In this document: positions 1 to 64,000 of the stretch, piece after piece
How positions within the stretch are numbered: position 1 is the stretch's first letter
How the letters are laid out: every line of letters starts with the position of its first letter
Assembly: GCA_030429705.1 (NCBI GenBank)
Contig: JAUIES010000001.1
Coordinates: 558,001-622,000, forward strand
Source: Phycisphaerae bacterium
GTDB lineage: Bacteria > Planctomycetota > Phycisphaerae > Phycisphaerales > UBA1924
Length of the DNA: 64,000 nt
Reading direction: 5' to 3'
Notes under the pieces: generated by a model
The model's input: the letters and a program-made list of their open reading frames with translations, nothing else
Database searches by the model: none
Told to the model about the DNA's origin: nothing
Translations under genes and position numbers: made by a program

Positions 1-18
1 TCGCCCAAGGAGTCAACA

Positions 19-777
19 TTGTCTGAACAACTCAGCAAGATCACCGCTGACCAGTGCTCAGCACCACCAGCGAAATACGACGATCTCAAGGCACTGTTCC
101 TCAACTGCACGCTCAACCGCACGCCGGTGCTGTCGCATACCGAGAAACTCATCGGGGTCGCTCAGCGTGTTTTTGAAGCCAATGGCGTGACGACGAAAGT
201 CATTCGACCGGTCGATTACGAACTCGCTGCCGGGCTGGGCAAAAACATGGCGGAGACTCCTGAATGGGATCGAGACGATTGGCCCAAGTTGCAGGCTGAG
301 GTCGATGCCTGCGACATTCTCGTGCTGTGTACATCGGTATGGCTTGGCGAAAAGTCGAGCGTGTGCAACCGCGTGCTTGAACGCATGTACGGCTACACCC
401 ACGATTTCAACGAGAAAGGTCAGTACCGCGACTACGGCAAAGTCGGCGCGACGCTGATCACGGGCAACGAAGACGGCGTGAAGCACTGCGCGATGAACAT
501 CCTGTTCTCGCTCAGTCATATCGGATACACCGTGCCGCCGCAGGCCGACGCGGGCTGGATGGGTGAAGCCGGCCCGGGTCCGTCCTACGCCGACCCCGGC
601 TCGGGTGGTCCTGAGAACGACTTCACCAATCGCAACACGACCTTCCTCGCGTGGAACTGCATGCACCTGGCCCGCATGCTCAAGGATCAGGGCGGTATAC
701 CCGGCCACGGCAATCAGCCGGACGCGTGGGAGGCGGGCTGCTGCTCGACGAACGCAAGCCCTGAGCACAAGCGGTAG
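19..777 (+). CDS. Flavodoxin-fold NAD(P)H/FMN oxidoreductase
   Basis: Predicted cytosolic flavoprotein of the NADPH-dependent FMN reductase / WrbA type, 252 residues. A first beta strand runs into an FMN-phosphate loop (NCTLNRTPVLSHTEKL, residues 29-44). A second flavin-contact stretch follows (ILVLCTSVWLG, about 100-110), matching the family pattern in which a Thr/Pro-rich loop contacts the isoalloxazine ring. The start is the TTG at 19, because AAGGAG at 7-12 lies six bases upstream. The C-terminus is rich in Gly, Asn and Pro. The substrate is not evident (quinone or other electron acceptor are both possible). The upstream context is cut by the window edge. Confidence 0.75.
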   Translation: MSEQLSKITADQCSAPPAKYDDLKALFLNCTLNRTPVLSHTEKLIGVAQRVFEANGVTTKVIRPVDYELAAGLGKNMAETPEWDRDDWPKLQAEVDACDILVLCTSVWLGEKSSVCNRVLERMYGYTHDFNEKGQYRDYGKVGATLITGNEDGVKHCAMNILFSLSHIGYTVPPQADAGWMGEAGPGPSYADPGSGGPENDFTNRNTTFLAWNCMHLARMLKDQGGIPGHGNQPDAWEAGCCSTNASPEHKR

Positions 778-866
778 TCACCGCCGGGTCAACAGCCAAA
801 CCGAGTTCGATTCACCGATGCCGGATTGTTCTCGCACATCATCTCGAATGGCGCATACGCTCGCCC

Positions 867-1757
867 ATGACGGTGCCGCGTTACGACATCCTTGCGATCG
901 ACCTCGATGGCACGCTGCTTGGAGCGGATGGGCAAGTCTCGCCCGGCAACCGGGCTGCGGTTGAGCGGGCTCGGCGGGCGGGGATGCTGGTGCTGCCGTG
1001 TACCGGGCGCGGGCTCGTCGAGTGTCAGGAAGTGCTGGCGCAGTTCGACCACACCGGGCCGGTGGTTGTTGCCGGGGGGGCGATGATTTGTGACGGCTCG
1101 ACGGGTCAAACGCTACACCGGTTTGGGGTGAATCGACACATCGTCGCGGCCTCGACCGCGTTCATCCACGATGCCGGGCACGCGGCTCTGGTACTCAAAG
1201 ACCGCACCGAAACCGGACACGACTATCTCGTCGTCACCAGCGAGAGCGATCATCCCGTCGACCCGGTGTCGCTGTGGTGGTTCGAGGAGTTCAACCTGAC
1301 CACCCGGTTTGTGCGCTCGCTCGAAGACGACGAGCACCCCGACTCGACCGTGCGTGTGGGGCTGGTTGCCGATAGTCGTGATTCGGTGCCACTGGTTGAC
1401 CGCATGAAGGCGGAACTGGGACCGGAGGTCCTGCTGCATTCTTTCCCAGCCCTTATCGCCGACGAGCACAGCAAGTCGGGTGACCGTGAGGTCCACATAC
1501 TCGAAGTCTTCGACAAGCAAGCGCACAAATGGGGCGCGATCGAGTGGGTGGCTCAGCGGCAGGCACTGCTCGGGACACGCGTCGCGGCGATCGGAGACCA
1601 TGTCAACGACCTCACCATGCTTGAGCGGTCCGCCCTGGGCATTGCCATGGGAAACGCTGTTCCAGAAGCAATGGAAGTATCTGATGTGACCACACGCCGT
1701 AACATCGACGATGGCGTGGCGCACGCCATCGATCAGATCCTCGATGGCGTGTGGTAA
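867..1757 (+). CDS. Cof-type HAD-superfamily phosphatase
   Basis: HAD hydrolase of the Cof/YbiV class (296 residues), predicted to dephosphorylate small phosphorylated metabolites in the cytosol. Motif I is DLDGT (residues 12-16, Asp nucleophile), motif II the Thr in VLPCTGR, and motif IV GDHVNDLTML near residue 247. A large cap domain lies between motifs II and III, as in type IIB caps. The family usually has Gly or Ser where this protein has His in GDHVND. The gene ends at 1757, only 13 bases before the rsmA start, so the two are probably co-transcribed. The substrate cannot be assigned from sequence. Confidence 0.85.
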   Translation: MTVPRYDILAIDLDGTLLGADGQVSPGNRAAVERARRAGMLVLPCTGRGLVECQEVLAQFDHTGPVVVAGGAMICDGSTGQTLHRFGVNRHIVAASTAFIHDAGHAALVLKDRTETGHDYLVVTSESDHPVDPVSLWWFEEFNLTTRFVRSLEDDEHPDSTVRVGLVADSRDSVPLVDRMKAELGPEVLLHSFPALIADEHSKSGDREVHILEVFDKQAHKWGAIEWVAQRQALLGTRVAAIGDHVNDLTMLERSALGIAMGNAVPEAMEVSDVTTRRNIDDGVAHAIDQILDGVW

Positions 1758-1770
1758 TGGAGTGTGGTCT

Positions 1771-2586
1771 GTGCAGACACTGAGCGAGATACGAACGCTG
1801 CTCAACGAGCGAGGGCTTCGGCCGAGGCGTTCACTCGGGCAGAACTTTCTGGTTGACCACAACCTGCTCAAACAACTGGTCGACGCATCGGGTGCCGGCG
1901 ACAACGACCTGGTGCTCGAGGTCGGGCCGGGGACCGGAACCATGACCGAGGAGATCCTCGATCGTGGGTGCCGCGTCATAGCCTGCGAACTCGATACCGA
2001 TCTGTGCAGTTTGCTTCGAGATCATTTTGAAACAAGACCGAACTTCACACTCATCGAAGGTGATTGTCTGGCATCAAAGCGATCACTCTCGCCCGTGCTC
2101 ATCGAAGCGCTCGGCGATGAACCCTTCCGTCTGGTTGCGAACCTGCCATATGGCGCGGGCACCCCACTGTTACTGGCGCTGATGACACAACACCCAGCGT
2201 GTGAATCTGTGCATGTCACGCTCCAGAAAGAGGTCGGTGAGCGATTGCTCGCTGAACCAGGAACGGACGCGTACGGTTCAATCAGCATCATCGCACAGGT
2301 CTCGATGGACCTTCGGTGTGTGAAGACGCTCGATCCGGGGTGCTTTTGGCCGCGGCCCAAGGTGGACAGCATGATGGTGAGCGGCCAACGAAAACAAACC
2401 AACGAAATCGACCTGGTCAAACTCGCGCAGATGTGCCAAACGCTCTTTACACAGCGAAGAAAGCAGGTCGGGCGGGCGTGTGCAAACCTCGGTCTGACGC
2501 TGCCCGAGGGCATCGATCCGTCCATGCGGGTCAACGAGTTGAGCGCGGAGGTCGCAATTGGGTTGAGTTTGGCACAGTCCGTGTGA
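1771..2586 (+). CDS. rsmA: 16S rRNA dimethyladenosine transferase RsmA (KsgA)
   Basis: S-adenosylmethionine-dependent enzyme that dimethylates the two adjacent adenosines near the 3' end of 16S rRNA in late small-subunit assembly. It has the family's N-terminal signature RPRRSLGQNFL, the SAM motif VLEVGPGTGTMTE and the catalytic NLPYGAGTPLL motif, and ends with the helical rRNA-binding domain. The reading frame is open upstream to 1711, but I take the GTG at 1771: GGAG at 1759-1762 is well spaced and the product (271 residues) then begins the usual distance before the signature. A GTG at 1762 and an ATG at 1744 are alternatives. It follows the HAD gene closely. Confidence 0.93.
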   Translation: MQTLSEIRTLLNERGLRPRRSLGQNFLVDHNLLKQLVDASGAGDNDLVLEVGPGTGTMTEEILDRGCRVIACELDTDLCSLLRDHFETRPNFTLIEGDCLASKRSLSPVLIEALGDEPFRLVANLPYGAGTPLLLALMTQHPACESVHVTLQKEVGERLLAEPGTDAYGSISIIAQVSMDLRCVKTLDPGCFWPRPKVDSMMVSGQRKQTNEIDLVKLAQMCQTLFTQRRKQVGRACANLGLTLPEGIDPSMRVNELSAEVAIGLSLAQSV

Positions 2587-2618
2587 TAGGCTGGTAGAGA
2601 ACGCGGGGATTTGAAGTT

Positions 2619-3608
2619 TTGAGCAAGCCTTCTCACGCAGATCATTTCGACGCCGAGCATGACCCGCAAGCGATGGCTGTCGAACTTGAGCCTGTGCTCC
2701 GTGAGGCAACCGCCGGGCGACTCGGCCCGATCGAGTGGTTCCGGTCGTCTTGGCAACAAGGTGGTGCCGCAACAGGATTCAGCACATGGACCGGTGACGA
2801 CGGAAACGAAACCGAAACCATGGTCAAACTGCCGGTTGGCTCGCGCGAGCACTACTGGACTTTTGCGTTGAGCGAATCGAAGTGCATCCATTCGCCTCGG
2901 GTCATCGCGCACGGGACAGCACTGGGCAATTACGACCTGGCATGGATGGTTCTGGAACGACTTCGAGGAAAAACGCTGGGGCGCGATCTCACGAGAGAGT
3001 GCGTGCTCTCATTCCTCGGTGCAAGTTGCGATGTGCATCTCAAAGCGGCCTCGATCAAACCTGCGACCGCGAAGGATGCGCGCGAGCCAACCGATTGGGA
3101 GCGACTACTCGATCGAGCCATCGAAGCTGTTGTGGACAACGCAATGCCAGATGAGAATCGATGGCTCAAGATGCTCAAGCTGGTGCAAAGTCGGTTGGGC
3201 GTGTTGGTCGGTCAATGGCGTGCGCGCACGATTGATACCTGGTGCCATGGGGATTTACACCCAGGGAATGCTTTGTACCGCGGCCCGGGTGTGCATGAGG
3301 GTGAAGTCGTACTGATCGATTTCGCATTGATGCATACGGGTCACTGGATCGAGGACGCGCTGTACTTGGAACGGCTGTACTGGGGCCACGAAAGCCTGTT
3401 ACATGGCGTCAAACCGGTTTCCCTGCTCGGCAAACTGCGAAAGCAAGCCTCATTACCTGTTGAAACCGACGACTCATATTTGGCAAATGTTCGTAGAGTT
3501 TTGATGGCTTCATGCGTTCCGGCGTTCCTGGCGCGGGAGGGAAACCCCCTGTATGTGGCGGCTTCGCTTGACATACTCGAGCGTCTGGGTAACGAAATCC
3601 TGCGTTGA
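2619..3608 (+). CDS. Aminoglycoside-phosphotransferase-family kinase (APH/choline kinase fold)
   Basis: A 329-residue protein of the APH/choline-kinase superfamily. The catalytic loop is WCHGDLHPGNALY (the Asp is the catalytic base, the His-Gly-Asp-xx-Pro-xx-Asn signature is complete) and the Mg-binding motif follows as VVLIDFALM, then the WIEDALYLER stretch usual for this family. The start is a TTG at 2619 behind a short purine-rich sequence (GGGGAT). Family members phosphorylate small alcohols, sugars or antibiotics. Nothing here shows which, and resistance should not be assumed from the family name. It lies 32 bases after rsmA on the same strand. Confidence 0.8.
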   Translation: MSKPSHADHFDAEHDPQAMAVELEPVLREATAGRLGPIEWFRSSWQQGGAATGFSTWTGDDGNETETMVKLPVGSREHYWTFALSESKCIHSPRVIAHGTALGNYDLAWMVLERLRGKTLGRDLTRECVLSFLGASCDVHLKAASIKPATAKDAREPTDWERLLDRAIEAVVDNAMPDENRWLKMLKLVQSRLGVLVGQWRARTIDTWCHGDLHPGNALYRGPGVHEGEVVLIDFALMHTGHWIEDALYLERLYWGHESLLHGVKPVSLLGKLRKQASLPVETDDSYLANVRRVLMASCVPAFLAREGNPLYVAASLDILERLGNEILR

Positions 3609-3718
3609 GACTCGAAAAGGGCTATTGTGTGTGGCGAGACCATTCTCAGGTCTTTGTGTTGTGACACCAAACTGATGCGATTCCGACACGGAGTCCGTGA
3701 AAAGGGAAGGAACAGACC

Positions 3719-3892
3719 GTGGACCATCTGGAGCAGATGCAGCAAGCGATTGAGTCAATCCGCGACGATTACAACAAGGCCAAGGGTGGCAACCGAGCAG
3801 CGGGCACCCGTGTGCGCAAAGCGATGCAGGATGTGAAGAACATCGCTCAGTCCATCCGTGCGGAAATGTTGGAGTCGCGCAAGGAAGGATGA
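3719..3892 (+). CDS. Small Hc1-like histone H1 homologue
   Basis: A 57-residue basic, helical protein. Its central part (KAKGGNRAAGTRVRKAMQD) follows the pattern of the chlamydial nucleoid protein Hc1, where a Lys-Gly-Asn-Lys-Ala-Ala-x-x-Arg-Val-Arg stretch is conserved, and the remainder (IAQSIRAEML) is the amphipathic helix of that family. By analogy it would bind and compact DNA. The start is GTG at 3719 with AAGGAA seven bases upstream. The stop is at 3890-3892, six bases before the hotdog gene, so the two may be translated together. A weak hairpin (AGACC/GGTCT, 3637-3653) lies in the 110-base gap before it. The protein lacks the long Lys/Ala/Pro tail of larger H1-like proteins. Confidence 0.72.
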   Translation: MDHLEQMQQAIESIRDDYNKAKGGNRAAGTRVRKAMQDVKNIAQSIRAEMLESRKEG

Positions 3893-3898
3893 CTTCCG

Positions 3899-4453
3899 AT
3901 GTCGGCAGTCTCTGACACGCCAGGTTGCCCGGCGAGATCGCCTTACACCATGCCAAGTTCATTGCATGGCAAGTTGTTGTTTCCGCTCGATGGCATCGAC
4001 CTCTCGGCGACCGCTGCCGATCGTGATGTCATCGCCCGGACCAATCCACATCGCCATGCGATGGCGCTGCTTGATCGATTGATCTGGCGCAGCGACGATT
4101 ACGCGCGCGGTGTCGGTGTCAAGATGGCACGCGAAGATGAGTTCTGGGTCGCCGGTCATTTCCCCGGCCGACCGTTGTACCCGGGCGTGTTGATGATCGA
4201 AAGCGCAGCCCAACTCGCGTGTTTTCTCTACAACGCCCGGCAAGAGAAGCCGCAACTGGCTGCTTTTACCCGCCTTGACGACGCGGTGTTCCGCAACTCG
4301 GTCAAGCCCGGTCAAGACCTTGTGATCTTGTGCGACGAAATCAAGTACTCGCCGCGCCGGTTTGTTTCGGCGGTGCAGGGCATCGTCGAAGGGCAGATCG
4401 CGTTCGAAGCGAAAATCACAGGCATGTCACTCGGCGAAGCACTCATCGATTGA
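3899..4453 (+). CDS. FabZ/FabA-like hotdog-fold dehydratase
   Basis: Hotdog-fold protein (184 residues) related to beta-hydroxyacyl-ACP dehydratases. It contains GHFPGRPLYPGVLMIESAAQ, which keeps the catalytic His of GHFPG and the catalytic Glu of the central helix. The N-terminal 50 residues extend beyond a canonical FabZ. An internal ATG near 3950 would give a protein closer to the usual length, but the ATG at 3899 follows the upstream stop by six bases. Role: probably dehydration of 3-hydroxyacyl-ACP in fatty acid or related lipid synthesis. A thioesterase or specialised acyl carrier reaction is possible because no other fab gene is nearby. Confidence 0.75.
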   Translation: MSAVSDTPGCPARSPYTMPSSLHGKLLFPLDGIDLSATAADRDVIARTNPHRHAMALLDRLIWRSDDYARGVGVKMAREDEFWVAGHFPGRPLYPGVLMIESAAQLACFLYNARQEKPQLAAFTRLDDAVFRNSVKPGQDLVILCDEIKYSPRRFVSAVQGIVEGQIAFEAKITGMSLGEALID

Positions 4454-4476
4454 GTCCAACGCTGCAGGTTCGACGG

Positions 4477-7400
4477 TCATGGACAACCATCGTCGAAGAG
4501 TCCGAGGTAGATCAGGACATCGAAGAAGTCGAACAGGCTGTCGTTGTTGAGATCTGCAACGGGGTCCCGAGCAGCGAACGCGTTAAGGAACAGCTGTACA
4601 TCAAAGAAATCGACCATGCCGTCCCCGCTGAAGTCAGGCGGGCAGTCGGCTGTCAGTTCGTCGCCATCAACCTGGAAATCATCAACAAAGAACACGCCGA
4701 TGCCACCGGTGGGCGATCTGAACTCGAACCTGGCGTCGTTGTGCAATGCGAACGCGGGGAGTTCAACCTCAAACATGGTGAACGGTGCCGCATTGACAGC
4801 AGTTGCTGGCACGGCGACAAGATCATGGCGCGATCCTGAACTATCCGTCACGCTGAAGATGATTTCGCCTCCTGTCACAGGACCAGTGTGCTGACACCAA
4901 AATCGAGCGAAGTACGGCGCGTCCACATCGCCCAGCCGCATGGGCAGCGCGACGGCGTTGTCACCTGCGAACAAGCCGAGCGAATACTGCCCGCTCGGTT
5001 CGCCGGTCGCCGCTTGCGTGACGAATGCAGACGACGAAGACCAGTTTCGAAGGCCGAGTGCCTGCGCTGATTCGAAATCTTCTGCAAACGGTGCTAGCAG
5101 CATGGACCGATTGCCAATGTGGATATCGTCGAGGAACCAGTCGTCGTTCGGCTCATCGCCCGAGACCGAAAATCGAAATCGGAGCGTGTTGGTGGCAACG
5201 GTCTGTGGCAGATCGAACACAAGAAACTCACCGGGCGTTCTCGATGCACTCTTCGAGACCAAGGTTATCAGATTCGTCCAGATTGTCGCGTTGGTCCGCC
5301 AGTCGATGGTGAGCGTTTCACCGGGTTCGACGCCATTGTGTTGCATCCAGAACGAGAGCGTCGGGCTTTGGGCCATGGTCTGGCCGTTGATAAACCCCGT
5401 TTCGAGGACTTCGCCATTGTCGATATTGAGGACAAATGGCGGGCTCGGCTCATTGTTGGCACCCTGATTGATCACCGGCGTACTCACAATCGGAACCCAG
5501 AGCACCGGGTCGAGTCGATTGGTCATCCACATTTCGTCAATCGGTGTGTCGAATCCATTGAACGCTGCGATCTCGAGGTCGTCGATGAACCAGTCATCTG
5601 AGCCGTCGTCACCATTGACCCGCAAACGGATCTGCAGCGCACCGTGCTGTGCGTTCGTACCGAGCGGCACATTGACGAAGCCAAATGTTGTTCGAGCAGC
5701 ATCGGCGGATGTCAGCGTTTCGGCGATGCGCCACGATCCACCAGCGTCGGTATATTCGACGAAGAGGTCCTTGCCGGGTTCCACGCCATTGTGTTGGACC
5801 CAGAACCGCACGACGAGACCGAGACCAAAACTCGTCGCGTCGATCGGGTGTGTCGTCGCGGTTTCATCACGATCGAGATTCATCGCGTATGGCGGGCTCG
5901 GCTCGTTCAGCGCACCTTCATTGATCGCCACGCTGTCATCATCTGCCCAGATCAGCGGACTGAGCATCGGTGCGTCGAACGGATCGAGCACGGGGACGCT
6001 GAGCCCGTCGACGGTTTCGATGAGTAAGTCATCGACGAACCAGTCGTCGGATCCGTCGGCTCCTTCTGCTCGCAGGCGAATCTGCGTTTCGTCATGCATG
6101 CCATCGGGGGGGATCGGGATGTCGAGATACCCCACGGTTGTGCGCTCGGTTGAATCCGATGCATAGGACCAATGCCCCGCCCAGCTGCCGTTCGAGCGTC
6201 GATAGTCGATATGAAATGTTTTGCCGGATTCGACATTGTTGTGCTGCAGCCAGAATCGAACAACGAGTCGATCGCCGATTGGCGTGTCTGAAACATCGAA
6301 GGGTCGCGTCGTGAGACGATCCTGCCAGTCCAGATTTACCGCATTTGAGCCGGAGGGTTCGTTTGAAGCACCTTGATTGATCACAGCGCCATCGATCGGA
6401 AACCAGGTTGCCGGATCGATCAGTTCGTCTGTGTCTTCGAAACTGTCAACGATGGGGAGACCCATGGGCGGTGCCGACTCGACGCGCACATTGTCGATGA
6501 ACCAGTCGTCGTCCGGGTCCGAGCCGAGTGCTTCAAGCCGGATGCTGAGCATGTCTGTTTCGGCATCGGCGGGTAGCGGAAAGTTGATGGACTTCATCGA
6601 ACTACGATCGGTCGAACGCGGCTTGTGTTCCCACGCGGTCGCAAGTGAGCCATCACCAGTGCGGTAACGAACGCGGAATGACTTACTCGGCTCAACATTG
6701 TTCGACTGCAAAAACAAGCGAACCCAGACATCCTGCGCATCTGTGATGGAGCCAGCAGGCGTGAGCCGCGACTCGATCCAGTCGTCGCGGTCAAGATTGA
6801 GCACGAACGGCGCACTGACGGGATCAGGCGAGCCGGTGTTGATCACGGCACCGTCATGGTCAGCCCAGTCAATCTCGTCAAACTCTGAACTGGAAAAACG
6901 CTCAAAGAAATCGAGCGAAGTCGGATTTGCTTCCTGAATGCGCACATTGTCGATGGACCAGTGGTCGTCACTCGTGTTGCCGGAGGTTTGGAAACCGATG
7001 CTGGTTGTTGGACTAATGGCTTGCGGCGGGAGAATGACGCGCACGGTGCCGACGGTGTCGATATCTGATGGAGCGGGCGTAATCGTGCGAAAAACCGTGG
7101 GCGATCCGCCCTTGAGTGTGTAGGTGAGCTGCAGGTTTTCGCCCGATTCGATGCTGTCCGTCTGTGCCCAGAACTGCAGCGTGATCGGCTCGTCAAACGG
7201 ACCTGACATATCGATCAGGTCAGTCGCCAGAGTTGATGTCTGTGGCAAGCGTGCTGTATACGGCGACGATGGCTCGCCGACTGTATCGTCTGCAATCACC
7301 GCGCCATCGATCGTGGCCCAGGTCCGCGTATCCAGAAAGTCCTGCGTGAAGTTATCAACAACCGGCAGTTGCAACGGCTGACCCTCACCCTCTTCGAGGC

Positions 7401-8547
7401 ACGACGCACCGATGGCGTGAGTCATGATTTCATCGATGGCGCTCGGACCAAAGTTCGGTGTACCAAGCCCGTTGCAGCCATTGATTGTGCTGCACATGAT
7501 GTGGCAGGGCGGTTCGCTGTTGCAGTGTGACGCGGAAAAGTTGTGCCCGATCTCGTGAGCGGTCAGACCCGTTCTGCGTGAGAGCAAGAGGTTGTATCGG
7601 GTCTCACTGAGGCCGTATGAAAAGTTGGGCGAATTGCAGACAACCCCGGTATAAGCAAGCCCGATGGTTGACCCTTCCATCTCTTTCCCCGTGAAAAGGT
7701 GCGCCAGATCACGATGCTGCCCCCCCTGATTGGCATTCCACCAGGTTCGAAAGACATCGAGGATGTCACCCGGACTGGTCAGCCCGGCGTAGGGGTCATC
7801 CTCCTGCGTTGTGCGCACAAGCACACTGAGCAGGTTGTGTGTTACTTCAACATCGCGCTCATAGACAATGTTGACTGCCTGCATGACCGTTTCGACATCC
7901 GCAATGGTGTCGTCAACACTCGATGCGTTGTGCACAAACAGTTCAAAGTCCGCATCCGCACGCAACTCGACCACACGGACGAGTCCTCGCGGCGAGAACT
8001 GCGGACGGGGATTGATGGGTGCCTGATCACCGACCCAGGGCACGCCACCGGGGCAGGTGCCAAACGCGCCAAACTCATCAGCCGAGTGGACGATGACATG
8101 TCGCTCGCGCGGTGCGGGCATGATTGATGCAAGCGGCTCGATTGACCACACGCCATCCTCCGCGAACACAACGACCCGAAGCCCTTGTCGCACCAGGCCG
8201 CCGCCGACCGGTGCACCGGTCTCGCGGACGACTCCTCGAACCGTTCGAGGTGCTGGGGGTGGCGTGGTGGTCAAGCCGCCGGTGCCATCTGGAACCTGAA
8301 CAACAAAATTGTGACTTCGGATAGTGGACGGTTCGAGATCGAGATGAACAACCTCGCCGCCGAGATTCACCACGACTGTGAATGGCATCACCGGTTCGAG
8401 GGGGATCGCCAGATCTTCGATCGCATACGCGCTCGCGGCCAAGCCCTCCGAAATAGCGCGATGCATTGATGCATCCGGCACAATCACTTGCGGGCTCGGA
8501 GCCAGAGCGACGATGGCGGCGACCCATGCAGTGGCAATTGACATCAT
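4477..8547 (-). CDS. Secreted metzincin protease with six MAM-like repeats and dockerin-like tail
   Basis: A very large exported protein (1356 residues). After a signal peptide comes a propeptide-like region and a reprolysin/M12B-type zinc protease domain with HEIGHNFSASH (about 330-340) and a Met-turn (CHIMCS) further on. Next are six beta-rich repeats of about 140 residues. Each starts with a phrase such as DGAVINQGASNEPS and carries a D(D/E)WF(I/V)D(D/N) motif, reminiscent of MAM/jelly-roll domains. The last about 55 residues hold two dockerin-like Ca loops (DFSGDGMVDFFD and DLNNDSLFDFFD) bracketed by Cys. The start is ATG at 8547 (or 8544) because AGGAG precedes it; the frame is open to 8664 without a ribosome site. 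It probably acts at the cell surface on protein substrates. Confidence 0.85.
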   Translation of the reverse strand: MMSIATAWVAAIVALAPSPQVIVPDASMHRAISEGLAASAYAIEDLAIPLEPVMPFTVVVNLGGEVVHLDLEPSTIRSHNFVVQVPDGTGGLTTTPPPAPRTVRGVVRETGAPVGGGLVRQGLRVVVFAEDGVWSIEPLASIMPAPRERHVIVHSADEFGAFGTCPGGVPWVGDQAPINPRPQFSPRGLVRVVELRADADFELFVHNASSVDDTIADVETVMQAVNIVYERDVEVTHNLLSVLVRTTQEDDPYAGLTSPGDILDVFRTWWNANQGGQHRDLAHLFTGKEMEGSTIGLAYTGVVCNSPNFSYGLSETRYNLLLSRRTGLTAHEIGHNFSASHCNSEPPCHIMCSTINGCNGLGTPNFGPSAIDEIMTHAIGASCLEEGEGQPLQLPVVDNFTQDFLDTRTWATIDGAVIADDTVGEPSSPYTARLPQTSTLATDLIDMSGPFDEPITLQFWAQTDSIESGENLQLTYTLKGGSPTVFRTITPAPSDIDTVGTVRVILPPQAISPTTSIGFQTSGNTSDDHWSIDNVRIQEANPTSLDFFERFSSSEFDEIDWADHDGAVINTGSPDPVSAPFVLNLDRDDWIESRLTPAGSITDAQDVWVRLFLQSNNVEPSKSFRVRYRTGDGSLATAWEHKPRSTDRSSMKSINFPLPADAETDMLSIRLEALGSDPDDDWFIDNVRVESAPPMGLPIVDSFEDTDELIDPATWFPIDGAVINQGASNEPSGSNAVNLDWQDRLTTRPFDVSDTPIGDRLVVRFWLQHNNVESGKTFHIDYRRSNGSWAGHWSYASDSTERTTVGYLDIPIPPDGMHDETQIRLRAEGADGSDDWFVDDLLIETVDGLSVPVLDPFDAPMLSPLIWADDDSVAINEGALNEPSPPYAMNLDRDETATTHPIDATSFGLGLVVRFWVQHNGVEPGKDLFVEYTDAGGSWRIAETLTSADAARTTFGFVNVPLGTNAQHGALQIRLRVNGDDGSDDWFIDDLEIAAFNGFDTPIDEMWMTNRLDPVLWVPIVSTPVINQGANNEPSPPFVLNIDNGEVLETGFINGQTMAQSPTLSFWMQHNGVEPGETLTIDWRTNATIWTNLITLVSKSASRTPGEFLVFDLPQTVATNTLRFRFSVSGDEPNDDWFLDDIHIGNRSMLLAPFAEDFESAQALGLRNWSSSSAFVTQAATGEPSGQYSLGLFAGDNAVALPMRLGDVDAPYFARFWCQHTGPVTGGEIIFSVTDSSGSRHDLVAVPATAVNAAPFTMFEVELPAFALHNDARFEFRSPTGGIGVFFVDDFQVDGDELTADCPPDFSGDGMVDFFDVQLFLNAFAARDPVADLNNDSLFDFFDVLIYLGLFDDGCP

Positions 8548-8704
8548 GACTGGAATTCTCCTGCTGAATCGGGTGTCGCTCGGCTCTCGGTGGACCCAGC
8601 CCGTGGAGAACTGAATCTGTCTTGGTCCAGCGTATCGAACTTTGGGTTCCCGACCAAGACCCATCCGCAGGAACTGTGTGTTCGGTTCAGGCTATGCTCT
8701 GGGC

Positions 8705-9709
8705 ATGTTGTCACGCATCGCCATTCGAGTTGTCGGCATCGGGCTTACCTTGTCCTGTATCGGGTTGGCCCACGGTCAAGATGAGTTCACCCTCTCGGAC
8801 GGCGAGTGGGAAGCCGCCGAGAGCAGTGCGAGCGATCCGGTTATACAGGAAGCTCGGGCGCTTCTGGCTGCAGACCAACCCGGCGAAGCGAAGCAGTTGC
8901 TTGATCCATGGATTGCAGCCCACAAATACAGCGAACACGCTGACCTGCCAGACGCATACCTCTTGCGCGGCGATGCGAAGCTCATGATGGGCAACGAGTA
9001 TCAAGCGCTGTACGACTATGAAGCAATCGCGAAACAGTTCTATGGCACGCCCGCGTTTCCGAAGGCAATCGAGCGCGAAGCCGAGATTGCGAATCGGTAC
9101 CTCAACGGCCTCAAACGCAAGTGGTTTGGTTGGCTTCGGCTGGAACGGGCAACCACGCTCGGCGAAGAGTTGATGATTCGCGTGCAAGAGCGCATGCCGG
9201 GGAGTCAACTCGCCGAACAGGCTGCGCTCGATCTCGGTGATTACTACTACCGCGGACGCGACTTGCCACTCGCAGCAGACATGTACGGCATTATCGTGCG
9301 AAATTATCCAGATAGTCGTTATCGCAAGTTTGCGGCGCTGCGTGAGATCTACGCAAACATCGCCGCGTTCAAAGGGCCGTCGTATGACCGAAGCCCACTC
9401 GTTGAAGCCCGCATTTTGATCGATGATTTTCAGATGCGATATCCGGCGGATGCTGAGCAGGCGGGCATCACAACGCAACTTGAAACATGGGTCGATGAAT
9501 CGGACGCAGCACACTTACTCAATACAGCGAAGTGGTATCTGAATCGCGGCGACGAAGCATCTGCGCGATTTACCTTTCGGCGGCTCATTCGCGACAACAC
9601 GGAGTCGGCGGCTGCCAAGGAAGCGGTTCAGGTCATGATCGATCGCGGTTGGCTTGATGCGCCGACGAATGATTCCGAGACGGAGGCACCGATCGATGCG
9701 TCGCCATAA
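8705..9709 (+). CDS. BamD/YfiO-like tetratricopeptide periplasmic protein
   Basis: A 334-residue exported protein. The signal peptide (LSRIAIRVVGIGLTLSCIG, then AHGQ) contains a Cys but no clean lipobox. The remainder is helical repeat sequence of the outer-membrane assembly lipoprotein family, with YDYEAIAKQFYGTPAFPKAI, ALDLGDYYYRGRDLPLAADM and IIVRNYPDSRYR as recognisable TPR units. BamD-type proteins support outer-membrane protein insertion, but related TPR proteins have other jobs, so the role is inferred. The start is ATG at 8705. The stop overlaps the start of the lptE-like gene by 14 bases, implying co-translation and a shared envelope role. Confidence 0.72.
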   Translation: MLSRIAIRVVGIGLTLSCIGLAHGQDEFTLSDGEWEAAESSASDPVIQEARALLAADQPGEAKQLLDPWIAAHKYSEHADLPDAYLLRGDAKLMMGNEYQALYDYEAIAKQFYGTPAFPKAIEREAEIANRYLNGLKRKWFGWLRLERATTLGEELMIRVQERMPGSQLAEQAALDLGDYYYRGRDLPLAADMYGIIVRNYPDSRYRKFAALREIYANIAAFKGPSYDRSPLVEARILIDDFQMRYPADAEQAGITTQLETWVDESDAAHLLNTAKWYLNRGDEASARFTFRRLIRDNTESAAAKEAVQVMIDRGWLDAPTNDSETEAPIDASP

Positions 9710-10229
9710 GCGTGCCATTGGTGTCGTGTTAGCGACACTCGGTGTGGCTTGTGTCATCGCTGGCTGCGCGTCTGACCCACATCGGGGATATGTGTGGGGT
9801 TCGACCTATTCGAACACCGTATCGTCAGTCTCCGTACCAGTGATGGCGAACGAAACCTTTGCGGTCGGGCTCGAACTCCAGCTCACCGAAGCGGTGGTCA
9901 AAGAGATCCAGCGGACGACGCCTTGGGTCGTCACCAATGGACGGAGCGCCGATACGACGCTGCGTGGAACGATCGTTGGTGTTGAATATGAGCGGCTGTC
10001 AGGCGCACCCGGGACCGGGCTTGTGCAAGAGCAGGCAGCACGGGTCGAAATTCGATTTGACTGGATGGACAATCGGACTGGTGAGACCCTTGTGTCGCGC
10101 GATCGTTACACAGCAACATCGGTCTTTGTTCCTGCCGCCCCGACGGGTGAACGCGCTGAGATTGGCCATCGGGATGCGATCCAGGAGTTGGCGCGGGACA
10201 TGGTGCGTGAACTGCGCTCGGATTGGTGA
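9696..10229 (+). CDS. lptE: LptE-family outer-membrane lipoprotein
   Basis: Lipoprotein of 177 residues with a lipobox VIAGCAS (Cys about 23) and a compact alpha/beta body. It reads like LptE: SVSVPVMANETFAVGLELQLTEAV near the N-terminus (the family's pattern of a strand followed by a long helix), then ADTTLRGTIVGVEYE and RVEIRFDWMDNRTGE. LptE pairs with LptD to place lipopolysaccharide in the outer membrane. The start ATG at 9696 lies inside the last codons of the BamD-like gene. The longer upstream frame (from 9654) is discarded because it lacks a signal. Family assignment is from pattern only; the partner LptD is not in this window. Confidence 0.7.
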   Translation: MRRHKRAIGVVLATLGVACVIAGCASDPHRGYVWGSTYSNTVSSVSVPVMANETFAVGLELQLTEAVVKEIQRTTPWVVTNGRSADTTLRGTIVGVEYERLSGAPGTGLVQEQAARVEIRFDWMDNRTGETLVSRDRYTATSVFVPAAPTGERAEIGHRDAIQELARDMVRELRSDW

Positions 10230-10360
10230 AAAACCGGGGGGTTTGCGTCATAGTCGGATGCGCCCGTGTCGCGTCGCGGGCCTAGCGTTGTGTACGAAGG
10301 TGGAATGGAATCGATACTTCTGTGGAATGATTCCGCAGCAAGATTCGTTTTGGTGGATGG

Positions 10361-12448
10361 ATGAACACACACGACGATCAATACAAGATTCGAGATGCGA
10401 TGAACGGGCCGACCCATTTTGCGGCTCCGACGCCGGGCGACGAAGGGCCGAATAAGCCCTCGCGGGGCAACGGGGAAGGTCCGCAGCCACCCAAAGCCGG
10501 CGCAACCGGTCCGGGTCGCAACGGCATGTTCGGATTCCTCGTGATCATGTTGCTCGTGTTGATGCTGGTGATGTTCTTCAGCTATTCGCAGGGCGGGGAG
10601 AAGATCTCATTCGCGCAGTTGATCAACTACATCGAGGGCGGCGAACTCGCACCCGACTCGACCATCATGGTGCGCAATAACGCGATCATTGCTGAGATCA
10701 AAGATCCAGAAGCACGCAATGGGAAGATGACGGTGACGGTGCCGTCGAACGCATCGACGAGCCGCGCGTATGCCGAAGAACTGCTCAAACGCAACATCGA
10801 GCACACCCCGGTGCAGGACTCGCCCTGGGTCAATCTATTGATGTTCTTCGGTCCAATTCTGCTGATTATGCTGGTGATCTGGATCATCGTCAGCCGGGGG
10901 TTGCGCAGTGCGTCTGGGGGGGCTGGCATGCTGGGCACCTTTGGCAAAAGCAAGCACCAGCGCATGACGAAAGAAATGACCGGCGTGACATTTAATGATG
11001 TCGCCGGTATTGACGAAGCAAAGGAAGAAGTCGAGGAGATCATCGAGTTCCTCAAGAATCCGAAGAAGTTCACCAGGCTCGGCGGGCGCATTCCGCGTGG
11101 CGTTCTGCTCGTGGGGAGCCCCGGCTGCGGAAAGACACTGCTCGCCAAAGCCATTGCAGGTGAAGCCGATGTGCCGTTCTTCTCGATTTCTGGCTCAGAC
11201 TTTGTCGAGATGTTTGTCGGTGTCGGTGCAAGCCGCGTGCGTGATTTGTTCAAACAGGCCAAAGACAGCGCCCCGTGCATCATCTTCCTCGACGAGATCG
11301 ATGCCGTCGGTCGTCGTCGCGGCGGCGGGTTCAGTTCGGGCGGCAATGACGAGCGTGAGCAAACCCTCAACGCCATTCTGGTCGAGATGGATGGGTTCAA
11401 CTCAGGCGATGGCGTGATTGTGATTGCAGCCACGAACCGCGGCGATGTATTGGACCCAGCACTCACCCGACCCGGTCGGTTTGATCGACAAATCACGGTT
11501 CCATTGCCTGACCTGAAGGGTCGTCTTGAGATTCTCCGCGTGCATGGCAAGAAGATGAAGATGGGGCCGAAGGTCAACTTCGAGCGTGTCGCGCGCGGAA
11601 CACCCATGTTCAGCGGTGCAGATCTTGCTGCGCTGATCAACGAGGCCGCCATTTCTGCGACCATGCAGAACAAGGATTTCATCGAGCAGAGCGATCTCGA
11701 AGAGGCCCGCGACAAGGTGCGATTTGGTCGGAGTTCGCGTAGCCGCATGCCGGATCGTGACGAAAATCGTGCGACGGCGTATCACGAAGCGGGGCATGCT
11801 GTTCTGCAAGCAATGCTCGACGATGCTGACCCCTTGCACAAGGTCACGATCATTCCGCGTGGTCAGTCGCTGGGTGCAACCTTTAGTTTGCCAGAGAAAG
11901 ACCGGCTTGGCTATTCCAAGCGCTGGCTGCTCGCGACGATCCGTGTCATGTGCGGCGGTCGCATCGCAGAGGAGATTGCGACAGGCGATGAGACTTCCGG
12001 TGCTTCGCAAGACATTACTCAGGCGACGAGCCTCGCCAGAACAATGGTGCTTGACTGGGGCATGTCGGATCGTCTCGGATTTGTGCGGTACGCGCCGGTT
12101 GATCAACGCGATATGTTCCTCGGCGACCGCGATTTCTCGGAAGAGACCGCTCGCGTGATTGATGAAGAGATTCGCAAATTGATCGATGACGCCTACTCGG
12201 ATGCTCAAAAAGTACTCAAGGAAAACTGGGAGAAAGTCGTCGCGGTCGCAGAGGCTTTGCTCAAGTATGAGACATTGACCGATCTTGAAGTCGGGCAGTT
12301 GCTTCGAGGCGAAGGTTTGCACAAGCCAAGCGTGGCCGAGTTGCTTGAGATTGAACAGTCGTCTGAGTCAGATGCCGATAAGCAGCCCGATGCGGAAACT
12401 GACGAAGGGCCCGAGATGCCTCCCGGCACCGTCCCCACGCCTGCGTGA
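10361..12448 (+). CDS. ftsH: ATP-dependent zinc metalloprotease FtsH
   Basis: Membrane-anchored AAA+ protease that extracts and degrades misfolded membrane proteins and short-lived regulators. Layout: a Pro/Gly-rich cytosolic N-terminal extension of about 55 residues, TM1 about 57-74, a periplasmic region, TM2 about 157-177, Walker A GSPGCGKT (252-259; the usual GPPG has Ser here), Walker [10 protein letters not shown], the second region of homology and the zinc site HEAGH (475-479). Length 695 is slightly longer than usual because of the N-terminal extension and an acidic C-terminal tail. No strong ribosome site precedes the ATG at 10361. The 131 bases upstream hold no other gene. Confidence 0.96.
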
Positions 12449-12457
12449 CCTTGAATA

Positions 12458-12994
12458 CTAGATAATCGGCGGCATGCACAACGCGCGACGCAGATCGACG
12501 ATCTGACCCGTATGCGTTGCGTTGTGATAGATCATGTGGCGAACGAGATCTGCGATGGACATCAAGTTCTTTTGACGCCCCCAATGGGTTTGGTCACCCA
12601 TGCGTCCATCGCCTAACTCTCGTACTGTCGAAGCGAGGTGCTCGATCGCAGCGTTGAAGACCACTTTGCCCGCATCGAGCGTTGGATAGATCAAAGTTTG
12701 CGGCATCGGGCGTGAGCCGAAGCAGATTGATTCGGTATCAAATCGTGTTGGTTGCCCTTCTTCGCCGTCTCCGGTGAGGAAGTGCTCATCGGGAAGTGGT
12801 CGATCATCACAGCCGTTGATCCGGTTGGCAGCGCGGTGCATGTAGAGTGCGAGGTGGCCGAGCGTCCAGATCACATGATTCGGGAGTGAAGGCGCTTGAG
12901 CGACCCGCGTTTCATCGGTAAACCCTTGCAGGTAACGACGCAGATTTGGTTTGGCGTATTCGACGGTCGAAGCGAGTGTTTCGGCGATGCTCAT
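12458..12994 (-). CDS. DinB-superfamily four-helix protein
   Basis: A 178-residue DinB/YfiT-like four-helix-bundle protein. Metal-binding histidines are visible at the usual places: NHVIWTLGHLALYMH in the second helix and MIYHNATHTGQIVDLRR in the last helix. Members use a bound divalent metal, often for thiol transfer or hydrolysis, but this protein's substrate is unknown. The start is ATG at 12994; the frame runs open to 13144 without signal. It is divergent from the methyltransferase gene at 13040 (45 bases apart) and converges on ftsH with only nine bases between the ends. Confidence 0.78.
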   Translation of the reverse strand: MSIAETLASTVEYAKPNLRRYLQGFTDETRVAQAPSLPNHVIWTLGHLALYMHRAANRINGCDDRPLPDEHFLTGDGEEGQPTRFDTESICFGSRPMPQTLIYPTLDAGKVVFNAAIEHLASTVRELGDGRMGDQTHWGRQKNLMSIADLVRHMIYHNATHTGQIVDLRRALCMPPII

Positions 12995-13039
12995 GAACGA
13001 GTTTACCGTTTGATAACCTGCACCGGCATATGCTCGGGC

Positions 13040-13855
13040 GTGAGTGACGATCAAAGCCTCTACGCCGACCCCATGGTGTACGACATCTTGCATGCGCCAG
13101 GCACCAACGACGAAGTCGCAGGTCTCTTGCAGACCGAGCAGCAATATTCACCAGCAAGTGCCCAGCATCGGCTTTGGCTGGAACCTGCATGCGGGACCGG
13201 TCGATACCTGCGGCGTGCTCGCCAACACGGGGTCAATGGCATCGGGTTCGACATATCTGAAGACATGATCGCCTACGCCCAGCGACGCGCCAATCGAACG
13301 CGGACGATGGCAACCGAGCGATATTTCGTTGGGTCGATGACCGACTTCGCCTCACAATGCACGAAACGGGTTTCGTTTGCGTTCAATCTCATCAACACGA
13401 TTCGCCATCTCGGGTCGGATAACGACATGCTCATTCACTTCGAGCAAATGGCGAAGGTTCTTCGCAAGAAGGCGATTTATGCCGTTGGTCTGTCACTCAC
13501 GCATATTGAAAGTGAACAACCGAGCGAGGATGTCTGGATCGGTGTGCGAGGATCGCGGCGCGTACAACAAACCGTGCAGTTTCTCCCGCCGTCGGGGGGG
13601 CATCGAGTGGAGCAGGTCATTAGCCACCTCTGTGTCACAACTCCTGAATCCGAAGAGCACAGAACCTGTCAATACGCACTGCGCACTTATAGCCGGGCGC
13701 AGTTTCGGTCGCTCATCAGACGGTCGTGCCTGCAGATCGTCGATGTTGTCGATGAAGAAGGCTCGCCGATGACCATGCCCGAGATCGGTTATTGCGTTGT
13801 GCTTCTTGGTCGGCGCGACTACATCAGTCAATCGTCACGGTCCGGTTCAATCTGA
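13040..13855 (+). CDS. Class I SAM-dependent methyltransferase
   Basis: Protein of 271 residues with a Rossmann-type SAM site: the glycine motif appears as LWLEPACGTGRYLRRA, followed by GIGFDISEDMIAYA (acidic residue at the end of strand 2) and FNLINTIRHL in motif IV. The N-terminal sequence YADPMVYDILHAPGT resembles small-molecule methyltransferases that act on amines or sugars. The start is GTG at 13040, so that the divergent DinB-like gene keeps its own upstream region; the ORF is open back to 12896. Its last 32 bases overlap the 3' end of the opposite-strand exported protein. Substrate unknown. Confidence 0.8.
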   Translation: MSDDQSLYADPMVYDILHAPGTNDEVAGLLQTEQQYSPASAQHRLWLEPACGTGRYLRRARQHGVNGIGFDISEDMIAYAQRRANRTRTMATERYFVGSMTDFASQCTKRVSFAFNLINTIRHLGSDNDMLIHFEQMAKVLRKKAIYAVGLSLTHIESEQPSEDVWIGVRGSRRVQQTVQFLPPSGGHRVEQVISHLCVTTPESEEHRTCQYALRTYSRAQFRSLIRRSCLQIVDVVDEEGSPMTMPEIGYCVVLLGRRDYISQSSRSGSI

Positions 13856-16661
13856 CGCGCAGGTCGGGGACTTCGACACTGACAGATACCGGTGACCCTG
13901 CGAGTGTGAGGATGCCGTTTGCGAGCACGAATGACCGTCTCGCAGACTGACCCGGTGCGAGCGCCGTCACCGACGCGGTATCGCGAAAACCTGATGCGTA
14001 GACGGACACCCGACATGTGAGCGGGTCATCACCAACATTGACAATGTCAGCATCGACATAGACATTCGGACCACCCGAGTCCGGCCCGAGTCGATAACTG
14101 ACATCGAGACGGAGATGTTGCGAACCGAGAAACAGCGGCCGTTTGACACGCAGTAACCCGTACTCCTCTGCAGCACTGAGTTCGATGTCCATCACGAAGT
14201 CCTTCATGCCGGATTCTTCGAACGGGCTGAACATGATGTTGACCGGGAACCGATGTGTCTGGCCGCTTTCAATGAGAAACGGCATAACCCGTGGCGTGAT
14301 GCGCCAGCTTCGATCGATCTGCCCGTCCGGTGAACTGAACCCGCCGGGCTCGACAATGTAAATCTCGCCAGAGATCGGGACCTTCCACGGATTGGTGACG
14401 ACGAGTTCGTGTTCGTGCTCGCCACCGTGTGATTCGAGCAGGGGTGGGTCGACCGCGAGTTGGGTCAGGAACCTGATCAGTTCGGCATCGACACCTTCGA
14501 CGAAGACCGGGCTCGATCCAATCGGAATGCTGTGATATGGGAGATCGAGTGTGTCTGAACGCGTGACATCGACCGCGTGATCGTTGCCGAAGACATCAAA
14601 GACAGCGACAGGCTCTTGCGCGAGCAGAACTTCGAGGTTTGTAGGAATGGACGCACTCGGAGCAGCCCACACAACGAGCGCTGCGCCGCGCGTTTCGGCG
14701 GCATCGACGCGCGGTTCGAGCAACACCGCACGCACACCTGGTGCTAGATTGAGTTCTGCTGACCCGGCTCTGTCAGCGAGGCGTGCGACGAGATTGCGCA
14801 TGACCGCAGCCTCGGGCCGCACACGCAAGTCGCCTCCGTCGCCTGGGATCCACACCCACGGATTGACGACTGCGATTGACCCGCCGCGATCGGGGAGCGA
14901 GTCATGGCGCGGGCCGAACGCCGCCCACGCTTCGACTGCTTTACGAGCGAAATCTTCAGCAACACTGCGATAGCCGAACTTCGCAGCATCCTGACAACGC
15001 AGTGCGATCTGGACGGTCTGTTCGCCAGGCGAATCTGCTGTCCAGATCGGACCGGCGTCCGCGATGCTCGAAGCACTCCAATCGCCGGGTGTATCAAGAA
15101 TCAAAGAACGGTCGACTGGTTCGAACAACCCGGTCGTCGGTGCGGTGTCCATCGGCCAGGGCATCGCGAGTACCGCCTCGGGGACAAGCCGATGAAGTGC
15201 AGATTCGAGCAGGGCTATGCGATCGGCGGCATTGGGATCAAGGAGTAGCCGTTCGCTGGAGACGCGCCCGGGTTGCCACCTCTGGACCATCTGTCCCAGT
15301 CGGTCAAGAAGCGGCAGGACTGTTGGTGCCCAGTGTTCTTCGGGCGCTTCGAGCATACCCAGGATGTCTTCCTCACTGAGACCCAGTTGCTCGGCGAGCG
15401 AGCCGGGGACACGATCGAGGACCAGCGTCACCTGTTGCCAGTTGCCGCGGAGTTCTTTGACAATGGGCAGGAGCAGATCGACCGCTTCACTCCCATCGGC
15501 TTCGGTTGTGTTCCACCACGCGGGCAGAGACACCGATCCGACACCCATTTTTGCAGCCACATCGGGCAGCGCCGTGAGAAATGCTGGGTCATGCTCTTCG
15601 ACGATGATGCCGAAGCGCGGCCTGTCGATGCCCCCACCTGCTCGGGTTGGTCCCGATGCGGTCCTGTCTGCCGAAACGCTTGGTTGGGTTTCATCGGCCA
15701 GAACCCAGGCGAAATCACTCGAGTCGGCGCCGACTACGCGTACACCATCAGAAATCTCGACAATCGCCCGGAACCAGCCGAGTGCGTCGAGTTCCGGCTT
15801 CCAAGCACGGGTCATCTTGCCGCCTCGGAATGGAAACTCGGCTTCGTCGACGATTCGGCCGTCGATATCCAGAACACGCACCCGGACCGTCAGGTCTTCA
15901 CCGGTCAGGTCTCTCGCAAACACAGAGACCTCGGGTTGTTCGTCCGCATCAACGATGTTGCCCGGTGAGTTGAGGCCGATACGGATCTGAGGCAACTGTG
16001 CGATGGTGATGTCGTCAAACCACGCACCACCTGATACGTCTTCAATCGTGATCAACTCGTCGAAGCGCCGAGCGGTTCCGAGATACTCGGCTGGCTGAAG
16101 AAGCAACAAGTCGACCTGCAGGAATGCTGCGTTCGCATTGAGCACATCGACATCAAGTAGCGACCAACCTTGCTCAGAACGAATGACTTCGCTGCGGAAC
16201 TTCTGGCCTTCGATCGGTTCGCCGCGGTCGTCGAGGAGTGTGACCTCGATCGCAGCCCGGGCGTGCAAGAGTCCTTCAGTGTGGACCCATGCTGCAACTC
16301 GATAGTCGGCACCCGGAAGCACGGGTAATGCCCCCTGACGCAAGACGAGGCTCGTACTCCCGCCGCGCGTCGGGAGGTAGGCTGAATACTGTCCCGAATG
16401 TGCCCTCGTAGTATCAAGGGTGGCGAGGTTCCAGATCGGGAATCCGGGACGAATGCGCGGGACTTTGGGGTCGTGTTGGCCTCTGAGCCAGCCGACGGGG
16501 ATCGGTGCCGGACTGTCAAACTCCTCGAAATCGAAACCAGCGACCATGCGTTGCGAGAACTTCGGGCGACTGACCGACTGGTATGATGTTGGTTGTGCGT
16601 TCGCTGAGAGCGCAAAACCTGCGCACGACAGCGCCATCATGCCTCGTCGGACGGTGTTCAT
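13824..16661 (-). CDS. Exported protein with carbohydrate-binding-like N-terminal domain (function unknown)
   Basis: A 945-residue exported protein with signal peptide ([16 protein letters not shown], cleavage before QPTSYQ). Residues about 45-210 look like a jelly-roll carbohydrate-binding domain: [16 protein letters not shown], then [20 protein letters not shown] and [14 protein letters not shown]. The central third (about 350-600) looks alpha/beta and could be a TIM barrel ([20 protein letters not shown]), but no catalytic motif is recognised. The C-terminal third is beta-rich, with NEAR-Ig-like stretches. The start is ATG at 16661 preceded by AGGGCAGG. A glycoside hydrolase or cell-surface scaffold are both possible. 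The 3' end overlaps the convergent methyltransferase gene by 32 bases. Confidence 0.6.
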
Positions 16662-16774
16662 ACCTGCCCTATCGGATGGGTACGGTTCCAGACTCAAAGT
16701 CAACGGGGTCGGTGCAAACCGGGAATACAAGCACTCGACGAATGATTCGCCCATTGGAAGCTCACGGAGTCAGT

Positions 16775-17452
16775 ATGGATCACCACCCCTATCCGCCGCC
16801 ATCTGCCGACGCTCCTCATGAACCGCTCGAGCGGTATTCACCGGCAGGCACGCCGGAGTCTGAATCGCGGGCATTTTATGAACGCATGGACCAGCGGCGC
16901 ACCGTGCGCATGTTCAGCGATCGACCAGTGAGTCGAGAGACGATCGCGTGGTGTATTCGTGCTGCGGGGACAGCTCCGAGTGGAGCCAACAAACAACCGT
17001 GGCGGTTCGTCGCGGTGAGTGACCAGGCACTCAAGAAAACGATTCGAGAGGGTGCAGAAGAAGAAGAACGAGCGTTCTACGAAGAGCGTGCCTCGCAGCG
17101 CTGGCTCGATGATCTCAAGCCGTTTGCCACGACACCCGACAAGCAGTTTCTTGAGATCGCGCCTTGGCTCGTCGCGGTGTTCGCGCTGAAACAGACAGAT
17201 GACGGCGGGCAGGTGTACTACACGCAAGAATCGGTCGGGATCGCGACCGGCTTGTTCCTGGCAGCCTGCCATCATGCAGGGCTTGTGACGGTGACACACA
17301 CCCCCAGTCCTATGGCGTTTTTACGCGACATACTCAGCCGACCGAAACACGAGAAGCCGTTTCTGCTAATTCCGGTCGGATATCCGGTCGAGGGAGCGGT
17401 GGTGCCCGCCATCAAACGCAAACCGCTCGACGAGATCAGCGCCTGGCTGTGA
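16775..17452 (+). CDS. Nitroreductase-family flavoprotein (iodotyrosine-deiodinase-like)
   Basis: FMN-dependent nitroreductase-superfamily protein, 225 residues. The FMN-binding Arg cluster is [15 protein letters not shown], the flavin-contact motif is [16 protein letters not shown], and the C-terminal GYP motif is [15 protein letters not shown]. The APSGA-x-x-x-PW form and the acidic lid region ([16 protein letters not shown]) are more like the iodotyrosine deiodinase subgroup than like NfsB, which suggests reductive dehalogenation or a related aromatic substrate; this is an inference. The start is ATG at 16775 with GGAG nine bases upstream. It is divergent from the exported protein. Confidence 0.8.
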
Positions 17453-17477
17453 ACCAGGTTGCTTGGCTATCGCCAAT

Positions 17478-17506
17478 AAAAAACGCGAACGGAAATCCGT
17501 TCGCGC
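17478..17506 (-). terminator. Rho-independent terminator of the tolC-like/cyclophilin operon
   Basis: Ten-base perfect arms CGCGAACGGA / TCCGTTCGCG separated by two bases, with a run of A on the plus strand to the left, giving a T tract after the hairpin on the minus strand. It lies 47 bases past the cyclophilin stop. It may also serve the nitroreductase gene from the other side, but there is no plus-strand T run. Confidence 0.8.
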
Positions 17507-17552
17507 TCCTGATGTGGCTTCGATGAAAATCGATAAAAAGTGCCTTGTCGGT

Positions 17553-18218
17553 TTACTCGACCCGTTCGGCCTTGGTGATGATCACCGGTTCGACCGGGAC
17601 ATCGCCGTGACCGGCTCTGGTTGTTGTGGCGACCTGTTCGATCTCGTGGACAACATCTTGACCCTCCACCACCTCGCCAAAGACAGCGTACCCGGCGCCG
17701 TCGCGCGGCTGGTCGAGGAAGAGATTGTCAGCAACATTGATAAAGAACTGTGAAGAAGCGGAATCGGGCTGATTACCCAGTCGAGCCATTGCCACCGTGT
17801 ACTTCGTGTTCGACAGGCCGTTCTTCCATTCGTTCTTGATCGTCGCTCGTCCCGGCCTTTGGTTCATGTCCGGTTCAAACGCACCGGTCTGAATCATGAA
17901 TCCTGACATGACCCGATGGAAGATGGTGCCGTCGTAATCGCCGGCATCGACATAGGCGAGGAAATTCTCGGTCGAGATCGGAGCCTTGTCATCGTTGAGT
18001 TCGATCACGATGTCACCCATCGTGGTTGTGAGTCTGACTTGCACAGCGTTCTCCTTATTGGCAGTCGTTGGTTTCTCTCGATTGGCATCGCTCATCGCCG
18101 TGCTCTGATTGTCTTTCCGAGCTTCTTTCTCACCGCATCCGGCGAGCATCATCATGGGGATCGCAAGAGCGAACGCAATCATGGCAACAGAGGCTTGTTT
18201 GGTGATCATGAACATCAT
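17553..18218 (-). CDS. Cyclophilin-type peptidyl-prolyl isomerase lipoprotein
   Basis: Periplasmic lipoprotein of 221 residues; lipobox MLAGCGEK, a linker of about 35 residues, then a cyclophilin domain. Diagnostic pieces are TTMGDIVIELNDDKAP, GTIFHRVMSGFMIQTG (catalytic Arg in FHRV and the MIQTG strand; the family usually has MIQGG), MARLGNQPDSASSQFFI and FGEVVEGQDVV. It would assist proline isomerisation during envelope protein folding. The start overlaps the stop of the upstream TolC-family gene by four bases (ATGA), so the two are translationally coupled and probably act on the same envelope pathway. Confidence 0.9.
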   Translation of the reverse strand: MMFMITKQASVAMIAFALAIPMMMLAGCGEKEARKDNQSTAMSDANREKPTTANKENAVQVRLTTTMGDIVIELNDDKAPISTENFLAYVDAGDYDGTIFHRVMSGFMIQTGAFEPDMNQRPGRATIKNEWKNGLSNTKYTVAMARLGNQPDSASSQFFINVADNLFLDQPRDGAGYAVFGEVVEGQDVVHEIEQVATTTRAGHGDVPVEPVIITKAERVE

Positions 18219-20014
18219 GGAGACTCCTCATCGAGAGCGTAGGGGTCCACATTCGTGTCGGACACACGCTCTTCTGTGACTTCTGACATCCCTTCGGGCG
18301 GTGCGATCCACCCGTCGCGCGTCACGCGCAATTGACCGGTTTGAAGCAGGAATCGGAGTACGGCCACCTTGAGGTCGGATGCCGCTTGATCCCTCGCATT
18401 TCGTGCGTTGTTCAGTTCGTTTTCTGTGTCCACAATGGCCTGCGGATTCACCTCGTCGGATCTGGTCCGTTGCTCGTCGAGACGCCGCATATTGATAATG
18501 ACCTGCTGCTCTGCCAGATTCAGTCGCAGTCGAGCAAGTTCGATTGCTCGAAGGGCACTTCTGGCATCCACAATAACATTATCTCGAGTCTGGTCAAATC
18601 CGCGTTCAGACCGTTGTGCTGAGATGAGCGATGACCGCAGACTGAGCCGCTCGGTTTCGCGATCAATCGGCCAGCCAAGCGCGATCCCAGCTGAGTAGTC
18701 GAGTTCTTCTGGGTCAAGCCCGAACCCCCCCTCACGAGCATCCGGGTCAGTGGGGATGCCGAGATCTGCTGAGACATTCAGATCTGGCAACAGTTGATTG
18801 CGAGCATTGGCGACCGCTCGCTTGGCATCATCGACCTGATCTCGGCGATTTTGCAGGTCGAGGCGGTACGCCAAGGCTGCGGCTGTCACTTCGTCGATCG
18901 TTGCTTCAGGTTCGGGGAGGTTGAGTTGGACCGCCACGATGTCGAGCGGTTGATCGAGCGGGATCGACAGCCGAACCTTGAATCGATCGACCTGTAACTG
19001 AAAGGACTCCTGCAGGTTGGCCAGCGAAGACTGAGCGCCAAGCAACTGCGATCTGGTCAAGTCCTGCTGGAACGCCCTGAGTCGTCCCGCGGAAACGAGT
19101 TCCGCGGTCTGCTCTTCGAGATTTCGCAGGCCTTCAATCTGAAGGATCTGGTTCTTGATTCGGTTTTGACTCGACACGAGGCTGAAGTAGTCTGACGCGA
19201 TATCGACCAGCAATTCGCGGCGAAAACGCTCGAATGTGCGAGCGGCATAAACCAGGTCTCGTTGTCGTTGGATCAAGTCCTCACGAGCAACCATGCCGGC
19301 GCCGCGAAGCAGCGGGATATTGCCCGAAAGCACGATGCGCGACGACTGGTTATACCGACCGGTAGCTTGTTGACGGAGTTGTTCGGTTGCGTTCCAGACA
19401 AGTCTTGCTTCCACTTCGCCGCCGTAGGGCAGCCGTTTGGTGGCTCGCAGTGAGTTGACGATATCAACTGCGTGTTGAAACGAGCCGTCTGTGCCTTGGC
19501 CTGACGCGACGACCGAGGTATCGGCGAAGAACCGAGGCCCCCACCGGTGCTCTTCGATTAACAGGCGAATCGCCGCGAGAATGTAGTCTTCCTCAGCCTG
19601 GCGAAAGTCACGCGAACTTTCCTGCGCGATGCGGAGTGCCTCGGCGAGGGTGAGTTGAATGGCATCACCTGCGATGGTTCGTTCATGGAACTGACGCAGC
19701 CGATCTTCGACATTACGAGCCTCGTCGGCGGGTGAAAACGACAGTTCGTTGGCTGAGGGGCTGTTCGTATCTGGTGCGATATACGCGGGTGAAGCCCGAT
19801 CGAGCATTGGTTGATCGCGGAAACCGATGTTTGGAGCGGCAGCCTGGGCGCCGAGCAGGGCGGACCGCTCTTCCATCATGGCCTGCGTTCGGGCATCAAT
19901 TCTGACAAAAGGACCACGACAACCGGTCAACGCCACAGTCACAAGAACGACCGCAGCAATCGGCACTGGTGGTGCAAAGAACCGCGTTTTGAGGCATTGA
20001 ACGATGGATTGCAT
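18215..20014 (-). CDS. TolC-family outer-membrane efflux lipoprotein
   Basis: A 599-residue outer-membrane factor with a lipobox (LVTVALTGCRGP) and the paired long alpha-helical hairpins of TolC/OprM proteins: one half contains LTLAEALRIAQESSRDFRQAEEDY, the second contains EATIDEVTAAALAYRLDLQNRRDQ. Such proteins form the outer-membrane duct of type I secretion or RND/ABC efflux systems, or in this phylum related envelope structures. No inner-membrane partner or adaptor lies beside it here. The MacB-like pair at 53526-56955 is far away. A purine-rich GGAGA precedes the ATG at 20014. Note 190 bases separate it from the divergent GH35-like gene. Confidence 0.85.
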   Translation of the reverse strand: MQSIVQCLKTRFFAPPVPIAAVVLVTVALTGCRGPFVRIDARTQAMMEERSALLGAQAAAPNIGFRDQPMLDRASPAYIAPDTNSPSANELSFSPADEARNVEDRLRQFHERTIAGDAIQLTLAEALRIAQESSRDFRQAEEDYILAAIRLLIEEHRWGPRFFADTSVVASGQGTDGSFQHAVDIVNSLRATKRLPYGGEVEARLVWNATEQLRQQATGRYNQSSRIVLSGNIPLLRGAGMVAREDLIQRQRDLVYAARTFERFRRELLVDIASDYFSLVSSQNRIKNQILQIEGLRNLEEQTAELVSAGRLRAFQQDLTRSQLLGAQSSLANLQESFQLQVDRFKVRLSIPLDQPLDIVAVQLNLPEPEATIDEVTAAALAYRLDLQNRRDQVDDAKRAVANARNQLLPDLNVSADLGIPTDPDAREGGFGLDPEELDYSAGIALGWPIDRETERLSLRSSLISAQRSERGFDQTRDNVIVDARSALRAIELARLRLNLAEQQVIINMRRLDEQRTRSDEVNPQAIVDTENELNNARNARDQAASDLKVAVLRFLLQTGQLRVTRDGWIAPPEGMSEVTEERVSDTNVDPYALDEESP

Positions 20015-20204
20015 TGAGTCTCCGACAGTGTGAAGGAGGAAAGGCGTTCACTGTAGCGCGTTGCCGAATGAAGAGTACCGACCTACTATCGAGGTCCAAC
20101 ACGATTCCGGACTTTTCAACCCCACAACTGGGGATTTCAATGCCCAACATGGAGCGCTGTGCCGCTTGATGTGGGGTGTATTGACCAAGCAGGAGCCTCA
20201 CACA

Positions 20205-22997
20205 ATGCCAGCGGTGACCTATGACGGACGGAGTTTCATGATCGATGGCCGCCGAATTTGGCTTGTCAGTGCCAGTATCCCATTTTTTCGTATCCCGCGA
20301 TCCCAATGGAAGGACCGCATCCACGCGGCGAAGTTGGCGGGTTTCAATACGATTGAGATTCCGGTCGTCTGGGCCCGTTGCGAGCCAAGGCCGGGCAAGT
20401 TCAACTTCACCGAAGAGAATGAAGTTCGACACATGATTGAGTTGATCGGGGAAGCGGGGCTTTGGGCATCGCTGCGGGTCGGACCTTATGTTGACGAGGG
20501 ATGGGACCTCGGCGGGATTCCCGAGTGGCTCTTGTCGAAAGCCGATGTGCAATTGCGTGCGTCAAACCAACCGTTTCTTGAGGCGTGCAGCAAGTTCTTC
20601 GGTCAACTGGTTGGCAAGATCAAGGATTTGCAGGTCACCAGCGCCGGCAAGGGGGGGCCGCTGCTGTTGGTACAAGTCGAGCAGCAGTGGATCTGCTCGA
20701 ACGCCGTTCAGGGGCAGGTCTACCTGGGCGAACTGAACCGATATCTGCGCGAATCGGGTCTGAATGTCCCAACATTGAACGCCAACAACCTGTGGCAAGG
20801 TGTCGAAAGCGAGATTGATTGTTGGGTTGGCGATACGGACATGTTGACAACCATGAGGCAACTTGGCGCGGTGCTCCCGAATCAGCCGCGCATCGTCGCG
20901 CAGTTTGGCCCTCGTGCGCCCGGGCGTTTCGGGCAAGCCATGCCGGAAGAGCGGGATCCCCGGATGGTGCAGCGTGATGCCGCCGAAGTGCTGGCTGCGG
21001 GTGGTCAGTTTAATCTGTCGCCGTTCGCATCCGGGCAAACACCGGGTTTCTGGGGCGGTCGACTGATGACATCGGACGGCGGCTATCTCACACCAGAAAG
21101 TGACCTGCACGCGCCGATCGATGTGCTGGGTCGAACGCGACCACGCTTCCAACCGATGAGGCACTTGGCAACTTTTGCCTCGCAGTTTGCTCGTGTGTTT
21201 GCGAATCTCGATTCGGAAGCGCAGCCACTGGTGTTGTTGCCGAGTGACCCCGGCGAATCGAAGCCCGGCAAAGGAGACCACGGGCCGACGATCGTCCATC
21301 GACGCGGCACACAGGGATCGGTGTGTTTTATCTTCCCGCAGCACTTGACCGGTTCAGCAAAGTCGCGCGGTCGTGTGAACTTGCTGCTCGCAGATGGGTC
21401 TGTTTTGCCCGTTGAACTTGGCGGTAACTTTGTGCATTGGTGCTTGTTCGACGCCCACCTGAGTGGCCGGGCGATGCTGACTTATTCAAGCCTGTGTGTG
21501 TTGGGTGTGACGGGATCTGTCCTGGTGGTCTATGGCGGTGCCGGGACGACCGGGCAACTTGCGATCAATGGCTCGCCGCTTGAGGTCGTGGTGCCCACAG
21601 GGAAAGCGCCGCTGGTGATCGAACATGAATCGATGCATGTGGTGGTGTGTAACGATCAGACGATTGAAACGACCTACCTCGGGAGTGACGCAGCGTTCGT
21701 CGGCATCCACGGGCTTGACGAAGAGGGCACGCCCTACGGCACCGGGCGTTACACCAAGGTCGCGTCCGACGGTACGACTTCGATGCACACGCTCTCGTCG
21801 CGAAAAGGGAAGGGTGATACCCTGCAGGTCGGCACCTGGGAATGCGCGATTGCAGAAGATCACGCCAACGGAACCAACCCACGCTACGCAACCATCCCCG
21901 GACCGGCACAACTGAGTGAACTTGGTTCTGCGCACGGGTACGGGTGGTACCGCGTGCAGTTTAAACTTGGAGCAACGAAGAAGGTCAAACTGATGGCTCC
22001 GCGGAGCGAGGATCGATTCCAAGTCATTCTGGACGGTGAACCGATCGGGTTGCTCGGCGAAGGCCCGGGCGCTTCGCGGCAGTTGCCTGTGTCGTTGAAG
22101 AAGGGTGACAGGACCATCGTGCTGCTCGCAGACAACATGGGCCATGTGTGCGAAGGCTCGAACTTCGATCGCCTTAAGGGGCTGTGCGACGAACTGTTTG
22201 ATGTGACTGAAGTCAAGATTGGCAAACCTGCTCTCGAACTCGGTGAACCAATCAGTCCGTTGTCGTTCCGCTCGCCGCTTTTTGGCGTGCGTGATGATGA
22301 TCAGACCTATCCGCTGCGTGTGCAGTGGCAGGTGGTGCATCGCAAGAAGACACCGTTGTTTGTATGTCTCGAGAACTGTCCGGCCCGAGGGTTGTTGATG
22401 GTCAACGACGAGCCGGTTCGGGCGATGGAGGTCGGCGAAACCGCTGTCCTCGTACTTGGCGAAGAAGAGCTCAAACGTGGAAACAATGTGCTCGAGTTCG
22501 CTGCGATTCATGAGTTCGGCGATGAAGACGAATCGGAAGCCGCAATCAAGGCGGTTGCCGATGCCCTTGCCAAGCAGTTTGTCGTGTGGGAAGGGACCAG
22601 TGCGGTCACCGAAAAGGGCACCTGGGCGTTTGCCAAATGGGAAGCACCGATGGATTCGTTGTTTGACGGCGTTTCCAAGTCTGAGGCTGCCAAAGTCGTC
22701 GGACCGACCTGGTGGCGTGTACCGATTGAAGGCGTCAACGAAGGTGAAGCAATTCGTTTAACACTGACCGGGCTTACCAAGGGGCAGATTTATCTCAACG
22801 GCGAAGACCTCTGCCGTTATTTCGTTGCGACTGCAGATGGCTCCACCGTCCCCCCCATGGACTCGGTCGTGCTGCACGCATCGATGTTGCATGAGGGTGA
22901 GAACGAACTGGTGATCTTTGACGAACACGGCGGCAATCCAACCAAATGCAAATTCGCGGCTGAAGGTATTGACGATGTGTTGCGGGCGACAATCTAG
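20205..22997 (+). CDS. GH35-family beta-galactosidase homologue with altered catalytic residues
   Basis: A 930-residue protein with the full N-terminal TIM barrel of GH35 (SASIPFFRIPRSQWKDRI, GPYVDEGWDLGGIPEWLL, GQTPGFWGG) followed by beta-sandwich domains. The active-site motifs differ. The acid/base motif VENEYG reads VEQQWI (residues 158-163, Gln161 for Glu). The nucleophile motif TEFW reads AQFG (Gln233 for Glu). WNxHEP reads WARCEP, and the CAEW motif reads VDEGW. So the fold is GH35 but hydrolysis by the usual double displacement is unlikely. No signal peptide is seen. The start is ATG at 20205 because AGGAG sits at 20191-20195; the frame is open to 20061. It may bind sugars or have another chemistry. 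Confidence 0.8.
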   Translation: MPAVTYDGRSFMIDGRRIWLVSASIPFFRIPRSQWKDRIHAAKLAGFNTIEIPVVWARCEPRPGKFNFTEENEVRHMIELIGEAGLWASLRVGPYVDEGWDLGGIPEWLLSKADVQLRASNQPFLEACSKFFGQLVGKIKDLQVTSAGKGGPLLLVQVEQQWICSNAVQGQVYLGELNRYLRESGLNVPTLNANNLWQGVESEIDCWVGDTDMLTTMRQLGAVLPNQPRIVAQFGPRAPGRFGQAMPEERDPRMVQRDAAEVLAAGGQFNLSPFASGQTPGFWGGRLMTSDGGYLTPESDLHAPIDVLGRTRPRFQPMRHLATFASQFARVFANLDSEAQPLVLLPSDPGESKPGKGDHGPTIVHRRGTQGSVCFIFPQHLTGSAKSRGRVNLLLADGSVLPVELGGNFVHWCLFDAHLSGRAMLTYSSLCVLGVTGSVLVVYGGAGTTGQLAINGSPLEVVVPTGKAPLVIEHESMHVVVCNDQTIETTYLGSDAAFVGIHGLDEEGTPYGTGRYTKVASDGTTSMHTLSSRKGKGDTLQVGTWECAIAEDHANGTNPRYATIPGPAQLSELGSAHGYGWYRVQFKLGATKKVKLMAPRSEDRFQVILDGEPIGLLGEGPGASRQLPVSLKKGDRTIVLLADNMGHVCEGSNFDRLKGLCDELFDVTEVKIGKPALELGEPISPLSFRSPLFGVRDDDQTYPLRVQWQVVHRKKTPLFVCLENCPARGLLMVNDEPVRAMEVGETAVLVLGEEELKRGNNVLEFAAIHEFGDEDESEAAIKAVADALAKQFVVWEGTSAVTEKGTWAFAKWEAPMDSLFDGVSKSEAAKVVGPTWWRVPIEGVNEGEAIRLTLTGLTKGQIYLNGEDLCRYFVATADGSTVPPMDSVVLHASMLHEGENELVIFDEHGGNPTKCKFAAEGIDDVLRATI

Positions 22998-23042
22998 GTC
23001 GGCATGATCTTTTCTGGTGAGCATGTCAATTGAGGCGTTGCC

Positions 23043-23576
23043 ATGGCCCATCAAGCCCCACTGTTTCCAACAGGTCCGCCGCCTGCGTTGTGCCGTTCTC
23101 AATTGACGACGAACGATGTGGCAGTCTGGATCGAACGGATTGAGCTCGCTCCGACCAAGTTGCGTGAAGCAATCGACGGGCTTGACGAATCGGGGTTGAA
23201 TGCGGTGTATCGATCGTGGTCGATACGCCAGATCGTCCATCACATCGCCGATTCGCATGTCAACAGTTATGTACGATTCATGTTGGCGATGACCGAGGAA
23301 GCGCCCACGATCAGGCCATATGATGAACAGGCGTGGTCCGAGTTGGACCTATCCTCGTATGGTGACGCAGCATTGAGTCTCAATCTGCTGGATGCAACTC
23401 ATCAAAAGTGGGTTGCGTTGATGCGCTCGATGAATGACGAACATATCGATCGGGTGTTCGTTCATCCGTCAACCGGTGATCGCATTTGCCTGGCGCACGC
23501 AATTCACATGTATGCGTGGCATGGTGAACATCACACCGCACAGATCGTGTGGCTGCGTCAACACCTGCAGATTTGA
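23043..23576 (+). CDS. YfiT/BstA-type DinB protein (bacillithiol-transferase-like)
   Basis: A 177-residue DinB-superfamily protein close in pattern to Bacillus YfiT: SWSIRQIVHHIADSHVNSY, then PTIRPYDEQAWSEL and the last-helix motif AWHGEHHTAQI. The metal-binding histidines of the family (HHIADSH and HGEHH) are all present. YfiT is described as a metal-dependent hydrolase / thiol transferase. Whether this organism makes bacillithiol cannot be told from the window. The start is ATG at 23043. It follows the GH35-like gene by 45 bases on the same strand and precedes the HD-domain gene by 58 bases. Confidence 0.82.
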   Translation: MAHQAPLFPTGPPPALCRSQLTTNDVAVWIERIELAPTKLREAIDGLDESGLNAVYRSWSIRQIVHHIADSHVNSYVRFMLAMTEEAPTIRPYDEQAWSELDLSSYGDAALSLNLLDATHQKWVALMRSMNDEHIDRVFVHPSTGDRICLAHAIHMYAWHGEHHTAQIVWLRQHLQI

Positions 23577-23634
23577 TCGACGGCCAAGTTCATACGCGTT
23601 GATTCTGAAATGCCGACTTCGAAAGGACCAGAAC

Positions 23635-24144
23635 ATGGGCAACTCAAGTGTGTGGCAACGAGCGGCGAGTTTTGCTGCGCGGGCTCATATGGGACAGTTA
23701 CGCAAGGATGAGACGACCCCGTATATCGCACATCCGTTTCGGGTCGCGATGGTGATCCGGCATGTGTTTGACTGCGACGACGAAGTCGCGATCGCGGCCG
23801 CCATGCTGCACGACACGATCGAAGATACACCGGTCGACTATGACGATATCGCAAAGGCGTTTGGCGATGCGGTCGCTGATGCGGTGGCGGCGATGAGCAA
23901 AAACATGGTCATGCCCGAAACGCAGCGTGAGGCTGACTATGACGCTCGACTCGCTGCGGGGCCTTGGCAGGGTCGGCTGATCAAACTGGCCGATGTGTAT
24001 GACAACACGACCGACCTCGCGCCCGACAAGAGCATGGCAGACAGGCTGCGCGTACGACGGGCACGAGCGATCGAACTGGCTCAGAACGATGCTGATATGC
24101 CCGTGTTCGCACGAGCGATCAGCGCGGTACGGGCGCTCGACTAA
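23635..24144 (+). CDS. MESH1-like HD-domain ppGpp/NADPH hydrolase homologue
   Basis: Single-domain HD phosphohydrolase of 169 residues, related to the hydrolase half of RelA/SpoT. Visible motifs: TPYIAHPFRVAMV (first His), AAAMLHDTIEDTPV (HD and the ED pair) and RLIKLADVYDNTTDL (last Asp; RelA/SpoT have KLADRLHN). In this family such small proteins degrade ppGpp or related nucleotides, so it could damp the stringent response. No synthetase domain is present. The start is ATG at 23635, preceded by AAAGGA; the upstream frame to 23434 overlaps the YfiT-like gene in another frame and is discarded. Confidence 0.8.
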   Translation: MGNSSVWQRAASFAARAHMGQLRKDETTPYIAHPFRVAMVIRHVFDCDDEVAIAAAMLHDTIEDTPVDYDDIAKAFGDAVADAVAAMSKNMVMPETQREADYDARLAAGPWQGRLIKLADVYDNTTDLAPDKSMADRLRVRRARAIELAQNDADMPVFARAISAVRALD

Positions 24145-24185
24145 GTCAGCATCAACGCACGAACGGTAATGACGCGCCAGGTGCC

Positions 24186-24650
24186 TTACACCCAGACATT
24201 GACGATGAGGTTCGGCTCTTTGAGTTTGCCGGTCCAGATACCGATTGAAGTGGTGACAATCTTCACCTCGTATTGCGGGTGGGCATCGAGCCATTCGTTG
24301 ATCTGCTGATCAAGATAGGTCAACGAGTCACCGGTCAGTTTGCAATGAAAACTTTTGACATGGATCGCGCCGGTGCCGGTCGTGTTCGGCGTTCGATTCC
24401 AGTTTTCTTCGTGAGCAGATCCAAGACTCTGCGCAAAGGTACGAATCTTGCTTGCGCCCCCAGGACCCGGTGCCGTCGTTGGCCCCGGCTTTTTGACTGG
24501 TGTCGGCGCGACAGAGTCTTCTGAAAGAGGCACGCCGAGCGGTTCGACATGACGAATTTTCTGCGGGTTCGTCGGTTGCGGCGTGCTGTGTTGCCCACCT
24601 TCGAGCGGTTGATCCGGACTTCGCGCTGGATCTCGAGGATGTTCTGGCAT
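24186..24650 (-). CDS. Small protein of unknown function with proline-rich linker
   Basis: A 154-residue protein that I do not recognise. The first about 75 residues are Pro/Thr/Ser-rich and low-complexity. The C-terminal part is compact: AIHVKSFHCKLTGDSLTYLD, then QYEVKIVTTSIGIWTGKLKE, ending in LIVNVWV. The folded part resembles small alpha/beta domains that planctomycetes keep in several copies, but no function is known to me. It has a strong ribosome site (AGGAGG about seven bases before the start). It is convergent with the HD-domain gene. The transcript and translation signals support a real gene. Confidence 0.6.
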   Translation of the reverse strand: MPEHPRDPARSPDQPLEGGQHSTPQPTNPQKIRHVEPLGVPLSEDSVAPTPVKKPGPTTAPGPGGASKIRTFAQSLGSAHEENWNRTPNTTGTGAIHVKSFHCKLTGDSLTYLDQQINEWLDAHPQYEVKIVTTSIGIWTGKLKEPNLIVNVWV

Positions 24651-24739
24651 GAAGCCTCCTTTTTGGTCGAATGACCATCGACTCGACCGGAACAGTCGAG
24701 CGGGCTTGCCGGGCGAAAACCCCCAAAGCCGACTTCAGA

Positions 24740-25153
24740 CTACACAGATTTATCGAACTTGCCAAGCCGACCCTCTGACGCAGGGTGATCAACATGGACA
24801 AATGCCCAGACCCGACCATCACACGATCGGCCTCGGATGTGGATGAGGCGTGGCTGCTCGATGTCGATTCGAATCTCTGTTTCCTTGCAGACCATCAGCC
24901 GAGCCTCGCCACCCATGATGCGGGTGACTGAGCCTCGCCCACCCGTCAGATCGCCCTCGAATGCGAGGTACACGCTTCGGTGATCGTCGATGCGTTCGGC
25001 TTGAAATGACCGTGCATCGGTCGGCCCGACGGTCGTTCTGAAAGTCATGAGTGGACGATCGGGATCGCGATCTGGATCCTGCCGCTCGATCATCCAGTCG
25101 TAGTGCCACGAGCCATCTGGGCAATCATGGCGAAGAAGGACAAATCGTGACAT
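24740..25153 (-). CDS. Stand-alone LigD-type 3'-phosphoesterase-like protein
   Basis: A 137-residue protein whose pattern fits the 3'-phosphoesterase module of LigD: RFVLLRHDCPDGSWHYDWMI (His-Asp and HYD motif), then DDHRSVYLAFEGDLTGGRG with the second set of active-site residues, and GSVTRIMGGEARL. In LigD the module trims 3'-ribonucleotide or 3'-phosphate ends during non-homologous end joining. Here it stands alone, without a ligase or primase domain. The usual D(F/L)RLE has W-M-I-E here. The start is ATG at 25153. The longer frame to 25264 has no ribosome site and overlaps the promoter region of the divergent lipoprotein gene. Assignment is moderate. Confidence 0.55.
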   Translation of the reverse strand: MSRFVLLRHDCPDGSWHYDWMIERQDPDRDPDRPLMTFRTTVGPTDARSFQAERIDDHRSVYLAFEGDLTGGRGSVTRIMGGEARLMVCKETEIRIDIEQPRLIHIRGRSCDGRVWAFVHVDHPASEGRLGKFDKSV

Positions 25154-25242
25154 GGACAAGCGTATCGTGCAGACGACGGGTCGGGACGGTACGATCAACA
25201 CCCGCTCGATCGACTGCCGATCGCGGGCACAGGAGACTGACG

Positions 25243-25920
25243 GTGAAACGCATGATGGCAACACGAGTTCTGGCGTTGATAGGTAGCGTTGCTGCAGTAA
25301 CCGGCTGCATCAGCGGCGAACAATCGCTCGCAACACTTCGCGCGGACGGGAATTACTACTACGGGCAAGGGGCGTACGCGGAAGCACTGCCCTACTACGA
25401 GGAATATCTCAGTCGCAAGCCCGAAGCAATGGATGTTCGACGCCGAACCGCGGACACACTGCGCAAGCTTGGTCGCCCGGGCGATGCCGAGCGTTACACG
25501 CGCACCGTGTACGATGTCGATCCGACTACTCTTGACAACGCAGCCGATCTGGCTGCGGCGCAGGTTGAAGCTGGGCAGATCGGCGAAGGGCTGGATTTTC
25601 TACGCCGATACCTGCAGGACAATCCGACCTCGGCGGGTTATTACAGATTGGCTGAAATCGCCGATGGTGCCGGCCTCCCGGATGATGCGTTGCGTGCGTA
25701 CAAGATTGCGGTGAAGTTGGACGGCGACCGATGGGCGGAGCCGCATCGTCGGATCGCCCGGTTTTACGAGGCGCACGAACAACCAGCAAACGCCACCACG
25801 CATTGGCGTGTGGTCCTGTGGTATGACGGTGCGGATGCAGAAGCGCGGGAAGCGTTGCGCGGGCTCGGGAAGGTTCCTGGACCGAGTTATGCCTTGCATC
25901 CTGATTCGATCAACGATTGA
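25243..25920 (+). CDS. TPR-containing lipoprotein
   Basis: A 225-residue lipoprotein: lipobox AVTGCISG (Cys about 22), followed by tetratricopeptide repeats recognisable as GNYYYGQGAYAEALPYYEEY, RRRTADTLRKLGRPGDAERY and AGYYRLAEIADGAGLPDDAL. TPR lipoproteins act as scaffolds in the periplasm. No specific role is evident. The start is GTG at 25243 since AGGAGA (25231-25236) is correctly spaced; ATGs at 25252 and 25255 are possible. It is divergent from the 3'-phosphoesterase-like gene and lies 45 bases before the M1 aminopeptidase, so the two may form an envelope operon. Confidence 0.78.
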   Translation: MKRMMATRVLALIGSVAAVTGCISGEQSLATLRADGNYYYGQGAYAEALPYYEEYLSRKPEAMDVRRRTADTLRKLGRPGDAERYTRTVYDVDPTTLDNAADLAAAQVEAGQIGEGLDFLRRYLQDNPTSAGYYRLAEIADGAGLPDDALRAYKIAVKLDGDRWAEPHRRIARFYEAHEQPANATTHWRVVLWYDGADAEAREALRGLGKVPGPSYALHPDSIND

Positions 25921-25965
25921 GAACTGGGCGAGTGCAGAACCACACAACCGGGGAAGGGGTTTGAA

Positions 25966-28053
25966 TTGCGTACAGGAATTGTCATGATGGGCATGGTCGG
26001 TGCGCTCGGTCTTGGGTGCGCGGGTCAGCAGGCTGCCGAGACGGAGTCATCCACAGTTGAGCATGATCATGGAGCCGTTGTCGAAACCGGGGACAACGGG
26101 CGCAACGCCGCTTGGGGCCCCACCTCAAATGACGGATTCCGCGACCCGTTCGGGTTTCAGGGGGGGTCGATCTTTGACGAGATGGACTGGCCCACGCCAA
26201 ATGTGTATCGCGCAGGTTCAGGCGCGCCCGGTCACGCCTATTGGCAGCAGCGTGTCGATTACAACATCGATGCGACTCTGGACGAGCAGAACCGGTCGAT
26301 TTCAGCCAGCGCAACGGTGACCTATACCAACAACTCGCCGGACACGCTTGATTACATCTGGATTCACCTTGAGCAGAACCTGTTTCGACCTGAGAGCATC
26401 GGCTCGCGATCCAAGGAGCCTGGGACGAGGTTCGGTTTCCGCGAAGGGTTCGAGGGCGGGTACACGATCTCAACGCTCCGATCGGGCGGCGTTGATCTTG
26501 ATATACAGGTCTATGACACCGTGGGCCGCATCGATCTGAGCGACCCGATCGAACCTGGCGAGACTTGGTCCTTTGATATTGCGTGGTCGTTCAACATTCC
26601 GCCGTTCGGCGCTGATCGCATGGCGATTCAAGACAATGAGCAGGGCGCGGTCTTCGAGATTGCACAGTGGTTTCCTGCGGTGTGCAACTATGACGATGTG
26701 AACGGGTGGAACACGCTCGGGTATCTCGGGCAGGGTGAGTTCTACACCAACTTTGGTGACTATGAAGTGCGGATCACTGCTCCACGCGAACATGTCGTGG
26801 TGTCGTCGGGAATGTTGCAGAACCCGCAGGCCGTCCTGACCCCCACCGCTCAACAGCGACTTCGCGATGCGATGACGAGTGATGAGACCATCGGTGTGCG
26901 CACAGCGGAAGAGGTTGGCCAGTCTTCGAGTTGGCCGGCGGGCGATGGGCCGATGACCTGGCATTTCAGCGGGAAGCAGATGCGCACCTTTGCCTGGGCT
27001 TCCAGCGCTGCCTTCATCTGGGACGCTGCTCGAACACGGGTCGAGGGATCGCGATATGCCGCCGACGGCAATGTGCTGGTGCAAGCGGTCTACCCCAAGG
27101 AAGCAAAGGACAACTGGAAAGACGCGGTCGGCATGGGACAGCACAGTGTGTCGTTCCACTCAAAGAAGTGGTACCCATACCCATACGCCTCCGCGACGAA
27201 TGTTCATGGCAGTGTGGGGGGGATGGAGTACCCAGGCATCGTGTTCTGCGGCGCTCGCACGAGCAACCGCGGGCTCTATGGCGTGACCGATCACGAGTTC
27301 GGGCACACCTGGTTCCCGATGATGGTGAATACCGACGAACGCCGATACGCGTGGATGGATGAGGGATTCAACTCATTCATGAACATGTACTCGTTTCCCG
27401 ATTACTACAATGAAGAACCGAGTAACCGTCGCAATCAAAACAGACGACGCCGAGCCGGGCGAACGAATCAACAGCCGATCTACACCTTCCCTGATCGCAT
27501 CTGGCGAGGCCGATTGGGGCACCTTGCCTACGGCAAGCCGGCAGCTGGCTTGTACCTGCTGCGCGAGAGTATCCTCGGGCACGAGCGGTTCGACGCTGCG
27601 TTCAAGACATACATTGAACGATGGGCATTCAAACACCCACAGCCTGCAGACTTCTTCCGCACGATGGAGGATGTCGCTGGGGCGGACCTCGCGTGGTTCT
27701 GGCGCGGGTGGTTCTATACGACAGCTGAGGTCGATCAGGCGATCGTTGGTATCGAGCAACTCGATGACTATGACGGCCAGCAGGACGGTGATCAGCCCTG
27801 GGTGTTTGTCGATCTTGAAAACCTCGGCGACGCGGTGATGCCTGTCTGGATGGAAGTCACCTACAACGACGGCTCAACCGAACGACGGGCGTTGCCGGTC
27901 GAAGTCTGGTCCACCACGAACAAGTGGACCGCCGGCTGGAACCCGGGCGCGAAAAAGGTGACAGGTGTCACACTCGACCCGGATGGCGTGCTGCCTGATG
28001 TGAACCGTGAGAACAACGATTGGCCCGAGCGGGAACAGGACCAGGAAGACTGA
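25966..28053 (+). CDS. M1-family zinc aminopeptidase lipoprotein
   Basis: A 695-residue exported peptidase. Lipobox ALGLGCAG at residues 14-21, then an acidic linker and the M1 fold. The exopeptidase motif is GGMEYPG (about 418-424), zinc ligands HEFGHTW (443-449) and the downstream Glu in WMDEGFNS. These match the gluzincin family that trims N-terminal residues from peptides. It would work in the periplasm or on the outer membrane. The start is a TTG at 25966 with a purine-rich GGGGAAGGGG upstream. The C-terminus has an Asn/Asp/Glu-rich tail. It follows the TPR lipoprotein gene by 45 bases. Confidence 0.92.
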   Translation: MRTGIVMMGMVGALGLGCAGQQAAETESSTVEHDHGAVVETGDNGRNAAWGPTSNDGFRDPFGFQGGSIFDEMDWPTPNVYRAGSGAPGHAYWQQRVDYNIDATLDEQNRSISASATVTYTNNSPDTLDYIWIHLEQNLFRPESIGSRSKEPGTRFGFREGFEGGYTISTLRSGGVDLDIQVYDTVGRIDLSDPIEPGETWSFDIAWSFNIPPFGADRMAIQDNEQGAVFEIAQWFPAVCNYDDVNGWNTLGYLGQGEFYTNFGDYEVRITAPREHVVVSSGMLQNPQAVLTPTAQQRLRDAMTSDETIGVRTAEEVGQSSSWPAGDGPMTWHFSGKQMRTFAWASSAAFIWDAARTRVEGSRYAADGNVLVQAVYPKEAKDNWKDAVGMGQHSVSFHSKKWYPYPYASATNVHGSVGGMEYPGIVFCGARTSNRGLYGVTDHEFGHTWFPMMVNTDERRYAWMDEGFNSFMNMYSFPDYYNEEPSNRRNQNRRRRAGRTNQQPIYTFPDRIWRGRLGHLAYGKPAAGLYLLRESILGHERFDAAFKTYIERWAFKHPQPADFFRTMEDVAGADLAWFWRGWFYTTAEVDQAIVGIEQLDDYDGQQDGDQPWVFVDLENLGDAVMPVWMEVTYNDGSTERRALPVEVWSTTNKWTAGWNPGAKKVTGVTLDPDGVLPDVNRENNDWPEREQDQED

Positions 28054-28111
28054 CTCATCGTTTTGGGATGAACTGTTAGCGCTGGTCGAGCATGAAAAAA
28101 TCATTGTGCCA

Positions 28112-28133
28112 TTCATCCGGATCAACGGATGAA
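28112..28133. promoter_or_regulatory. Inverted repeat, candidate operator of the ArsR-type regulator
   Basis: Perfect eight-base arms TTCATCCG / CGGATGAA with a six-base spacer, 38 bases before the start of the ArsR-methyltransferase gene. ArsR-family repressors bind such palindromes near their own promoters, so autoregulation is a reasonable inference. The gap of 118 bases between the aminopeptidase stop and this gene otherwise shows a TATACT at 28152-28157, which is too close to the start to be a secure -10. Confidence 0.5.
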
Positions 28134-28171
28134 CCGATGTGGTTCCGGGCCTATACTGGGTCAGGAGACGC

Positions 28172-29128
28172 ATGAAGCCAGGAGCTGCACTCAGTCCAAT
28201 CATCGAGCGAATCGCTGTTCTGAGCGAACCAGCGAGGTTGCGTGCGTTGTGTGTGCTTGAGGCTGCCGAGTTATCGGTCGGCGAGTTGTCAAAGGTCTTG
28301 CAAGCGCCGCAAAGCACCGTGAGTCGGCATTTGAAACTGCTCTCGGGCGCCGGGTGGGTGCAAAGTCGAAGCGAGCGGACAGCAACCTACTACCGGCTTG
28401 TCGCGAGTGAACTGAATAATCAGGATCGAGAGCTGTGGCTCCTCCTGCGAAGCCAGATGGCGGACGGAGGCGAAATCGCAGCCGATGAGCGGCGTCTTGC
28501 TGAAGTGCTCGCAGAACGGCAGACGGACAGCCTGACCTTCTTTGGCCGCGTCGCCGGGCAGTGGGATGCGGTCCGCGGCGAGTTGTTCGGCGATCGGTTT
28601 ACGAGCGAAGCGCTGCTCGGGTTGATTCAGCCTGACTGGACGATCGCTGACATTGGTTCGGGCACGGGCAACATCGCCGAGTTGTTGGCGCCGGTCGCAG
28701 CACAAGTGGTTTCGATTGATCAATCGGGACCGATGCTCGACGCAGCACAACGGAGGCTGGCCGGTCGCGAGCATGTGCGGTTTGCATGCGGCGCGGTTGA
28801 ATCATTGCCACTTGAAGACGCGAGCGTGGACGCAGCGGTGTGTGCGCTCGTGTTACATCATGTCGAAGATGTGGCGCTGGCGGTTCGTGAGTTGCACCGG
28901 GTGCTGCGGACTGATCGCCGGGGGGGCTGTGCGTTGATCATTGATATGTATGCCCATGAACAAGTCGCGTTTCGGCATGAAATGGGGCATCGACATCTTG
29001 GGTTTGAGCCCACCGCACTCGAACAGTGTGTGTGTGAGGCAGGGTTTGACCGGTCGCGGGTGTTGCCGCTGTCGTGTGGCAGCGATGCGAAGGGACCGGG
29101 GCTTTTTGCCCTCACCGCGTGGAAGTGA
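28172..29128 (+). CDS. ArsR-family regulator fused to a SAM-dependent methyltransferase domain
   Basis: A 318-residue two-domain protein. Residues about 5-90 are a winged helix of the ArsR type (PARLRALCVLEAAELSVGEL, then APQSTVSRHLKLLSGAGWVQ and the wing). Residues about 120-310 are a class I methyltransferase: IADIGSGTGNIAELL, VVSIDQSGPMLDAA, VCALVLHHVEDVALAV. The next gene is ahcY, whose product clears S-adenosylhomocysteine, so the methyltransferase fold probably serves as a SAM/SAH sensor. ArsR-family regulators next to ahcY (SahR type) are known in proteobacteria. The start is ATG at 28172 with AGGAG before it. No metal-binding Cys pair of classical ArsR is seen. Confidence 0.85.
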   Translation: MKPGAALSPIIERIAVLSEPARLRALCVLEAAELSVGELSKVLQAPQSTVSRHLKLLSGAGWVQSRSERTATYYRLVASELNNQDRELWLLLRSQMADGGEIAADERRLAEVLAERQTDSLTFFGRVAGQWDAVRGELFGDRFTSEALLGLIQPDWTIADIGSGTGNIAELLAPVAAQVVSIDQSGPMLDAAQRRLAGREHVRFACGAVESLPLEDASVDAAVCALVLHHVEDVALAVRELHRVLRTDRRGGCALIIDMYAHEQVAFRHEMGHRHLGFEPTALEQCVCEAGFDRSRVLPLSCGSDAKGPGLFALTAWK

Positions 29129-29199
29129 ATCATGAACGATTGATGAGAGCCCTTTCTTGACAGTCAGGGTTCGTGAAACGAGTCTTAACGGAGAACACA

Positions 29200-30684
29200 A
29201 TGACAGCTATGGCAACGAAACCGATGAATGTAACGACGATTGGCGGGTTGGATTTCAAGGTCGCCGACCTTTCGCTCGCAGAATTTGGTCGCAAGGAACT
29301 GCGTCTGGCCGAGCATGAAATGCCGGGCTTGATGGCTTTGCGCAAACGGTACAAGGGCAAGTCTCCTCTGAAGGGAGCGAAGATCGCGGGTTCATTGCAC
29401 ATGACCGTGCAGACGGCTGTGCTGATCGAAACACTGACCGAACTGGGCGCCGAAGTGCGCTGGGCATCGTGCAATATCTTCAGTACGCAAGACTCGGCTG
29501 CTGCTGCGGTCGTGGTCGGCAAGGACGGCACGCCGGACAACCCCAAGGGCGTGCCCGTGTTCGCGTGGAAGGGCGAAACGCTGGATGAATACTGGTGGTG
29601 CACCCGGCAGATTCTCAACTGGCCCAACGGCGAAGGCCCGAACCTGATTCTCGATGACGGCGGTGACGCCACCATGATGGTCTTGAAGGGACATGAGTAC
29701 GAAAAGAACGGCTCGATCCCTGAGTTCAGCCCGCACGAGCACGCGGAAGAGTTTGGTGCGTTCCTGCGTGAACTCAAGGCGCAAGAGGTCGAGTTCCCGG
29801 GATGCTGGGCGAAGATCTCAGCCGGTCTGCGTGGTGTTTCCGAAGAAACCACAACGGGTGTGCATCGTCTGTATCAGTTCGCTGAAGCTGGCACGCTGCC
29901 GTTCCCCGCGATCAATGTCAATGACAGCGTCACGAAGAGCAAGTTTGACAATGTGTACGGGTGCCGGCACAGCCTGATCGATGGGTTGAACCGTGCGAGC
30001 GATGTGATGATCAGTGGCAAGATCGCTGTGGTCTGTGGATATGGTGATGTCGGCAAGGGTTGCACGCAGAGTCTCAAGGGGCAGGGTTGTCGCGTGATCG
30101 TCACCGAGATCGACCCGATCTGCGCATTGCAGGCTGCGATGGAAGGCTACGAAGTGAAGCCGCTCGAAGATGTCGTCGAAATGGCGGACATCTTCATCAC
30201 GACCACTGGCAACAAGGACATCATCACGCTTGCGCACATGAAGCGGATGAAGGACAAAGCCATCGTCGGCAACATCGGGCACTTTGACAACGAGATCCAG
30301 TGGGAACCGCTCGTCAAGGACGCGGATGTCGAACGCATCAACATCAAACCTCAGTTCGATGAGTTCCGTTTCAAGAGCATGGATAAGAGCATCTTGATTT
30401 TGGCGGAAGGCCGACTGCTCAATCTCGGCTGCGCGACCGGTCACCCGAGTTTCGTGATGTCAGCCAGTTTCACGAATCAGGTGATCGCGCAGATGGAACT
30501 GCACATGAACAACGATCAGTACGAGAACAAGGTGTACATGCTTCCCAAGCACCTTGATGAAGAGGTGGCCCGATTGCACCTCGACAAGCTGGGCGTGAAG
30601 TTGACGAAACTCACGAAGGAGCAGGCCGACTACATCGGCGTGCCGGTGGAAGGACCTTACAAGGCTGCCCACTACCGCTATTGA
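29200..30684 (+). CDS. ahcY: Adenosylhomocysteinase (S-adenosylhomocysteine hydrolase)
   Basis: Cytosolic NAD-dependent enzyme that splits S-adenosylhomocysteine into adenosine and homocysteine, removing the product that inhibits methyltransferases. The 494-residue sequence shows the substrate site [23 protein letters not shown], the NAD loop [16 protein letters not shown] and the C-terminal tail ending AHYRY, where the family has a Lys and a Tyr reaching into the neighbouring subunit. The first reading of the frame starts at 29173; I prefer ATG at 29200 because GGAG lies just upstream and the protein then starts near the usual position. It follows the ArsR-methyltransferase gene and ends with a strong terminator. 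Confidence 0.96.
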
Positions 30685-30710
30685 GTCACAAGTCCTGACG
30701 ATTGAATGTG

Positions 30711-30745
30711 AAAGGCCCGGAGCACATGCTCCGGGCCTTTTTCAT
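30711..30745. terminator. Bidirectional Rho-independent terminator after ahcY
   Basis: Fourteen-base perfect arms AAAGGCCCGGAGCA / TGCTCCGGGCCTTT with a two-base loop, followed by TTTTT on the plus strand and preceded by AAA on the left. It sits between the convergent ends of ahcY and the PEP-CTERM-like gene and could serve both. Confidence 0.9.
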
Positions 30746-30777
30746 GGCTGTTGTTTTACTGCTGCGTTATCGTTTTA

Positions 30778-32061
30778 TCAGCGACGACGACGAATCGCGA
30801 GCAGACCACCGAGTGCCAGGACGCTGCTTGACAGCGGTGCGGGCACGGCAATCGAGATGATGGCTTCGAATGCATCGCCACCCGCAACATCGATGAGATC
30901 GACCTCGACATAGATCAACCCGTCTTCAGCAAAGTCGAGACCCGGTCCGATGGTTGAGGCGTTGAAGTCATCGATGATGTAGTCTCCTTCACCATCACCG
31001 GTCGCGTCGAAAAGATCACCGACGGAAAGGAGTTTGACTGCCGATTCCAACTCCGAAGCAGCGGATGCAAAGAAAAGTGTTTCCTCTTCTTCTGCGGTCT
31101 GCCAGATGAAGGCTGCCTGATCGAGGTTATTGATTGAGGCTGCGCGGACGAACGAATCGAGTGTCAGTCCATCGACCGTCATGCCTTCACGGATGGAGAT
31201 GACGCCGTTGTAGGCAATGAACTCATCCATCGCGGTATCGCCATCGGTATCACCTGAGAAAAGGTAGTTACCGTTGTCGTTGACGGACATGGCGTCAAAG
31301 TTGTCCCAGTTGTCGCCCTGACCGGTCGCGCTCGCTTCGGATGCGACAATGGTGCCATTCACCGAGATGCGTCCGTCGTCGGTTGTGCCGCTGGCGGTTG
31401 CGTCGTTGAATCCGAACATGCGGTTGGCGTTGTTGCCCGAGATCGAATAATCGAAGTCAATACCGCTAAAGCCTGCAACCACGGCACCATCGACATTATC
31501 CCCCGCGCGGAGGATGCCGGTGATTGTGCCGTCTGAAGTACGCTGGTAGAGGATACGAGCCTGTGTGGATGTCCCACCCGCACCGTCGTTGGTGCCGGCG
31601 ACCCAATACGAAGTCCCGTCATCGGTCATTTGCGGGCGTGAATGGAAGGTCGAGTTGAACCCGTCGGTAAAGTCTGGTGCCTGCGTGTCTTCAACGGCGA
31701 TGAGTCCATCCTGTCCCCAAACACCGTCTGACCCGTTGATCGACGGGCTATAGATGAACTCGCCGTTATTGCCGATACCCATGGTGCCTTCGCCGCCGGT
31801 GAGAACATCCGGGTCGGCCTGGTCTGAGGTGAAGATCACGCCGTTGTCGTACCAGATGGCGCGTCGACCGTCGGTGAGGCCGATGACCAAGCCAACCTGA
31901 CCATTGCCATTGGTGAACGGGGCATTGATGCTGTCAACGATTGAACCGGCGAGTGCGTCGCCTTCCCTGACCACGATTGAACCCGAAACTGTATCGACAG
32001 CTGCGGCTGTTGTTGCCAAACCTGCTGCCAGAACGACACCGATCATCATACGATTTTTCAT
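30778..32061 (-). CDS. Exported protein with PEP-CTERM-like C-terminal sorting signal
   Basis: A 427-residue exported protein: signal peptide (MMIGVVLAAGLATTAAA), a beta-rich body full of Gly, Asp, Asn and Thr (repeated GT, NG and DG stretches), and a C-terminal tail VPAPLSSSVLALGGLLAI followed by four Arg. That tail has the Pro motif, hydrophobic segment and basic end of PEP-CTERM signals, as the planctomycete variants do. It suggests sorting and anchoring at the cell envelope by an exosortase-like system. The body fits the beta-propeller type of choice-of-anchor proteins. No enzyme motif was seen. The start is ATG at 32061 behind AGGAG; the frame is open to 32115. Confidence 0.7.
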   Translation of the reverse strand: MKNRMMIGVVLAAGLATTAAAVDTVSGSIVVREGDALAGSIVDSINAPFTNGNGQVGLVIGLTDGRRAIWYDNGVIFTSDQADPDVLTGGEGTMGIGNNGEFIYSPSINGSDGVWGQDGLIAVEDTQAPDFTDGFNSTFHSRPQMTDDGTSYWVAGTNDGAGGTSTQARILYQRTSDGTITGILRAGDNVDGAVVAGFSGIDFDYSISGNNANRMFGFNDATASGTTDDGRISVNGTIVASEASATGQGDNWDNFDAMSVNDNGNYLFSGDTDGDTAMDEFIAYNGVISIREGMTVDGLTLDSFVRAASINNLDQAAFIWQTAEEEETLFFASAASELESAVKLLSVGDLFDATGDGEGDYIIDDFNASTIGPGLDFAEDGLIYVEVDLIDVAGGDAFEAIISIAVPAPLSSSVLALGGLLAIRRRR

Positions 32062-32118
32062 ATTCTGCTCTCCTTTTTCGATTCCACGCGTGCGAGTCTG
32101 CAGCGCTGAGCGCACATA

Positions 32119-32180
32119 TAGCAGGGACTCTCTGCTACAGTCTTCCTCGCAATTCGATGTTCGGCAAACGAATTAGCGAG
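32119..32180. other. Two structured inverted repeats between the PEP-CTERM-like gene and mntR
   Basis: Repeat one is TAGCAG (32119-32124) with CTGCTA (32132-32137). Repeat two is a hairpin with arms CTCGC plus AATTCG (32146-32156) and CGAATT, a bulged A, GCGAG (32169-32180), with a 12-base loop. Both lie in the 201-base gap upstream of the minus-strand PEP-CTERM-like gene and of mntR. They could be an operator and a leader hairpin. No T run follows, so they are not typical terminators. Confidence 0.4.
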
Positions 32181-32262
32181 TCTGAGCGTGTTCCCATCGG
32201 AAAACACTTGAATCTAAACGAAACCAGCAGAGAGACAGCAAGGACTTGGACGAGTTAGGGAA

Positions 32263-32676
32263 ATGATGCGACCGATTGATCGAGAGGCCCACAAACGAAC
32301 CCGCGCGGATCATTCTGCGGAAACGGCTGAAGACTATGTTGAAGCAATTGCAGCCATTGCCGAACGCACCGGTGAGTGCCGAGTAAAGGACCTCGTTGCC
32401 CGGTTTGGTGTGAGCCATGTCACCGTTTCTCGCATCGTGGCGCGATTGGTGAAGGAAGAACTCGCGGACACGGAGCCAAGGCAACCGATCACACTGACAA
32501 AGAAAGGGTTTCGCATGGCGCGCGAATCTGCTCGACGGCATGAGATCGTGTACCGCTTTCTGCTGGCGATTGGTGTGAGTGAACGGGTGGCGGCCCTGGA
32601 TGCCGAAGGAATCGAGCACCATGTCAGTCGGCAAACGCTGAAGTGTTTTGCCGAGATCGCTGAGCAAGCTAAGTAA
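32263..32676 (+). CDS. mntR: Manganese-responsive repressor MntR (DtxR family)
   Basis: A 137-residue DtxR/MntR regulator. It has a winged helix (GVSHVTVSRIVARLVKEE is the recognition region) and a dimerisation domain. All six metal ligands of Bacillus MntR appear with identical spacing: Asp24, Glu27, His93, Glu115, Glu118, His119. The sequence AEGIEHHVS is characteristic of the MntR branch. It would repress manganese uptake when Mn is bound. It sits 100 bases upstream of the four-gene transporter on the same strand, and the operator behind the transporter promoter matches MntR sites. No MntR-type site was found in front of its own gene. Confidence 0.93.
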   Translation: MMRPIDREAHKRTRADHSAETAEDYVEAIAAIAERTGECRVKDLVARFGVSHVTVSRIVARLVKEELADTEPRQPITLTKKGFRMARESARRHEIVYRFLLAIGVSERVAALDAEGIEHHVSRQTLKCFAEIAEQAK

Positions 32677-32697
32677 ACGGCCAAAATGAACTTTGAT

Positions 32698-32727
32698 TTG
32701 ACAACGATGGGTGATCTGGCGTATGCT
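32698..32727 (+). promoter_or_regulatory. Candidate sigma-70-type promoter of the mnt operon
   Basis: TTGACA at 32698-32703 and TATGCT at 32722-32727, 18 bases apart, so transcription would begin near 32734, about 43 bases before the substrate-binding gene. The -35 is consensus, the -10 is a fair match. Confidence 0.6.
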
Positions 32728-32739
32728 TTGCTCAATCTT

Positions 32740-32755
32740 TGTAGCCTATGCTACA
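32740..32755. promoter_or_regulatory. MntR-type operator of the mnt operon
   Basis: Inverted repeat TGTAGC-CTAT-GCTACA. The core TAGC-N4-GCTA is the same half-site order and four-base spacing as the enterobacterial MntR box (ATAGC-N4-GCTAT). It lies directly after the predicted transcription start of the promoter at 32698 and before the ribosome site (AGAGGTG) of the first transporter gene, where bound MntR would block transcription. Confidence 0.68.
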
Positions 32756-32776
32756 TAATATCTCCAGAGGTGACTG

Positions 32777-33772
32777 ATGAACTCAATGAAACAGATAACT
32801 TTGGCCGCGCTCGCGGTGCTGTGTGCTGTGTTTGTAACGATCGGGTGCGACCGACCGGCAGCCAACGATGGCGCGGACGCTGGCGACCGAATCCGCATCG
32901 CGACAACCGTTGGCATGGTGACCGACATTGTTGCCCGCGTTGCTGGCGAGCGCGCGGTGGTGACCGGGATCATGCCGACGGGGACCGATCCGCATTTGTA
33001 CTTGCCAAGCCGAGCGGATGTTGCAGATATTCTGGGTGCTGACATGGTGTTCTACAACGGCTTGCTCCTCGAAGGGCGCATGACGGATGTCATCACACGA
33101 ACCGCCAACGAAGGCAAGCCCGTGCATGCTGTCACCGAATCGATCGACGCGTCGTACCTGCTCGAACCGCCCGAGTTCGAGGGTCATCCCGATCCGCATG
33201 TGTGGATGGATCCGTCCGCGTGGGCGAACGCTGTCGAGAGCGTGCGCGATCAACTCATTGCGCACGACCCCGCAGGAGAAGCGGTGTATCGAACCAACAC
33301 GACAGCGGCCCTGGCAGAGATCCAACAGTTGGAGGCGTACTGCGATGCAGTGCTGTCAACTGTGCCTGAGCATCGCCGCGTCCTCGTCACCGCCCATGAT
33401 GCGTTCAACTATTTTGGTCGCCGATTCAACTTTGAAGTGGTCGGGATACAAGGTATTTCGACCGACTCAGAAGCCGGTGTGCGTGACATCGAACGCATTG
33501 TCACGCTGCTGGTTGACAAGCAGATCCCATCGGTCTTTGTTGAAAGCACAGTTGCCGAGCGCAATGTCCGGGCACTCGTTGATGGAGCCAAGGCGCAAGG
33601 GCAACCTGTCACGATCGGTGGCAGTCTGTATTCTGACGCGATGGGAAGTGAGGGGACCTGGGAAGGGACCTATATCGGCATGATTGACCACAATGTCACG
33701 ACCATCGTGCGGGCGCTGGGAGGCGAAGCGCCATCGGGGGGGCTGCGTGCATGGATCGAGGAGCAGCCTTGA
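32777..33772 (+). CDS. mntA: Metal ABC transporter substrate-binding lipoprotein (TroA/MntA-like)
   Basis: Cluster A-I solute-binding protein of 331 residues with a lipobox (VTIGCDRP, Cys24). The four ligand positions of TroA are present: His73 in TDPHLYLPS, His141 in PDPHVWMD, His207 in [10 protein letters not shown] and Asp287 in SLYSDAMG. It would bind Mn (or Zn) in the periplasm and pass it to the permeases. The stop overlaps the ATPase start by one base (TGATG), so the genes are coupled. Mn is favoured over Zn by the adjoining mntR and operator, not by the ligands, because a His3-Asp set is shared by both. Confidence 0.9.
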
Positions 33773-34602
33773 TGAACCCATCAGCCTCTGCCGATGCCAC
33801 GACGAGTGCATTGGTTTCGCGGCCTGAACACTCGGTTGATTCGCCACTCGCCGTTCACGCCATGACCGTTGCGTATCACCGCAAGCCGGTTTTGTGGGAC
33901 GTTGATTACGACGCAACGGCGGCTTCACTCACAGCAATTGTCGGTCCGAATGGTGCGGGCAAAAGCACTTTTGTCAAAGCCTGCCTTGGACTTGTGCCGC
34001 GTGCAACCGGCACCGTCGAGTTCTGGGGTCAGCCGTTCCGGGCGGTCCGCGACCGGGTCGGGTATATGCCGCAACGCGAGAGTGTGGACTGGGATTTTCC
34101 TGTCTCTGCGCTGGATGTCGTGTGCATGGGGCGATATCGCAAAGTCGGCTGGTTTCGGCGCGTCTCGCGGGCTCACCGCATGGCGGCGATGTCGGCACTT
34201 GAGCGCGTCGGCATGGCTGACTATGCGTCACGGCAGATCAGCCAACTTTCGGGCGGACAACAGCAACGCGTCTTTCTGGCTCGAGCGCTGACGCAGGAAG
34301 CCGAGTTGTATTTCATGGATGAACCGTTCGCAGGGGTTGATGCTTCGACCGAACGAGCGATATTGGAAGTCCTGCGCGAGATTCGTGACTCGGGTCGAAC
34401 CGTCATTTGTGTGCATCACGATTTGTTGACGGTGGCTGAATATTTTGATCGCGTCATTTTGCTCAACATGCGCGTGGTGGCAGCAGGCGCCACATCTGAA
34501 ACACTGACCGACGACAACTTGCACCGGACCTATGGCGGCCGACTGACCTTGCTCAGTGAGGCAAGTGAACAACTCGCACGCTCGGGGCAGCGTCAACCAT
34601 GA
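33772..34602 (+). CDS. mntB: Metal ABC transporter ATP-binding protein
   Basis: A 276-residue ATPase with Walker [11 protein letters not shown]-loop in [12 protein letters not shown], signature [15 protein letters not shown], Walker [13 protein letters not shown] and the switch His in VCVHHDL-type context ([10 protein letters not shown]). It powers uptake by the two permeases. The VDWDFPV stretch is characteristic of the ZnuC/MntB/TroB branch. It begins inside the last codon of mntA and its end overlaps the next gene's ATG by four bases, consistent with one polycistronic unit. Confidence 0.94.
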
Positions 34603-35927
34603 TCGAGTCGAGTGAGCCAACTCGATTCATGAGCGACCTTGTCGAAACGCTCGCACTGCCTGTGCGCGAACTGCACCTTGTCTTTTTTGGCGGCGCCCAC
34701 AATACAAGTTATGTGATCATCGCGGCAGCACTGCTGGGCGTTGCGGCCGGGCTTGTTGGGTGTTTCGCGCTGCTTCGCAAGCAATCACTCATGTCTGATG
34801 CGTTGAGCCATGCAACAATGCCGGGCTTGGTCTCGGCGTTCCTGATTGCAGATGCGATCGGCGGATCGGCAAAGTCCATCGTGGTGCTTTTGTTGGGCGC
34901 GGCCGTCTCCGGGGTGCTCGGGGTGCTGGGCGTGCATTGGATTGTGCGCAACTCGCGGCTTCGTGAAGATGCCGCCATCGGGATTGTGCTCAGTGTGTTC
35001 TTCGGTGCAGGGATCGTGTTACTCAACTATGCGACGAAACACGCCAGCACGCCAGCGGCCGGACTCAATCACTTCATCTATGGTCAAACCGCCGCCATGA
35101 CGAGGCCCGATGCGATCACGATGCTCGCGATTACGCTCGTCGCGGTCGTCGCGTGCGTTGCCCTGATGAAAGAACTGACACTTGTCTGCTTCAACGACGC
35201 GTTTGCGTCTGTTTCAGGCTGGCCGGTTCGCAGGATCGACCTGTCGCTGATGGGGTTGATTGTGCTCGTCACCGTCGCCGGTTTGCAAGCGGTTGGCATC
35301 ATTCTGATCGTTGCATTGATCGTCATTCCGGCTGCAGCGGCCCGATTCTGGACCAACAGGCTCCCCACGATGCTCGCGGTCAGCGCCGGGATCGGCGGGC
35401 TCAGCGGGTACTGTGGTGCGTCGCTGTCGGCGGTCTCGCCGAAGAGCCCCGCGGGATCAGTCATCGTTCTGACGGCTGGGGCGTTGTTTGTTTTCAGCAT
35501 GCTGTTCGCACCGGCGCGTGGCCTCCTGCCAGAGTTGGTCCGTCGTCTGCGGGTGAAACTTCGGTTCGCCGTCGATCATGCACTTGAACACCTCGCGCTC
35601 ACGGCCGACCAGTCGATCCGGGCGCGGCCGCTCCCGATTGGTCGGGCGATGCGAAGGTTTCTGCATACAAAGAACCTCATCAGCCTGAGCGATGGATCGG
35701 TGCAACTGACACCAAACGGTTTGGCGCGCGGCCGCCGGGTCGCTCGCAACCATCGGCTCTGGACGCAATACCTCGTGCAGTACGCCGACATCGCGCCGTC
35801 GCATGTGGATTGGTCGGTTGACCAGGTTGAACACATCCTGTCGCCCGAACTCGTGGCAGAACTCGAAGCAGCGATCGCCGAGCCCCCGACCAACCCCCCA
35901 CCCACGCAGTCAGGGGTCTCGTCATGA
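34599..35927 (+). CDS. mntC: Metal ABC transporter permease with C-terminal DtxR-like domain (subunit 1)
   Basis: A 442-residue protein. Residues about 1-300 are an ABC-3-type permease ([20 protein letters not shown], then [18 protein letters not shown]). After it, residues about 310-430 look like the DtxR/MntR regulator: a winged-helix-like part ([38 protein letters not shown]) and the dimerisation stretch [19 protein letters not shown]. Of the MntR ligands, the His, Glu102 and His103 positions are kept and Glu99 is Asp. Permeases of this family normally end near residue 290. The fused part would face the cytosol and could read internal Mn. The start ATG overlaps mntB by four bases (ATGA). 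Confidence 0.88.
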
Positions 35928-37234
35928 CGATGCAGACCTTTTTGACACTTGATCTCATGCCGATGCTCTCGGGTCTCCTCGCGGCGGTGACCTGCGGCCT
36001 GCTGGGCAACTTCCTTGTGTTGCGTCGATTGAGCCTCATGGGTGATGCGATCAGTCACGCGGTTTTGCCGGGGATCGTCCTCGCGTTTTTGCTGACGGCG
36101 TCGCGTGCTCCATTGCCTGTGTTTCTCGGGGCGACGGCTTCGGGTTTGTTGACGGTCGGCCTAGTAGAACTGATTCGCCGCGTCGGGCGGGTTGAACCAG
36201 GTGCTGCGATGGGTGTTGTGTTCAGCGTGCTCTTTGCACTCGGTGTGTTCATCATGGCGCGCGGGGGGGCCGAATCGGTCGACCTCGATCCGGGGTGCGT
36301 ACTCTACGGCACGCTTGAAACCCTCGCTTGGACCGGACCGCCGGAGACGCTTGGCGAACTCTTTTCGCTCCAAGTGCTTGGCGGGCTGCCTCGCCCGATC
36401 TGGGTGCAGTCGGTCACATTGATCGTTGTCGTCATCTTTGTGGTCACGCTCTTCAAAGAACTTGGGATCGCCGCATTCGATGCGCAGTCAGCAGCCGCGC
36501 AGGGCATCAGTCCGACGCTGATGCATTACTTGCTTATGTCCGTGGTTGCAGGGGCGGCCGTTGCGAGTTTCGAAGCGGTCGGGTCGATCCTCGTGATTGC
36601 CATGTTGATTTGTCCGGCGGCGACAGCCCGGATGTTGACCGATCGGCTGCGCTCGCAGGTCATCGTCAGCGCGATCGTAGCGGTCGCGACGGGGGGGCTT
36701 GGCTACACGCTGGCGGTGTTTGTGCCGCTCGGGCTGGGTTGGCGATTCACACCAAGTGTCGCGGGAATGATGACCGTGGTCGCGGGCGCGTTTGTGGCGC
36801 TGTCGATCGTGTTCAGCCCGACGCGCGGCATGGTCGCTCGGAAAGTTCGAACACGCCGCCTTGCCCGGCGGGTCGCGCTCGAGGACCTGCTCGCCCGCCT
36901 GTTTCGGGCTGAGGAAGAAGGCGCGCCCGCGCTGGCTTCTGCGGACCTCAGCCGCGCCAGCCGCGGCTCGCATCCGGCGGGTCTCGAACGGGCAGCCAAG
37001 AGCGGGCTGGTGTCGATCGAAGGTTCACTTGCGTCACTGACCGACGCCGGCCGAGCGGCAGCGGCTGCGATCGTGCGGCGGCATCGTTTGTGGGAGGGGT
37101 ACCTCGTTGACCGGGCCGGGCTGAGCCCCGACCATGTGCACGAGCCCGCCGAGTTGCTCGAGCACTTGTCGCTCGAGACGGAACTGCCCATCCCCGACGC
37201 TGGCGCGGATCCGCACGGCAAGCCGATTCCGTAA
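35924..37234 (+). CDS. mntD: Metal ABC transporter permease with C-terminal DtxR-like domain (subunit 2)
   Basis: A 436-residue ABC-3 permease (LRRLSLMGDAISHAVLPGIV, FVVTLFKELGIAAFDAQSAA) followed by a cytosolic winged-helix/dimerisation domain of the MntR type. The ligand pattern His ... Glu-x-x-Glu-His is conserved in AIVRRHRLWEGYL and VHEPAELLEHLS, and the winged part keeps LASLTDAGRAAAAAIV. The first helix keeps the Asp8 equivalent but has Ala at Glu11. It pairs with the preceding permease, its ATG overlapping that gene's stop by four bases. So two different permeases, both with regulatory domains, likely form a heterodimeric pore. Confidence 0.88.
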   Translation: MTMQTFLTLDLMPMLSGLLAAVTCGLLGNFLVLRRLSLMGDAISHAVLPGIVLAFLLTASRAPLPVFLGATASGLLTVGLVELIRRVGRVEPGAAMGVVFSVLFALGVFIMARGGAESVDLDPGCVLYGTLETLAWTGPPETLGELFSLQVLGGLPRPIWVQSVTLIVVVIFVVTLFKELGIAAFDAQSAAAQGISPTLMHYLLMSVVAGAAVASFEAVGSILVIAMLICPAATARMLTDRLRSQVIVSAIVAVATGGLGYTLAVFVPLGLGWRFTPSVAGMMTVVAGAFVALSIVFSPTRGMVARKVRTRRLARRVALEDLLARLFRAEEEGAPALASADLSRASRGSHPAGLERAAKSGLVSIEGSLASLTDAGRAAAAAIVRRHRLWEGYLVDRAGLSPDHVHEPAELLEHLSLETELPIPDAGADPHGKPIP

Positions 37235-37241
37235 ACGACAG

Positions 37242-37281
37242 ACGGGCAGTGTGCCCGTGATCGGATTTGCGAGGTTTTTTT
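37242..37281 (+). terminator. Possible terminator after the mnt operon
   Basis: Hairpin ACGGGCA / TGCCCGT with a three-base loop (37242-37258), followed after 16 bases by seven T (37275-37281). The gap between stem and T tract makes it a weak candidate. It lies between the end of mntD and the convergent FHA gene. Confidence 0.35.
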
Positions 37282-37400
37282 GCGAACCAAAGCTCTGCCC
37301 GATGATGAGTGGCGCAGGCGAGCATCCGTCCACCGAGTGTGCTTGGGGCACCATCGATCCACGAAAAGCGTCGTCCATTCCACAAACCCGGCCAGCGGTC

Positions 37401-38225
37401 TCAGCCAGCCGGCCACAGGACCGACACCAGCGTCCACACCACAATCCCCACGATCGCGATCATCATGCCGATCCCGATGCCCAGCCACAGCGGGGGGACG
37501 GCTGTGCGAATCGCGCCGCGTGGCGGGGTGCCCGGAGAAGCCATCGACCGACCCGATCGCGCTGGCTGCGCCTTGGGACCACCGGCCCAACTGGCGCTGC
37601 CTGACCCACCCGACGAACTCGGGGGCGGACCGGCCTGCGTCTCGGAAGTCTCGAACAAACTGTCGTCGTTCGACTCGGCCGGTCGCGGAGCCCGCGAGGC
37701 GGCTTCGTCCCACCGTGTCAGGAACCGCACGATCGTCGAACCGATGAGCAGTTCATCGCCATGACCGAGCAGCGTTGTGTCGTGCATGGGGCGGCCGTTG
37801 AACAGGGTGCCCCACTTGCTTTGCATGTCTTGAGCGCTGAATCCGTTGTCGGTGAGCGAGATCTTGAGATGCACGCGCGAGACATGGTCGTCGTGGACCA
37901 TGATGTCGCAGGCCTTGGCGCTGCGGCCGATGAGCACCGTCGTCCCGACCTGCTCGGGCAGCGGGCACCGCATGCGTCCGGCGATCTCGCCATTGGGCGG
38001 GATCAGGAGCAACTCGGGACCGGACCACGGCCGATCGGACCTTTCGACCGCGATCGTCCAGGCGGCGCTGCGGACCCGTCCGCCGGGCTCGACGCGTTCG
38101 CGGCCATCGACCTCGACGGTGCCGTCGGTATGGACCTCGAGCGGCACTGGCGCAGCGTCCGCCGCTTCACCCTGCTGGTGGAAGCGAATCTTGATGCGCA
38201 GTTCTGGCTCAGGTCGTTCTGGCAT
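37401..38225 (-). CDS. FHA-domain membrane protein
   Basis: A 274-residue protein with a phosphothreonine-binding FHA domain: TVLIGRSAKACDIMVHDDH (the Gly-Arg and Ser-x-x-His of the family, here HVSRVHLKI), then MQSKWGTLFNG. A low-complexity Pro/Ser/Gly-rich linker leads to one C-terminal membrane helix (LGIGIGMMIAIVGIVVWTLV). It probably anchors signalling complexes by reading kinase-phosphorylated partners. No kinase is encoded nearby. The start is ATG at 38225, not the open frame to 38390, because it then begins close to the divergent argS with 67 bases between. AGG-type ribosome site. Confidence 0.82.
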   Translation of the reverse strand: MPERPEPELRIKIRFHQQGEAADAAPVPLEVHTDGTVEVDGRERVEPGGRVRSAAWTIAVERSDRPWSGPELLLIPPNGEIAGRMRCPLPEQVGTTVLIGRSAKACDIMVHDDHVSRVHLKISLTDNGFSAQDMQSKWGTLFNGRPMHDTTLLGHGDELLIGSTIVRFLTRWDEAASRAPRPAESNDDSLFETSETQAGPPPSSSGGSGSASWAGGPKAQPARSGRSMASPGTPPRGAIRTAVPPLWLGIGIGMMIAIVGIVVWTLVSVLWPAG

Positions 38226-38292
38226 GGCGACCTGAGACGATAGACGCGCGATCGCGGCATCGAAGCGGACGACGCCCCCTACCATCGATCCC

Positions 38293-40137
38293 ATGCCGAT
38301 TGCCGACCCCATCAACCAACTCGCCGAGCGCTTCGCCGCCGCCATCAAAACTGCTTTTCCGGAAGTTGGCGACGACGCCCAGACGCTCATCGCGGCCTCC
38401 CGTCAGCCTGAGAAGGGCGACTTCCAGTCCAACGCCGCCATGCCGCTCGCCAAACGGCTCGGCATGAAACCGCGCGATGTCGCGGCGAAGATCGTGGCGG
38501 CTGCAGACCTGAGCGGGCTGGCCGAACCGCTGACCGACGAATCGATCGCCGGACCCGGGTTCATTAACATCCGGCTTGATGCCGGGGCGCTGGCCGACAT
38601 GCTCGGCTCGATGGACACCGCTGACCTCGGCCTACCGCCCGCCGAAGAGCCCACCACCGTCGTCGTCGATGTGTGCGGCGTCAACCTCGCCAAACAGATG
38701 CATGTGGGGCACCTGCGGGCGACCGTCATCGGCGACACCATCGCCCGCATCCATGAACGCCTCGGGCACACGGTCAAACGGCAAAGCCATGTCGGCGACT
38801 GGGGCCTGCCCATCGCCATGGTCACCGCCAAACTGTTGTCGCTCGAAGACGCGGGTGCATTGCCCGACCCCCTGACGCTCGATGATCTCAATCGACTCTA
38901 CAAACAAGCCCAGGCCGAGTGCAAAGGCGAAGGCCGGGCGCTCGCGTTTATCACCAAACACGGCGGCAACGCCAAACTGACCGCCGAACTCGAATCGATC
39001 AACGCTGAAGCCGACGAATATCTGTCCAAAGCCAAGAGCACGCTCGTCGCGCTGCAAGGCGGCGACCAGCGCGTCCACGCCATGTGGCGACGGCTGTACG
39101 ACATCACGATGGAAGCCTGTCTTGCCCAGTGCGCCCGTTTACACACCATGATCACTGACGACGACTCGGCGGGCGAATCGACCTACGCCACCGAACTGGC
39201 GGGCGTGGTGGATGATCTGCTCGCGCGCGGCGTGGCCGAAGAATCTGACGGGGCTGTGGTCGTGCGCATCGAAGGGCTCGCCGAGCCGTGCCTGATCCGC
39301 AAGAGCGACGGCGGGTTTCTGTACGCGACCACCGATATGGCTGCCATCCGCCGCCGCGTGCAACAACTGGGCGCCGACCAGGTGATTTACTGCGTGGATG
39401 CCCGACAGAGTCTGCATTTCAAGCAGGTTTTTGCCGCTGCGACCATGGCGGGGTACGCCACCAAACCCGGCATGGCCGACCCGGCGAGGCTTGAACACGC
39501 TGCCTTCGGCACAATCCTCGGCGAAGACAATCGCCCGTTCAAGACCCGGTCAGGTGAGACGGTCAAACTCGTGGACTTGCTCGACGAGGCCGTCGCGCGG
39601 GCCGGGGGGGCTCTTGAGGGCCGCACCCACGGCCTGTCACCGGCAGAACAAGCCACCGTCGCCGAAGCCATCGGCATCGCTGCCATCAAGTACGCCGATC
39701 TCTCGAATGATCGCGTCAAGGACTATGTGTTCAGTTATGACCGGATGGTCGCCTTTGAGGGCAACACCGGGCCGTACCTGCTGTACGCCCTCGTGCGAAT
39801 CAAAAGCCTCTTCGCCAAAGCCGAACGCGAGGGCATCGCCTTCGATGCGTCGGCTGTCATCCGACTCGACGCTCCAGAAGAAATAAACCTGGCGCTCGAA
39901 CTGCTCCGCTATGGCAAAGCCGTCGCCGCCGCCGCCGAATCCAGCGAGCCGCATCGCTTGTGTGCGTATCTTTACGACCTGTGTACCGCGTACTCGTCGT
40001 TTTATGACAAGTGCCATGTACTCAACGCCGACACCGAATCGACTCGCGCGTCGCGGATGCGATTGTGCGACCTGACCGGCCGCGTCCTTGCCGATGGTCT
40101 TGCAACGCTCGGCATGCCCACAGTCGAACGCATGTAA
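38293..40137 (+). CDS. argS: Arginyl-tRNA synthetase
   Basis: Class I aminoacyl-tRNA synthetase of 614 residues that charges tRNA-Arg. It has the N-terminal add-domain (about 1-120), the HIGH-type motif HVGHLRAT (137-144), the KMSKS-like loop KTRSGETVKL and a C-terminal DALR anticodon-binding domain (YDLCTAYSSFYDKCHV to the end). The usual opening of the first site, SSPNIAKPMHVGH, reads CGVNLAKQMHVGH. Length is normal. It is divergent from the FHA gene and convergent with the OppF-like gene (17 bases between ends). Confidence 0.96.
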   Translation: MPIADPINQLAERFAAAIKTAFPEVGDDAQTLIAASRQPEKGDFQSNAAMPLAKRLGMKPRDVAAKIVAAADLSGLAEPLTDESIAGPGFINIRLDAGALADMLGSMDTADLGLPPAEEPTTVVVDVCGVNLAKQMHVGHLRATVIGDTIARIHERLGHTVKRQSHVGDWGLPIAMVTAKLLSLEDAGALPDPLTLDDLNRLYKQAQAECKGEGRALAFITKHGGNAKLTAELESINAEADEYLSKAKSTLVALQGGDQRVHAMWRRLYDITMEACLAQCARLHTMITDDDSAGESTYATELAGVVDDLLARGVAEESDGAVVVRIEGLAEPCLIRKSDGGFLYATTDMAAIRRRVQQLGADQVIYCVDARQSLHFKQVFAAATMAGYATKPGMADPARLEHAAFGTILGEDNRPFKTRSGETVKLVDLLDEAVARAGGALEGRTHGLSPAEQATVAEAIGIAAIKYADLSNDRVKDYVFSYDRMVAFEGNTGPYLLYALVRIKSLFAKAEREGIAFDASAVIRLDAPEEINLALELLRYGKAVAAAAESSEPHRLCAYLYDLCTAYSSFYDKCHVLNADTESTRASRMRLCDLTGRVLADGLATLGMPTVERM

Positions 40138-40154
40138 ACGCCCTTGATGCCGAC

Positions 40155-41021
40155 CTACGCCGAACGCATCTTCGGCACCGCCGAAAGCAACTTCTGCGTG
40201 TACGCATGCTGCGGGTCGTCCACGATCTGCTCGCGCGGCCCCTCTTCGACGATCTTCCCGCCATACATCACCGCGATGCGCGGGCACATGTGCTGCACAA
40301 CCGCCATGTCGTGGCTGATGAACAGATAACTCAACCCCATGTCCCGCTGCAGATCGGTCAGCAGATTGATGATCTGCGACTGCACAGAGACATCGAGCGC
40401 GCTCGTCGGCTCATCACAGATGATGAACTTGGGTTGCAACGCGAGCGCCCGCGCTATGCCGATGCGTTGCCGTTGCCCGCCGCTGAACTCGTGCGGGTAT
40501 CGGTCGAGGACCTCGCCTGGCAAGCCGCAACGCACGACCAGTTCGTCAGCTTTGGCGCGAAGGGCGGCCCTGCTCTTTTCTTCACCATGGACGCGCAGCG
40601 GCTCGGTCACAATTTGCCACACGCGCATCCGTGGATCCAGGCTGCCCGCCGGGTCTTGAAAAATAATCTGCATGTTTCGGCGCAAGGACCGCAGGCTCGC
40701 GCCGCGCGCTTTGAGCACATCCGTCCCTTCGAACCGCACTTCGCCGCTGCTCGCAGGGATCAGCCCGAGGAGCGTCCGCCCGACCGTCGTTTTGCCGCAG
40801 CCGGACTCACCAACGAGCCCGAGCGTTTCTCCGCGGCCGAGGTCGAAACTCACACCATCCACCGCCCGCACATGATCGGTGATGCGCTGAAAGACACCCG
40901 TGCGGACGGGAAAAAGGGTCGAGAGATTGTGAACTGTCAACAACGGCGATGTTGAAGTCGTCGTCGCGCGAATATCATCCCCAGAACCGGCGGTTTCCTG
41001 ATTTTGTTCGTTGTGCGGCAT
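40155..41021 (-). CDS. Oligopeptide/dipeptide ABC transporter ATP-binding protein (OppF/DppF-like)
   Basis: A 288-residue ATPase with a Walker [10 protein letters not shown], signature [15 protein letters not shown], Walker [15 protein letters not shown] and the C-terminal [13 protein letters not shown] motif of the oligopeptide branch. It would energise import of peptides or related solutes. Normally it is part of an oppABCDF operon, but here both neighbours are unrelated, so its partners are elsewhere. The N-terminal 25 residues are polar and unstructured. The ATG at 41021 starts 118 bases before tRNA-Phe on the other strand. Confidence 0.88.
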
Positions 41022-41073
41022 CGGACTCGATCCTATGGCAATGATCGCCGATGGATTCTGGTGCCGGTTTGAT

Positions 41074-41101
41074 TTGACGCTGGGCGGGAGGTGGATACGC
41101 T
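41074..41101 (+). promoter_or_regulatory. Candidate promoter of tRNA-Phe
   Basis: TTGACG at 41074-41079 and TACGCT at 41096-41101 with a 16-base spacer; initiation near 41108 would leave a leader of about 30 bases before the tRNA. The -10 match is moderate. Confidence 0.4.
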
Positions 41102-41138
41102 TGTGTCCCGGTGGTTTGCTTGCTGCAGGTCACGAATC

Positions 41139-41212
41139 GGGCAGATAGCTCAGCCTGGTAGAGCACTGCATTGAAAATGCAGGTGTCCGCGGTTCAAATC
41201 CGCGTCTGCCCA
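41139..41212 (+). tRNA. tRNA-Phe (anticodon GAA)
   Basis: Complete cloverleaf of 74 bases: acceptor GGGCAGA/TCTGCCC with discriminator A, anticodon stem CTGCA/TGCAG around loop TTGAAAA, T arm CGCGG/CCGCG around TTCAAAT. The CCA end is not encoded. Confidence 0.97.
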
Positions 41213-41216
41213 CTTG

Positions 41217-41238
41217 GCCCCCTTCTGGGGGCTTTTTT
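41217..41238 (+). terminator. Terminator of tRNA-Phe
   Basis: Stem GCCCCC / GGGGGC with loop TTCT followed at once by six T, four bases after the tRNA end. Confidence 0.9.
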
Positions 41239-41318
41239 CATTTGTGGACATTGTCGGTTGTGTCGCAAGCCGGTTTCCCTTAGGCTGGCGTTCGATTCAT
41301 CAACAGGAGGATTCATTC

Positions 41319-42419
41319 ATGCGCGCATTGATCGCTGCACTCGCACTGACCGCATCCGTCGGCCTCGCCACACCTGCCTTGGCCCAAGCCGAAGCACAAG
41401 CCGCCGCCCAACCCCAGAAAGAACTTTCCAAAGCCGAGGTGCTCGTCAACGAGTACAAGGCTGTGGAAATCCCTCGGTATGACCGGGCGAAAGACAGAGA
41501 AGATCCAGATTACCGTGCGGCTTACATCAAGCAGATGAATGAAGCATTCGCGAAGAAAGTCAGCGTTGGTGACAACCTGCTCAAAGCGGACGCCACCCCC
41601 GAGCAACTCATGCAGGTCATGCCCGATCGTTGGAGTCTGATGACGAATCGACTCGGCAACCAGGCCGTACTCGCCGAAACCGAGAAGTTTGCTTCATCGG
41701 GTCACAAACCACTTCGCGTGGAAGCATTGCACGCCCACGCAGGCGCGATGAGTCGATTCAAGATCGGATCGCTTGAAGACAAGATCGCAGCCGCCACCGC
41801 GTTCCACAAAGCCGCTCCGGATGACGAACGCTATGTCCGTCTGATGTCGCCCATGGCAGAAGATGCCAGTCTCCCGATCAAAGCACGCACCGGGATCTAC
41901 AAAGATCTGATCGCGGCGTTCCCGGATAGTCGCTACACGAAGTACTTCCCCGGCAAGATCAAACAGGTCGAAGGCGTTGGGAAACCCTTTGAAGTTTCAT
42001 TTACCGACGCCAACACCGGCGCGACGGTCAGCATGGAACAACTGCGCGGCAAGGTCGTCGTGGTTGATTTCTGGGCAACCTGGTGCGGGCCGTGTATCGC
42101 CGAGATCCCCCACCTGAAGGAACTGTACGCCAAGTACAAGGACCAGGGTATGGAGGTTGTCGCGATCAGTCTCGACCAACCCGAAGACAAAGGCGGACTC
42201 ACCGCATTACGCAAGTATTGTGAAGATAACGAACTGACCTGGCCACAGTATTACCAGGGCAACTTCTGGTCGAGCGAGTTTTCCACATCGTGGGGAATCA
42301 ACTCGATCCCGGCGGTCTTTGTCGTTGACAAGCACGGCAACCTGCACACGACCAAAGGGCGCGGCAATCTTGACACGCTGATCCCTGAATTGCTCGCCAA
42401 GCCCGGCCCGCAGGGCTGA
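41319..42419 (+). CDS. Exported TlpA/ResA-like thioredoxin-fold protein
   Basis: A 366-residue exported redoxin. Signal peptide (AALALTASVGLATPALA, cleavage before QAEAQ), a helical region of about 200 residues, then a thioredoxin domain: GKVVVVDFWATWCGPCIAEI with the redox pair CxxC, and NSIPAVFVVDKHGN with the cis-Pro. TlpA/ResA-type proteins reduce or oxidise cysteines outside the membrane, for example for cytochrome c maturation. The N-terminal helical part is not typical. The start is ATG at 41319 behind AGGAGG. Two hairpins follow the stop, and the second is a strong terminator. Confidence 0.88.
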   Translation: MRALIAALALTASVGLATPALAQAEAQAAAQPQKELSKAEVLVNEYKAVEIPRYDRAKDREDPDYRAAYIKQMNEAFAKKVSVGDNLLKADATPEQLMQVMPDRWSLMTNRLGNQAVLAETEKFASSGHKPLRVEALHAHAGAMSRFKIGSLEDKIAAATAFHKAAPDDERYVRLMSPMAEDASLPIKARTGIYKDLIAAFPDSRYTKYFPGKIKQVEGVGKPFEVSFTDANTGATVSMEQLRGKVVVVDFWATWCGPCIAEIPHLKELYAKYKDQGMEVVAISLDQPEDKGGLTALRKYCEDNELTWPQYYQGNFWSSEFSTSWGINSIPAVFVVDKHGNLHTTKGRGNLDTLIPELLAKPGPQG

Positions 42420-42461
42420 TCAAGCCGCGCATGCGGCTCACACAATTGAACTGACTCGCAC

Positions 42462-42492
42462 CACTGACCTGTCCGCAGGTCAGTGTTTTTTT
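42462..42492 (+). terminator. Rho-independent terminator after the TlpA-like gene
   Basis: Ten-base arms CACTGACCTG / CAGGTCAGTG around TCCG, followed by seven T. A separate small hairpin AGCCGC-GCAT-GCGGCT sits just after the stop codon (about 42423-42438) without a T run. Confidence 0.9.
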
Positions 42493-42511
42493 GTCGATCA
42501 ACTTTTTTCAA

Positions 42512-43060
42512 TCAACGATCGTGCGTCGCGTCCTGCTCCATCGACTCGGCGTTTTCAAGCATGTCGCTGTAACTGTGGGCGATCATCTCACCGAGCACCG
42601 GCATCAGATGCCGTCGATAGTTGGCAATACGCACATGGCACTTGGCCACACTTTGACGGGGCGAAACCAGCGCCTCAATCTCGATGAAGTGTCCGAGCCC
42701 CACGACTTCATCCAGATGGAACCGCACCGTGTCGATCATCCAGAGATCGCGCATCTTTTCGACGACGACACGAATCGGCATCGGGTTGGTGCCATACATC
42801 TTGTGCGCTTCCGATTCAGAGAGAATCGAAAACTTGCTGATCTTTGGCTGCGATCGATCGGCCCGTTCGTACCGGATGTACTCGACAGGTTCAGGATGTC
42901 CGTCCATCTCAGCGACCCGTTTTTTCAGCCGATGGTCGGGCACGCGAAAGTAAGTATCAACCTGATGAAGAACCCCGATGTGCGATGCGCCCAGGCGACG
43001 AACCAAGCCGACCGCAAGTTCCGGGTCCCGTAACTCTGCCTTGAACTCAACATTCTGCAT
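42512..43060 (-). CDS. CYTH-domain protein (class IV adenylyl cyclase / triphosphatase-like)
   Basis: A 182-residue protein starting MQNVEFKAELRD, which is the ExExK-type opening of CYTH enzymes (here VEFKAEL). Further family features are VDTYFRVPDHRLKKRV, VEYIRYERAD, HFIEIEALV and the C-terminal helix HSYSDMLE. In the family these residues bind triphosphates and metal, giving adenylyl cyclase, inorganic triphosphatase or thiamine triphosphatase activity. Which one is not evident. The start is ATG at 43060, before which GGGAAGGG is seen; ATGs at 43090 and 43087 would overlap the neighbouring ligA stop. Probably co-transcribed with ligA. Confidence 0.8.
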   Translation of the reverse strand: MQNVEFKAELRDPELAVGLVRRLGASHIGVLHQVDTYFRVPDHRLKKRVAEMDGHPEPVEYIRYERADRSQPKISKFSILSESEAHKMYGTNPMPIRVVVEKMRDLWMIDTVRFHLDEVVGLGHFIEIEALVSPRQSVAKCHVRIANYRRHLMPVLGEMIAHSYSDMLENAESMEQDATHDR

Positions 43061-43090
43061 GCGAAAGGCCCTTCCCGGAGACTTCATCAT

Positions 43091-45250
<2,160 letters not shown>

Positions 45251-45295
45251 TCATGGTACAGCGCCCGCAGGTCGATGGGGCGTATCATCGTGCCC

Positions 45296-46177
45296 ATGTC
45301 TGCAACTCCGATTGATGGCCGACAACTCGCCGACAAAACACAACAGCAACTGGCCGTAAGGACGGCGGCGCTCCGCGACCGCGGCTTTGAACCAAGGCTC
45401 GATGCGGTGCTCGTCGAATCGGGTGACAACTCGGCGGTGGTCTATGCTGAAAATCAAGCAACGACCTGCGAACGGCTTGGCATCGGGTACACACTCCATC
45501 GCTTGCCAACAGGTAGCCCGCTCGAAGCGATTGCCGGTTGTTTGAAGTCGCTGGAGGACGACCCGTTGTGCCATGCGATCATGGTGCATTTGCCCATCCC
45601 GGCGGGAATCAGTGCGTACCAGGTGCAGAAACGGATACCGCCTGAAAAAGATGTCGAGGGTGTCAACCCGGCCAACATCGGCAATGTTGTTTACGGACGC
45701 TCGCTGTGGGCACCCTGCACGGCTCTGGCGGCCCTTCGCTTGATCGAGTCAACCGGGGTCGGGCTTCGCGGCGCGAACGCGGTCGTTGTCGGTGCGTCAA
45801 ACCATGTCGGAAAGCCCATCGCGGTCCTCCTGATGCGGGGTGAAGCGACCGTCGTGAGTTGCAACAAATTTTCGCGCAATCTCTCGGCGTTGACGCGTGA
45901 AGCGGACATTTTGGTTGCGGCTGCCGGTGTCCCCGGGCTGATCACGGGCGACATGGTCAAACCCGGCGCCGTCGTTGTCGATGTCGGGGTGAATCGTGTC
46001 ACCGATAGCGAGGGCAACCGAAAGACGGTTGGCGATGTGGCTTTTGACGAGGTCAACAAGGTAGCCGGGTTTCTGAGCCCTGTGCCCGGTGGCGTGGGAC
46101 CTATGACGGTGACCGTGCTGCTCACCAATGTGGTCGAAGCGGCGGAAAACGCAGCCGACGCTGAAATTCAGACCTGA
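45296..46177 (+). CDS. folD: FolD-family protein (methylene-THF dehydrogenase/cyclohydrolase) with changed catalytic residues
   Basis: A 293-residue FolD homologue. The Rossmann part is conserved: AVVVGASNHVGKPIAVLL, VVVDVGVNRV and the end PVPGGVGPMTVTVLL. In the catalytic part the E. coli residues Tyr50, Lys54, Gln98 and Asp121 correspond here to Tyr50, Gln54 (VVYAENQATT), His98 (IMVHLPIP) and Asp119 (PPEKDVEG). Lys and Gln are essential for cyclohydrolase chemistry in family members studied. So the protein may keep dehydrogenase activity only, or have another substrate. PCTP is PCTA. The start is ATG at 45296, the frame being open to 44792. It is divergent from ligA. Confidence 0.85.
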   Translation: MSATPIDGRQLADKTQQQLAVRTAALRDRGFEPRLDAVLVESGDNSAVVYAENQATTCERLGIGYTLHRLPTGSPLEAIAGCLKSLEDDPLCHAIMVHLPIPAGISAYQVQKRIPPEKDVEGVNPANIGNVVYGRSLWAPCTALAALRLIESTGVGLRGANAVVVGASNHVGKPIAVLLMRGEATVVSCNKFSRNLSALTREADILVAAAGVPGLITGDMVKPGAVVVDVGVNRVTDSEGNRKTVGDVAFDEVNKVAGFLSPVPGGVGPMTVTVLLTNVVEAAENAADAEIQT

Positions 46178-46252
46178 TGGCACCGTTCGATATGATTGAC
46201 ACCGATCGCCCGCTACACTTGAAGGCATCAGTATGAACGCGCGGAGTACACC

Positions 46253-46573
46253 ATGACACTGGCATTTTTGCAAAGCATCGGTCCGATGGAATACATGATC
46301 ATCGGGGTCGTCATGCTGCTGTTGTTCGGGCGGCGGCTTCCTGAAGTCGGCCGAAGCCTTGGCAAAGGCCTCGTTGAGTTCAAAAAGGGACTCAAGGATG
46401 TCGATGACGAGGTGAAAAGCGTTGACCCACGGACCCCGTATGAGTCCACCCCTTCAACGAGTGGAGCAGCACAGGTTTCATCGGCTGCCCGCGCCCCGCT
46501 CGGGCCAGGCGGAGAAGAACGCCGCGTCCACGCCAGTGAAGAAGTCGTCCACGAGACAGAAAACAAGGACTGA
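46253..46573 (+). CDS. tatA: Twin-arginine translocase TatA/TatB-family protein
   Basis: A 106-residue Tat pore component: short N-terminal membrane helix (MEYMIIGVVMLLLFG), the FGRRLPEVGRSLGKGL hinge and amphipathic helix, then a polar, charged tail. TatA-type proteins assemble to let folded proteins across the inner membrane. This fits the Tat signal of the sugar isomerase at 50533. The tail is longer than the minimum, and TatA and TatB cannot be separated with certainty, though the short amphipathic helix favours TatA. It follows folD by 75 bases. No tatC is in the window. Confidence 0.9.
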   Translation: MTLAFLQSIGPMEYMIIGVVMLLLFGRRLPEVGRSLGKGLVEFKKGLKDVDDEVKSVDPRTPYESTPSTSGAAQVSSAARAPLGPGGEERRVHASEEVVHETENKD

Positions 46574-46630
46574 TCACGCGCTCAATCGGGCGGACAGTCG
46601 CCTGTGTGCGGGCTACCATGCACCCGCTTC

Positions 46631-46704
46631 GGCGAGGTAGCTCAGCTGGCTAGAGCGGTGGATTCATAACCCACAGGTCGGGAGTTCAAGTCTCCCCCTC
46701 GCCA
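46631..46704 (+). tRNA. tRNA-Met (anticodon CAT)
   Basis: Cloverleaf of 74 bases with acceptor GGCGAGG/CCTCGCC and discriminator A, anticodon loop TTCATAA. The first pair next to the loop is an A-C mismatch. The CCA is not encoded. It could be elongator Met. The initiator type would normally have an unpaired first acceptor base, which is paired here, and a lysidine-modified Ile tRNA cannot be fully excluded. Confidence 0.9.
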
Positions 46705-46722
46705 TTTCCCGAACCATGACCA

Positions 46723-46756
46723 AACGACAACTTCGACGAGTTGTCGTTGTTTTTTT
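46723..46756 (+). terminator. Terminator of tRNA-Met
   Basis: Ten-base arms AACGACAACT / AGTTGTCGTT with loop TCGACG, then G and seven T. It begins 19 bases after the tRNA. Confidence 0.9.
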
Positions 46757-46826
46757 GGTTTTCAGACGATCACCGACCCGATGGCGCGGTAGTCTGATAT
46801 GGACACACATCATCCGGAGACCCGAA

Positions 46827-47987
46827 ATGACCACGAAGATTGTCATTGGATCACTCGTCGGACTCGGCCTGCTCGCAGGCGGTGCGGTACTCGCAGCTCG
46901 TTTGGGCACGACAACCGAGCCGGACTACGACACGAACCAACTCGCACTGGCTGACGGAACAGGCATTGATCATGACGCAAATGATGTTGTCGCCAAGCCT
47001 CGCATCATCCTCGATGAGCGTGATGCTGATGAGCCATCGACACATGCAGGTCCGCTCGGTTTGAGCAACCGAAGTGGGTTCCAGATGCACGGCGGCGATT
47101 TCAAATCCATCGAAAAGTCAAAAGAAGATTGGATGGCCCGGTTTGACACCGACAGCGACGGCCACCTGAGCGAAGAAGAAATCATCGCATCAAAAGAAGT
47201 GTTGCGAGCTGAGCGTGAAGCCCGCAAATTGCAGTGGTTGCTTGAAAAGTATGACACTGACAATGACGGTGTTCTCAGCGCCGAAGAGAACGAGCAAATT
47301 GAAGCCGACCGACTCGAACGAATCGCCAAACGGGAGAAACGCGAAGCCGAACGCAAGCAGTTGGCGCTCGATGCATACGACACCGATGGCGACGGCGTGC
47401 TTTCGGACGCTGAGAAAGAAATCGGCCGTCAGGCGCATCGCGACTACATGACGAAGCAGCATGAAGCGATGCAAGCGATGTTTGACGCCGACAGCAACGG
47501 CGAAGTCACAAACGACGAACGCAAAGCGATGCACGAGACCATGAGTTCGTTTTTTCGAGACGTGAAACTGGTCCGCACTTTCGACGCTGATGGCGATCAC
47601 GCAATCACAACTGCCGACATGCCCGCGTACATGGACATGTTCCTTGCGGGTGATGCACGGGCTGACCTTGACCACAACGGTGTCGTCAACGAAGCCGACC
47701 TGGCGAGTTTTCAGCAAGTTGCGCTGACCCCACCGAATCCGGCGATGGTCGAAGCGATGGGTTGGTTCCAGAATGCACCCCCTTCAGTGGATGGCGGCTT
47801 TGGCAACATCATGATGCTGGGAGGCGGCAAAGACATGATCGTGCACACCGTCGAAGGCGGCAACATGACGATCAAGGGTGTGAAAGGCACATTTAGAGTG
47901 AACGCTGAACTCAGCGATATGCCGCTCGACGGCGGCGAACACGCCATTGTGATCATCGAGACGATTGAATCAGTAAAAGATGATTGA
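46827..47987 (+). CDS. Membrane-anchored protein with six EF-hand loops (paralogue 1)
   Basis: A 386-residue protein with an N-terminal membrane segment (IVIGSLVGLGLLAGGAVLAA) and six EF-hand calcium loops: residues 107-118, 143-154, 185-196, 220-231, 253-264 and 280-291 (for example DTDGDGVLSDAE). Charged helices with many Arg, Glu and Lys lie between loops 2 and 3, as in a long coiled arm. The C-terminal 70 residues form a separate beta domain (IVHTVEGGNMTIKGVKG). Probably a Ca-binding envelope protein. It is 156 bases from its paralogue and shares N-terminal residues and loop order. The start is ATG at 46827 behind CGGAGA. Confidence 0.82.
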   Translation: MTTKIVIGSLVGLGLLAGGAVLAARLGTTTEPDYDTNQLALADGTGIDHDANDVVAKPRIILDERDADEPSTHAGPLGLSNRSGFQMHGGDFKSIEKSKEDWMARFDTDSDGHLSEEEIIASKEVLRAEREARKLQWLLEKYDTDNDGVLSAEENEQIEADRLERIAKREKREAERKQLALDAYDTDGDGVLSDAEKEIGRQAHRDYMTKQHEAMQAMFDADSNGEVTNDERKAMHETMSSFFRDVKLVRTFDADGDHAITTADMPAYMDMFLAGDARADLDHNGVVNEADLASFQQVALTPPNPAMVEAMGWFQNAPPSVDGGFGNIMMLGGGKDMIVHTVEGGNMTIKGVKGTFRVNAELSDMPLDGGEHAIVIIETIESVKDD

Positions 47988-48142
47988 TCGCGGATTACAG
48001 ACCCAGTCAAAAACCTAATAGTCTAAATCTGTAAACAACGATAATTGTGGTGACATATATCTCGCCATCGGCAATGGACCGTCCGAGTTGGCGTTGGTAC
48101 ATGCAGGCGCCGGATGAGCCGGTCGGCCGGGAGGATTTGAAC

Positions 48143-49219
48143 ATGAGCGCGAAGATCATTGTGGGGGCGGTTGCCGGCCTTGGAGTTCTTGCTGGCGGTG
48201 CGATTATCGCCGCTCGCATGGGTGGTAGTCAGGCAGACAAGACTGACGCAGCCACGCTGGCCACCATCCAGGGAAGTGCTGCCGAGATTGATGAAACACC
48301 GGTGGAGAGGCCTCAGATCATCCTCGATGAGCGTGAGATCCCCGAGACACCCGTCGACGGTGAGAGTTCGGCAGCCAATGACCGCAATGGCTTCCAGCGG
48401 AACGGCGGACAGTTTGGTGATCGTCAGAACATGATGGCCGACATGATCGCTCGCTTTGACAAGGATGGCGACGGCGAACTCAATGAAGAAGAACGCGAAG
48501 CAGCTCGCGAAGCGTTCCGCGCTGACCGTGAAGCCCGCCGTCAGCAGTGGCTGCTTGACCGGTACGACGCGGATGGCGATGGCGTGCTGAGTGCTGAAGA
48601 AGAAGCCCAGCGAGAAGCCGACGAAGCCGCCCGCGAAGCCGAGCGTGAAGCCCGTCGGGCCGAGGCGCAAAAGAAAGCACTCGAAGCCTACGACTCAGAT
48701 GGAGACGGCGTGCTTTCCGATGCCGAGAAGCAGGCCGGTCGTGACGCTCGTCGTGAATACATGATGCAGCAACGCGAAGCATTCACCGCGAAATTTGACA
48801 CGGACGGCGACGGCGAACTGACCGGCGATGAACGACGCGTCATTGGCGAAACCATGCGCGATGTGTTCGGCGAAATGCGATTCGTGCGCGAGTTCGACGC
48901 CAACGGCGACAACAGCATCACCATGTCAGATATGCCGGCATATATGGATATGTTCTACGCTGGCGACCGACAAGCCGATGTCAACCGCGACGGCGTTGTC
49001 GATGAAGCCGACCTTGCCGATTTCCAACTCCGTGCCACGACGCCGCTCGATCAGTCGGTGATCGAAGCCATGAATGCATTCAACAATGCACCGCCTTCGG
49101 TTGATGGCGAAGGCGACTGGGGCCGCGGACGACGGGGCGGCGGTGCAACCGGTGGCCGAGGCGGCGATCGCGGAACGCCACGCGGAGGTAACGCTGGCGG
49201 TGGCAACCAGCGCGACTGA
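48143..49219 (+). CDS. Membrane-anchored protein with six EF-hand loops and Gly/Arg-rich tail (paralogue 2)
   Basis: A 358-residue paralogue of the preceding gene, with the same anchor (IIVGAVAGLGVLAGGAIIAA), the shared phrase RPQIILDERE and six EF-hand loops at 106-117, 142-153, 184-195, 219-230, 252-263 and 279-290. The C-terminus differs: about 35 residues rich in Gly and Arg (GRGRRGGGATGGRGGDRG), with no beta domain. The inserted helix is richer in Ala and Arg than in paralogue 1. The start is ATG at 48143, preceded by GGGAGGA. The upstream gap of 156 bases is AT-rich for this genome and holds the likely promoter. Function unknown; a Ca-dependent surface role is likely. Confidence 0.82.
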   Translation: MSAKIIVGAVAGLGVLAGGAIIAARMGGSQADKTDAATLATIQGSAAEIDETPVERPQIILDEREIPETPVDGESSAANDRNGFQRNGGQFGDRQNMMADMIARFDKDGDGELNEEEREAAREAFRADREARRQQWLLDRYDADGDGVLSAEEEAQREADEAAREAEREARRAEAQKKALEAYDSDGDGVLSDAEKQAGRDARREYMMQQREAFTAKFDTDGDGELTGDERRVIGETMRDVFGEMRFVREFDANGDNSITMSDMPAYMDMFYAGDRQADVNRDGVVDEADLADFQLRATTPLDQSVIEAMNAFNNAPPSVDGEGDWGRGRRGGGATGGRGGDRGTPRGGNAGGGNQRD

Positions 49220-49286
49220 TCCTTCGACCTTCTTCGGCTGAGCCGCTGGACCCTGACCGTGCGGAAGCGCTATTGTGTCAGGCATC

Positions 49287-49360
49287 GGGCGCATAGCTCA
49301 GTTGGCTAGAGCGCTGCCGTCACATGGCAGAGGTCACAGGTTCGAGTCCTGTTGCGCCCA
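49287..49360 (+). tRNA. tRNA-Val (anticodon CAC)
   Basis: Cloverleaf of 74 bases: acceptor GGGCGCA/TGCGCCC with discriminator A, anticodon stem CTGCC/GGCAG around loop GTCACAT, T arm with TTCGAGT. The CCA is not encoded. Confidence 0.96.
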
Positions 49361-49375
49361 TTCGAGACATTTCCG

Positions 49376-49417
49376 AAGACCCGTCATGTTCATTCATGGC
49401 GGGTCTTTCTCTTTTTG
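49376..49417 (+). terminator. Terminator of tRNA-Val
   Basis: Arms AAGACCCGTCATG / CATGGCGGGTCTT (one mismatch) around a six-base loop, then a T-rich stretch (TTTCTCTTTTT). The convergent GH17 gene on the other strand ends 43 bases away. Confidence 0.8.
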
Positions 49418-49459
49418 ATATCCGGGACATCTGTGACCCAGATGCACATCCAACCATCG

Positions 49460-50464
49460 TCAGGGTTTGACTGATTCGTGCGAGCGTGGCTGCTGTGCGT
49501 CAATCCAACGCTTCATGGCCGGTTTCGGGCTTCGATCGGCGTTGAACAGGCCCCAGTGCTTTTCGACCTCGTTGGGGTGCGAGCCGCCTTTCCAGTTTTC
49601 ATCAAACGCTGCAAAGAAGAAATGGGGCATGCGTGCTTCGTCAGCCCAGTGGCGATAGGCACGGTAGAAGAGTTCCTGTTCGCCCCCACCCGCTTTGCCT
49701 TTGATCAACTTGGCCTGCTCGCCTTCAGTGTGCACTGTGGTTGCCCAACCTGTTTCACAATGCACAATCATTTTCTCGGGATGACGCTGCTGAATATCTC
49801 TAATTTGCTCACGGGTCCAGTTCAACGCCTGATGCAATTGCTGACCGTTCCACATGGCATACGCATGTAGGCCGATGAAATCACATGCTTCTGCGACGCG
49901 GGTCGACTCGGGCTTGTTCCAGAAATTGTAATCGTCGCAGGTCGTGACCGGAACACTCGTCGCCGAGCGAACCTGGGCGAGGTAGTCGAGCAAGGTGTCC
50001 ATGTTGACGCGGTGACCTGACCAGAAAACCTGCGTCTCGTTTCCGACATTAATCGCAGCCACAACATCGGGGTAGGCATTGGCGATGCGAATTGCATTCG
50101 CCACCTCGGATCGGTTGGCCGATGTGGCTTCGGGCGAAGACTCGGTCGCGATCCACGCGCCGAGCATCATTCTGATCGGCAGGTTGTCTTCTCTGATGAT
50201 GGCGCAGACGCGCTCAGCAGATCGAGTGCCATAGAGACGAATGAACTGCCAATGATCTTTGATAATGTGTAGATCTTCGCGGAGTTGTTCGTTCGTCGGA
50301 GCATCGCCATCCGGCGATTGGCCGTCGCGGTATTCGCCATACGCGATGCCCGCTCCCGCCCACTCACCTTCATTCGAGAAGTCAATAATCCGCTGTTCGT
50401 CAGCCTGTGCGAAAGAAATCGACGAAACCAAAGCAATACAGAACAACAGGAAGAGCGTTTTCAT
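49460..50464 (-). CDS. GH17-like exo-beta-1,3-glucanase family protein
   Basis: Secreted protein of 334 residues with a signal peptide (FLLFCIALVSSISFAQ) and a TIM barrel of the GH17 type. FIRLYGTR opens the barrel, Glu143 in INVGNETQVFW is the likely acid/base (Asn-Glu motif), and Glu237 in VHCETGWATTV is the likely nucleophile. The end of the barrel is FFFAAFDENWKGG. It should cleave beta-1,3-glucans such as laminarin. The start is ATG at 50464 with a weak ribosome site; the frame is open to 50680. The sugar isomerase gene lies upstream on the same strand, 69 bases away. Confidence 0.82.
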   Translation of the reverse strand: MKTLFLLFCIALVSSISFAQADEQRIIDFSNEGEWAGAGIAYGEYRDGQSPDGDAPTNEQLREDLHIIKDHWQFIRLYGTRSAERVCAIIREDNLPIRMMLGAWIATESSPEATSANRSEVANAIRIANAYPDVVAAINVGNETQVFWSGHRVNMDTLLDYLAQVRSATSVPVTTCDDYNFWNKPESTRVAEACDFIGLHAYAMWNGQQLHQALNWTREQIRDIQQRHPEKMIVHCETGWATTVHTEGEQAKLIKGKAGGGEQELFYRAYRHWADEARMPHFFFAAFDENWKGGSHPNEVEKHWGLFNADRSPKPAMKRWIDAQQPRSHESVKP

Positions 50465-50532
50465 GCTGGCGATCTTTCGATTAATGGATTCACGGAGCTG
50501 AATCTTGGCTTCACAGAAAACACCGAGACCGG

Positions 50533-51489
50533 CTACAGGTTTGCAGCCTCGATGGTTGCCACGGTCTTCTCGAGCCCGATCCTGGTTACTTCGGCGTGAT
50601 CGGATGCCCAGTATGACGGGTTGTAGAGTTCGAGCGAGATACATCCGGCGTAGCCGATCGACTTCAAGTCGCGGAGGCACTGACCCAGCGGCAGAATGCC
50701 ATCGCCCGGATACACCCGGTGCTTGTCTTCGAGTTGGTCCTTTGGCGGCTGAGCGGGTGCGTCGTTGTATTGGAAGATGGCGATGAAATCACCGCGTAAG
50801 TGTTTGAGCCCATGAAACCCGGAGTTGCCGATGAGCATGTGGAAGACATCGGGAATAATCTTGGCTTTGGGGTGGTCGGCATCGATCGCCACCTGTGCCG
50901 CCTGCCCCATGGTGCGAGCGCCTTCGAGGAACTGGACGAACACCAGTGCGGGGTTGATGCCATAGTCATTGAGTCCGATCTCAAGGATCTCGCGATAACG
51001 GGCAGCCGCCCAGAACGGGTCAAACTCGCGCCACGGTCGGGCGGGCTGAGGGATGGTCTGGATATGCTCTGCTCCGATTGCAGCCGCCTGCCGCATGCGT
51101 CGGCGTGAATCAACCAATGACGCGTCAAATGCTTCACGGGTGGGCGGAATGGCGTTCCACAAGCCGATCACGCTGGGGACGAACAACCCTGCGTCTTTGA
51201 TGCGCTTGCCCAGATCACCCAGATCTCCACCATTTGATTCATATTCGTGAATCTCGCCCTCCCAAGGCTCGATTGCATCAAATCCGGTTTGTGAAGCGAA
51301 TTTGATCTTGTCAAGCAGACTTGCCGGGCGAATGGTGGCCGTATCAAGGCAGATCGGCCACGGGCTACGCCCCCCCTGAAACGATTTCTTGACTGATACG
51401 ACTGCGTCTGGTTGCGATGATGCTGACCGCGCAAGGGCTGGAACTGCCAGCCCGGCAACGCCACCGGTGAGAAATGACCGTCTTTGCAT
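50533..51489 (-). CDS. Tat-exported sugar phosphate isomerase/epimerase-like TIM-barrel protein
   Basis: A 318-residue xylose-isomerase-like TIM-barrel protein (AP endonuclease 2 superfamily). The N-terminus MQRRSFLTGGVAGLAV is a Tat signal. The body contains ASQTGFDAIEPWEGE, IIPDVFHMLIG and GCISLELYNPSYW, the family's metal-ligand positions (Glu/Asp/His). These proteins isomerise or epimerise sugars, and in planctomycetes related enzymes accompany DUF1080 proteins. The start is ATG at 51489 just after GAGGAGG. An ATG at 51507 is possible but less well placed. It is divergent from the DUF1080-SASA gene (260-base gap). Confidence 0.82.
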   Translation of the reverse strand: MQRRSFLTGGVAGLAVPALARSASSQPDAVVSVKKSFQGGRSPWPICLDTATIRPASLLDKIKFASQTGFDAIEPWEGEIHEYESNGGDLGDLGKRIKDAGLFVPSVIGLWNAIPPTREAFDASLVDSRRRMRQAAAIGAEHIQTIPQPARPWREFDPFWAAARYREILEIGLNDYGINPALVFVQFLEGARTMGQAAQVAIDADHPKAKIIPDVFHMLIGNSGFHGLKHLRGDFIAIFQYNDAPAQPPKDQLEDKHRVYPGDGILPLGQCLRDLKSIGYAGCISLELYNPSYWASDHAEVTRIGLEKTVATIEAANL

Positions 51490-51670
51490 GGGAGCCTCCT
51501 CGTTCAAATCGTGCTACGCAGCCTATACCAAAACGCGCCTCAGAGTGCAGAGGCGCCCCGACGGGCATTGGCTCGCGTTGAATGATGACAGCCCAAATCC
51601 ATCGACACATCCCGAATCCTGTTGCGAACCTGTCCGAAATCCAAACTTTCAAAGACCGAGGCCGATCATA

Positions 51671-51694
51671 CACGGGATAGGAATCCGTGATAAT
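51671..51694. promoter_or_regulatory. Inverted repeat with overlapping GATAAT, candidate control region
   Basis: CACGGGAT / ATCCGTG with one bulged G, ending on a GATAAT hexamer at 51689-51694, 56 bases before the DUF1080-SASA start. This is the main structure in the 260-base gap between the divergent isomerase and DUF1080-SASA genes. No clear -35 was found. Confidence 0.3.
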
Positions 51695-51749
51695 GTGTTT
51701 CTGCAGCATGTCAGAACACACACCCACACCGAACTGAGGGCACTCCTTC

Positions 51750-53495
51750 ATGCATTTCAAACGCTTGCTCACCTTCGCCGGTATCGCCGTCGCTTTTGCC
51801 ACCCTGTGTGTGCACGCGGCTCAGCCGACAGAATCTGCGCAGTCGCTGTTCAATGGAACTGATCTTCGAGGCTGGCACGCCGATGTACCCGAAGCCGACA
51901 ACAAGCCTGACCTTCGATCGAGTTTCATCGTGCGCGATGGCATGTTGGTGAGCCTCGGACGACCACTCGGCCACCTGATCACCAACGATGACTTTGAGAA
52001 TTACCGGCTCGATATCGAATACCGGTTTGCAGGCGAGCCGGGCAACTGTGGCGTGCTCGTGCACGCGTCGACGCCACGCGAATTATACGGCATGTTTCCA
52101 AAGTCGATCGAAGTGCAGATGTATCGCGGCAATGCGGGCGATTTCTGGTGCATCGGCGAGAACATCGCAGTCGACAATATGGCCGATCGGCGAGCGGGCG
52201 AGCCGGAAACCTGGGGGGGTCAAGCCAACCAATCACGGCGTGTGCTCAACCTGACCGATGACAGCGAGAACCCGATCGGCGACTGGAACCGAATGATCAT
52301 CGAATGCCTTGACGACCGCGTGCGCGTCTGGGTCAATGGTGATCTCGTCAACGATGGCTTCGATTGCACCGCGCAGCGCGGGCGGATCGCGGTGCAGGCC
52401 GAGGGAGCAGAGGTGGAGTTTCGCAAACTCAACCTGACCCCGATTTCACAACTGTCACCCAAGGATGCCAAACTTGGGGTTCTCTCGCAGGACGCGATCG
52501 AACCGACCATTTCTCAGGAGGACCCGGTCCGCGTGTTCATCCTGGCCGGTCAATCCAACATGGAAGGGAAAGCCCAAATTGCGCTGCTCGATCGGCAGAT
52601 CCAGAAGCCGGAGAACGCGGTGCTCTTCGAGCGGTTTTGTGATGGTGACGAGTACCGGGTGCGCGACGATGTATGGATCAACTACCTGAACCGCCGAGGC
52701 GCTTTGACGGTCGGATATGGCTCACCCGACCGGATCGGAGCAGAACTCGCTTTTGGCACCGTCATGGGCGACCACTTCAATGAACCAGTCCTGCTCATCA
52801 AGACAGCCTGGGGGGGTAAGAGTATTCAGCGCGATTTTCGGCCGCCAAGTGCAGGTCTGCCCTCGGCTCAAGTGCTTGCAGACATCCTCACACAAACGAA
52901 CGAGAATCGAGCCAAAAACAATCAGCAAGCACTCACGCTTGACGACATTCGGGCGACTTATGGCCACTTCTACCGCGCGATGATCGACGAAGTTCGGACC
53001 GCACTCGAAGACATGGACGAACGGTTCCCGAGTCTTGCAGGTCGAGAGTACGAACTCTCTGGCTTGGTCTGGTTTCAAGGTTGGAATGATCAATACAACG
53101 GCGCCGAGTTGGAGTATGAATCGAATCTTGCACACTTCATCAATGATGTACGCTCCGATCTTGATGCACCGCAACTGCCTGTGGTCATCGGCGTGATGGG
53201 ACAAAATGGGTCATCGCCCGCGACGGGTGCCATGCTGACAATTCAACAAGCACAGTTGGCTGTGCCAGGGCACCTCGCGCTTGATGGAACCGTGCGCGCT
53301 GTGCGCACTGACCTGCTCGTTGATGCGGCAGCAGAAGCCTTGTACCCATCGTGGAAAGAACGCCGCGACGAGTGGGATCAGATCGGCAGCGACCACCCCT
53401 ACCACTACTACGGCAGTGCAGTCTGGTTCACACGGATCGGTTCGGCGTTCGCTGATGCGATGCTCGATCTACTCGGTGAATCAAGCCGTGAATAG
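51750..53495 (+). CDS. DUF1080 (3-keto-glycoside hydrolase-like) and SASA esterase fusion
   Basis: A 581-residue exported protein with a signal peptide. Residues about 30-225 are the DUF1080 / 3-keto-disaccharide hydrolase jelly roll (SLFNGTDLRGWHADV, then FVRDGMLV-type strands and NCGVLVHASTP). Residues about 258-575 are a SASA-type SGNH esterase: FILAGQSNMEGKAQ with the Ser nucleophile, KTAWGGKSIQRDF, LVWFQGWNDQYNG and the Asp/His end HPYHYYGSAVWF. So one polypeptide could de-acylate a sugar and cleave a keto-glycoside. The start is ATG at 51750. The upstream TIM-barrel and GH17 genes suggest a joint polysaccharide-degrading role. Confidence 0.85.
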   Translation: MHFKRLLTFAGIAVAFATLCVHAAQPTESAQSLFNGTDLRGWHADVPEADNKPDLRSSFIVRDGMLVSLGRPLGHLITNDDFENYRLDIEYRFAGEPGNCGVLVHASTPRELYGMFPKSIEVQMYRGNAGDFWCIGENIAVDNMADRRAGEPETWGGQANQSRRVLNLTDDSENPIGDWNRMIIECLDDRVRVWVNGDLVNDGFDCTAQRGRIAVQAEGAEVEFRKLNLTPISQLSPKDAKLGVLSQDAIEPTISQEDPVRVFILAGQSNMEGKAQIALLDRQIQKPENAVLFERFCDGDEYRVRDDVWINYLNRRGALTVGYGSPDRIGAELAFGTVMGDHFNEPVLLIKTAWGGKSIQRDFRPPSAGLPSAQVLADILTQTNENRAKNNQQALTLDDIRATYGHFYRAMIDEVRTALEDMDERFPSLAGREYELSGLVWFQGWNDQYNGAELEYESNLAHFINDVRSDLDAPQLPVVIGVMGQNGSSPATGAMLTIQQAQLAVPGHLALDGTVRAVRTDLLVDAAAEALYPSWKERRDEWDQIGSDHPYHYYGSAVWFTRIGSAFADAMLDLLGESSRE

Positions 53496-53525
53496 ATGGA
53501 TTGGTTCGCCAACCCGACTAGCAAT

Positions 53526-56267
53526 TTAACCGATCCGGGCGCTGAGCAACTCGCGCGGGCTGCGTTGACCCAGGCGCACAATCGCCGGAACAGCTGCACC
53601 AACACTGAACAGCATGACCACACCGATTCCTGAAGCGATCACCGCGTACTCGGGGCGTACTTCCAACTCAAGCCCGAGCAACATCGCATCGAGTCGCCGA
53701 CCTGCCCATGCGCCTTGCAAACCCATCGCGGTTCCGAGCACACTTGCAGCCACCGCAATCAGGATCGACTCGGCAATCACCAATCGCGTGAGCAACCAGC
53801 GTTGCGCGCCCATGGACCTCAAAACACCGAACTCAAACTGACGGGCTTGTATCCCTGCTGCGACGACATTGGCAACGCCGAAGCATGCGATGAACATGCT
53901 GAGTGCCGCGATCACGCTAAACACGGTCAGGAAAGTGCGCACAATCGACTCAAGTTGTGCACGGATCTGTCGTCCGCTTCCGGCATCGAGCACACCGGCG
54001 CCAAACATTGCGTCACGAATGGTATCGAGTGCTTCCTCGTCACTGATCTCATCCGACAGCTCGATCTGAATCAAAGCGATCGACTCAGTTTGAAACTTCT
54101 CACGCAGATCCTTGCGCGAGCCGAAAACCGCGTGCAGCGATTGATCGACATACTCCTTGCCGACATTGAAGAACTTGCTGACCAGTTCGAGCCCTGGGCT
54201 TGTGACCACACCCACGATGTCAAACGAAAACGATTCACCATTATGTGAACAGGTAAAGATGTCGCCTACGCCGAGACCTTGGGCGATCTGAAACTCGCGT
54301 GCGATGATCACACTTCCGCCCTCGATCAGTTTCTGCTTGCCCGTCTCCGGGTCACCTTCGAGCCATTCCAGTTCTGTCATGGCAAAGAACTCAGCGGGTT
54401 CAAACGCGACAAAGGTCGTCTTGTAACTTTGCAGCGCACGCACACCAAAGGCGTCGGTCTCGACCGGCAAGAGCGTGATGGCGCATGTAGCTTCAACAAA
54501 TGGCAGTGCGTCGAGCCGACTCTGGCTTTCTGGCGAGAGCGCAATCCCGCTGACAAACGCGTCCGGGAACCGAATGCGCTGCACCCAATCATGCAGAAAT
54601 CCTCCGCTGTTGGTCCATATGGCGACAAGGAGAGCGAGCCCCCCCATCATTGCGCCTGCGGTGAATCCATACCGATAAGGGGTCGATCGCACATTGCGAC
54701 CAAGTAACTCCCGAGGCAGGCCGAACAATCGCGATAGGGCAGGTGCACCAACGCGGGCGGTCAACACGACCAGAGGCACGCCGAGCAGGAAGTAACCGAG
54801 GTACATCAACGGCAGACCGACGGTGGCATAACCCCAGAATATCGTCTGGCCGTCTGTCGGAATACCAACGATCGCGGTCATGACCGCCAGGCAGAACAAC
54901 CCGGCAAAAAGCGTCCAACGAATCTGCGATGACTTGACCGGGTCAGCTCGTGCGGACATCGCGGCAAGTGGCGACAGTCTGGTCGATTGCCATGCGGGCC
55001 AGATCGCACCGATCACCCCAGCTGCGACCGCTCCGAGACCAGAGAGCGCCAGCGTCGTCGGCGGGATCGCAAGACCGGTCGGCAGGTGGTCATGAAAGAC
55101 CTGCACCAGTATCCAGGCGATGGCGACACCAAGCGGAATGCCGAGCACCGCCCCCAACCCACCGACGAACAAGCCAACGAACAACTGTGTCCATCCCAAC
55201 TGCATCGGCATCGCGCCGACACACCGAAGGACCGCGAGCGAGCGTCGCTGCTCGGCAAGGCCGGTGTTGAGACCGGTCATTATGATAAATGCTGCCGACA
55301 TGAAGCACAGCACACTGACGAGAACGAAACCGAGTTGGCTTGATGCGACATTTTGCTCAGCGCCGCTGCGCACACGAGCGGTTGTTTGCAACAGAAACCG
55401 TTCGTCGAGTTCCTGTTGGTACTTCTCGACGAACGCATCGGGATCGACACCTTCGGCGAGTTTCATTTCGACAACCGAGACCCGCCCTGGTTGGCCTGCG
55501 ATCGTCCACAGGTCTTCGAGCGAGACCCACGCCTGCGGCCGGCCGCCGAGGGGCGGCGGCATGGTCACGCCCACCACCGTGAATTGCTTGCGCGGGCCGA
55601 ACAACCGAAATGCGGTCACTTCGTCACCCGGCCGCACACCGATGGCAGCGTTGATTTCTTGAGCGTCGTCGTGCGAAGCCTGCTCTGGCACCGCAGGAAT
55701 CGCTCGATCCAGATGCGCCGCTTTGCCGGTGAGAGCCTTGCTGCCCAACGAGAGCAGCCCTTTGCCCGCAGCTCCCCAACTCAATCGCTCTGCGGTGAGC
55801 GCGTCAATGGTAATCTCACCGGGTGCGGTCGGCATGCGCCCCTGAAGCAAACGAAGCCCCGTGTGCGACGCCCCATCTTGATAGCCATGAATGAGCGCAC
55901 TGGCCCGGAGTGACCGTTGCGTGCGTGAAGCACCGATTTCGTTGATTTGCAGTCCGGTCTTGTCAATCGAGAGAGAGATGGTGGCTTGTAATTCGGTTTG
56001 CGACTCGAGCACCTCAGGCCATGCTGCCGCTCGATCGGCATAACCAATCGGAAAGTTGACACCGGTTTCGGATGCGGTCAACCGGACATCGGCGAATCCG
56101 ACCTGCTGACCCATTTGCACTTCGAGAGCCTGATTGGCTGAAGCAATTGCGCACGCCACCGCAGCGATCAGAGCCGCGGAAAGGGCGACAGCCGCGACGA
56201 GCAGGGCGCTACGCCAAGGTCGCGCCGACAAGTTCCTGATAGCAAGTCGAGACACCGCTCGCATCAA
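53526..56267 (-). CDS. FtsX/MacB-type ABC transporter permease
   Basis: A 913-residue permease with the duplicated FtsX arrangement: N-terminal membrane segment (ALLVAAVALSAALIAAVACA), a large periplasmic domain, a first FtsX domain (SLAVLRCVGAMPMQLGWTQL) and a second, C-terminal FtsX domain (QFEFGVLRSMGAQRWLLTRL). This is the design of LolCE/MacB-like systems that move lipoproteins or lipids or expel compounds. Its ATPase is the neighbour; the start of this gene overlaps the end of the ATPase gene by 59 bases, so the two form one operon. The substrate is unknown. The gene ends 30 bases from the convergent DUF1080-SASA gene. Confidence 0.88.
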   Translation of the reverse strand: MMRAVSRLAIRNLSARPWRSALLVAAVALSAALIAAVACAIASANQALEVQMGQQVGFADVRLTASETGVNFPIGYADRAAAWPEVLESQTELQATISLSIDKTGLQINEIGASRTQRSLRASALIHGYQDGASHTGLRLLQGRMPTAPGEITIDALTAERLSWGAAGKGLLSLGSKALTGKAAHLDRAIPAVPEQASHDDAQEINAAIGVRPGDEVTAFRLFGPRKQFTVVGVTMPPPLGGRPQAWVSLEDLWTIAGQPGRVSVVEMKLAEGVDPDAFVEKYQQELDERFLLQTTARVRSGAEQNVASSQLGFVLVSVLCFMSAAFIIMTGLNTGLAEQRRSLAVLRCVGAMPMQLGWTQLFVGLFVGGLGAVLGIPLGVAIAWILVQVFHDHLPTGLAIPPTTLALSGLGAVAAGVIGAIWPAWQSTRLSPLAAMSARADPVKSSQIRWTLFAGLFCLAVMTAIVGIPTDGQTIFWGYATVGLPLMYLGYFLLGVPLVVLTARVGAPALSRLFGLPRELLGRNVRSTPYRYGFTAGAMMGGLALLVAIWTNSGGFLHDWVQRIRFPDAFVSGIALSPESQSRLDALPFVEATCAITLLPVETDAFGVRALQSYKTTFVAFEPAEFFAMTELEWLEGDPETGKQKLIEGGSVIIAREFQIAQGLGVGDIFTCSHNGESFSFDIVGVVTSPGLELVSKFFNVGKEYVDQSLHAVFGSRKDLREKFQTESIALIQIELSDEISDEEALDTIRDAMFGAGVLDAGSGRQIRAQLESIVRTFLTVFSVIAALSMFIACFGVANVVAAGIQARQFEFGVLRSMGAQRWLLTRLVIAESILIAVAASVLGTAMGLQGAWAGRRLDAMLLGLELEVRPEYAVIASGIGVVMLFSVGAAVPAIVRLGQRSPRELLSARIG

Positions 56268-56955
56268 GATCCTCCGTATCCAGTTCGCCCAGGACTGTTC
56301 CGTCGCGAATGACGATCACGCGTCGACAGTGTGCTGCAGCTGCTGGTTCATGGGTCACCATGACCACCGTCGTGTCGTGCTCGCCTGCGACTTGTTCGAG
56401 CAAGGTCCAGAGGCGTTCACTGCTGGCTGAGTCGAGATTACCCGTCGGCTCGTCTGCCAGAATCACGGGGGGGCTGAACACGAGCGCTCGAGCGATGGCA
56501 ACGCGTTGTTGCTCACCGCCGCTGAGTGCTTCGGGTCGGTGGGTTGCCCGGTCGGCCATCCCGAGTTGTTCGAGGAGTTCTGACGATCGTGTCGTGACCC
56601 ATGATCGTTCTTCACCCGCGAGGAGGGCGGGCAGTTCAATGTTTTCACGTGCGGAAAGCGTTGCGATCAAGTTGAACTGCTGGAACACCATGCCGATGCG
56701 TCGCAGTCGAAATCGGGTGGCCTCGGCGTCCGATAATGCCTCAACACGATGCCCATCGATTTCGATCTCACCACTGTTCGGCCGATCAAGCACGCCGAGC
56801 AAATGCAAGAGCGTGCTCTTGCCGCTGCCCGATTGCCCCATGATGCCATAGAACCCGGGCTGATCGATCGTAAACGACACGCCCCGCAGCGCCTCGACCG
56901 ACCGATCGCCGAGTTGATAAGCCTTGCACACATTGTCACAACGAATCACACTCAT
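56209..56955 (-). CDS. LolD/MacB-type ABC transporter ATP-binding protein
   Basis: A 248-residue ATPase: Walker A GQSGSGKST, Q-loop VFQQFNLIATLS, signature LSGGEQQRVAIARAL, Walker B VILADEPTGNLDS and switch His in VMVTHEPAA. The EPTGNLDS form is typical of the LolD/FtsE/MacB group. It drives the FtsX-type permease at 53526-56267; the last 59 bases of this gene overlap that permease's start. A purine-poor leader precedes the ATG at 56955. Confidence 0.92.
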   Translation of the reverse strand: MSVIRCDNVCKAYQLGDRSVEALRGVSFTIDQPGFYGIMGQSGSGKSTLLHLLGVLDRPNSGEIEIDGHRVEALSDAEATRFRLRRIGMVFQQFNLIATLSARENIELPALLAGEERSWVTTRSSELLEQLGMADRATHRPEALSGGEQQRVAIARALVFSPPVILADEPTGNLDSASSERLWTLLEQVAGEHDTTVVMVTHEPAAAAHCRRVIVIRDGTVLGELDTEDLDASGVSTCYQELVGATLA

Positions 56956-57005
56956 GCAGTCAGATGCCCCAGTTCTCTTGGGTTGTAGCGATAATTTGTA
57001 CTTTG

Positions 57006-57383
57006 CTACGACGCGTAGTCGTTGTCATATGTTGCTGCGTCCACGCAGGATTCCAGACCGGACAGATCTGATGCCTTTATTCGCACAAGCCAGTGTTCAT
57101 AGGGGTTTTCATTCAATAAACCCGGGTTCTCTTCGAGAGCAGCGTTGGTCTCGATAATTGTGCCGGAAACAGCGGCATAGACATCACTGGTTGTCTTGAC
57201 CGACTCAACCTCGGCAATGGAATCTCCCGCGCCGACTTCGGTATCTGTTGGTTGAGTCTCGACATAGGTGACATCCGTGAGCGCATCGACAGCGTGCCGG
57301 GTCAGACCGACCGTGACGATGTTGCCATCGGCTTGATGCCATTCGTGGGTCTCGGAATACACGCGATCAGAGGGCGTTGTCAT
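57006..57383 (-). CDS. gcvH: Glycine cleavage system H protein
   Basis: Lipoyl carrier of 125 residues that shuttles the methylamine group of glycine between the P, T and L proteins. The lipoylated Lys is Lys63 in EVESVKTTSDVY. YSETHEWHQADGNIVTVGLT at the start is the family opening, and LLNENPYEHWLVRI the end. The frame is open upstream to 57752, but ATG at 57383 with AAGGAG upstream gives a normal-length protein. No gcvP or gcvT is in the window, so this gene stands alone here. No glycine riboswitch could be seen in its short leader. Confidence 0.94.
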   Translation of the reverse strand: MTTPSDRVYSETHEWHQADGNIVTVGLTRHAVDALTDVTYVETQPTDTEVGAGDSIAEVESVKTTSDVYAAVSGTIIETNAALEENPGLLNENPYEHWLVRIKASDLSGLESCVDAATYDNDYAS

Positions 57384-57468
57384 GGTCTTCGGACTCCTTG
57401 TGGATCGAGAATGTGGAATTTCGCTTCCGATGGTATTCGATCCGGGCTGCCAAAGATGAAAACTCGGC

Positions 57469-57498
57469 TTGACTCGGAGTGGCCTCATCGGGTATCTT
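57469..57498 (+). promoter_or_regulatory. Candidate promoter of a small RNA
   Basis: TTGACT at 57469-57474 and TATCTT at 57493-57498, 18 bases apart, so transcription would begin near 57505. It is in the gap between gcvH (minus) and the TIM-barrel gene (plus), and directs transcription toward the terminator at 57537. Confidence 0.5.
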
Positions 57499-57504
57499 GG
57501 GAAT

Positions 57505-57572
57505 TGTTCGTGATAACAATGGCTTTCTCCCCTCCGGACGGTCGGTGCCTTGTGCCCGACCGTCTCTTTTTT
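57505..57572 (+). ncRNA. Candidate small RNA of about 68 bases
   Basis: Transcript predicted from the promoter at 57469-57498 to an intrinsic terminator. It has a 5' hairpin (TTGTT / AACAA) and a 3' hairpin GACGGTCGG / CCGACCGTC (57537-57564) followed by a T run (57567-57572). A 33-codon frame beginning ATGGCTTTC runs through the hairpin but has no ribosome site. Alternatively this is a leader/attenuator of the TIM-barrel gene at 57642. Confidence 0.4.
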
Positions 57573-57641
57573 GTCCCGCATCGAATTCCACATGGACTCA
57601 AGGTTGGCGTTGGGGCATGAATTGGGTACAGTCCCCACCTC

Positions 57642-58499
57642 ATGCTGCTTACGCTTTGCGCCAGTTCGATTCGATCGTTGATACACAGTGGTCGCGGCGG
57701 AATGCACATTCTTGATGTGCCAACCTTTGCGCGCGACACACTCGGGCTGCATGGCTTGAACATCTCGACCGATCTGCTCAAAGGATCGACGCGAACGGAT
57801 CTTGAAAGCCTCCGCGATCGGGCTGATAAAGCGGCGTGCTCGTGTTTGCTCCTTTCGGAATTAACCCCACTTCCGCTCGCCCAGGAGAACGCCAAGAAAG
57901 CCGAAGAGGGGATCGAACGGGCCCAACGCGTTCTTCGAGCGGCTCAAGCGCTTGGATGCAACTCGGCGTCAATCTCCGTCTCAGGACCAGATAGTGATGA
58001 ACATTTCGATCTGGCTTGTGGACGACTTCGAGAAATTGTGGAAAGTGCTGAGCGGCTGGAGATCAATCTCTTGATTTCCCCAATGGAAGGGCTCACTGCG
58101 TCTGCCGATCGCGTCACAGATCTCATCAAACGCGTCGGGGGGTTTCGGATTGGAACGCTGCCCGACTTTGCTGCGGCCTCGCAGTCAGATGACCCGGTGA
58201 CCTACCTGCGCCGAATCACGCCCTACGCATCGGTCGTGATCGCTTCGACAGAGTCTTTTTCCGAACCTGACGAGACGGAAGCGGCGGATGATGCTCCTCT
58301 CTCAATCGATGATTTGCTTGATGTGCCGGCACCAATCCATGATTCGTGGGATCTTGGACCAATGGTGCAAGCGGTCGTTTCTGTCGGGTTTGATATCACG
58401 CTCGGGCTCAATTACCTGGGTAAAGATGATGCGGTCATGGGATTGATCTCAAGCCGAGATGCCCTTGAAGCGGCGATCGAATCGGCGCTCGACAAGTAG
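57642..58499 (+). CDS. TIM-barrel sugar isomerase-like protein (AP endonuclease 2 superfamily)
   Basis: A 285-residue protein with a TIM-barrel pattern of the xylose-isomerase-like group: GMHILDVPTFARDTLGLHGL at the start, GIERAQRVLRAAQALGCNSA in the middle and INLLISPMEGLTASADRV. The metal-ligand Glu/His set is poorly kept (PMEG has the Glu, but the later His and Asp are not clear), so it may be a divergent or non-catalytic member. Its start is uncertain: ATG at 57642 has no clear ribosome site, and an internal ATG about 20 residues later is possible. The upstream gap holds the candidate small RNA. Confidence 0.6.
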   Translation: MLLTLCASSIRSLIHSGRGGMHILDVPTFARDTLGLHGLNISTDLLKGSTRTDLESLRDRADKAACSCLLLSELTPLPLAQENAKKAEEGIERAQRVLRAAQALGCNSASISVSGPDSDEHFDLACGRLREIVESAERLEINLLISPMEGLTASADRVTDLIKRVGGFRIGTLPDFAAASQSDDPVTYLRRITPYASVVIASTESFSEPDETEAADDAPLSIDDLLDVPAPIHDSWDLGPMVQAVVSVGFDITLGLNYLGKDDAVMGLISSRDALEAAIESALDK

Positions 58500-58579
58500 T
58501 TCATCGTCCGAGCCAACATTGCAGCTGTGTGATAGACTCTCGATGTGGTAGACTCGAACACGCACGCGAGGACCGGGCC

Positions 58580-59326
58580 ATGACGACCGCACACGCCCAG
58601 ATAGCCCGAAACAGACCGGAGTGGCATGTGCCGGTAGATCAAGCGATCATCATCACGATTGATGGCCCGGCTGGGACCGGGAAGTCCACCGTCGCTCGGC
58701 GACTCGCCCAGAGGCTCGGCCTCGATTTCCTCGATACCGGTGCCATGTATCGCGCCGCAACCGCGATTTGCATCGACCACAAGATCGACCCGGACGATAT
58801 CGATGCACTCGTCAAAGTTGTTGAGTCTGCAGATCTGCACTTTGACTGGGCTGCGGACCCGCCCACCATGCTTGCGTGGCTCAAACCCATTGACGAGCGC
58901 ATCCGCGACCACGATGTCAATGACCTTGTCTCGCGAATCGCAGCCATCAGTCGCATACGAGAACACATGGTGCGCAAACAACGGATCATCGCTGCCCAGC
59001 ACCCACGGCTCGTGGCAGAGGGACGCGACCAGGGTTCGGTGGTTTTCCCCGATGCAGAGGTCAAGTTTTATCTCGACGCGACACCCGAAATCCGCGCGAT
59101 GCGACGGGCTGATCAACTGCGCGCCCACGGACGCTCAGTCGACGAAGCACTGATCCTTCGCAATATCAAACAGCGTGATTCGATGGATGCGCAGCGATCT
59201 GATGGGCCTCTCATCTGCCCCGACGATGCTGTTGTCATGGATTCGTCGCATCTGCAGATACCGGAAGTTATCTCTGCTATGGAAACCATTGTTCGCGAAC
59301 GCGTCGATTCGTTGCGAAGCCAATGA
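58580..59326 (+). CDS. cmk: Cytidylate kinase
   Basis: A 248-residue (d)CMP kinase that recycles pyrimidine nucleotides. P-loop GPAGTGKSTVARRLAQRL (29-46), the LDTGAMYRAAT substrate motif, EGRDQGSVVFPDA with the family's RD(I/V)GTVVFP site (Gln for the usual Ile), and RRADQLRAHGRSVDEAL lid residues are all present. Its N-terminus is about 20 residues longer than usual. The start is ATG at 58580. The plsC-like gene follows after six bases, so the two are co-transcribed, as cmk and plsC often are. Confidence 0.92.
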   Translation: MTTAHAQIARNRPEWHVPVDQAIIITIDGPAGTGKSTVARRLAQRLGLDFLDTGAMYRAATAICIDHKIDPDDIDALVKVVESADLHFDWAADPPTMLAWLKPIDERIRDHDVNDLVSRIAAISRIREHMVRKQRIIAAQHPRLVAEGRDQGSVVFPDAEVKFYLDATPEIRAMRRADQLRAHGRSVDEALILRNIKQRDSMDAQRSDGPLICPDDAVVMDSSHLQIPEVISAMETIVRERVDSLRSQ

Positions 59327-59332
59327 TCGATC

Positions 59333-60001
59333 ATGGCTGAGAATACGATTCTTCCACATGCCAGTTGGACGCGATCGATCGCGTACACCGTTTCTCGCGA
59401 GTTGGTGCGATGGGTGTATCGCCTTGGTTTTCGCGGCCGATGGCTGCATCGAACGCGCGTACCCAATACTGGTCCGGTGTTGATCGTCGCGAATCACCAG
59501 TCGTATCTCGATCCGCCGATGATCGGTGCTGGACTCAAGCGGCACTCCGCGTATCTGGGCAGGTCCGGATTGTTCAGCACGCGTTTCATGGCGTTCTTTC
59601 TCAACCTTTACAATGTCGTGCCTGTCAGCGAAGACGGTGGTGACATTGCAGCCATGCGCGCAGTGCTCGGTCTACTCGAACAGGGACACTCGGTTGTGAT
59701 CTTTCCTGAAGGCGCTCGCTGTCTCGACGGCGAGATTGCACCGTTTAAACGCGGCGCAGAACTGATGATCAAAAAAGCAAAATGCCCCGTCGTTCCTGCT
59801 GCTATTGACGGTGCCTATCAAGCCTGGCCCCGGTCGGCAAAGCGACCAAAACTGTTCCGTCACCCGGTGCGCATCATTTATGGCGAGATGATTCCGTACG
59901 AAGCGTTGTTCGATAAGGGAGCGCAACTCGGTGTCACGGAACGACTGGAACAAGAGGTTCGCTCGCTGCATGCTGCATTGCAGAACAAACGAAACACCTG
60001 A
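59333..60001 (+). CDS. plsC: 1-acyl-glycerol-3-phosphate acyltransferase (PlsC family)
   Basis: A 222-residue acyltransferase of phospholipid synthesis that adds the second acyl chain to lysophosphatidate at the inner membrane. The catalytic HxxxxD is in VANHQSYLDPP and the substrate motif is VIFPEGARC. YLGRSGLFSTRFMAFF and VVPAAIDGAYQAWPRS are further family signatures. One short hydrophobic N-terminal segment may associate it with the membrane. It starts six bases after the cmk stop. A neighbouring small ORF on the other strand is a shadow. The next gene, on the minus strand, ends 33 bases downstream. Confidence 0.9.
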   Translation: MAENTILPHASWTRSIAYTVSRELVRWVYRLGFRGRWLHRTRVPNTGPVLIVANHQSYLDPPMIGAGLKRHSAYLGRSGLFSTRFMAFFLNLYNVVPVSEDGGDIAAMRAVLGLLEQGHSVVIFPEGARCLDGEIAPFKRGAELMIKKAKCPVVPAAIDGAYQAWPRSAKRPKLFRHPVRIIYGEMIPYEALFDKGAQLGVTERLEQEVRSLHAALQNKRNT

Positions 60002-60033
60002 GTCGGCGTGCGGGCAAGGTCTATACGGGCTGA

Positions 60034-61014
60034 CTAGACCGATCGCCCTCCGGGTTGCTCTGACAGCATCGCTTTGTCCAACGCCTGGTCTCGCAGAATC
60101 GCGATCATGCTGATCCGCACACGGTTGATCAGCCATGCGTACATCACCAGCGCGATAAGCGGGCCGACCACAATGCACGAACCGAGTACATAAATCAAAG
60201 GCAGCAGCCAAATAAAGGTTCGTGCGCGGGATTCGAGCTCATGGTCGGGAATACGGACTGCAAGCCCTTTGATGTACAGCATCGCGGCGAAGAACATCGT
60301 GGCCCCGGCTGCGACGCTGATGATGCCAATACCGATCGCGACGACCATGATCCCAGCTCCAGGCATCGCCGCTCCGACCGATCCAAAAAAAGGTTGGAGC
60401 ACCACACTTGCAAGGCTGGTCGCGGTCACAACCGTGACTGCGACCCGCACGACCTGTCGGGCGGTCCCCTGTTGTGTCGGCCCGTGGCGTGGATCGTGGG
60501 TGGACAGTTTCCACCACCCAACAAGCCCGACAATGCTGAACGCAACGCCGACGAGTCCGAAGAGCGTCTGCACAAGCGTGATCCACGACATTGCCGGCAT
60601 CGCGGCGGGTGCAGCCCCACCTGCTGCGGAAACGCCGATGTAGGCTGCAAAACCCAGGGCTGCGATCAGTCCGATGATCTGCATCGAAAACGACGCGACG
60701 AGTGAGACGAGCACAAGCGTCGCCCCGCGTCGAAGCGACTCGACATACTGCGGACCCGCATCACGCAGCAGATCCCCAGCCAACGATTGCCGAACAGAAA
60801 GCCCGCACTCAGGACATTGGCCGTTGAACGGCAAGCCTTCGAGTGCGTAGCCGCAGCCGCCGCACCAGTACCCGGTCTCGACCGTGCCAGACTGGGATGG
60901 ACTCGGCGGCGGACCTGAAATCAGATCGTCGTTGTGACCCTCAACCGAATCGGCAGCATGCTCAGCATCTTGCCCTCGATCGGGCGAATCAGGTTCAAGG
61001 TCGTAGGGATCCAT
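60034..61014 (-). CDS. Multi-pass membrane protein with N-terminal zinc ribbon
   Basis: A 326-residue protein: an acidic disordered start, a zinc ribbon YWCGGCGYALEGL...CPECGL (four Cys, about residues 49-71), then about six membrane helices (VLVSLVASFSMQIIGLIAAL, ITLVQTLFGLVGVAFSIVGL, IMVVAIGIGIISVAAGATMF and IYVLGSCIVVGPLIALVMYA are clear). The pattern resembles the small-zinc-ribbon membrane proteins common in planctomycetes. The function is unknown. The ATG at 61014 follows acnA's stop side by 34 bases on the same strand, so it may be in a tail position of that transcript. Confidence 0.7.
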   Translation of the reverse strand: MDPYDLEPDSPDRGQDAEHAADSVEGHNDDLISGPPPSPSQSGTVETGYWCGGCGYALEGLPFNGQCPECGLSVRQSLAGDLLRDAGPQYVESLRRGATLVLVSLVASFSMQIIGLIAALGFAAYIGVSAAGGAAPAAMPAMSWITLVQTLFGLVGVAFSIVGLVGWWKLSTHDPRHGPTQQGTARQVVRVAVTVVTATSLASVVLQPFFGSVGAAMPGAGIMVVAIGIGIISVAAGATMFFAAMLYIKGLAVRIPDHELESRARTFIWLLPLIYVLGSCIVVGPLIALVMYAWLINRVRISMIAILRDQALDKAMLSEQPGGRSV

Positions 61015-61048
61015 TCTGGTCAGATTATCGCAAATCGAGTGCGACCGC

Positions 61049-63829
61049 TTACACCAGTTGCCGCGCTTCGTTCAGCTTCTTGCGAATGACCGTGTGCAGG
61101 ATGCCGCCGTTGCGGCAGTACTCGATCTCGACGGGTGTGTCGAGCCTCAACATGCAGTTGAACGCGAACGAACTGCCATCGGGTCGAGTCGCGACGACTT
61201 CGACTGTCATGCGTGGTTCGATGGACCCGCCGAGTCGAATGTCAAACGATTCGTCACCTTGAATGCCGAGCGTGGCTGCTGATTGGCCGGGCTCGAACAC
61301 CAGCGGCAACACGCCCATGAACACCAGATTCGACCGGTGGATGCGCTCGAAACTTTCAGCAATCACCGCACGCACGCCGAGCAGGTACGCGCCCTTGGCG
61401 GCCCAGTCGCGGCTCGAACCCATGCCATAGTCCTTGCCCGCGACCACCACCAGCGGCACGCCGGCGGTCTTGTAGTTCATCGCGGCGTCATAGATCCATG
61501 CGACCGGGGCTTCAGCCAGGGTGTTGCCTTGTGTAAAATCGCGCGTCAGCCCCCCCTCCGGCGTTTTGCCTGTTGTCAAGTCCTTGGCGAGTTGGTTCCG
61601 AACACGGACATTGGCAAAGGTGCCCCGCGTCATCACTTCGTCATTGCCGCGGCGACTGCCGAATGAGTTAAAGTCACGGACCGCAACACCCCGGCTGAGC
61701 AAATACTTGCCCGCTGGTGTCTCCGGCTCGATGCGTCCGGCGGGCGAGATGTGGTCGGTCGTGACACTATCACCAAGCAGGCACAGCGCCCGCGCCCCTT
61801 CGACCGCTTGCACGCCCGGCGCGTCTTCTGTCATGCCTTCAAAGAACGGCGGATTGTGGATGTAGGTCGAACTGTCTTCCCATGGATACAGCCCGCTCTT
61901 GGTGATCGGGATGTTGTTCCAGGTTTCGTTCTCTTCGAAGACATGGGCATATTCACGCTCGAACTGTTCGGGCTTGACAGCGAACTCGCGAAGTGACTGG
62001 ACCTCGGCGGTGGTCGGCCAGATGTCTTTGAGGAACACATCCTTGCCATCAGGTGTCTGAGCGATCGGCTCGTTCTGCAGATCAATATCAACCGTACCGG
62101 CGATCGCGTACGCAACAACCAGAGGCGGGCTGGCGAGGTAGTTTGCTCGCACCGCCGGGTGCACGCGGCCTTCAAAGTTGCGATTGCCAGAAAGCACCGA
62201 GGCACATACAAGGTCGCCGTCTTCGATGCCCTTTTCAATCTCAGGCGGAAGCGGGCCGGAGTTGCCGATACAGGTTGTGCAGCCATAGCCCACGGTGTTG
62301 AAGCCGAGCGCTTCGAGGTCTTCGGTCAGGTTGGCTGCGTTGAAATACTCGGTCACCACCTTGGAACCTGGCGCCAGCGAGGTTTTGACCCACGGCTTGC
62401 GGTTGAGACCGAGAGCGCGTGCCTTGCGAGCCACCAGGCCGGCGGCAATCATCACATCGGGGTTGCTGGTGTTGGTGCAACTGGTGATCGCTGCGATGAC
62501 CACAGAACCCTGAGTGAGCGTGATCTTCTGATCGGTGGTCGCAGGGTGACTGGCTTCACTGAGTGTGACTTCGACCGACGCGTCGGTTCGGTCTGCGGCT
62601 GCGCCAAGACCCTGTGGTCCTTGCGGCGCGACCAGTTGCTGCTCGAATGTTGACTTCATGTCTTTCAGTTCGATGCGGTCCTGTGGGCGCTTCGGCCCGG
62701 CGAGTGAAGGCTGAATCGAAGCAAGGTCCAGTTCGAGCACGGCTGCAAACTCAGGCTCGGGCGTGTTCGGCTCCCACCAGAAGTGATTGGCCTTCGCGTA
62801 GGCTTCGGCGAGTTCGACTTCGCTCTCGTTCTTGGCTGTGAAGCGTAGAAAGTCGATCGTCTTCCGATCGATCGGGAAGAATCCGCATGTCGCACCGTAT
62901 TCGGGCGCCATGTTGGCGATGGTCGCGCGATCAGGGATGGACAGTTCGGCCATGCCATCGCCAAAGAACTCGACGAATTTCTCGACCACGCCGTGTTTGC
63001 GGAGCATCTGCGTCACAGTGAGGACGAGGTCGGTCGCGGTCACACCATCACGAAGTCTGCCGTTGAGGCGGACGCCGACCACTTCGGGTGTGAGCATGAA
63101 GACAGGCTGACCGAGCATGACGGCCTCGGCCTCAATCCCCCCCACACCCCAACCAAGTACACCCAACGCATTGATCATGGTCGTGTGTGAATCGGTCCCG
63201 ACGAGGCTGTCGGGGAATACAACCGTTTCGCCGGCCACTTCTTTGGTCATGCAACCGCGCGCCAGGTACTCAAGATTCACCTGATGCACGATGCCGGTTG
63301 CGGGCGGGACGACTCGAAAGTTGTCAAGACTCTCCTGCCCCCACTTGAGGAACACATACCGTTCGTTGTTGCGCTCAAACTCGCGCTGAGCGTTGATGGT
63401 GATCGCGACGCGTGTTGCAAAGTCGTCAACCTGTACAGAGTGGTCAATGACCAGATCACACGGGGCTTCTGGGTTGATCGACTCGGGGTCGCCGCCAAGG
63501 TTCTTCATCGCGTCACGCATCGCAGCCAGGTCAACCACGCAGGGCACGCCGGTGAAGTCCTGCAGAACGACTCGGCCGGGTGTGAATGGGATCTCTGTGC
63601 TGTTGACAGCGGCGGCGTTGTAGTTGGCGAGCCCGGCGACATCATCTTGCGTGACGGTGAACCCGTCCAGATTCCGAAGCATGGACTCGAGCAAAACCCG
63701 AATCGAGAACGGCAGTTTGCTGATGCCGCGACCGATGCCGGCCTGATCAAGAACGCCGAGGTCAAAATAGGTATAAGTTCCCGAAGAGGTTGTGATCGCC
63801 TTCTTCGCGTCAAATGGGTGCGAGGTCAT
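61049..63829 (-). CDS. acnA: Aconitate hydratase (AcnA type)
   Basis: A 926-residue TCA-cycle enzyme that interconverts citrate and isocitrate with a 4Fe-4S cluster. Cluster ligands are visible as [12 protein letters not shown] and [14 protein letters not shown]. The substrate loop [20 protein letters not shown] and the C-terminal swivel [16 protein letters not shown] are typical. Length and order fit the AcnA/IRP branch. No signal peptide. It is followed by the zinc-ribbon membrane protein, and 57 bases upstream of its start lies the end of another minus-strand gene. Confidence 0.97.
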
Positions 63830-63886
63830 ACCGAAATCTCCTTGTGATACTGGAGCATTCGACTTATGCGCCTGAGAATCAACCGT

Positions 63887-64000
63887 TCAGGCTGTGCGCT
63901 CGGCCAGATCGCCCTCTGATTCGACAAAATGAACTGGTAACGGGTCAATTTGCACGGCACGGCGCGGCGGGAGTGTCACCGGACAAACTTGTCCATCAGC
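63887..64000 (-). CDS. 3' end of an unidentified gene (cut by window edge)
   Basis: A reading frame of 37 codons open to the window edge, ending at a TGA at 63887. It reads ADGQVCPVTLPPRRAVQIDP and then LPVHFVESEGDLAERTA. The acidic C-terminus and the 57-base distance to the acnA start suggest a real gene, but it is too short to name. Confidence 0.35.
   Translation of the reverse strand, partial: ADGQVCPVTLPPRRAVQIDPLPVHFVESEGDLAERTA

Follow-up and report, generated by a model that had tools for sequence, protein, structure and literature searches.

Glycosidase-fold pseudoenzymes are already known. Heparanase 2, for instance, has a catalytically dead glycosidase fold, fulfils a non-catalytic role and counteracts the active heparanase 1 (PMC12406646). 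Among the GH35 beta-galactosidases, the human enzyme GLB1 has Glu188 and Glu268 as its catalytic pair (PMC12222868), and Y270 is one of its galactose-contact residues (PMC6881353). Here, we describe a GH35 protein encoded in a 64,000-nucleotide stretch of a Phycisphaerae bacterium genome (GCA_030429705.1, contig JAUIES010000001.1, positions 558,001 to 622,000), referred to below as the window. The families compared are labelled f1 (the window's own family, order Phycisphaerales), f2, f3, f4, f5, f14 and f24.

With the characterised GH35 beta-galactosidases (GLB1, 3thc; the Bacteroides protein 3d3a; 4mad) the window protein has in common the barrel framework, the domain order and the GP-x-x-GG-P-WL motif, but it is longer, has no signal peptide and has lost the acid/base residue, the nucleophile and the galactose contacts. 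Close counterparts are the intact long-form GH35 proteins of f14, f24 and part of f2 and f3 (L070 and L061, for example), which are cytosolic, have the same length and architecture and align with it over the full length. Unlike the window protein, these retain NENEY or ENEW, TEF or TEY and, mostly, CAEW. The best NCBIfam model, NF041127 (archaeal exo-beta-D-glucosaminidase GH35; 5gsm), matched the N-terminal 110 residues with 84.1 bits against an equivalog cut-off of 1500, so the protein is not a member. It resembles heparanase 2 in its lost catalysis; in contrast to that case, the genomes checked hold no other GH35. In the literature searched, which covered few subscription journals, a near-universal, usually single-copy and repeatedly inactivated GH35 of a bacterial family did not turn up, and nothing relevant was seen on pseudoenzymes of GH35 or of planctomycetes.

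Architecture of the GH35 protein

The gene starts with ATG at 20205 and its stop codon ends at 22997. The following features were assigned:

20205..22997, forward strand: putative pseudo-GH35 coding sequence, 930 aa, no signal peptide (open reading frame and Pfam matches; Met1 kept in 44/44)
20232..21173, forward strand: GH35 (beta/alpha)8 barrel domain, residues 10-323 (PF01301, 9.5e-53; hhalign to GLB1, probability 100)
21903..22196, forward strand: BetaGal_ABD_1 all-beta domain, residues 567-664 (PF21317, 1.1e-7)
22704..22904, forward strand: BetaGal_gal-bd, galactose-binding-type domain, residues 834-900 (PF21467, 1.8e-6)

The PF01301 match (180.3 bits against a cut-off of 27) covers positions 1-317 of the 319 in the profile, as in a full-length GH35 member, and both smaller domains exceed their Pfam cut-offs. 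Because the GH35 domain begins right at Met1, and this Met1 (20205) is conserved in all 44 sequences of f1, there is no room for a signal peptide, which bears out what the first-pass annotation had noticed; the protein is probably cytosolic, as was also proposed there. A longer reading frame from TTG at 20061 is unlikely to mark the true start, given the conservation of the Met1 at 20205.

Loss of the catalytic pair and of the galactose subsite

Three positions or segments of the barrel are central to what follows:

20679..20696, forward strand: segment E159-Q-Q-W162-I-C164; E159, W162 and C164 are invariant or nearly so in the degenerate clade, Q160 and Q161 vary
20685..20687, forward strand: Gln161, encoded by CAG, aligned with the acid/base residue E188 of GLB1 (phmmer, MAFFT, hhalign)
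20901..20903, forward strand: Gln233, encoded by CAG, aligned with the nucleophile E268 of GLB1 (phmmer, MAFFT, hhalign)

The pairing of Q161 with E188 and of Q233 with E268 was obtained in a phmmer comparison with human GLB1 (3thc; 5e-41), in a MAFFT alignment of approximately 110 relatives and in a profile-profile alignment with hhalign (probability 100, E 3.8e-70). Pairwise, multiple and profile-profile alignments thus uphold the initial observation that both catalytic Glu are replaced by Gln. The accompanying changes of WNxHEP to WARCEP and of CAEW to DEGW are likewise real, although HEP retains its Glu (E60). E60 is present in intact members too, and the same is true of E159, the Glu two residues ahead of the acid/base position. 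Another Glu at the catalytic positions would have overturned the original interpretation; none of the three methods placed one there, and strands 4 and 7 carry no candidate whose conservation is new.

As galactose contacts of GLB1 we take Y83, E129, N187, Y270, Y306 and Y333. In the window protein these correspond to P53, G99, Q160, G235, S272 and L301, so that all six are lost, and the same positions vary freely among the relatives. An acid/base Glu at the end of strand 4, a nucleophile Glu at the end of strand 7 and the galactose contacts are therefore all missing. The absence of both Glu and of most of the galactose subsite means that the protein, as judged from its sequence, cannot act as a classical retaining beta-galactosidase, in agreement with what had been concluded at first.

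Spread of the loss and conservation of the remaining protein

A long GH35 protein without signal peptide is encoded in 159 of 163 f1 genomes (111 of the 112 of good quality). The window's genome and 11 of 12 other f1 genomes checked carry no GH35 besides it; the remaining one, G461, has none at all. A role as partner of an active GH35 paralogue was ruled out, as no second GH35 occurs in the genomes checked. Both catalytic Glu are absent from 35 of the 44 aligned f1 sequences, one is left in eight and both are left in a single sequence; in f4, 14/16 sequences lack both. The acid/base position (Q in 13 f1 sequences, G in 10, H and A in four each, others in the rest) is more variable than 86% of the positions in the protein. 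At the nucleophile position Asp prevails (32/44, followed by Q and E with four each, H with one, and others), which suggests that some pressure is left there and counts against the explanation favoured below. The exact Gln/Gln pair is confined to the window and L091 among 45 f1 sequences, and the three nearest species, its sisters, have Gln/Asp. Gln/Gln thus does not mark a conserved subfamily, which had been raised earlier as something to be looked for.

Non-synonymous to synonymous ratios (dN/dS, Nei-Gojobori) of close degenerate pairs were mostly 0.04-0.14, the highest being 0.25 (L009/L010); two intact f14 pairs gave 0.11 and 0.18. Constraint on the barrel is at least as strong as on the remaining protein. 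Such strong purifying selection in spite of the lost active site indicates that the protein is still used. Catalytic loss shared across the clade and purifying selection on the rest, the two marks of a pseudoenzyme clade, are thus both found, and together they exclude a chance origin of the substitutions.

Several other residues are conserved instead. W162, C164, E183, N192, N194, W207, R218, Q219 and Q268 are each kept in 43-44 of 44 f1 sequences; position 162 is Trp in f1 and Tyr in intact f14 members. Going by strand order, several of them would lie on the ligand side of the barrel, where strands 4, 5, 6 and 8 have their C-terminal ends. W162, R179, R218, W412 and, mostly, E183 are already found in intact f2 and f3 members, and hence the changes to W162, R179, R218 and W412 preceded the catalytic loss. 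These early-fixed residues agree with a second role already established by then, although a change of substrate could also account for them. A non-catalytic role may therefore predate the loss of catalysis.

When 392 genomes of the phylum were searched, the C-terminal part found no close relative beyond the class (the best match was a weak one, 4e-11). A scan of genome contigs returned two relatives only. The GH35-like protein of f4 genus g41 (L104-L107) is more eroded, with similarity to the window protein over approximately residues 1-238 only; genes for a divergent TolC and an HlyD-type protein still adjoin it. Some f4 members with small genomes yielded no match at all.

Ancestry and number of losses

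Both Glu are intact in 20/24 f14 sequences, 2/2 from f24, 4/6 from f3 and 1/4 from f2. The long-form orthologues of f14 and f24, which belong to the same class but to another order, share 27-31% identity with the window protein and have mostly kept NENEY, TEF and CAEW. The three motifs are likewise kept in L045 (f2) and in L053, L057 and L061 (f3), while L059 (f3) has both Glu and no CAEW. Separate losses are seen within f14, in L072, L086 and L090, with NENQY, NENGY, and CSF for TEF.

A tree computed with the catalytic columns removed requires at least six changes of the catalytic state; its deep nodes are only partly resolved, so that it is uncertain how many losses occurred. The changes fall inside f14, f2 and f3 and in the group made up of f1, f4 and f5. 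The intact sister orthologues and these repeated changes suggest that catalysis was probably lost several times in a gene that was itself retained.

Proposed explanation and its alternatives

We favour the following explanation, to which we assign a probability of roughly 0.7: the protein belongs to a clade-wide, cytosolic pseudo-GH35 of the Phycisphaerales, retained for a non-hydrolytic role older than the loss of catalysis. A long cytosolic GH35 would have been inherited vertically in the order, in most cases with no second GH35 in the genome. Its catalytic machinery and galactose subsite would then have decayed in several lineages as the gene stayed under purifying selection. The role may consist in binding a ligand that is not a terminal beta-galactoside, or in acting as a scaffold or regulator, and would have existed first, with catalysis lost afterwards. 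A more specific version, in which the only GH35 turned non-enzymatic across the order by parallel losses, the role again coming first, and now works in the cytosol as a sensor or regulator linked to the divergent TolC-type export gene, is tentative and on balance rather doubtful.

It seems improbable that the protein remains catalytic by a different chemistry, in which, for instance, Asp at the nucleophile position of relatives, or one of the acidic residues E60, E159 and D205 of the barrel face, would support another reaction. The C-terminal face of the barrel does keep E60, E159, N192, N194, D/E205 and Q268 invariant, and the Asp that prevails at position 233 in f1 would suit such a reaction. 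However, E60, E159, N194, D/E205 and Q268 occur in intact members as well and hence are not replacements, position 233, a Gln in the window, is occupied by Q, H, K or E elsewhere, and position 161 accommodates many residues; catalytic residues that differ between sister genera would be unusual for an enzyme. The first-pass annotation had left the choice between a pseudoenzyme and another chemistry: the former gains support from the clade, and nothing positive was found for the latter. It had also suggested binding of sugar, and a lectin using the old galactose pocket appears to us about equally improbable. The fold and the galactose-binding-type C-terminal domain are retained, and aromatic residues near the pocket mouth (W162, W207 and position 197, which is W, F or Y) are conserved; nevertheless, a true sugar subsite would be expected to be conserved, and the counterparts of the GLB1 contacts are lost and freely varying, which weakens the suggestion.

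A decaying gene devoid of function is far less probable still. Lost catalytic residues would be expected of it, and the shortened similarity in g41 and the missing matches in small f4 genomes point the same way, but dN/dS values of 0.04-0.25 already contradict decay for the window's family, as do open frames of approximately 930 aa in 159/163 genomes and a conserved promoter-like element. That the alignments are in error, the protein being an ordinary enzyme with its true catalytic Glu elsewhere, is hardly conceivable. AlphaFold2 models computed from three input sequences were poor (pLDDT 43 and 44 for the whole protein and the barrel) and thus unusable as a structural check on the alignments; three alignment methods nonetheless concur, members with intact motifs bridge the gap to the enzymes as intermediates, and strands 4 and 7 show no newly conserved Glu.

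The pseudo-GH35 reading has a practical side. Annotation pipelines will label the protein a beta-galactosidase, and nearly all genomes of a large planctomycete family will be credited with an activity that is probably absent. The families also make up a natural series from intact to degenerate forms of one vertically inherited, usually single-copy gene, which is rare, and the series could show whether a non-catalytic role precedes an enzyme's loss of activity.

TolC-type neighbour and upstream element

Upstream of the GH35 gene the following features were assigned:

18215..20014, reverse strand: TolC-type outer membrane efflux protein, 599 aa (PF02321, 7.7e-19); divergent, 190 bp between start codons
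20061..20089, forward strand: predicted promoter-like element TTGCCG-17-TACTAT; also present, at a similar distance, in the three nearest relatives

In profile searches, a tolC-type gene adjoined the GH35 gene at 40 of the 43 f1 loci with enough upstream sequence, at 14/16 f4 loci and at 3/6 f3 loci, and at none of the f2, f5, f14 or f24 loci. The three f1 loci of this set that lack the divergent tolC, L117, L118 and L124, all belong to genus g19. The second-commonest f1 neighbour was found at 15 loci in a filtered scan of open reading frames. A gene for an HlyD-type adaptor follows tolC in f3, at most f4 loci and at some f1 loci. Since tolC accompanies intact (f3) and degenerate GH35 genes alike, the pairing was not caused by the loss, and its absence from f2, f5 and f14 indicates that the neighbour is dispensable to the protein in some lineages. 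A functional link between the two proteins is possible; as a cytosolic protein cannot contact an outer membrane channel, any such link would have to be regulatory or metabolic.

The promoter-like pattern was present at 22 of 45 f1 loci against 0.5 expected in shuffles, a count biased by the pattern having been written after the f1 sequences were seen; in f14, whose sequences were unseen at that point, it was present at 10 of 27 against 0.6. A consensus promoter scan upstream of the GH35 gene returned nothing, TTGCCG-17-TACTAT lying below its threshold, and a search for Rfam elements in the region found none. The end of the tolC gene is overlapped by four bases by a gene for a cyclophilin-type peptidyl-prolyl isomerase with a lipoprotein-like N-terminus (17553-18218, reverse strand), and the 976-aa protein encoded at 13824-16754 (reverse strand) matches no Pfam family and has an N-terminus of the secretion type. 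Elsewhere in the window, a secreted, glycosidase-like protein of barrel type that matches GH2_C marginally (49460-50680, reverse strand) lies beside a sugar-isomerase-like protein with a Tat-like N-terminus (50533-51507).
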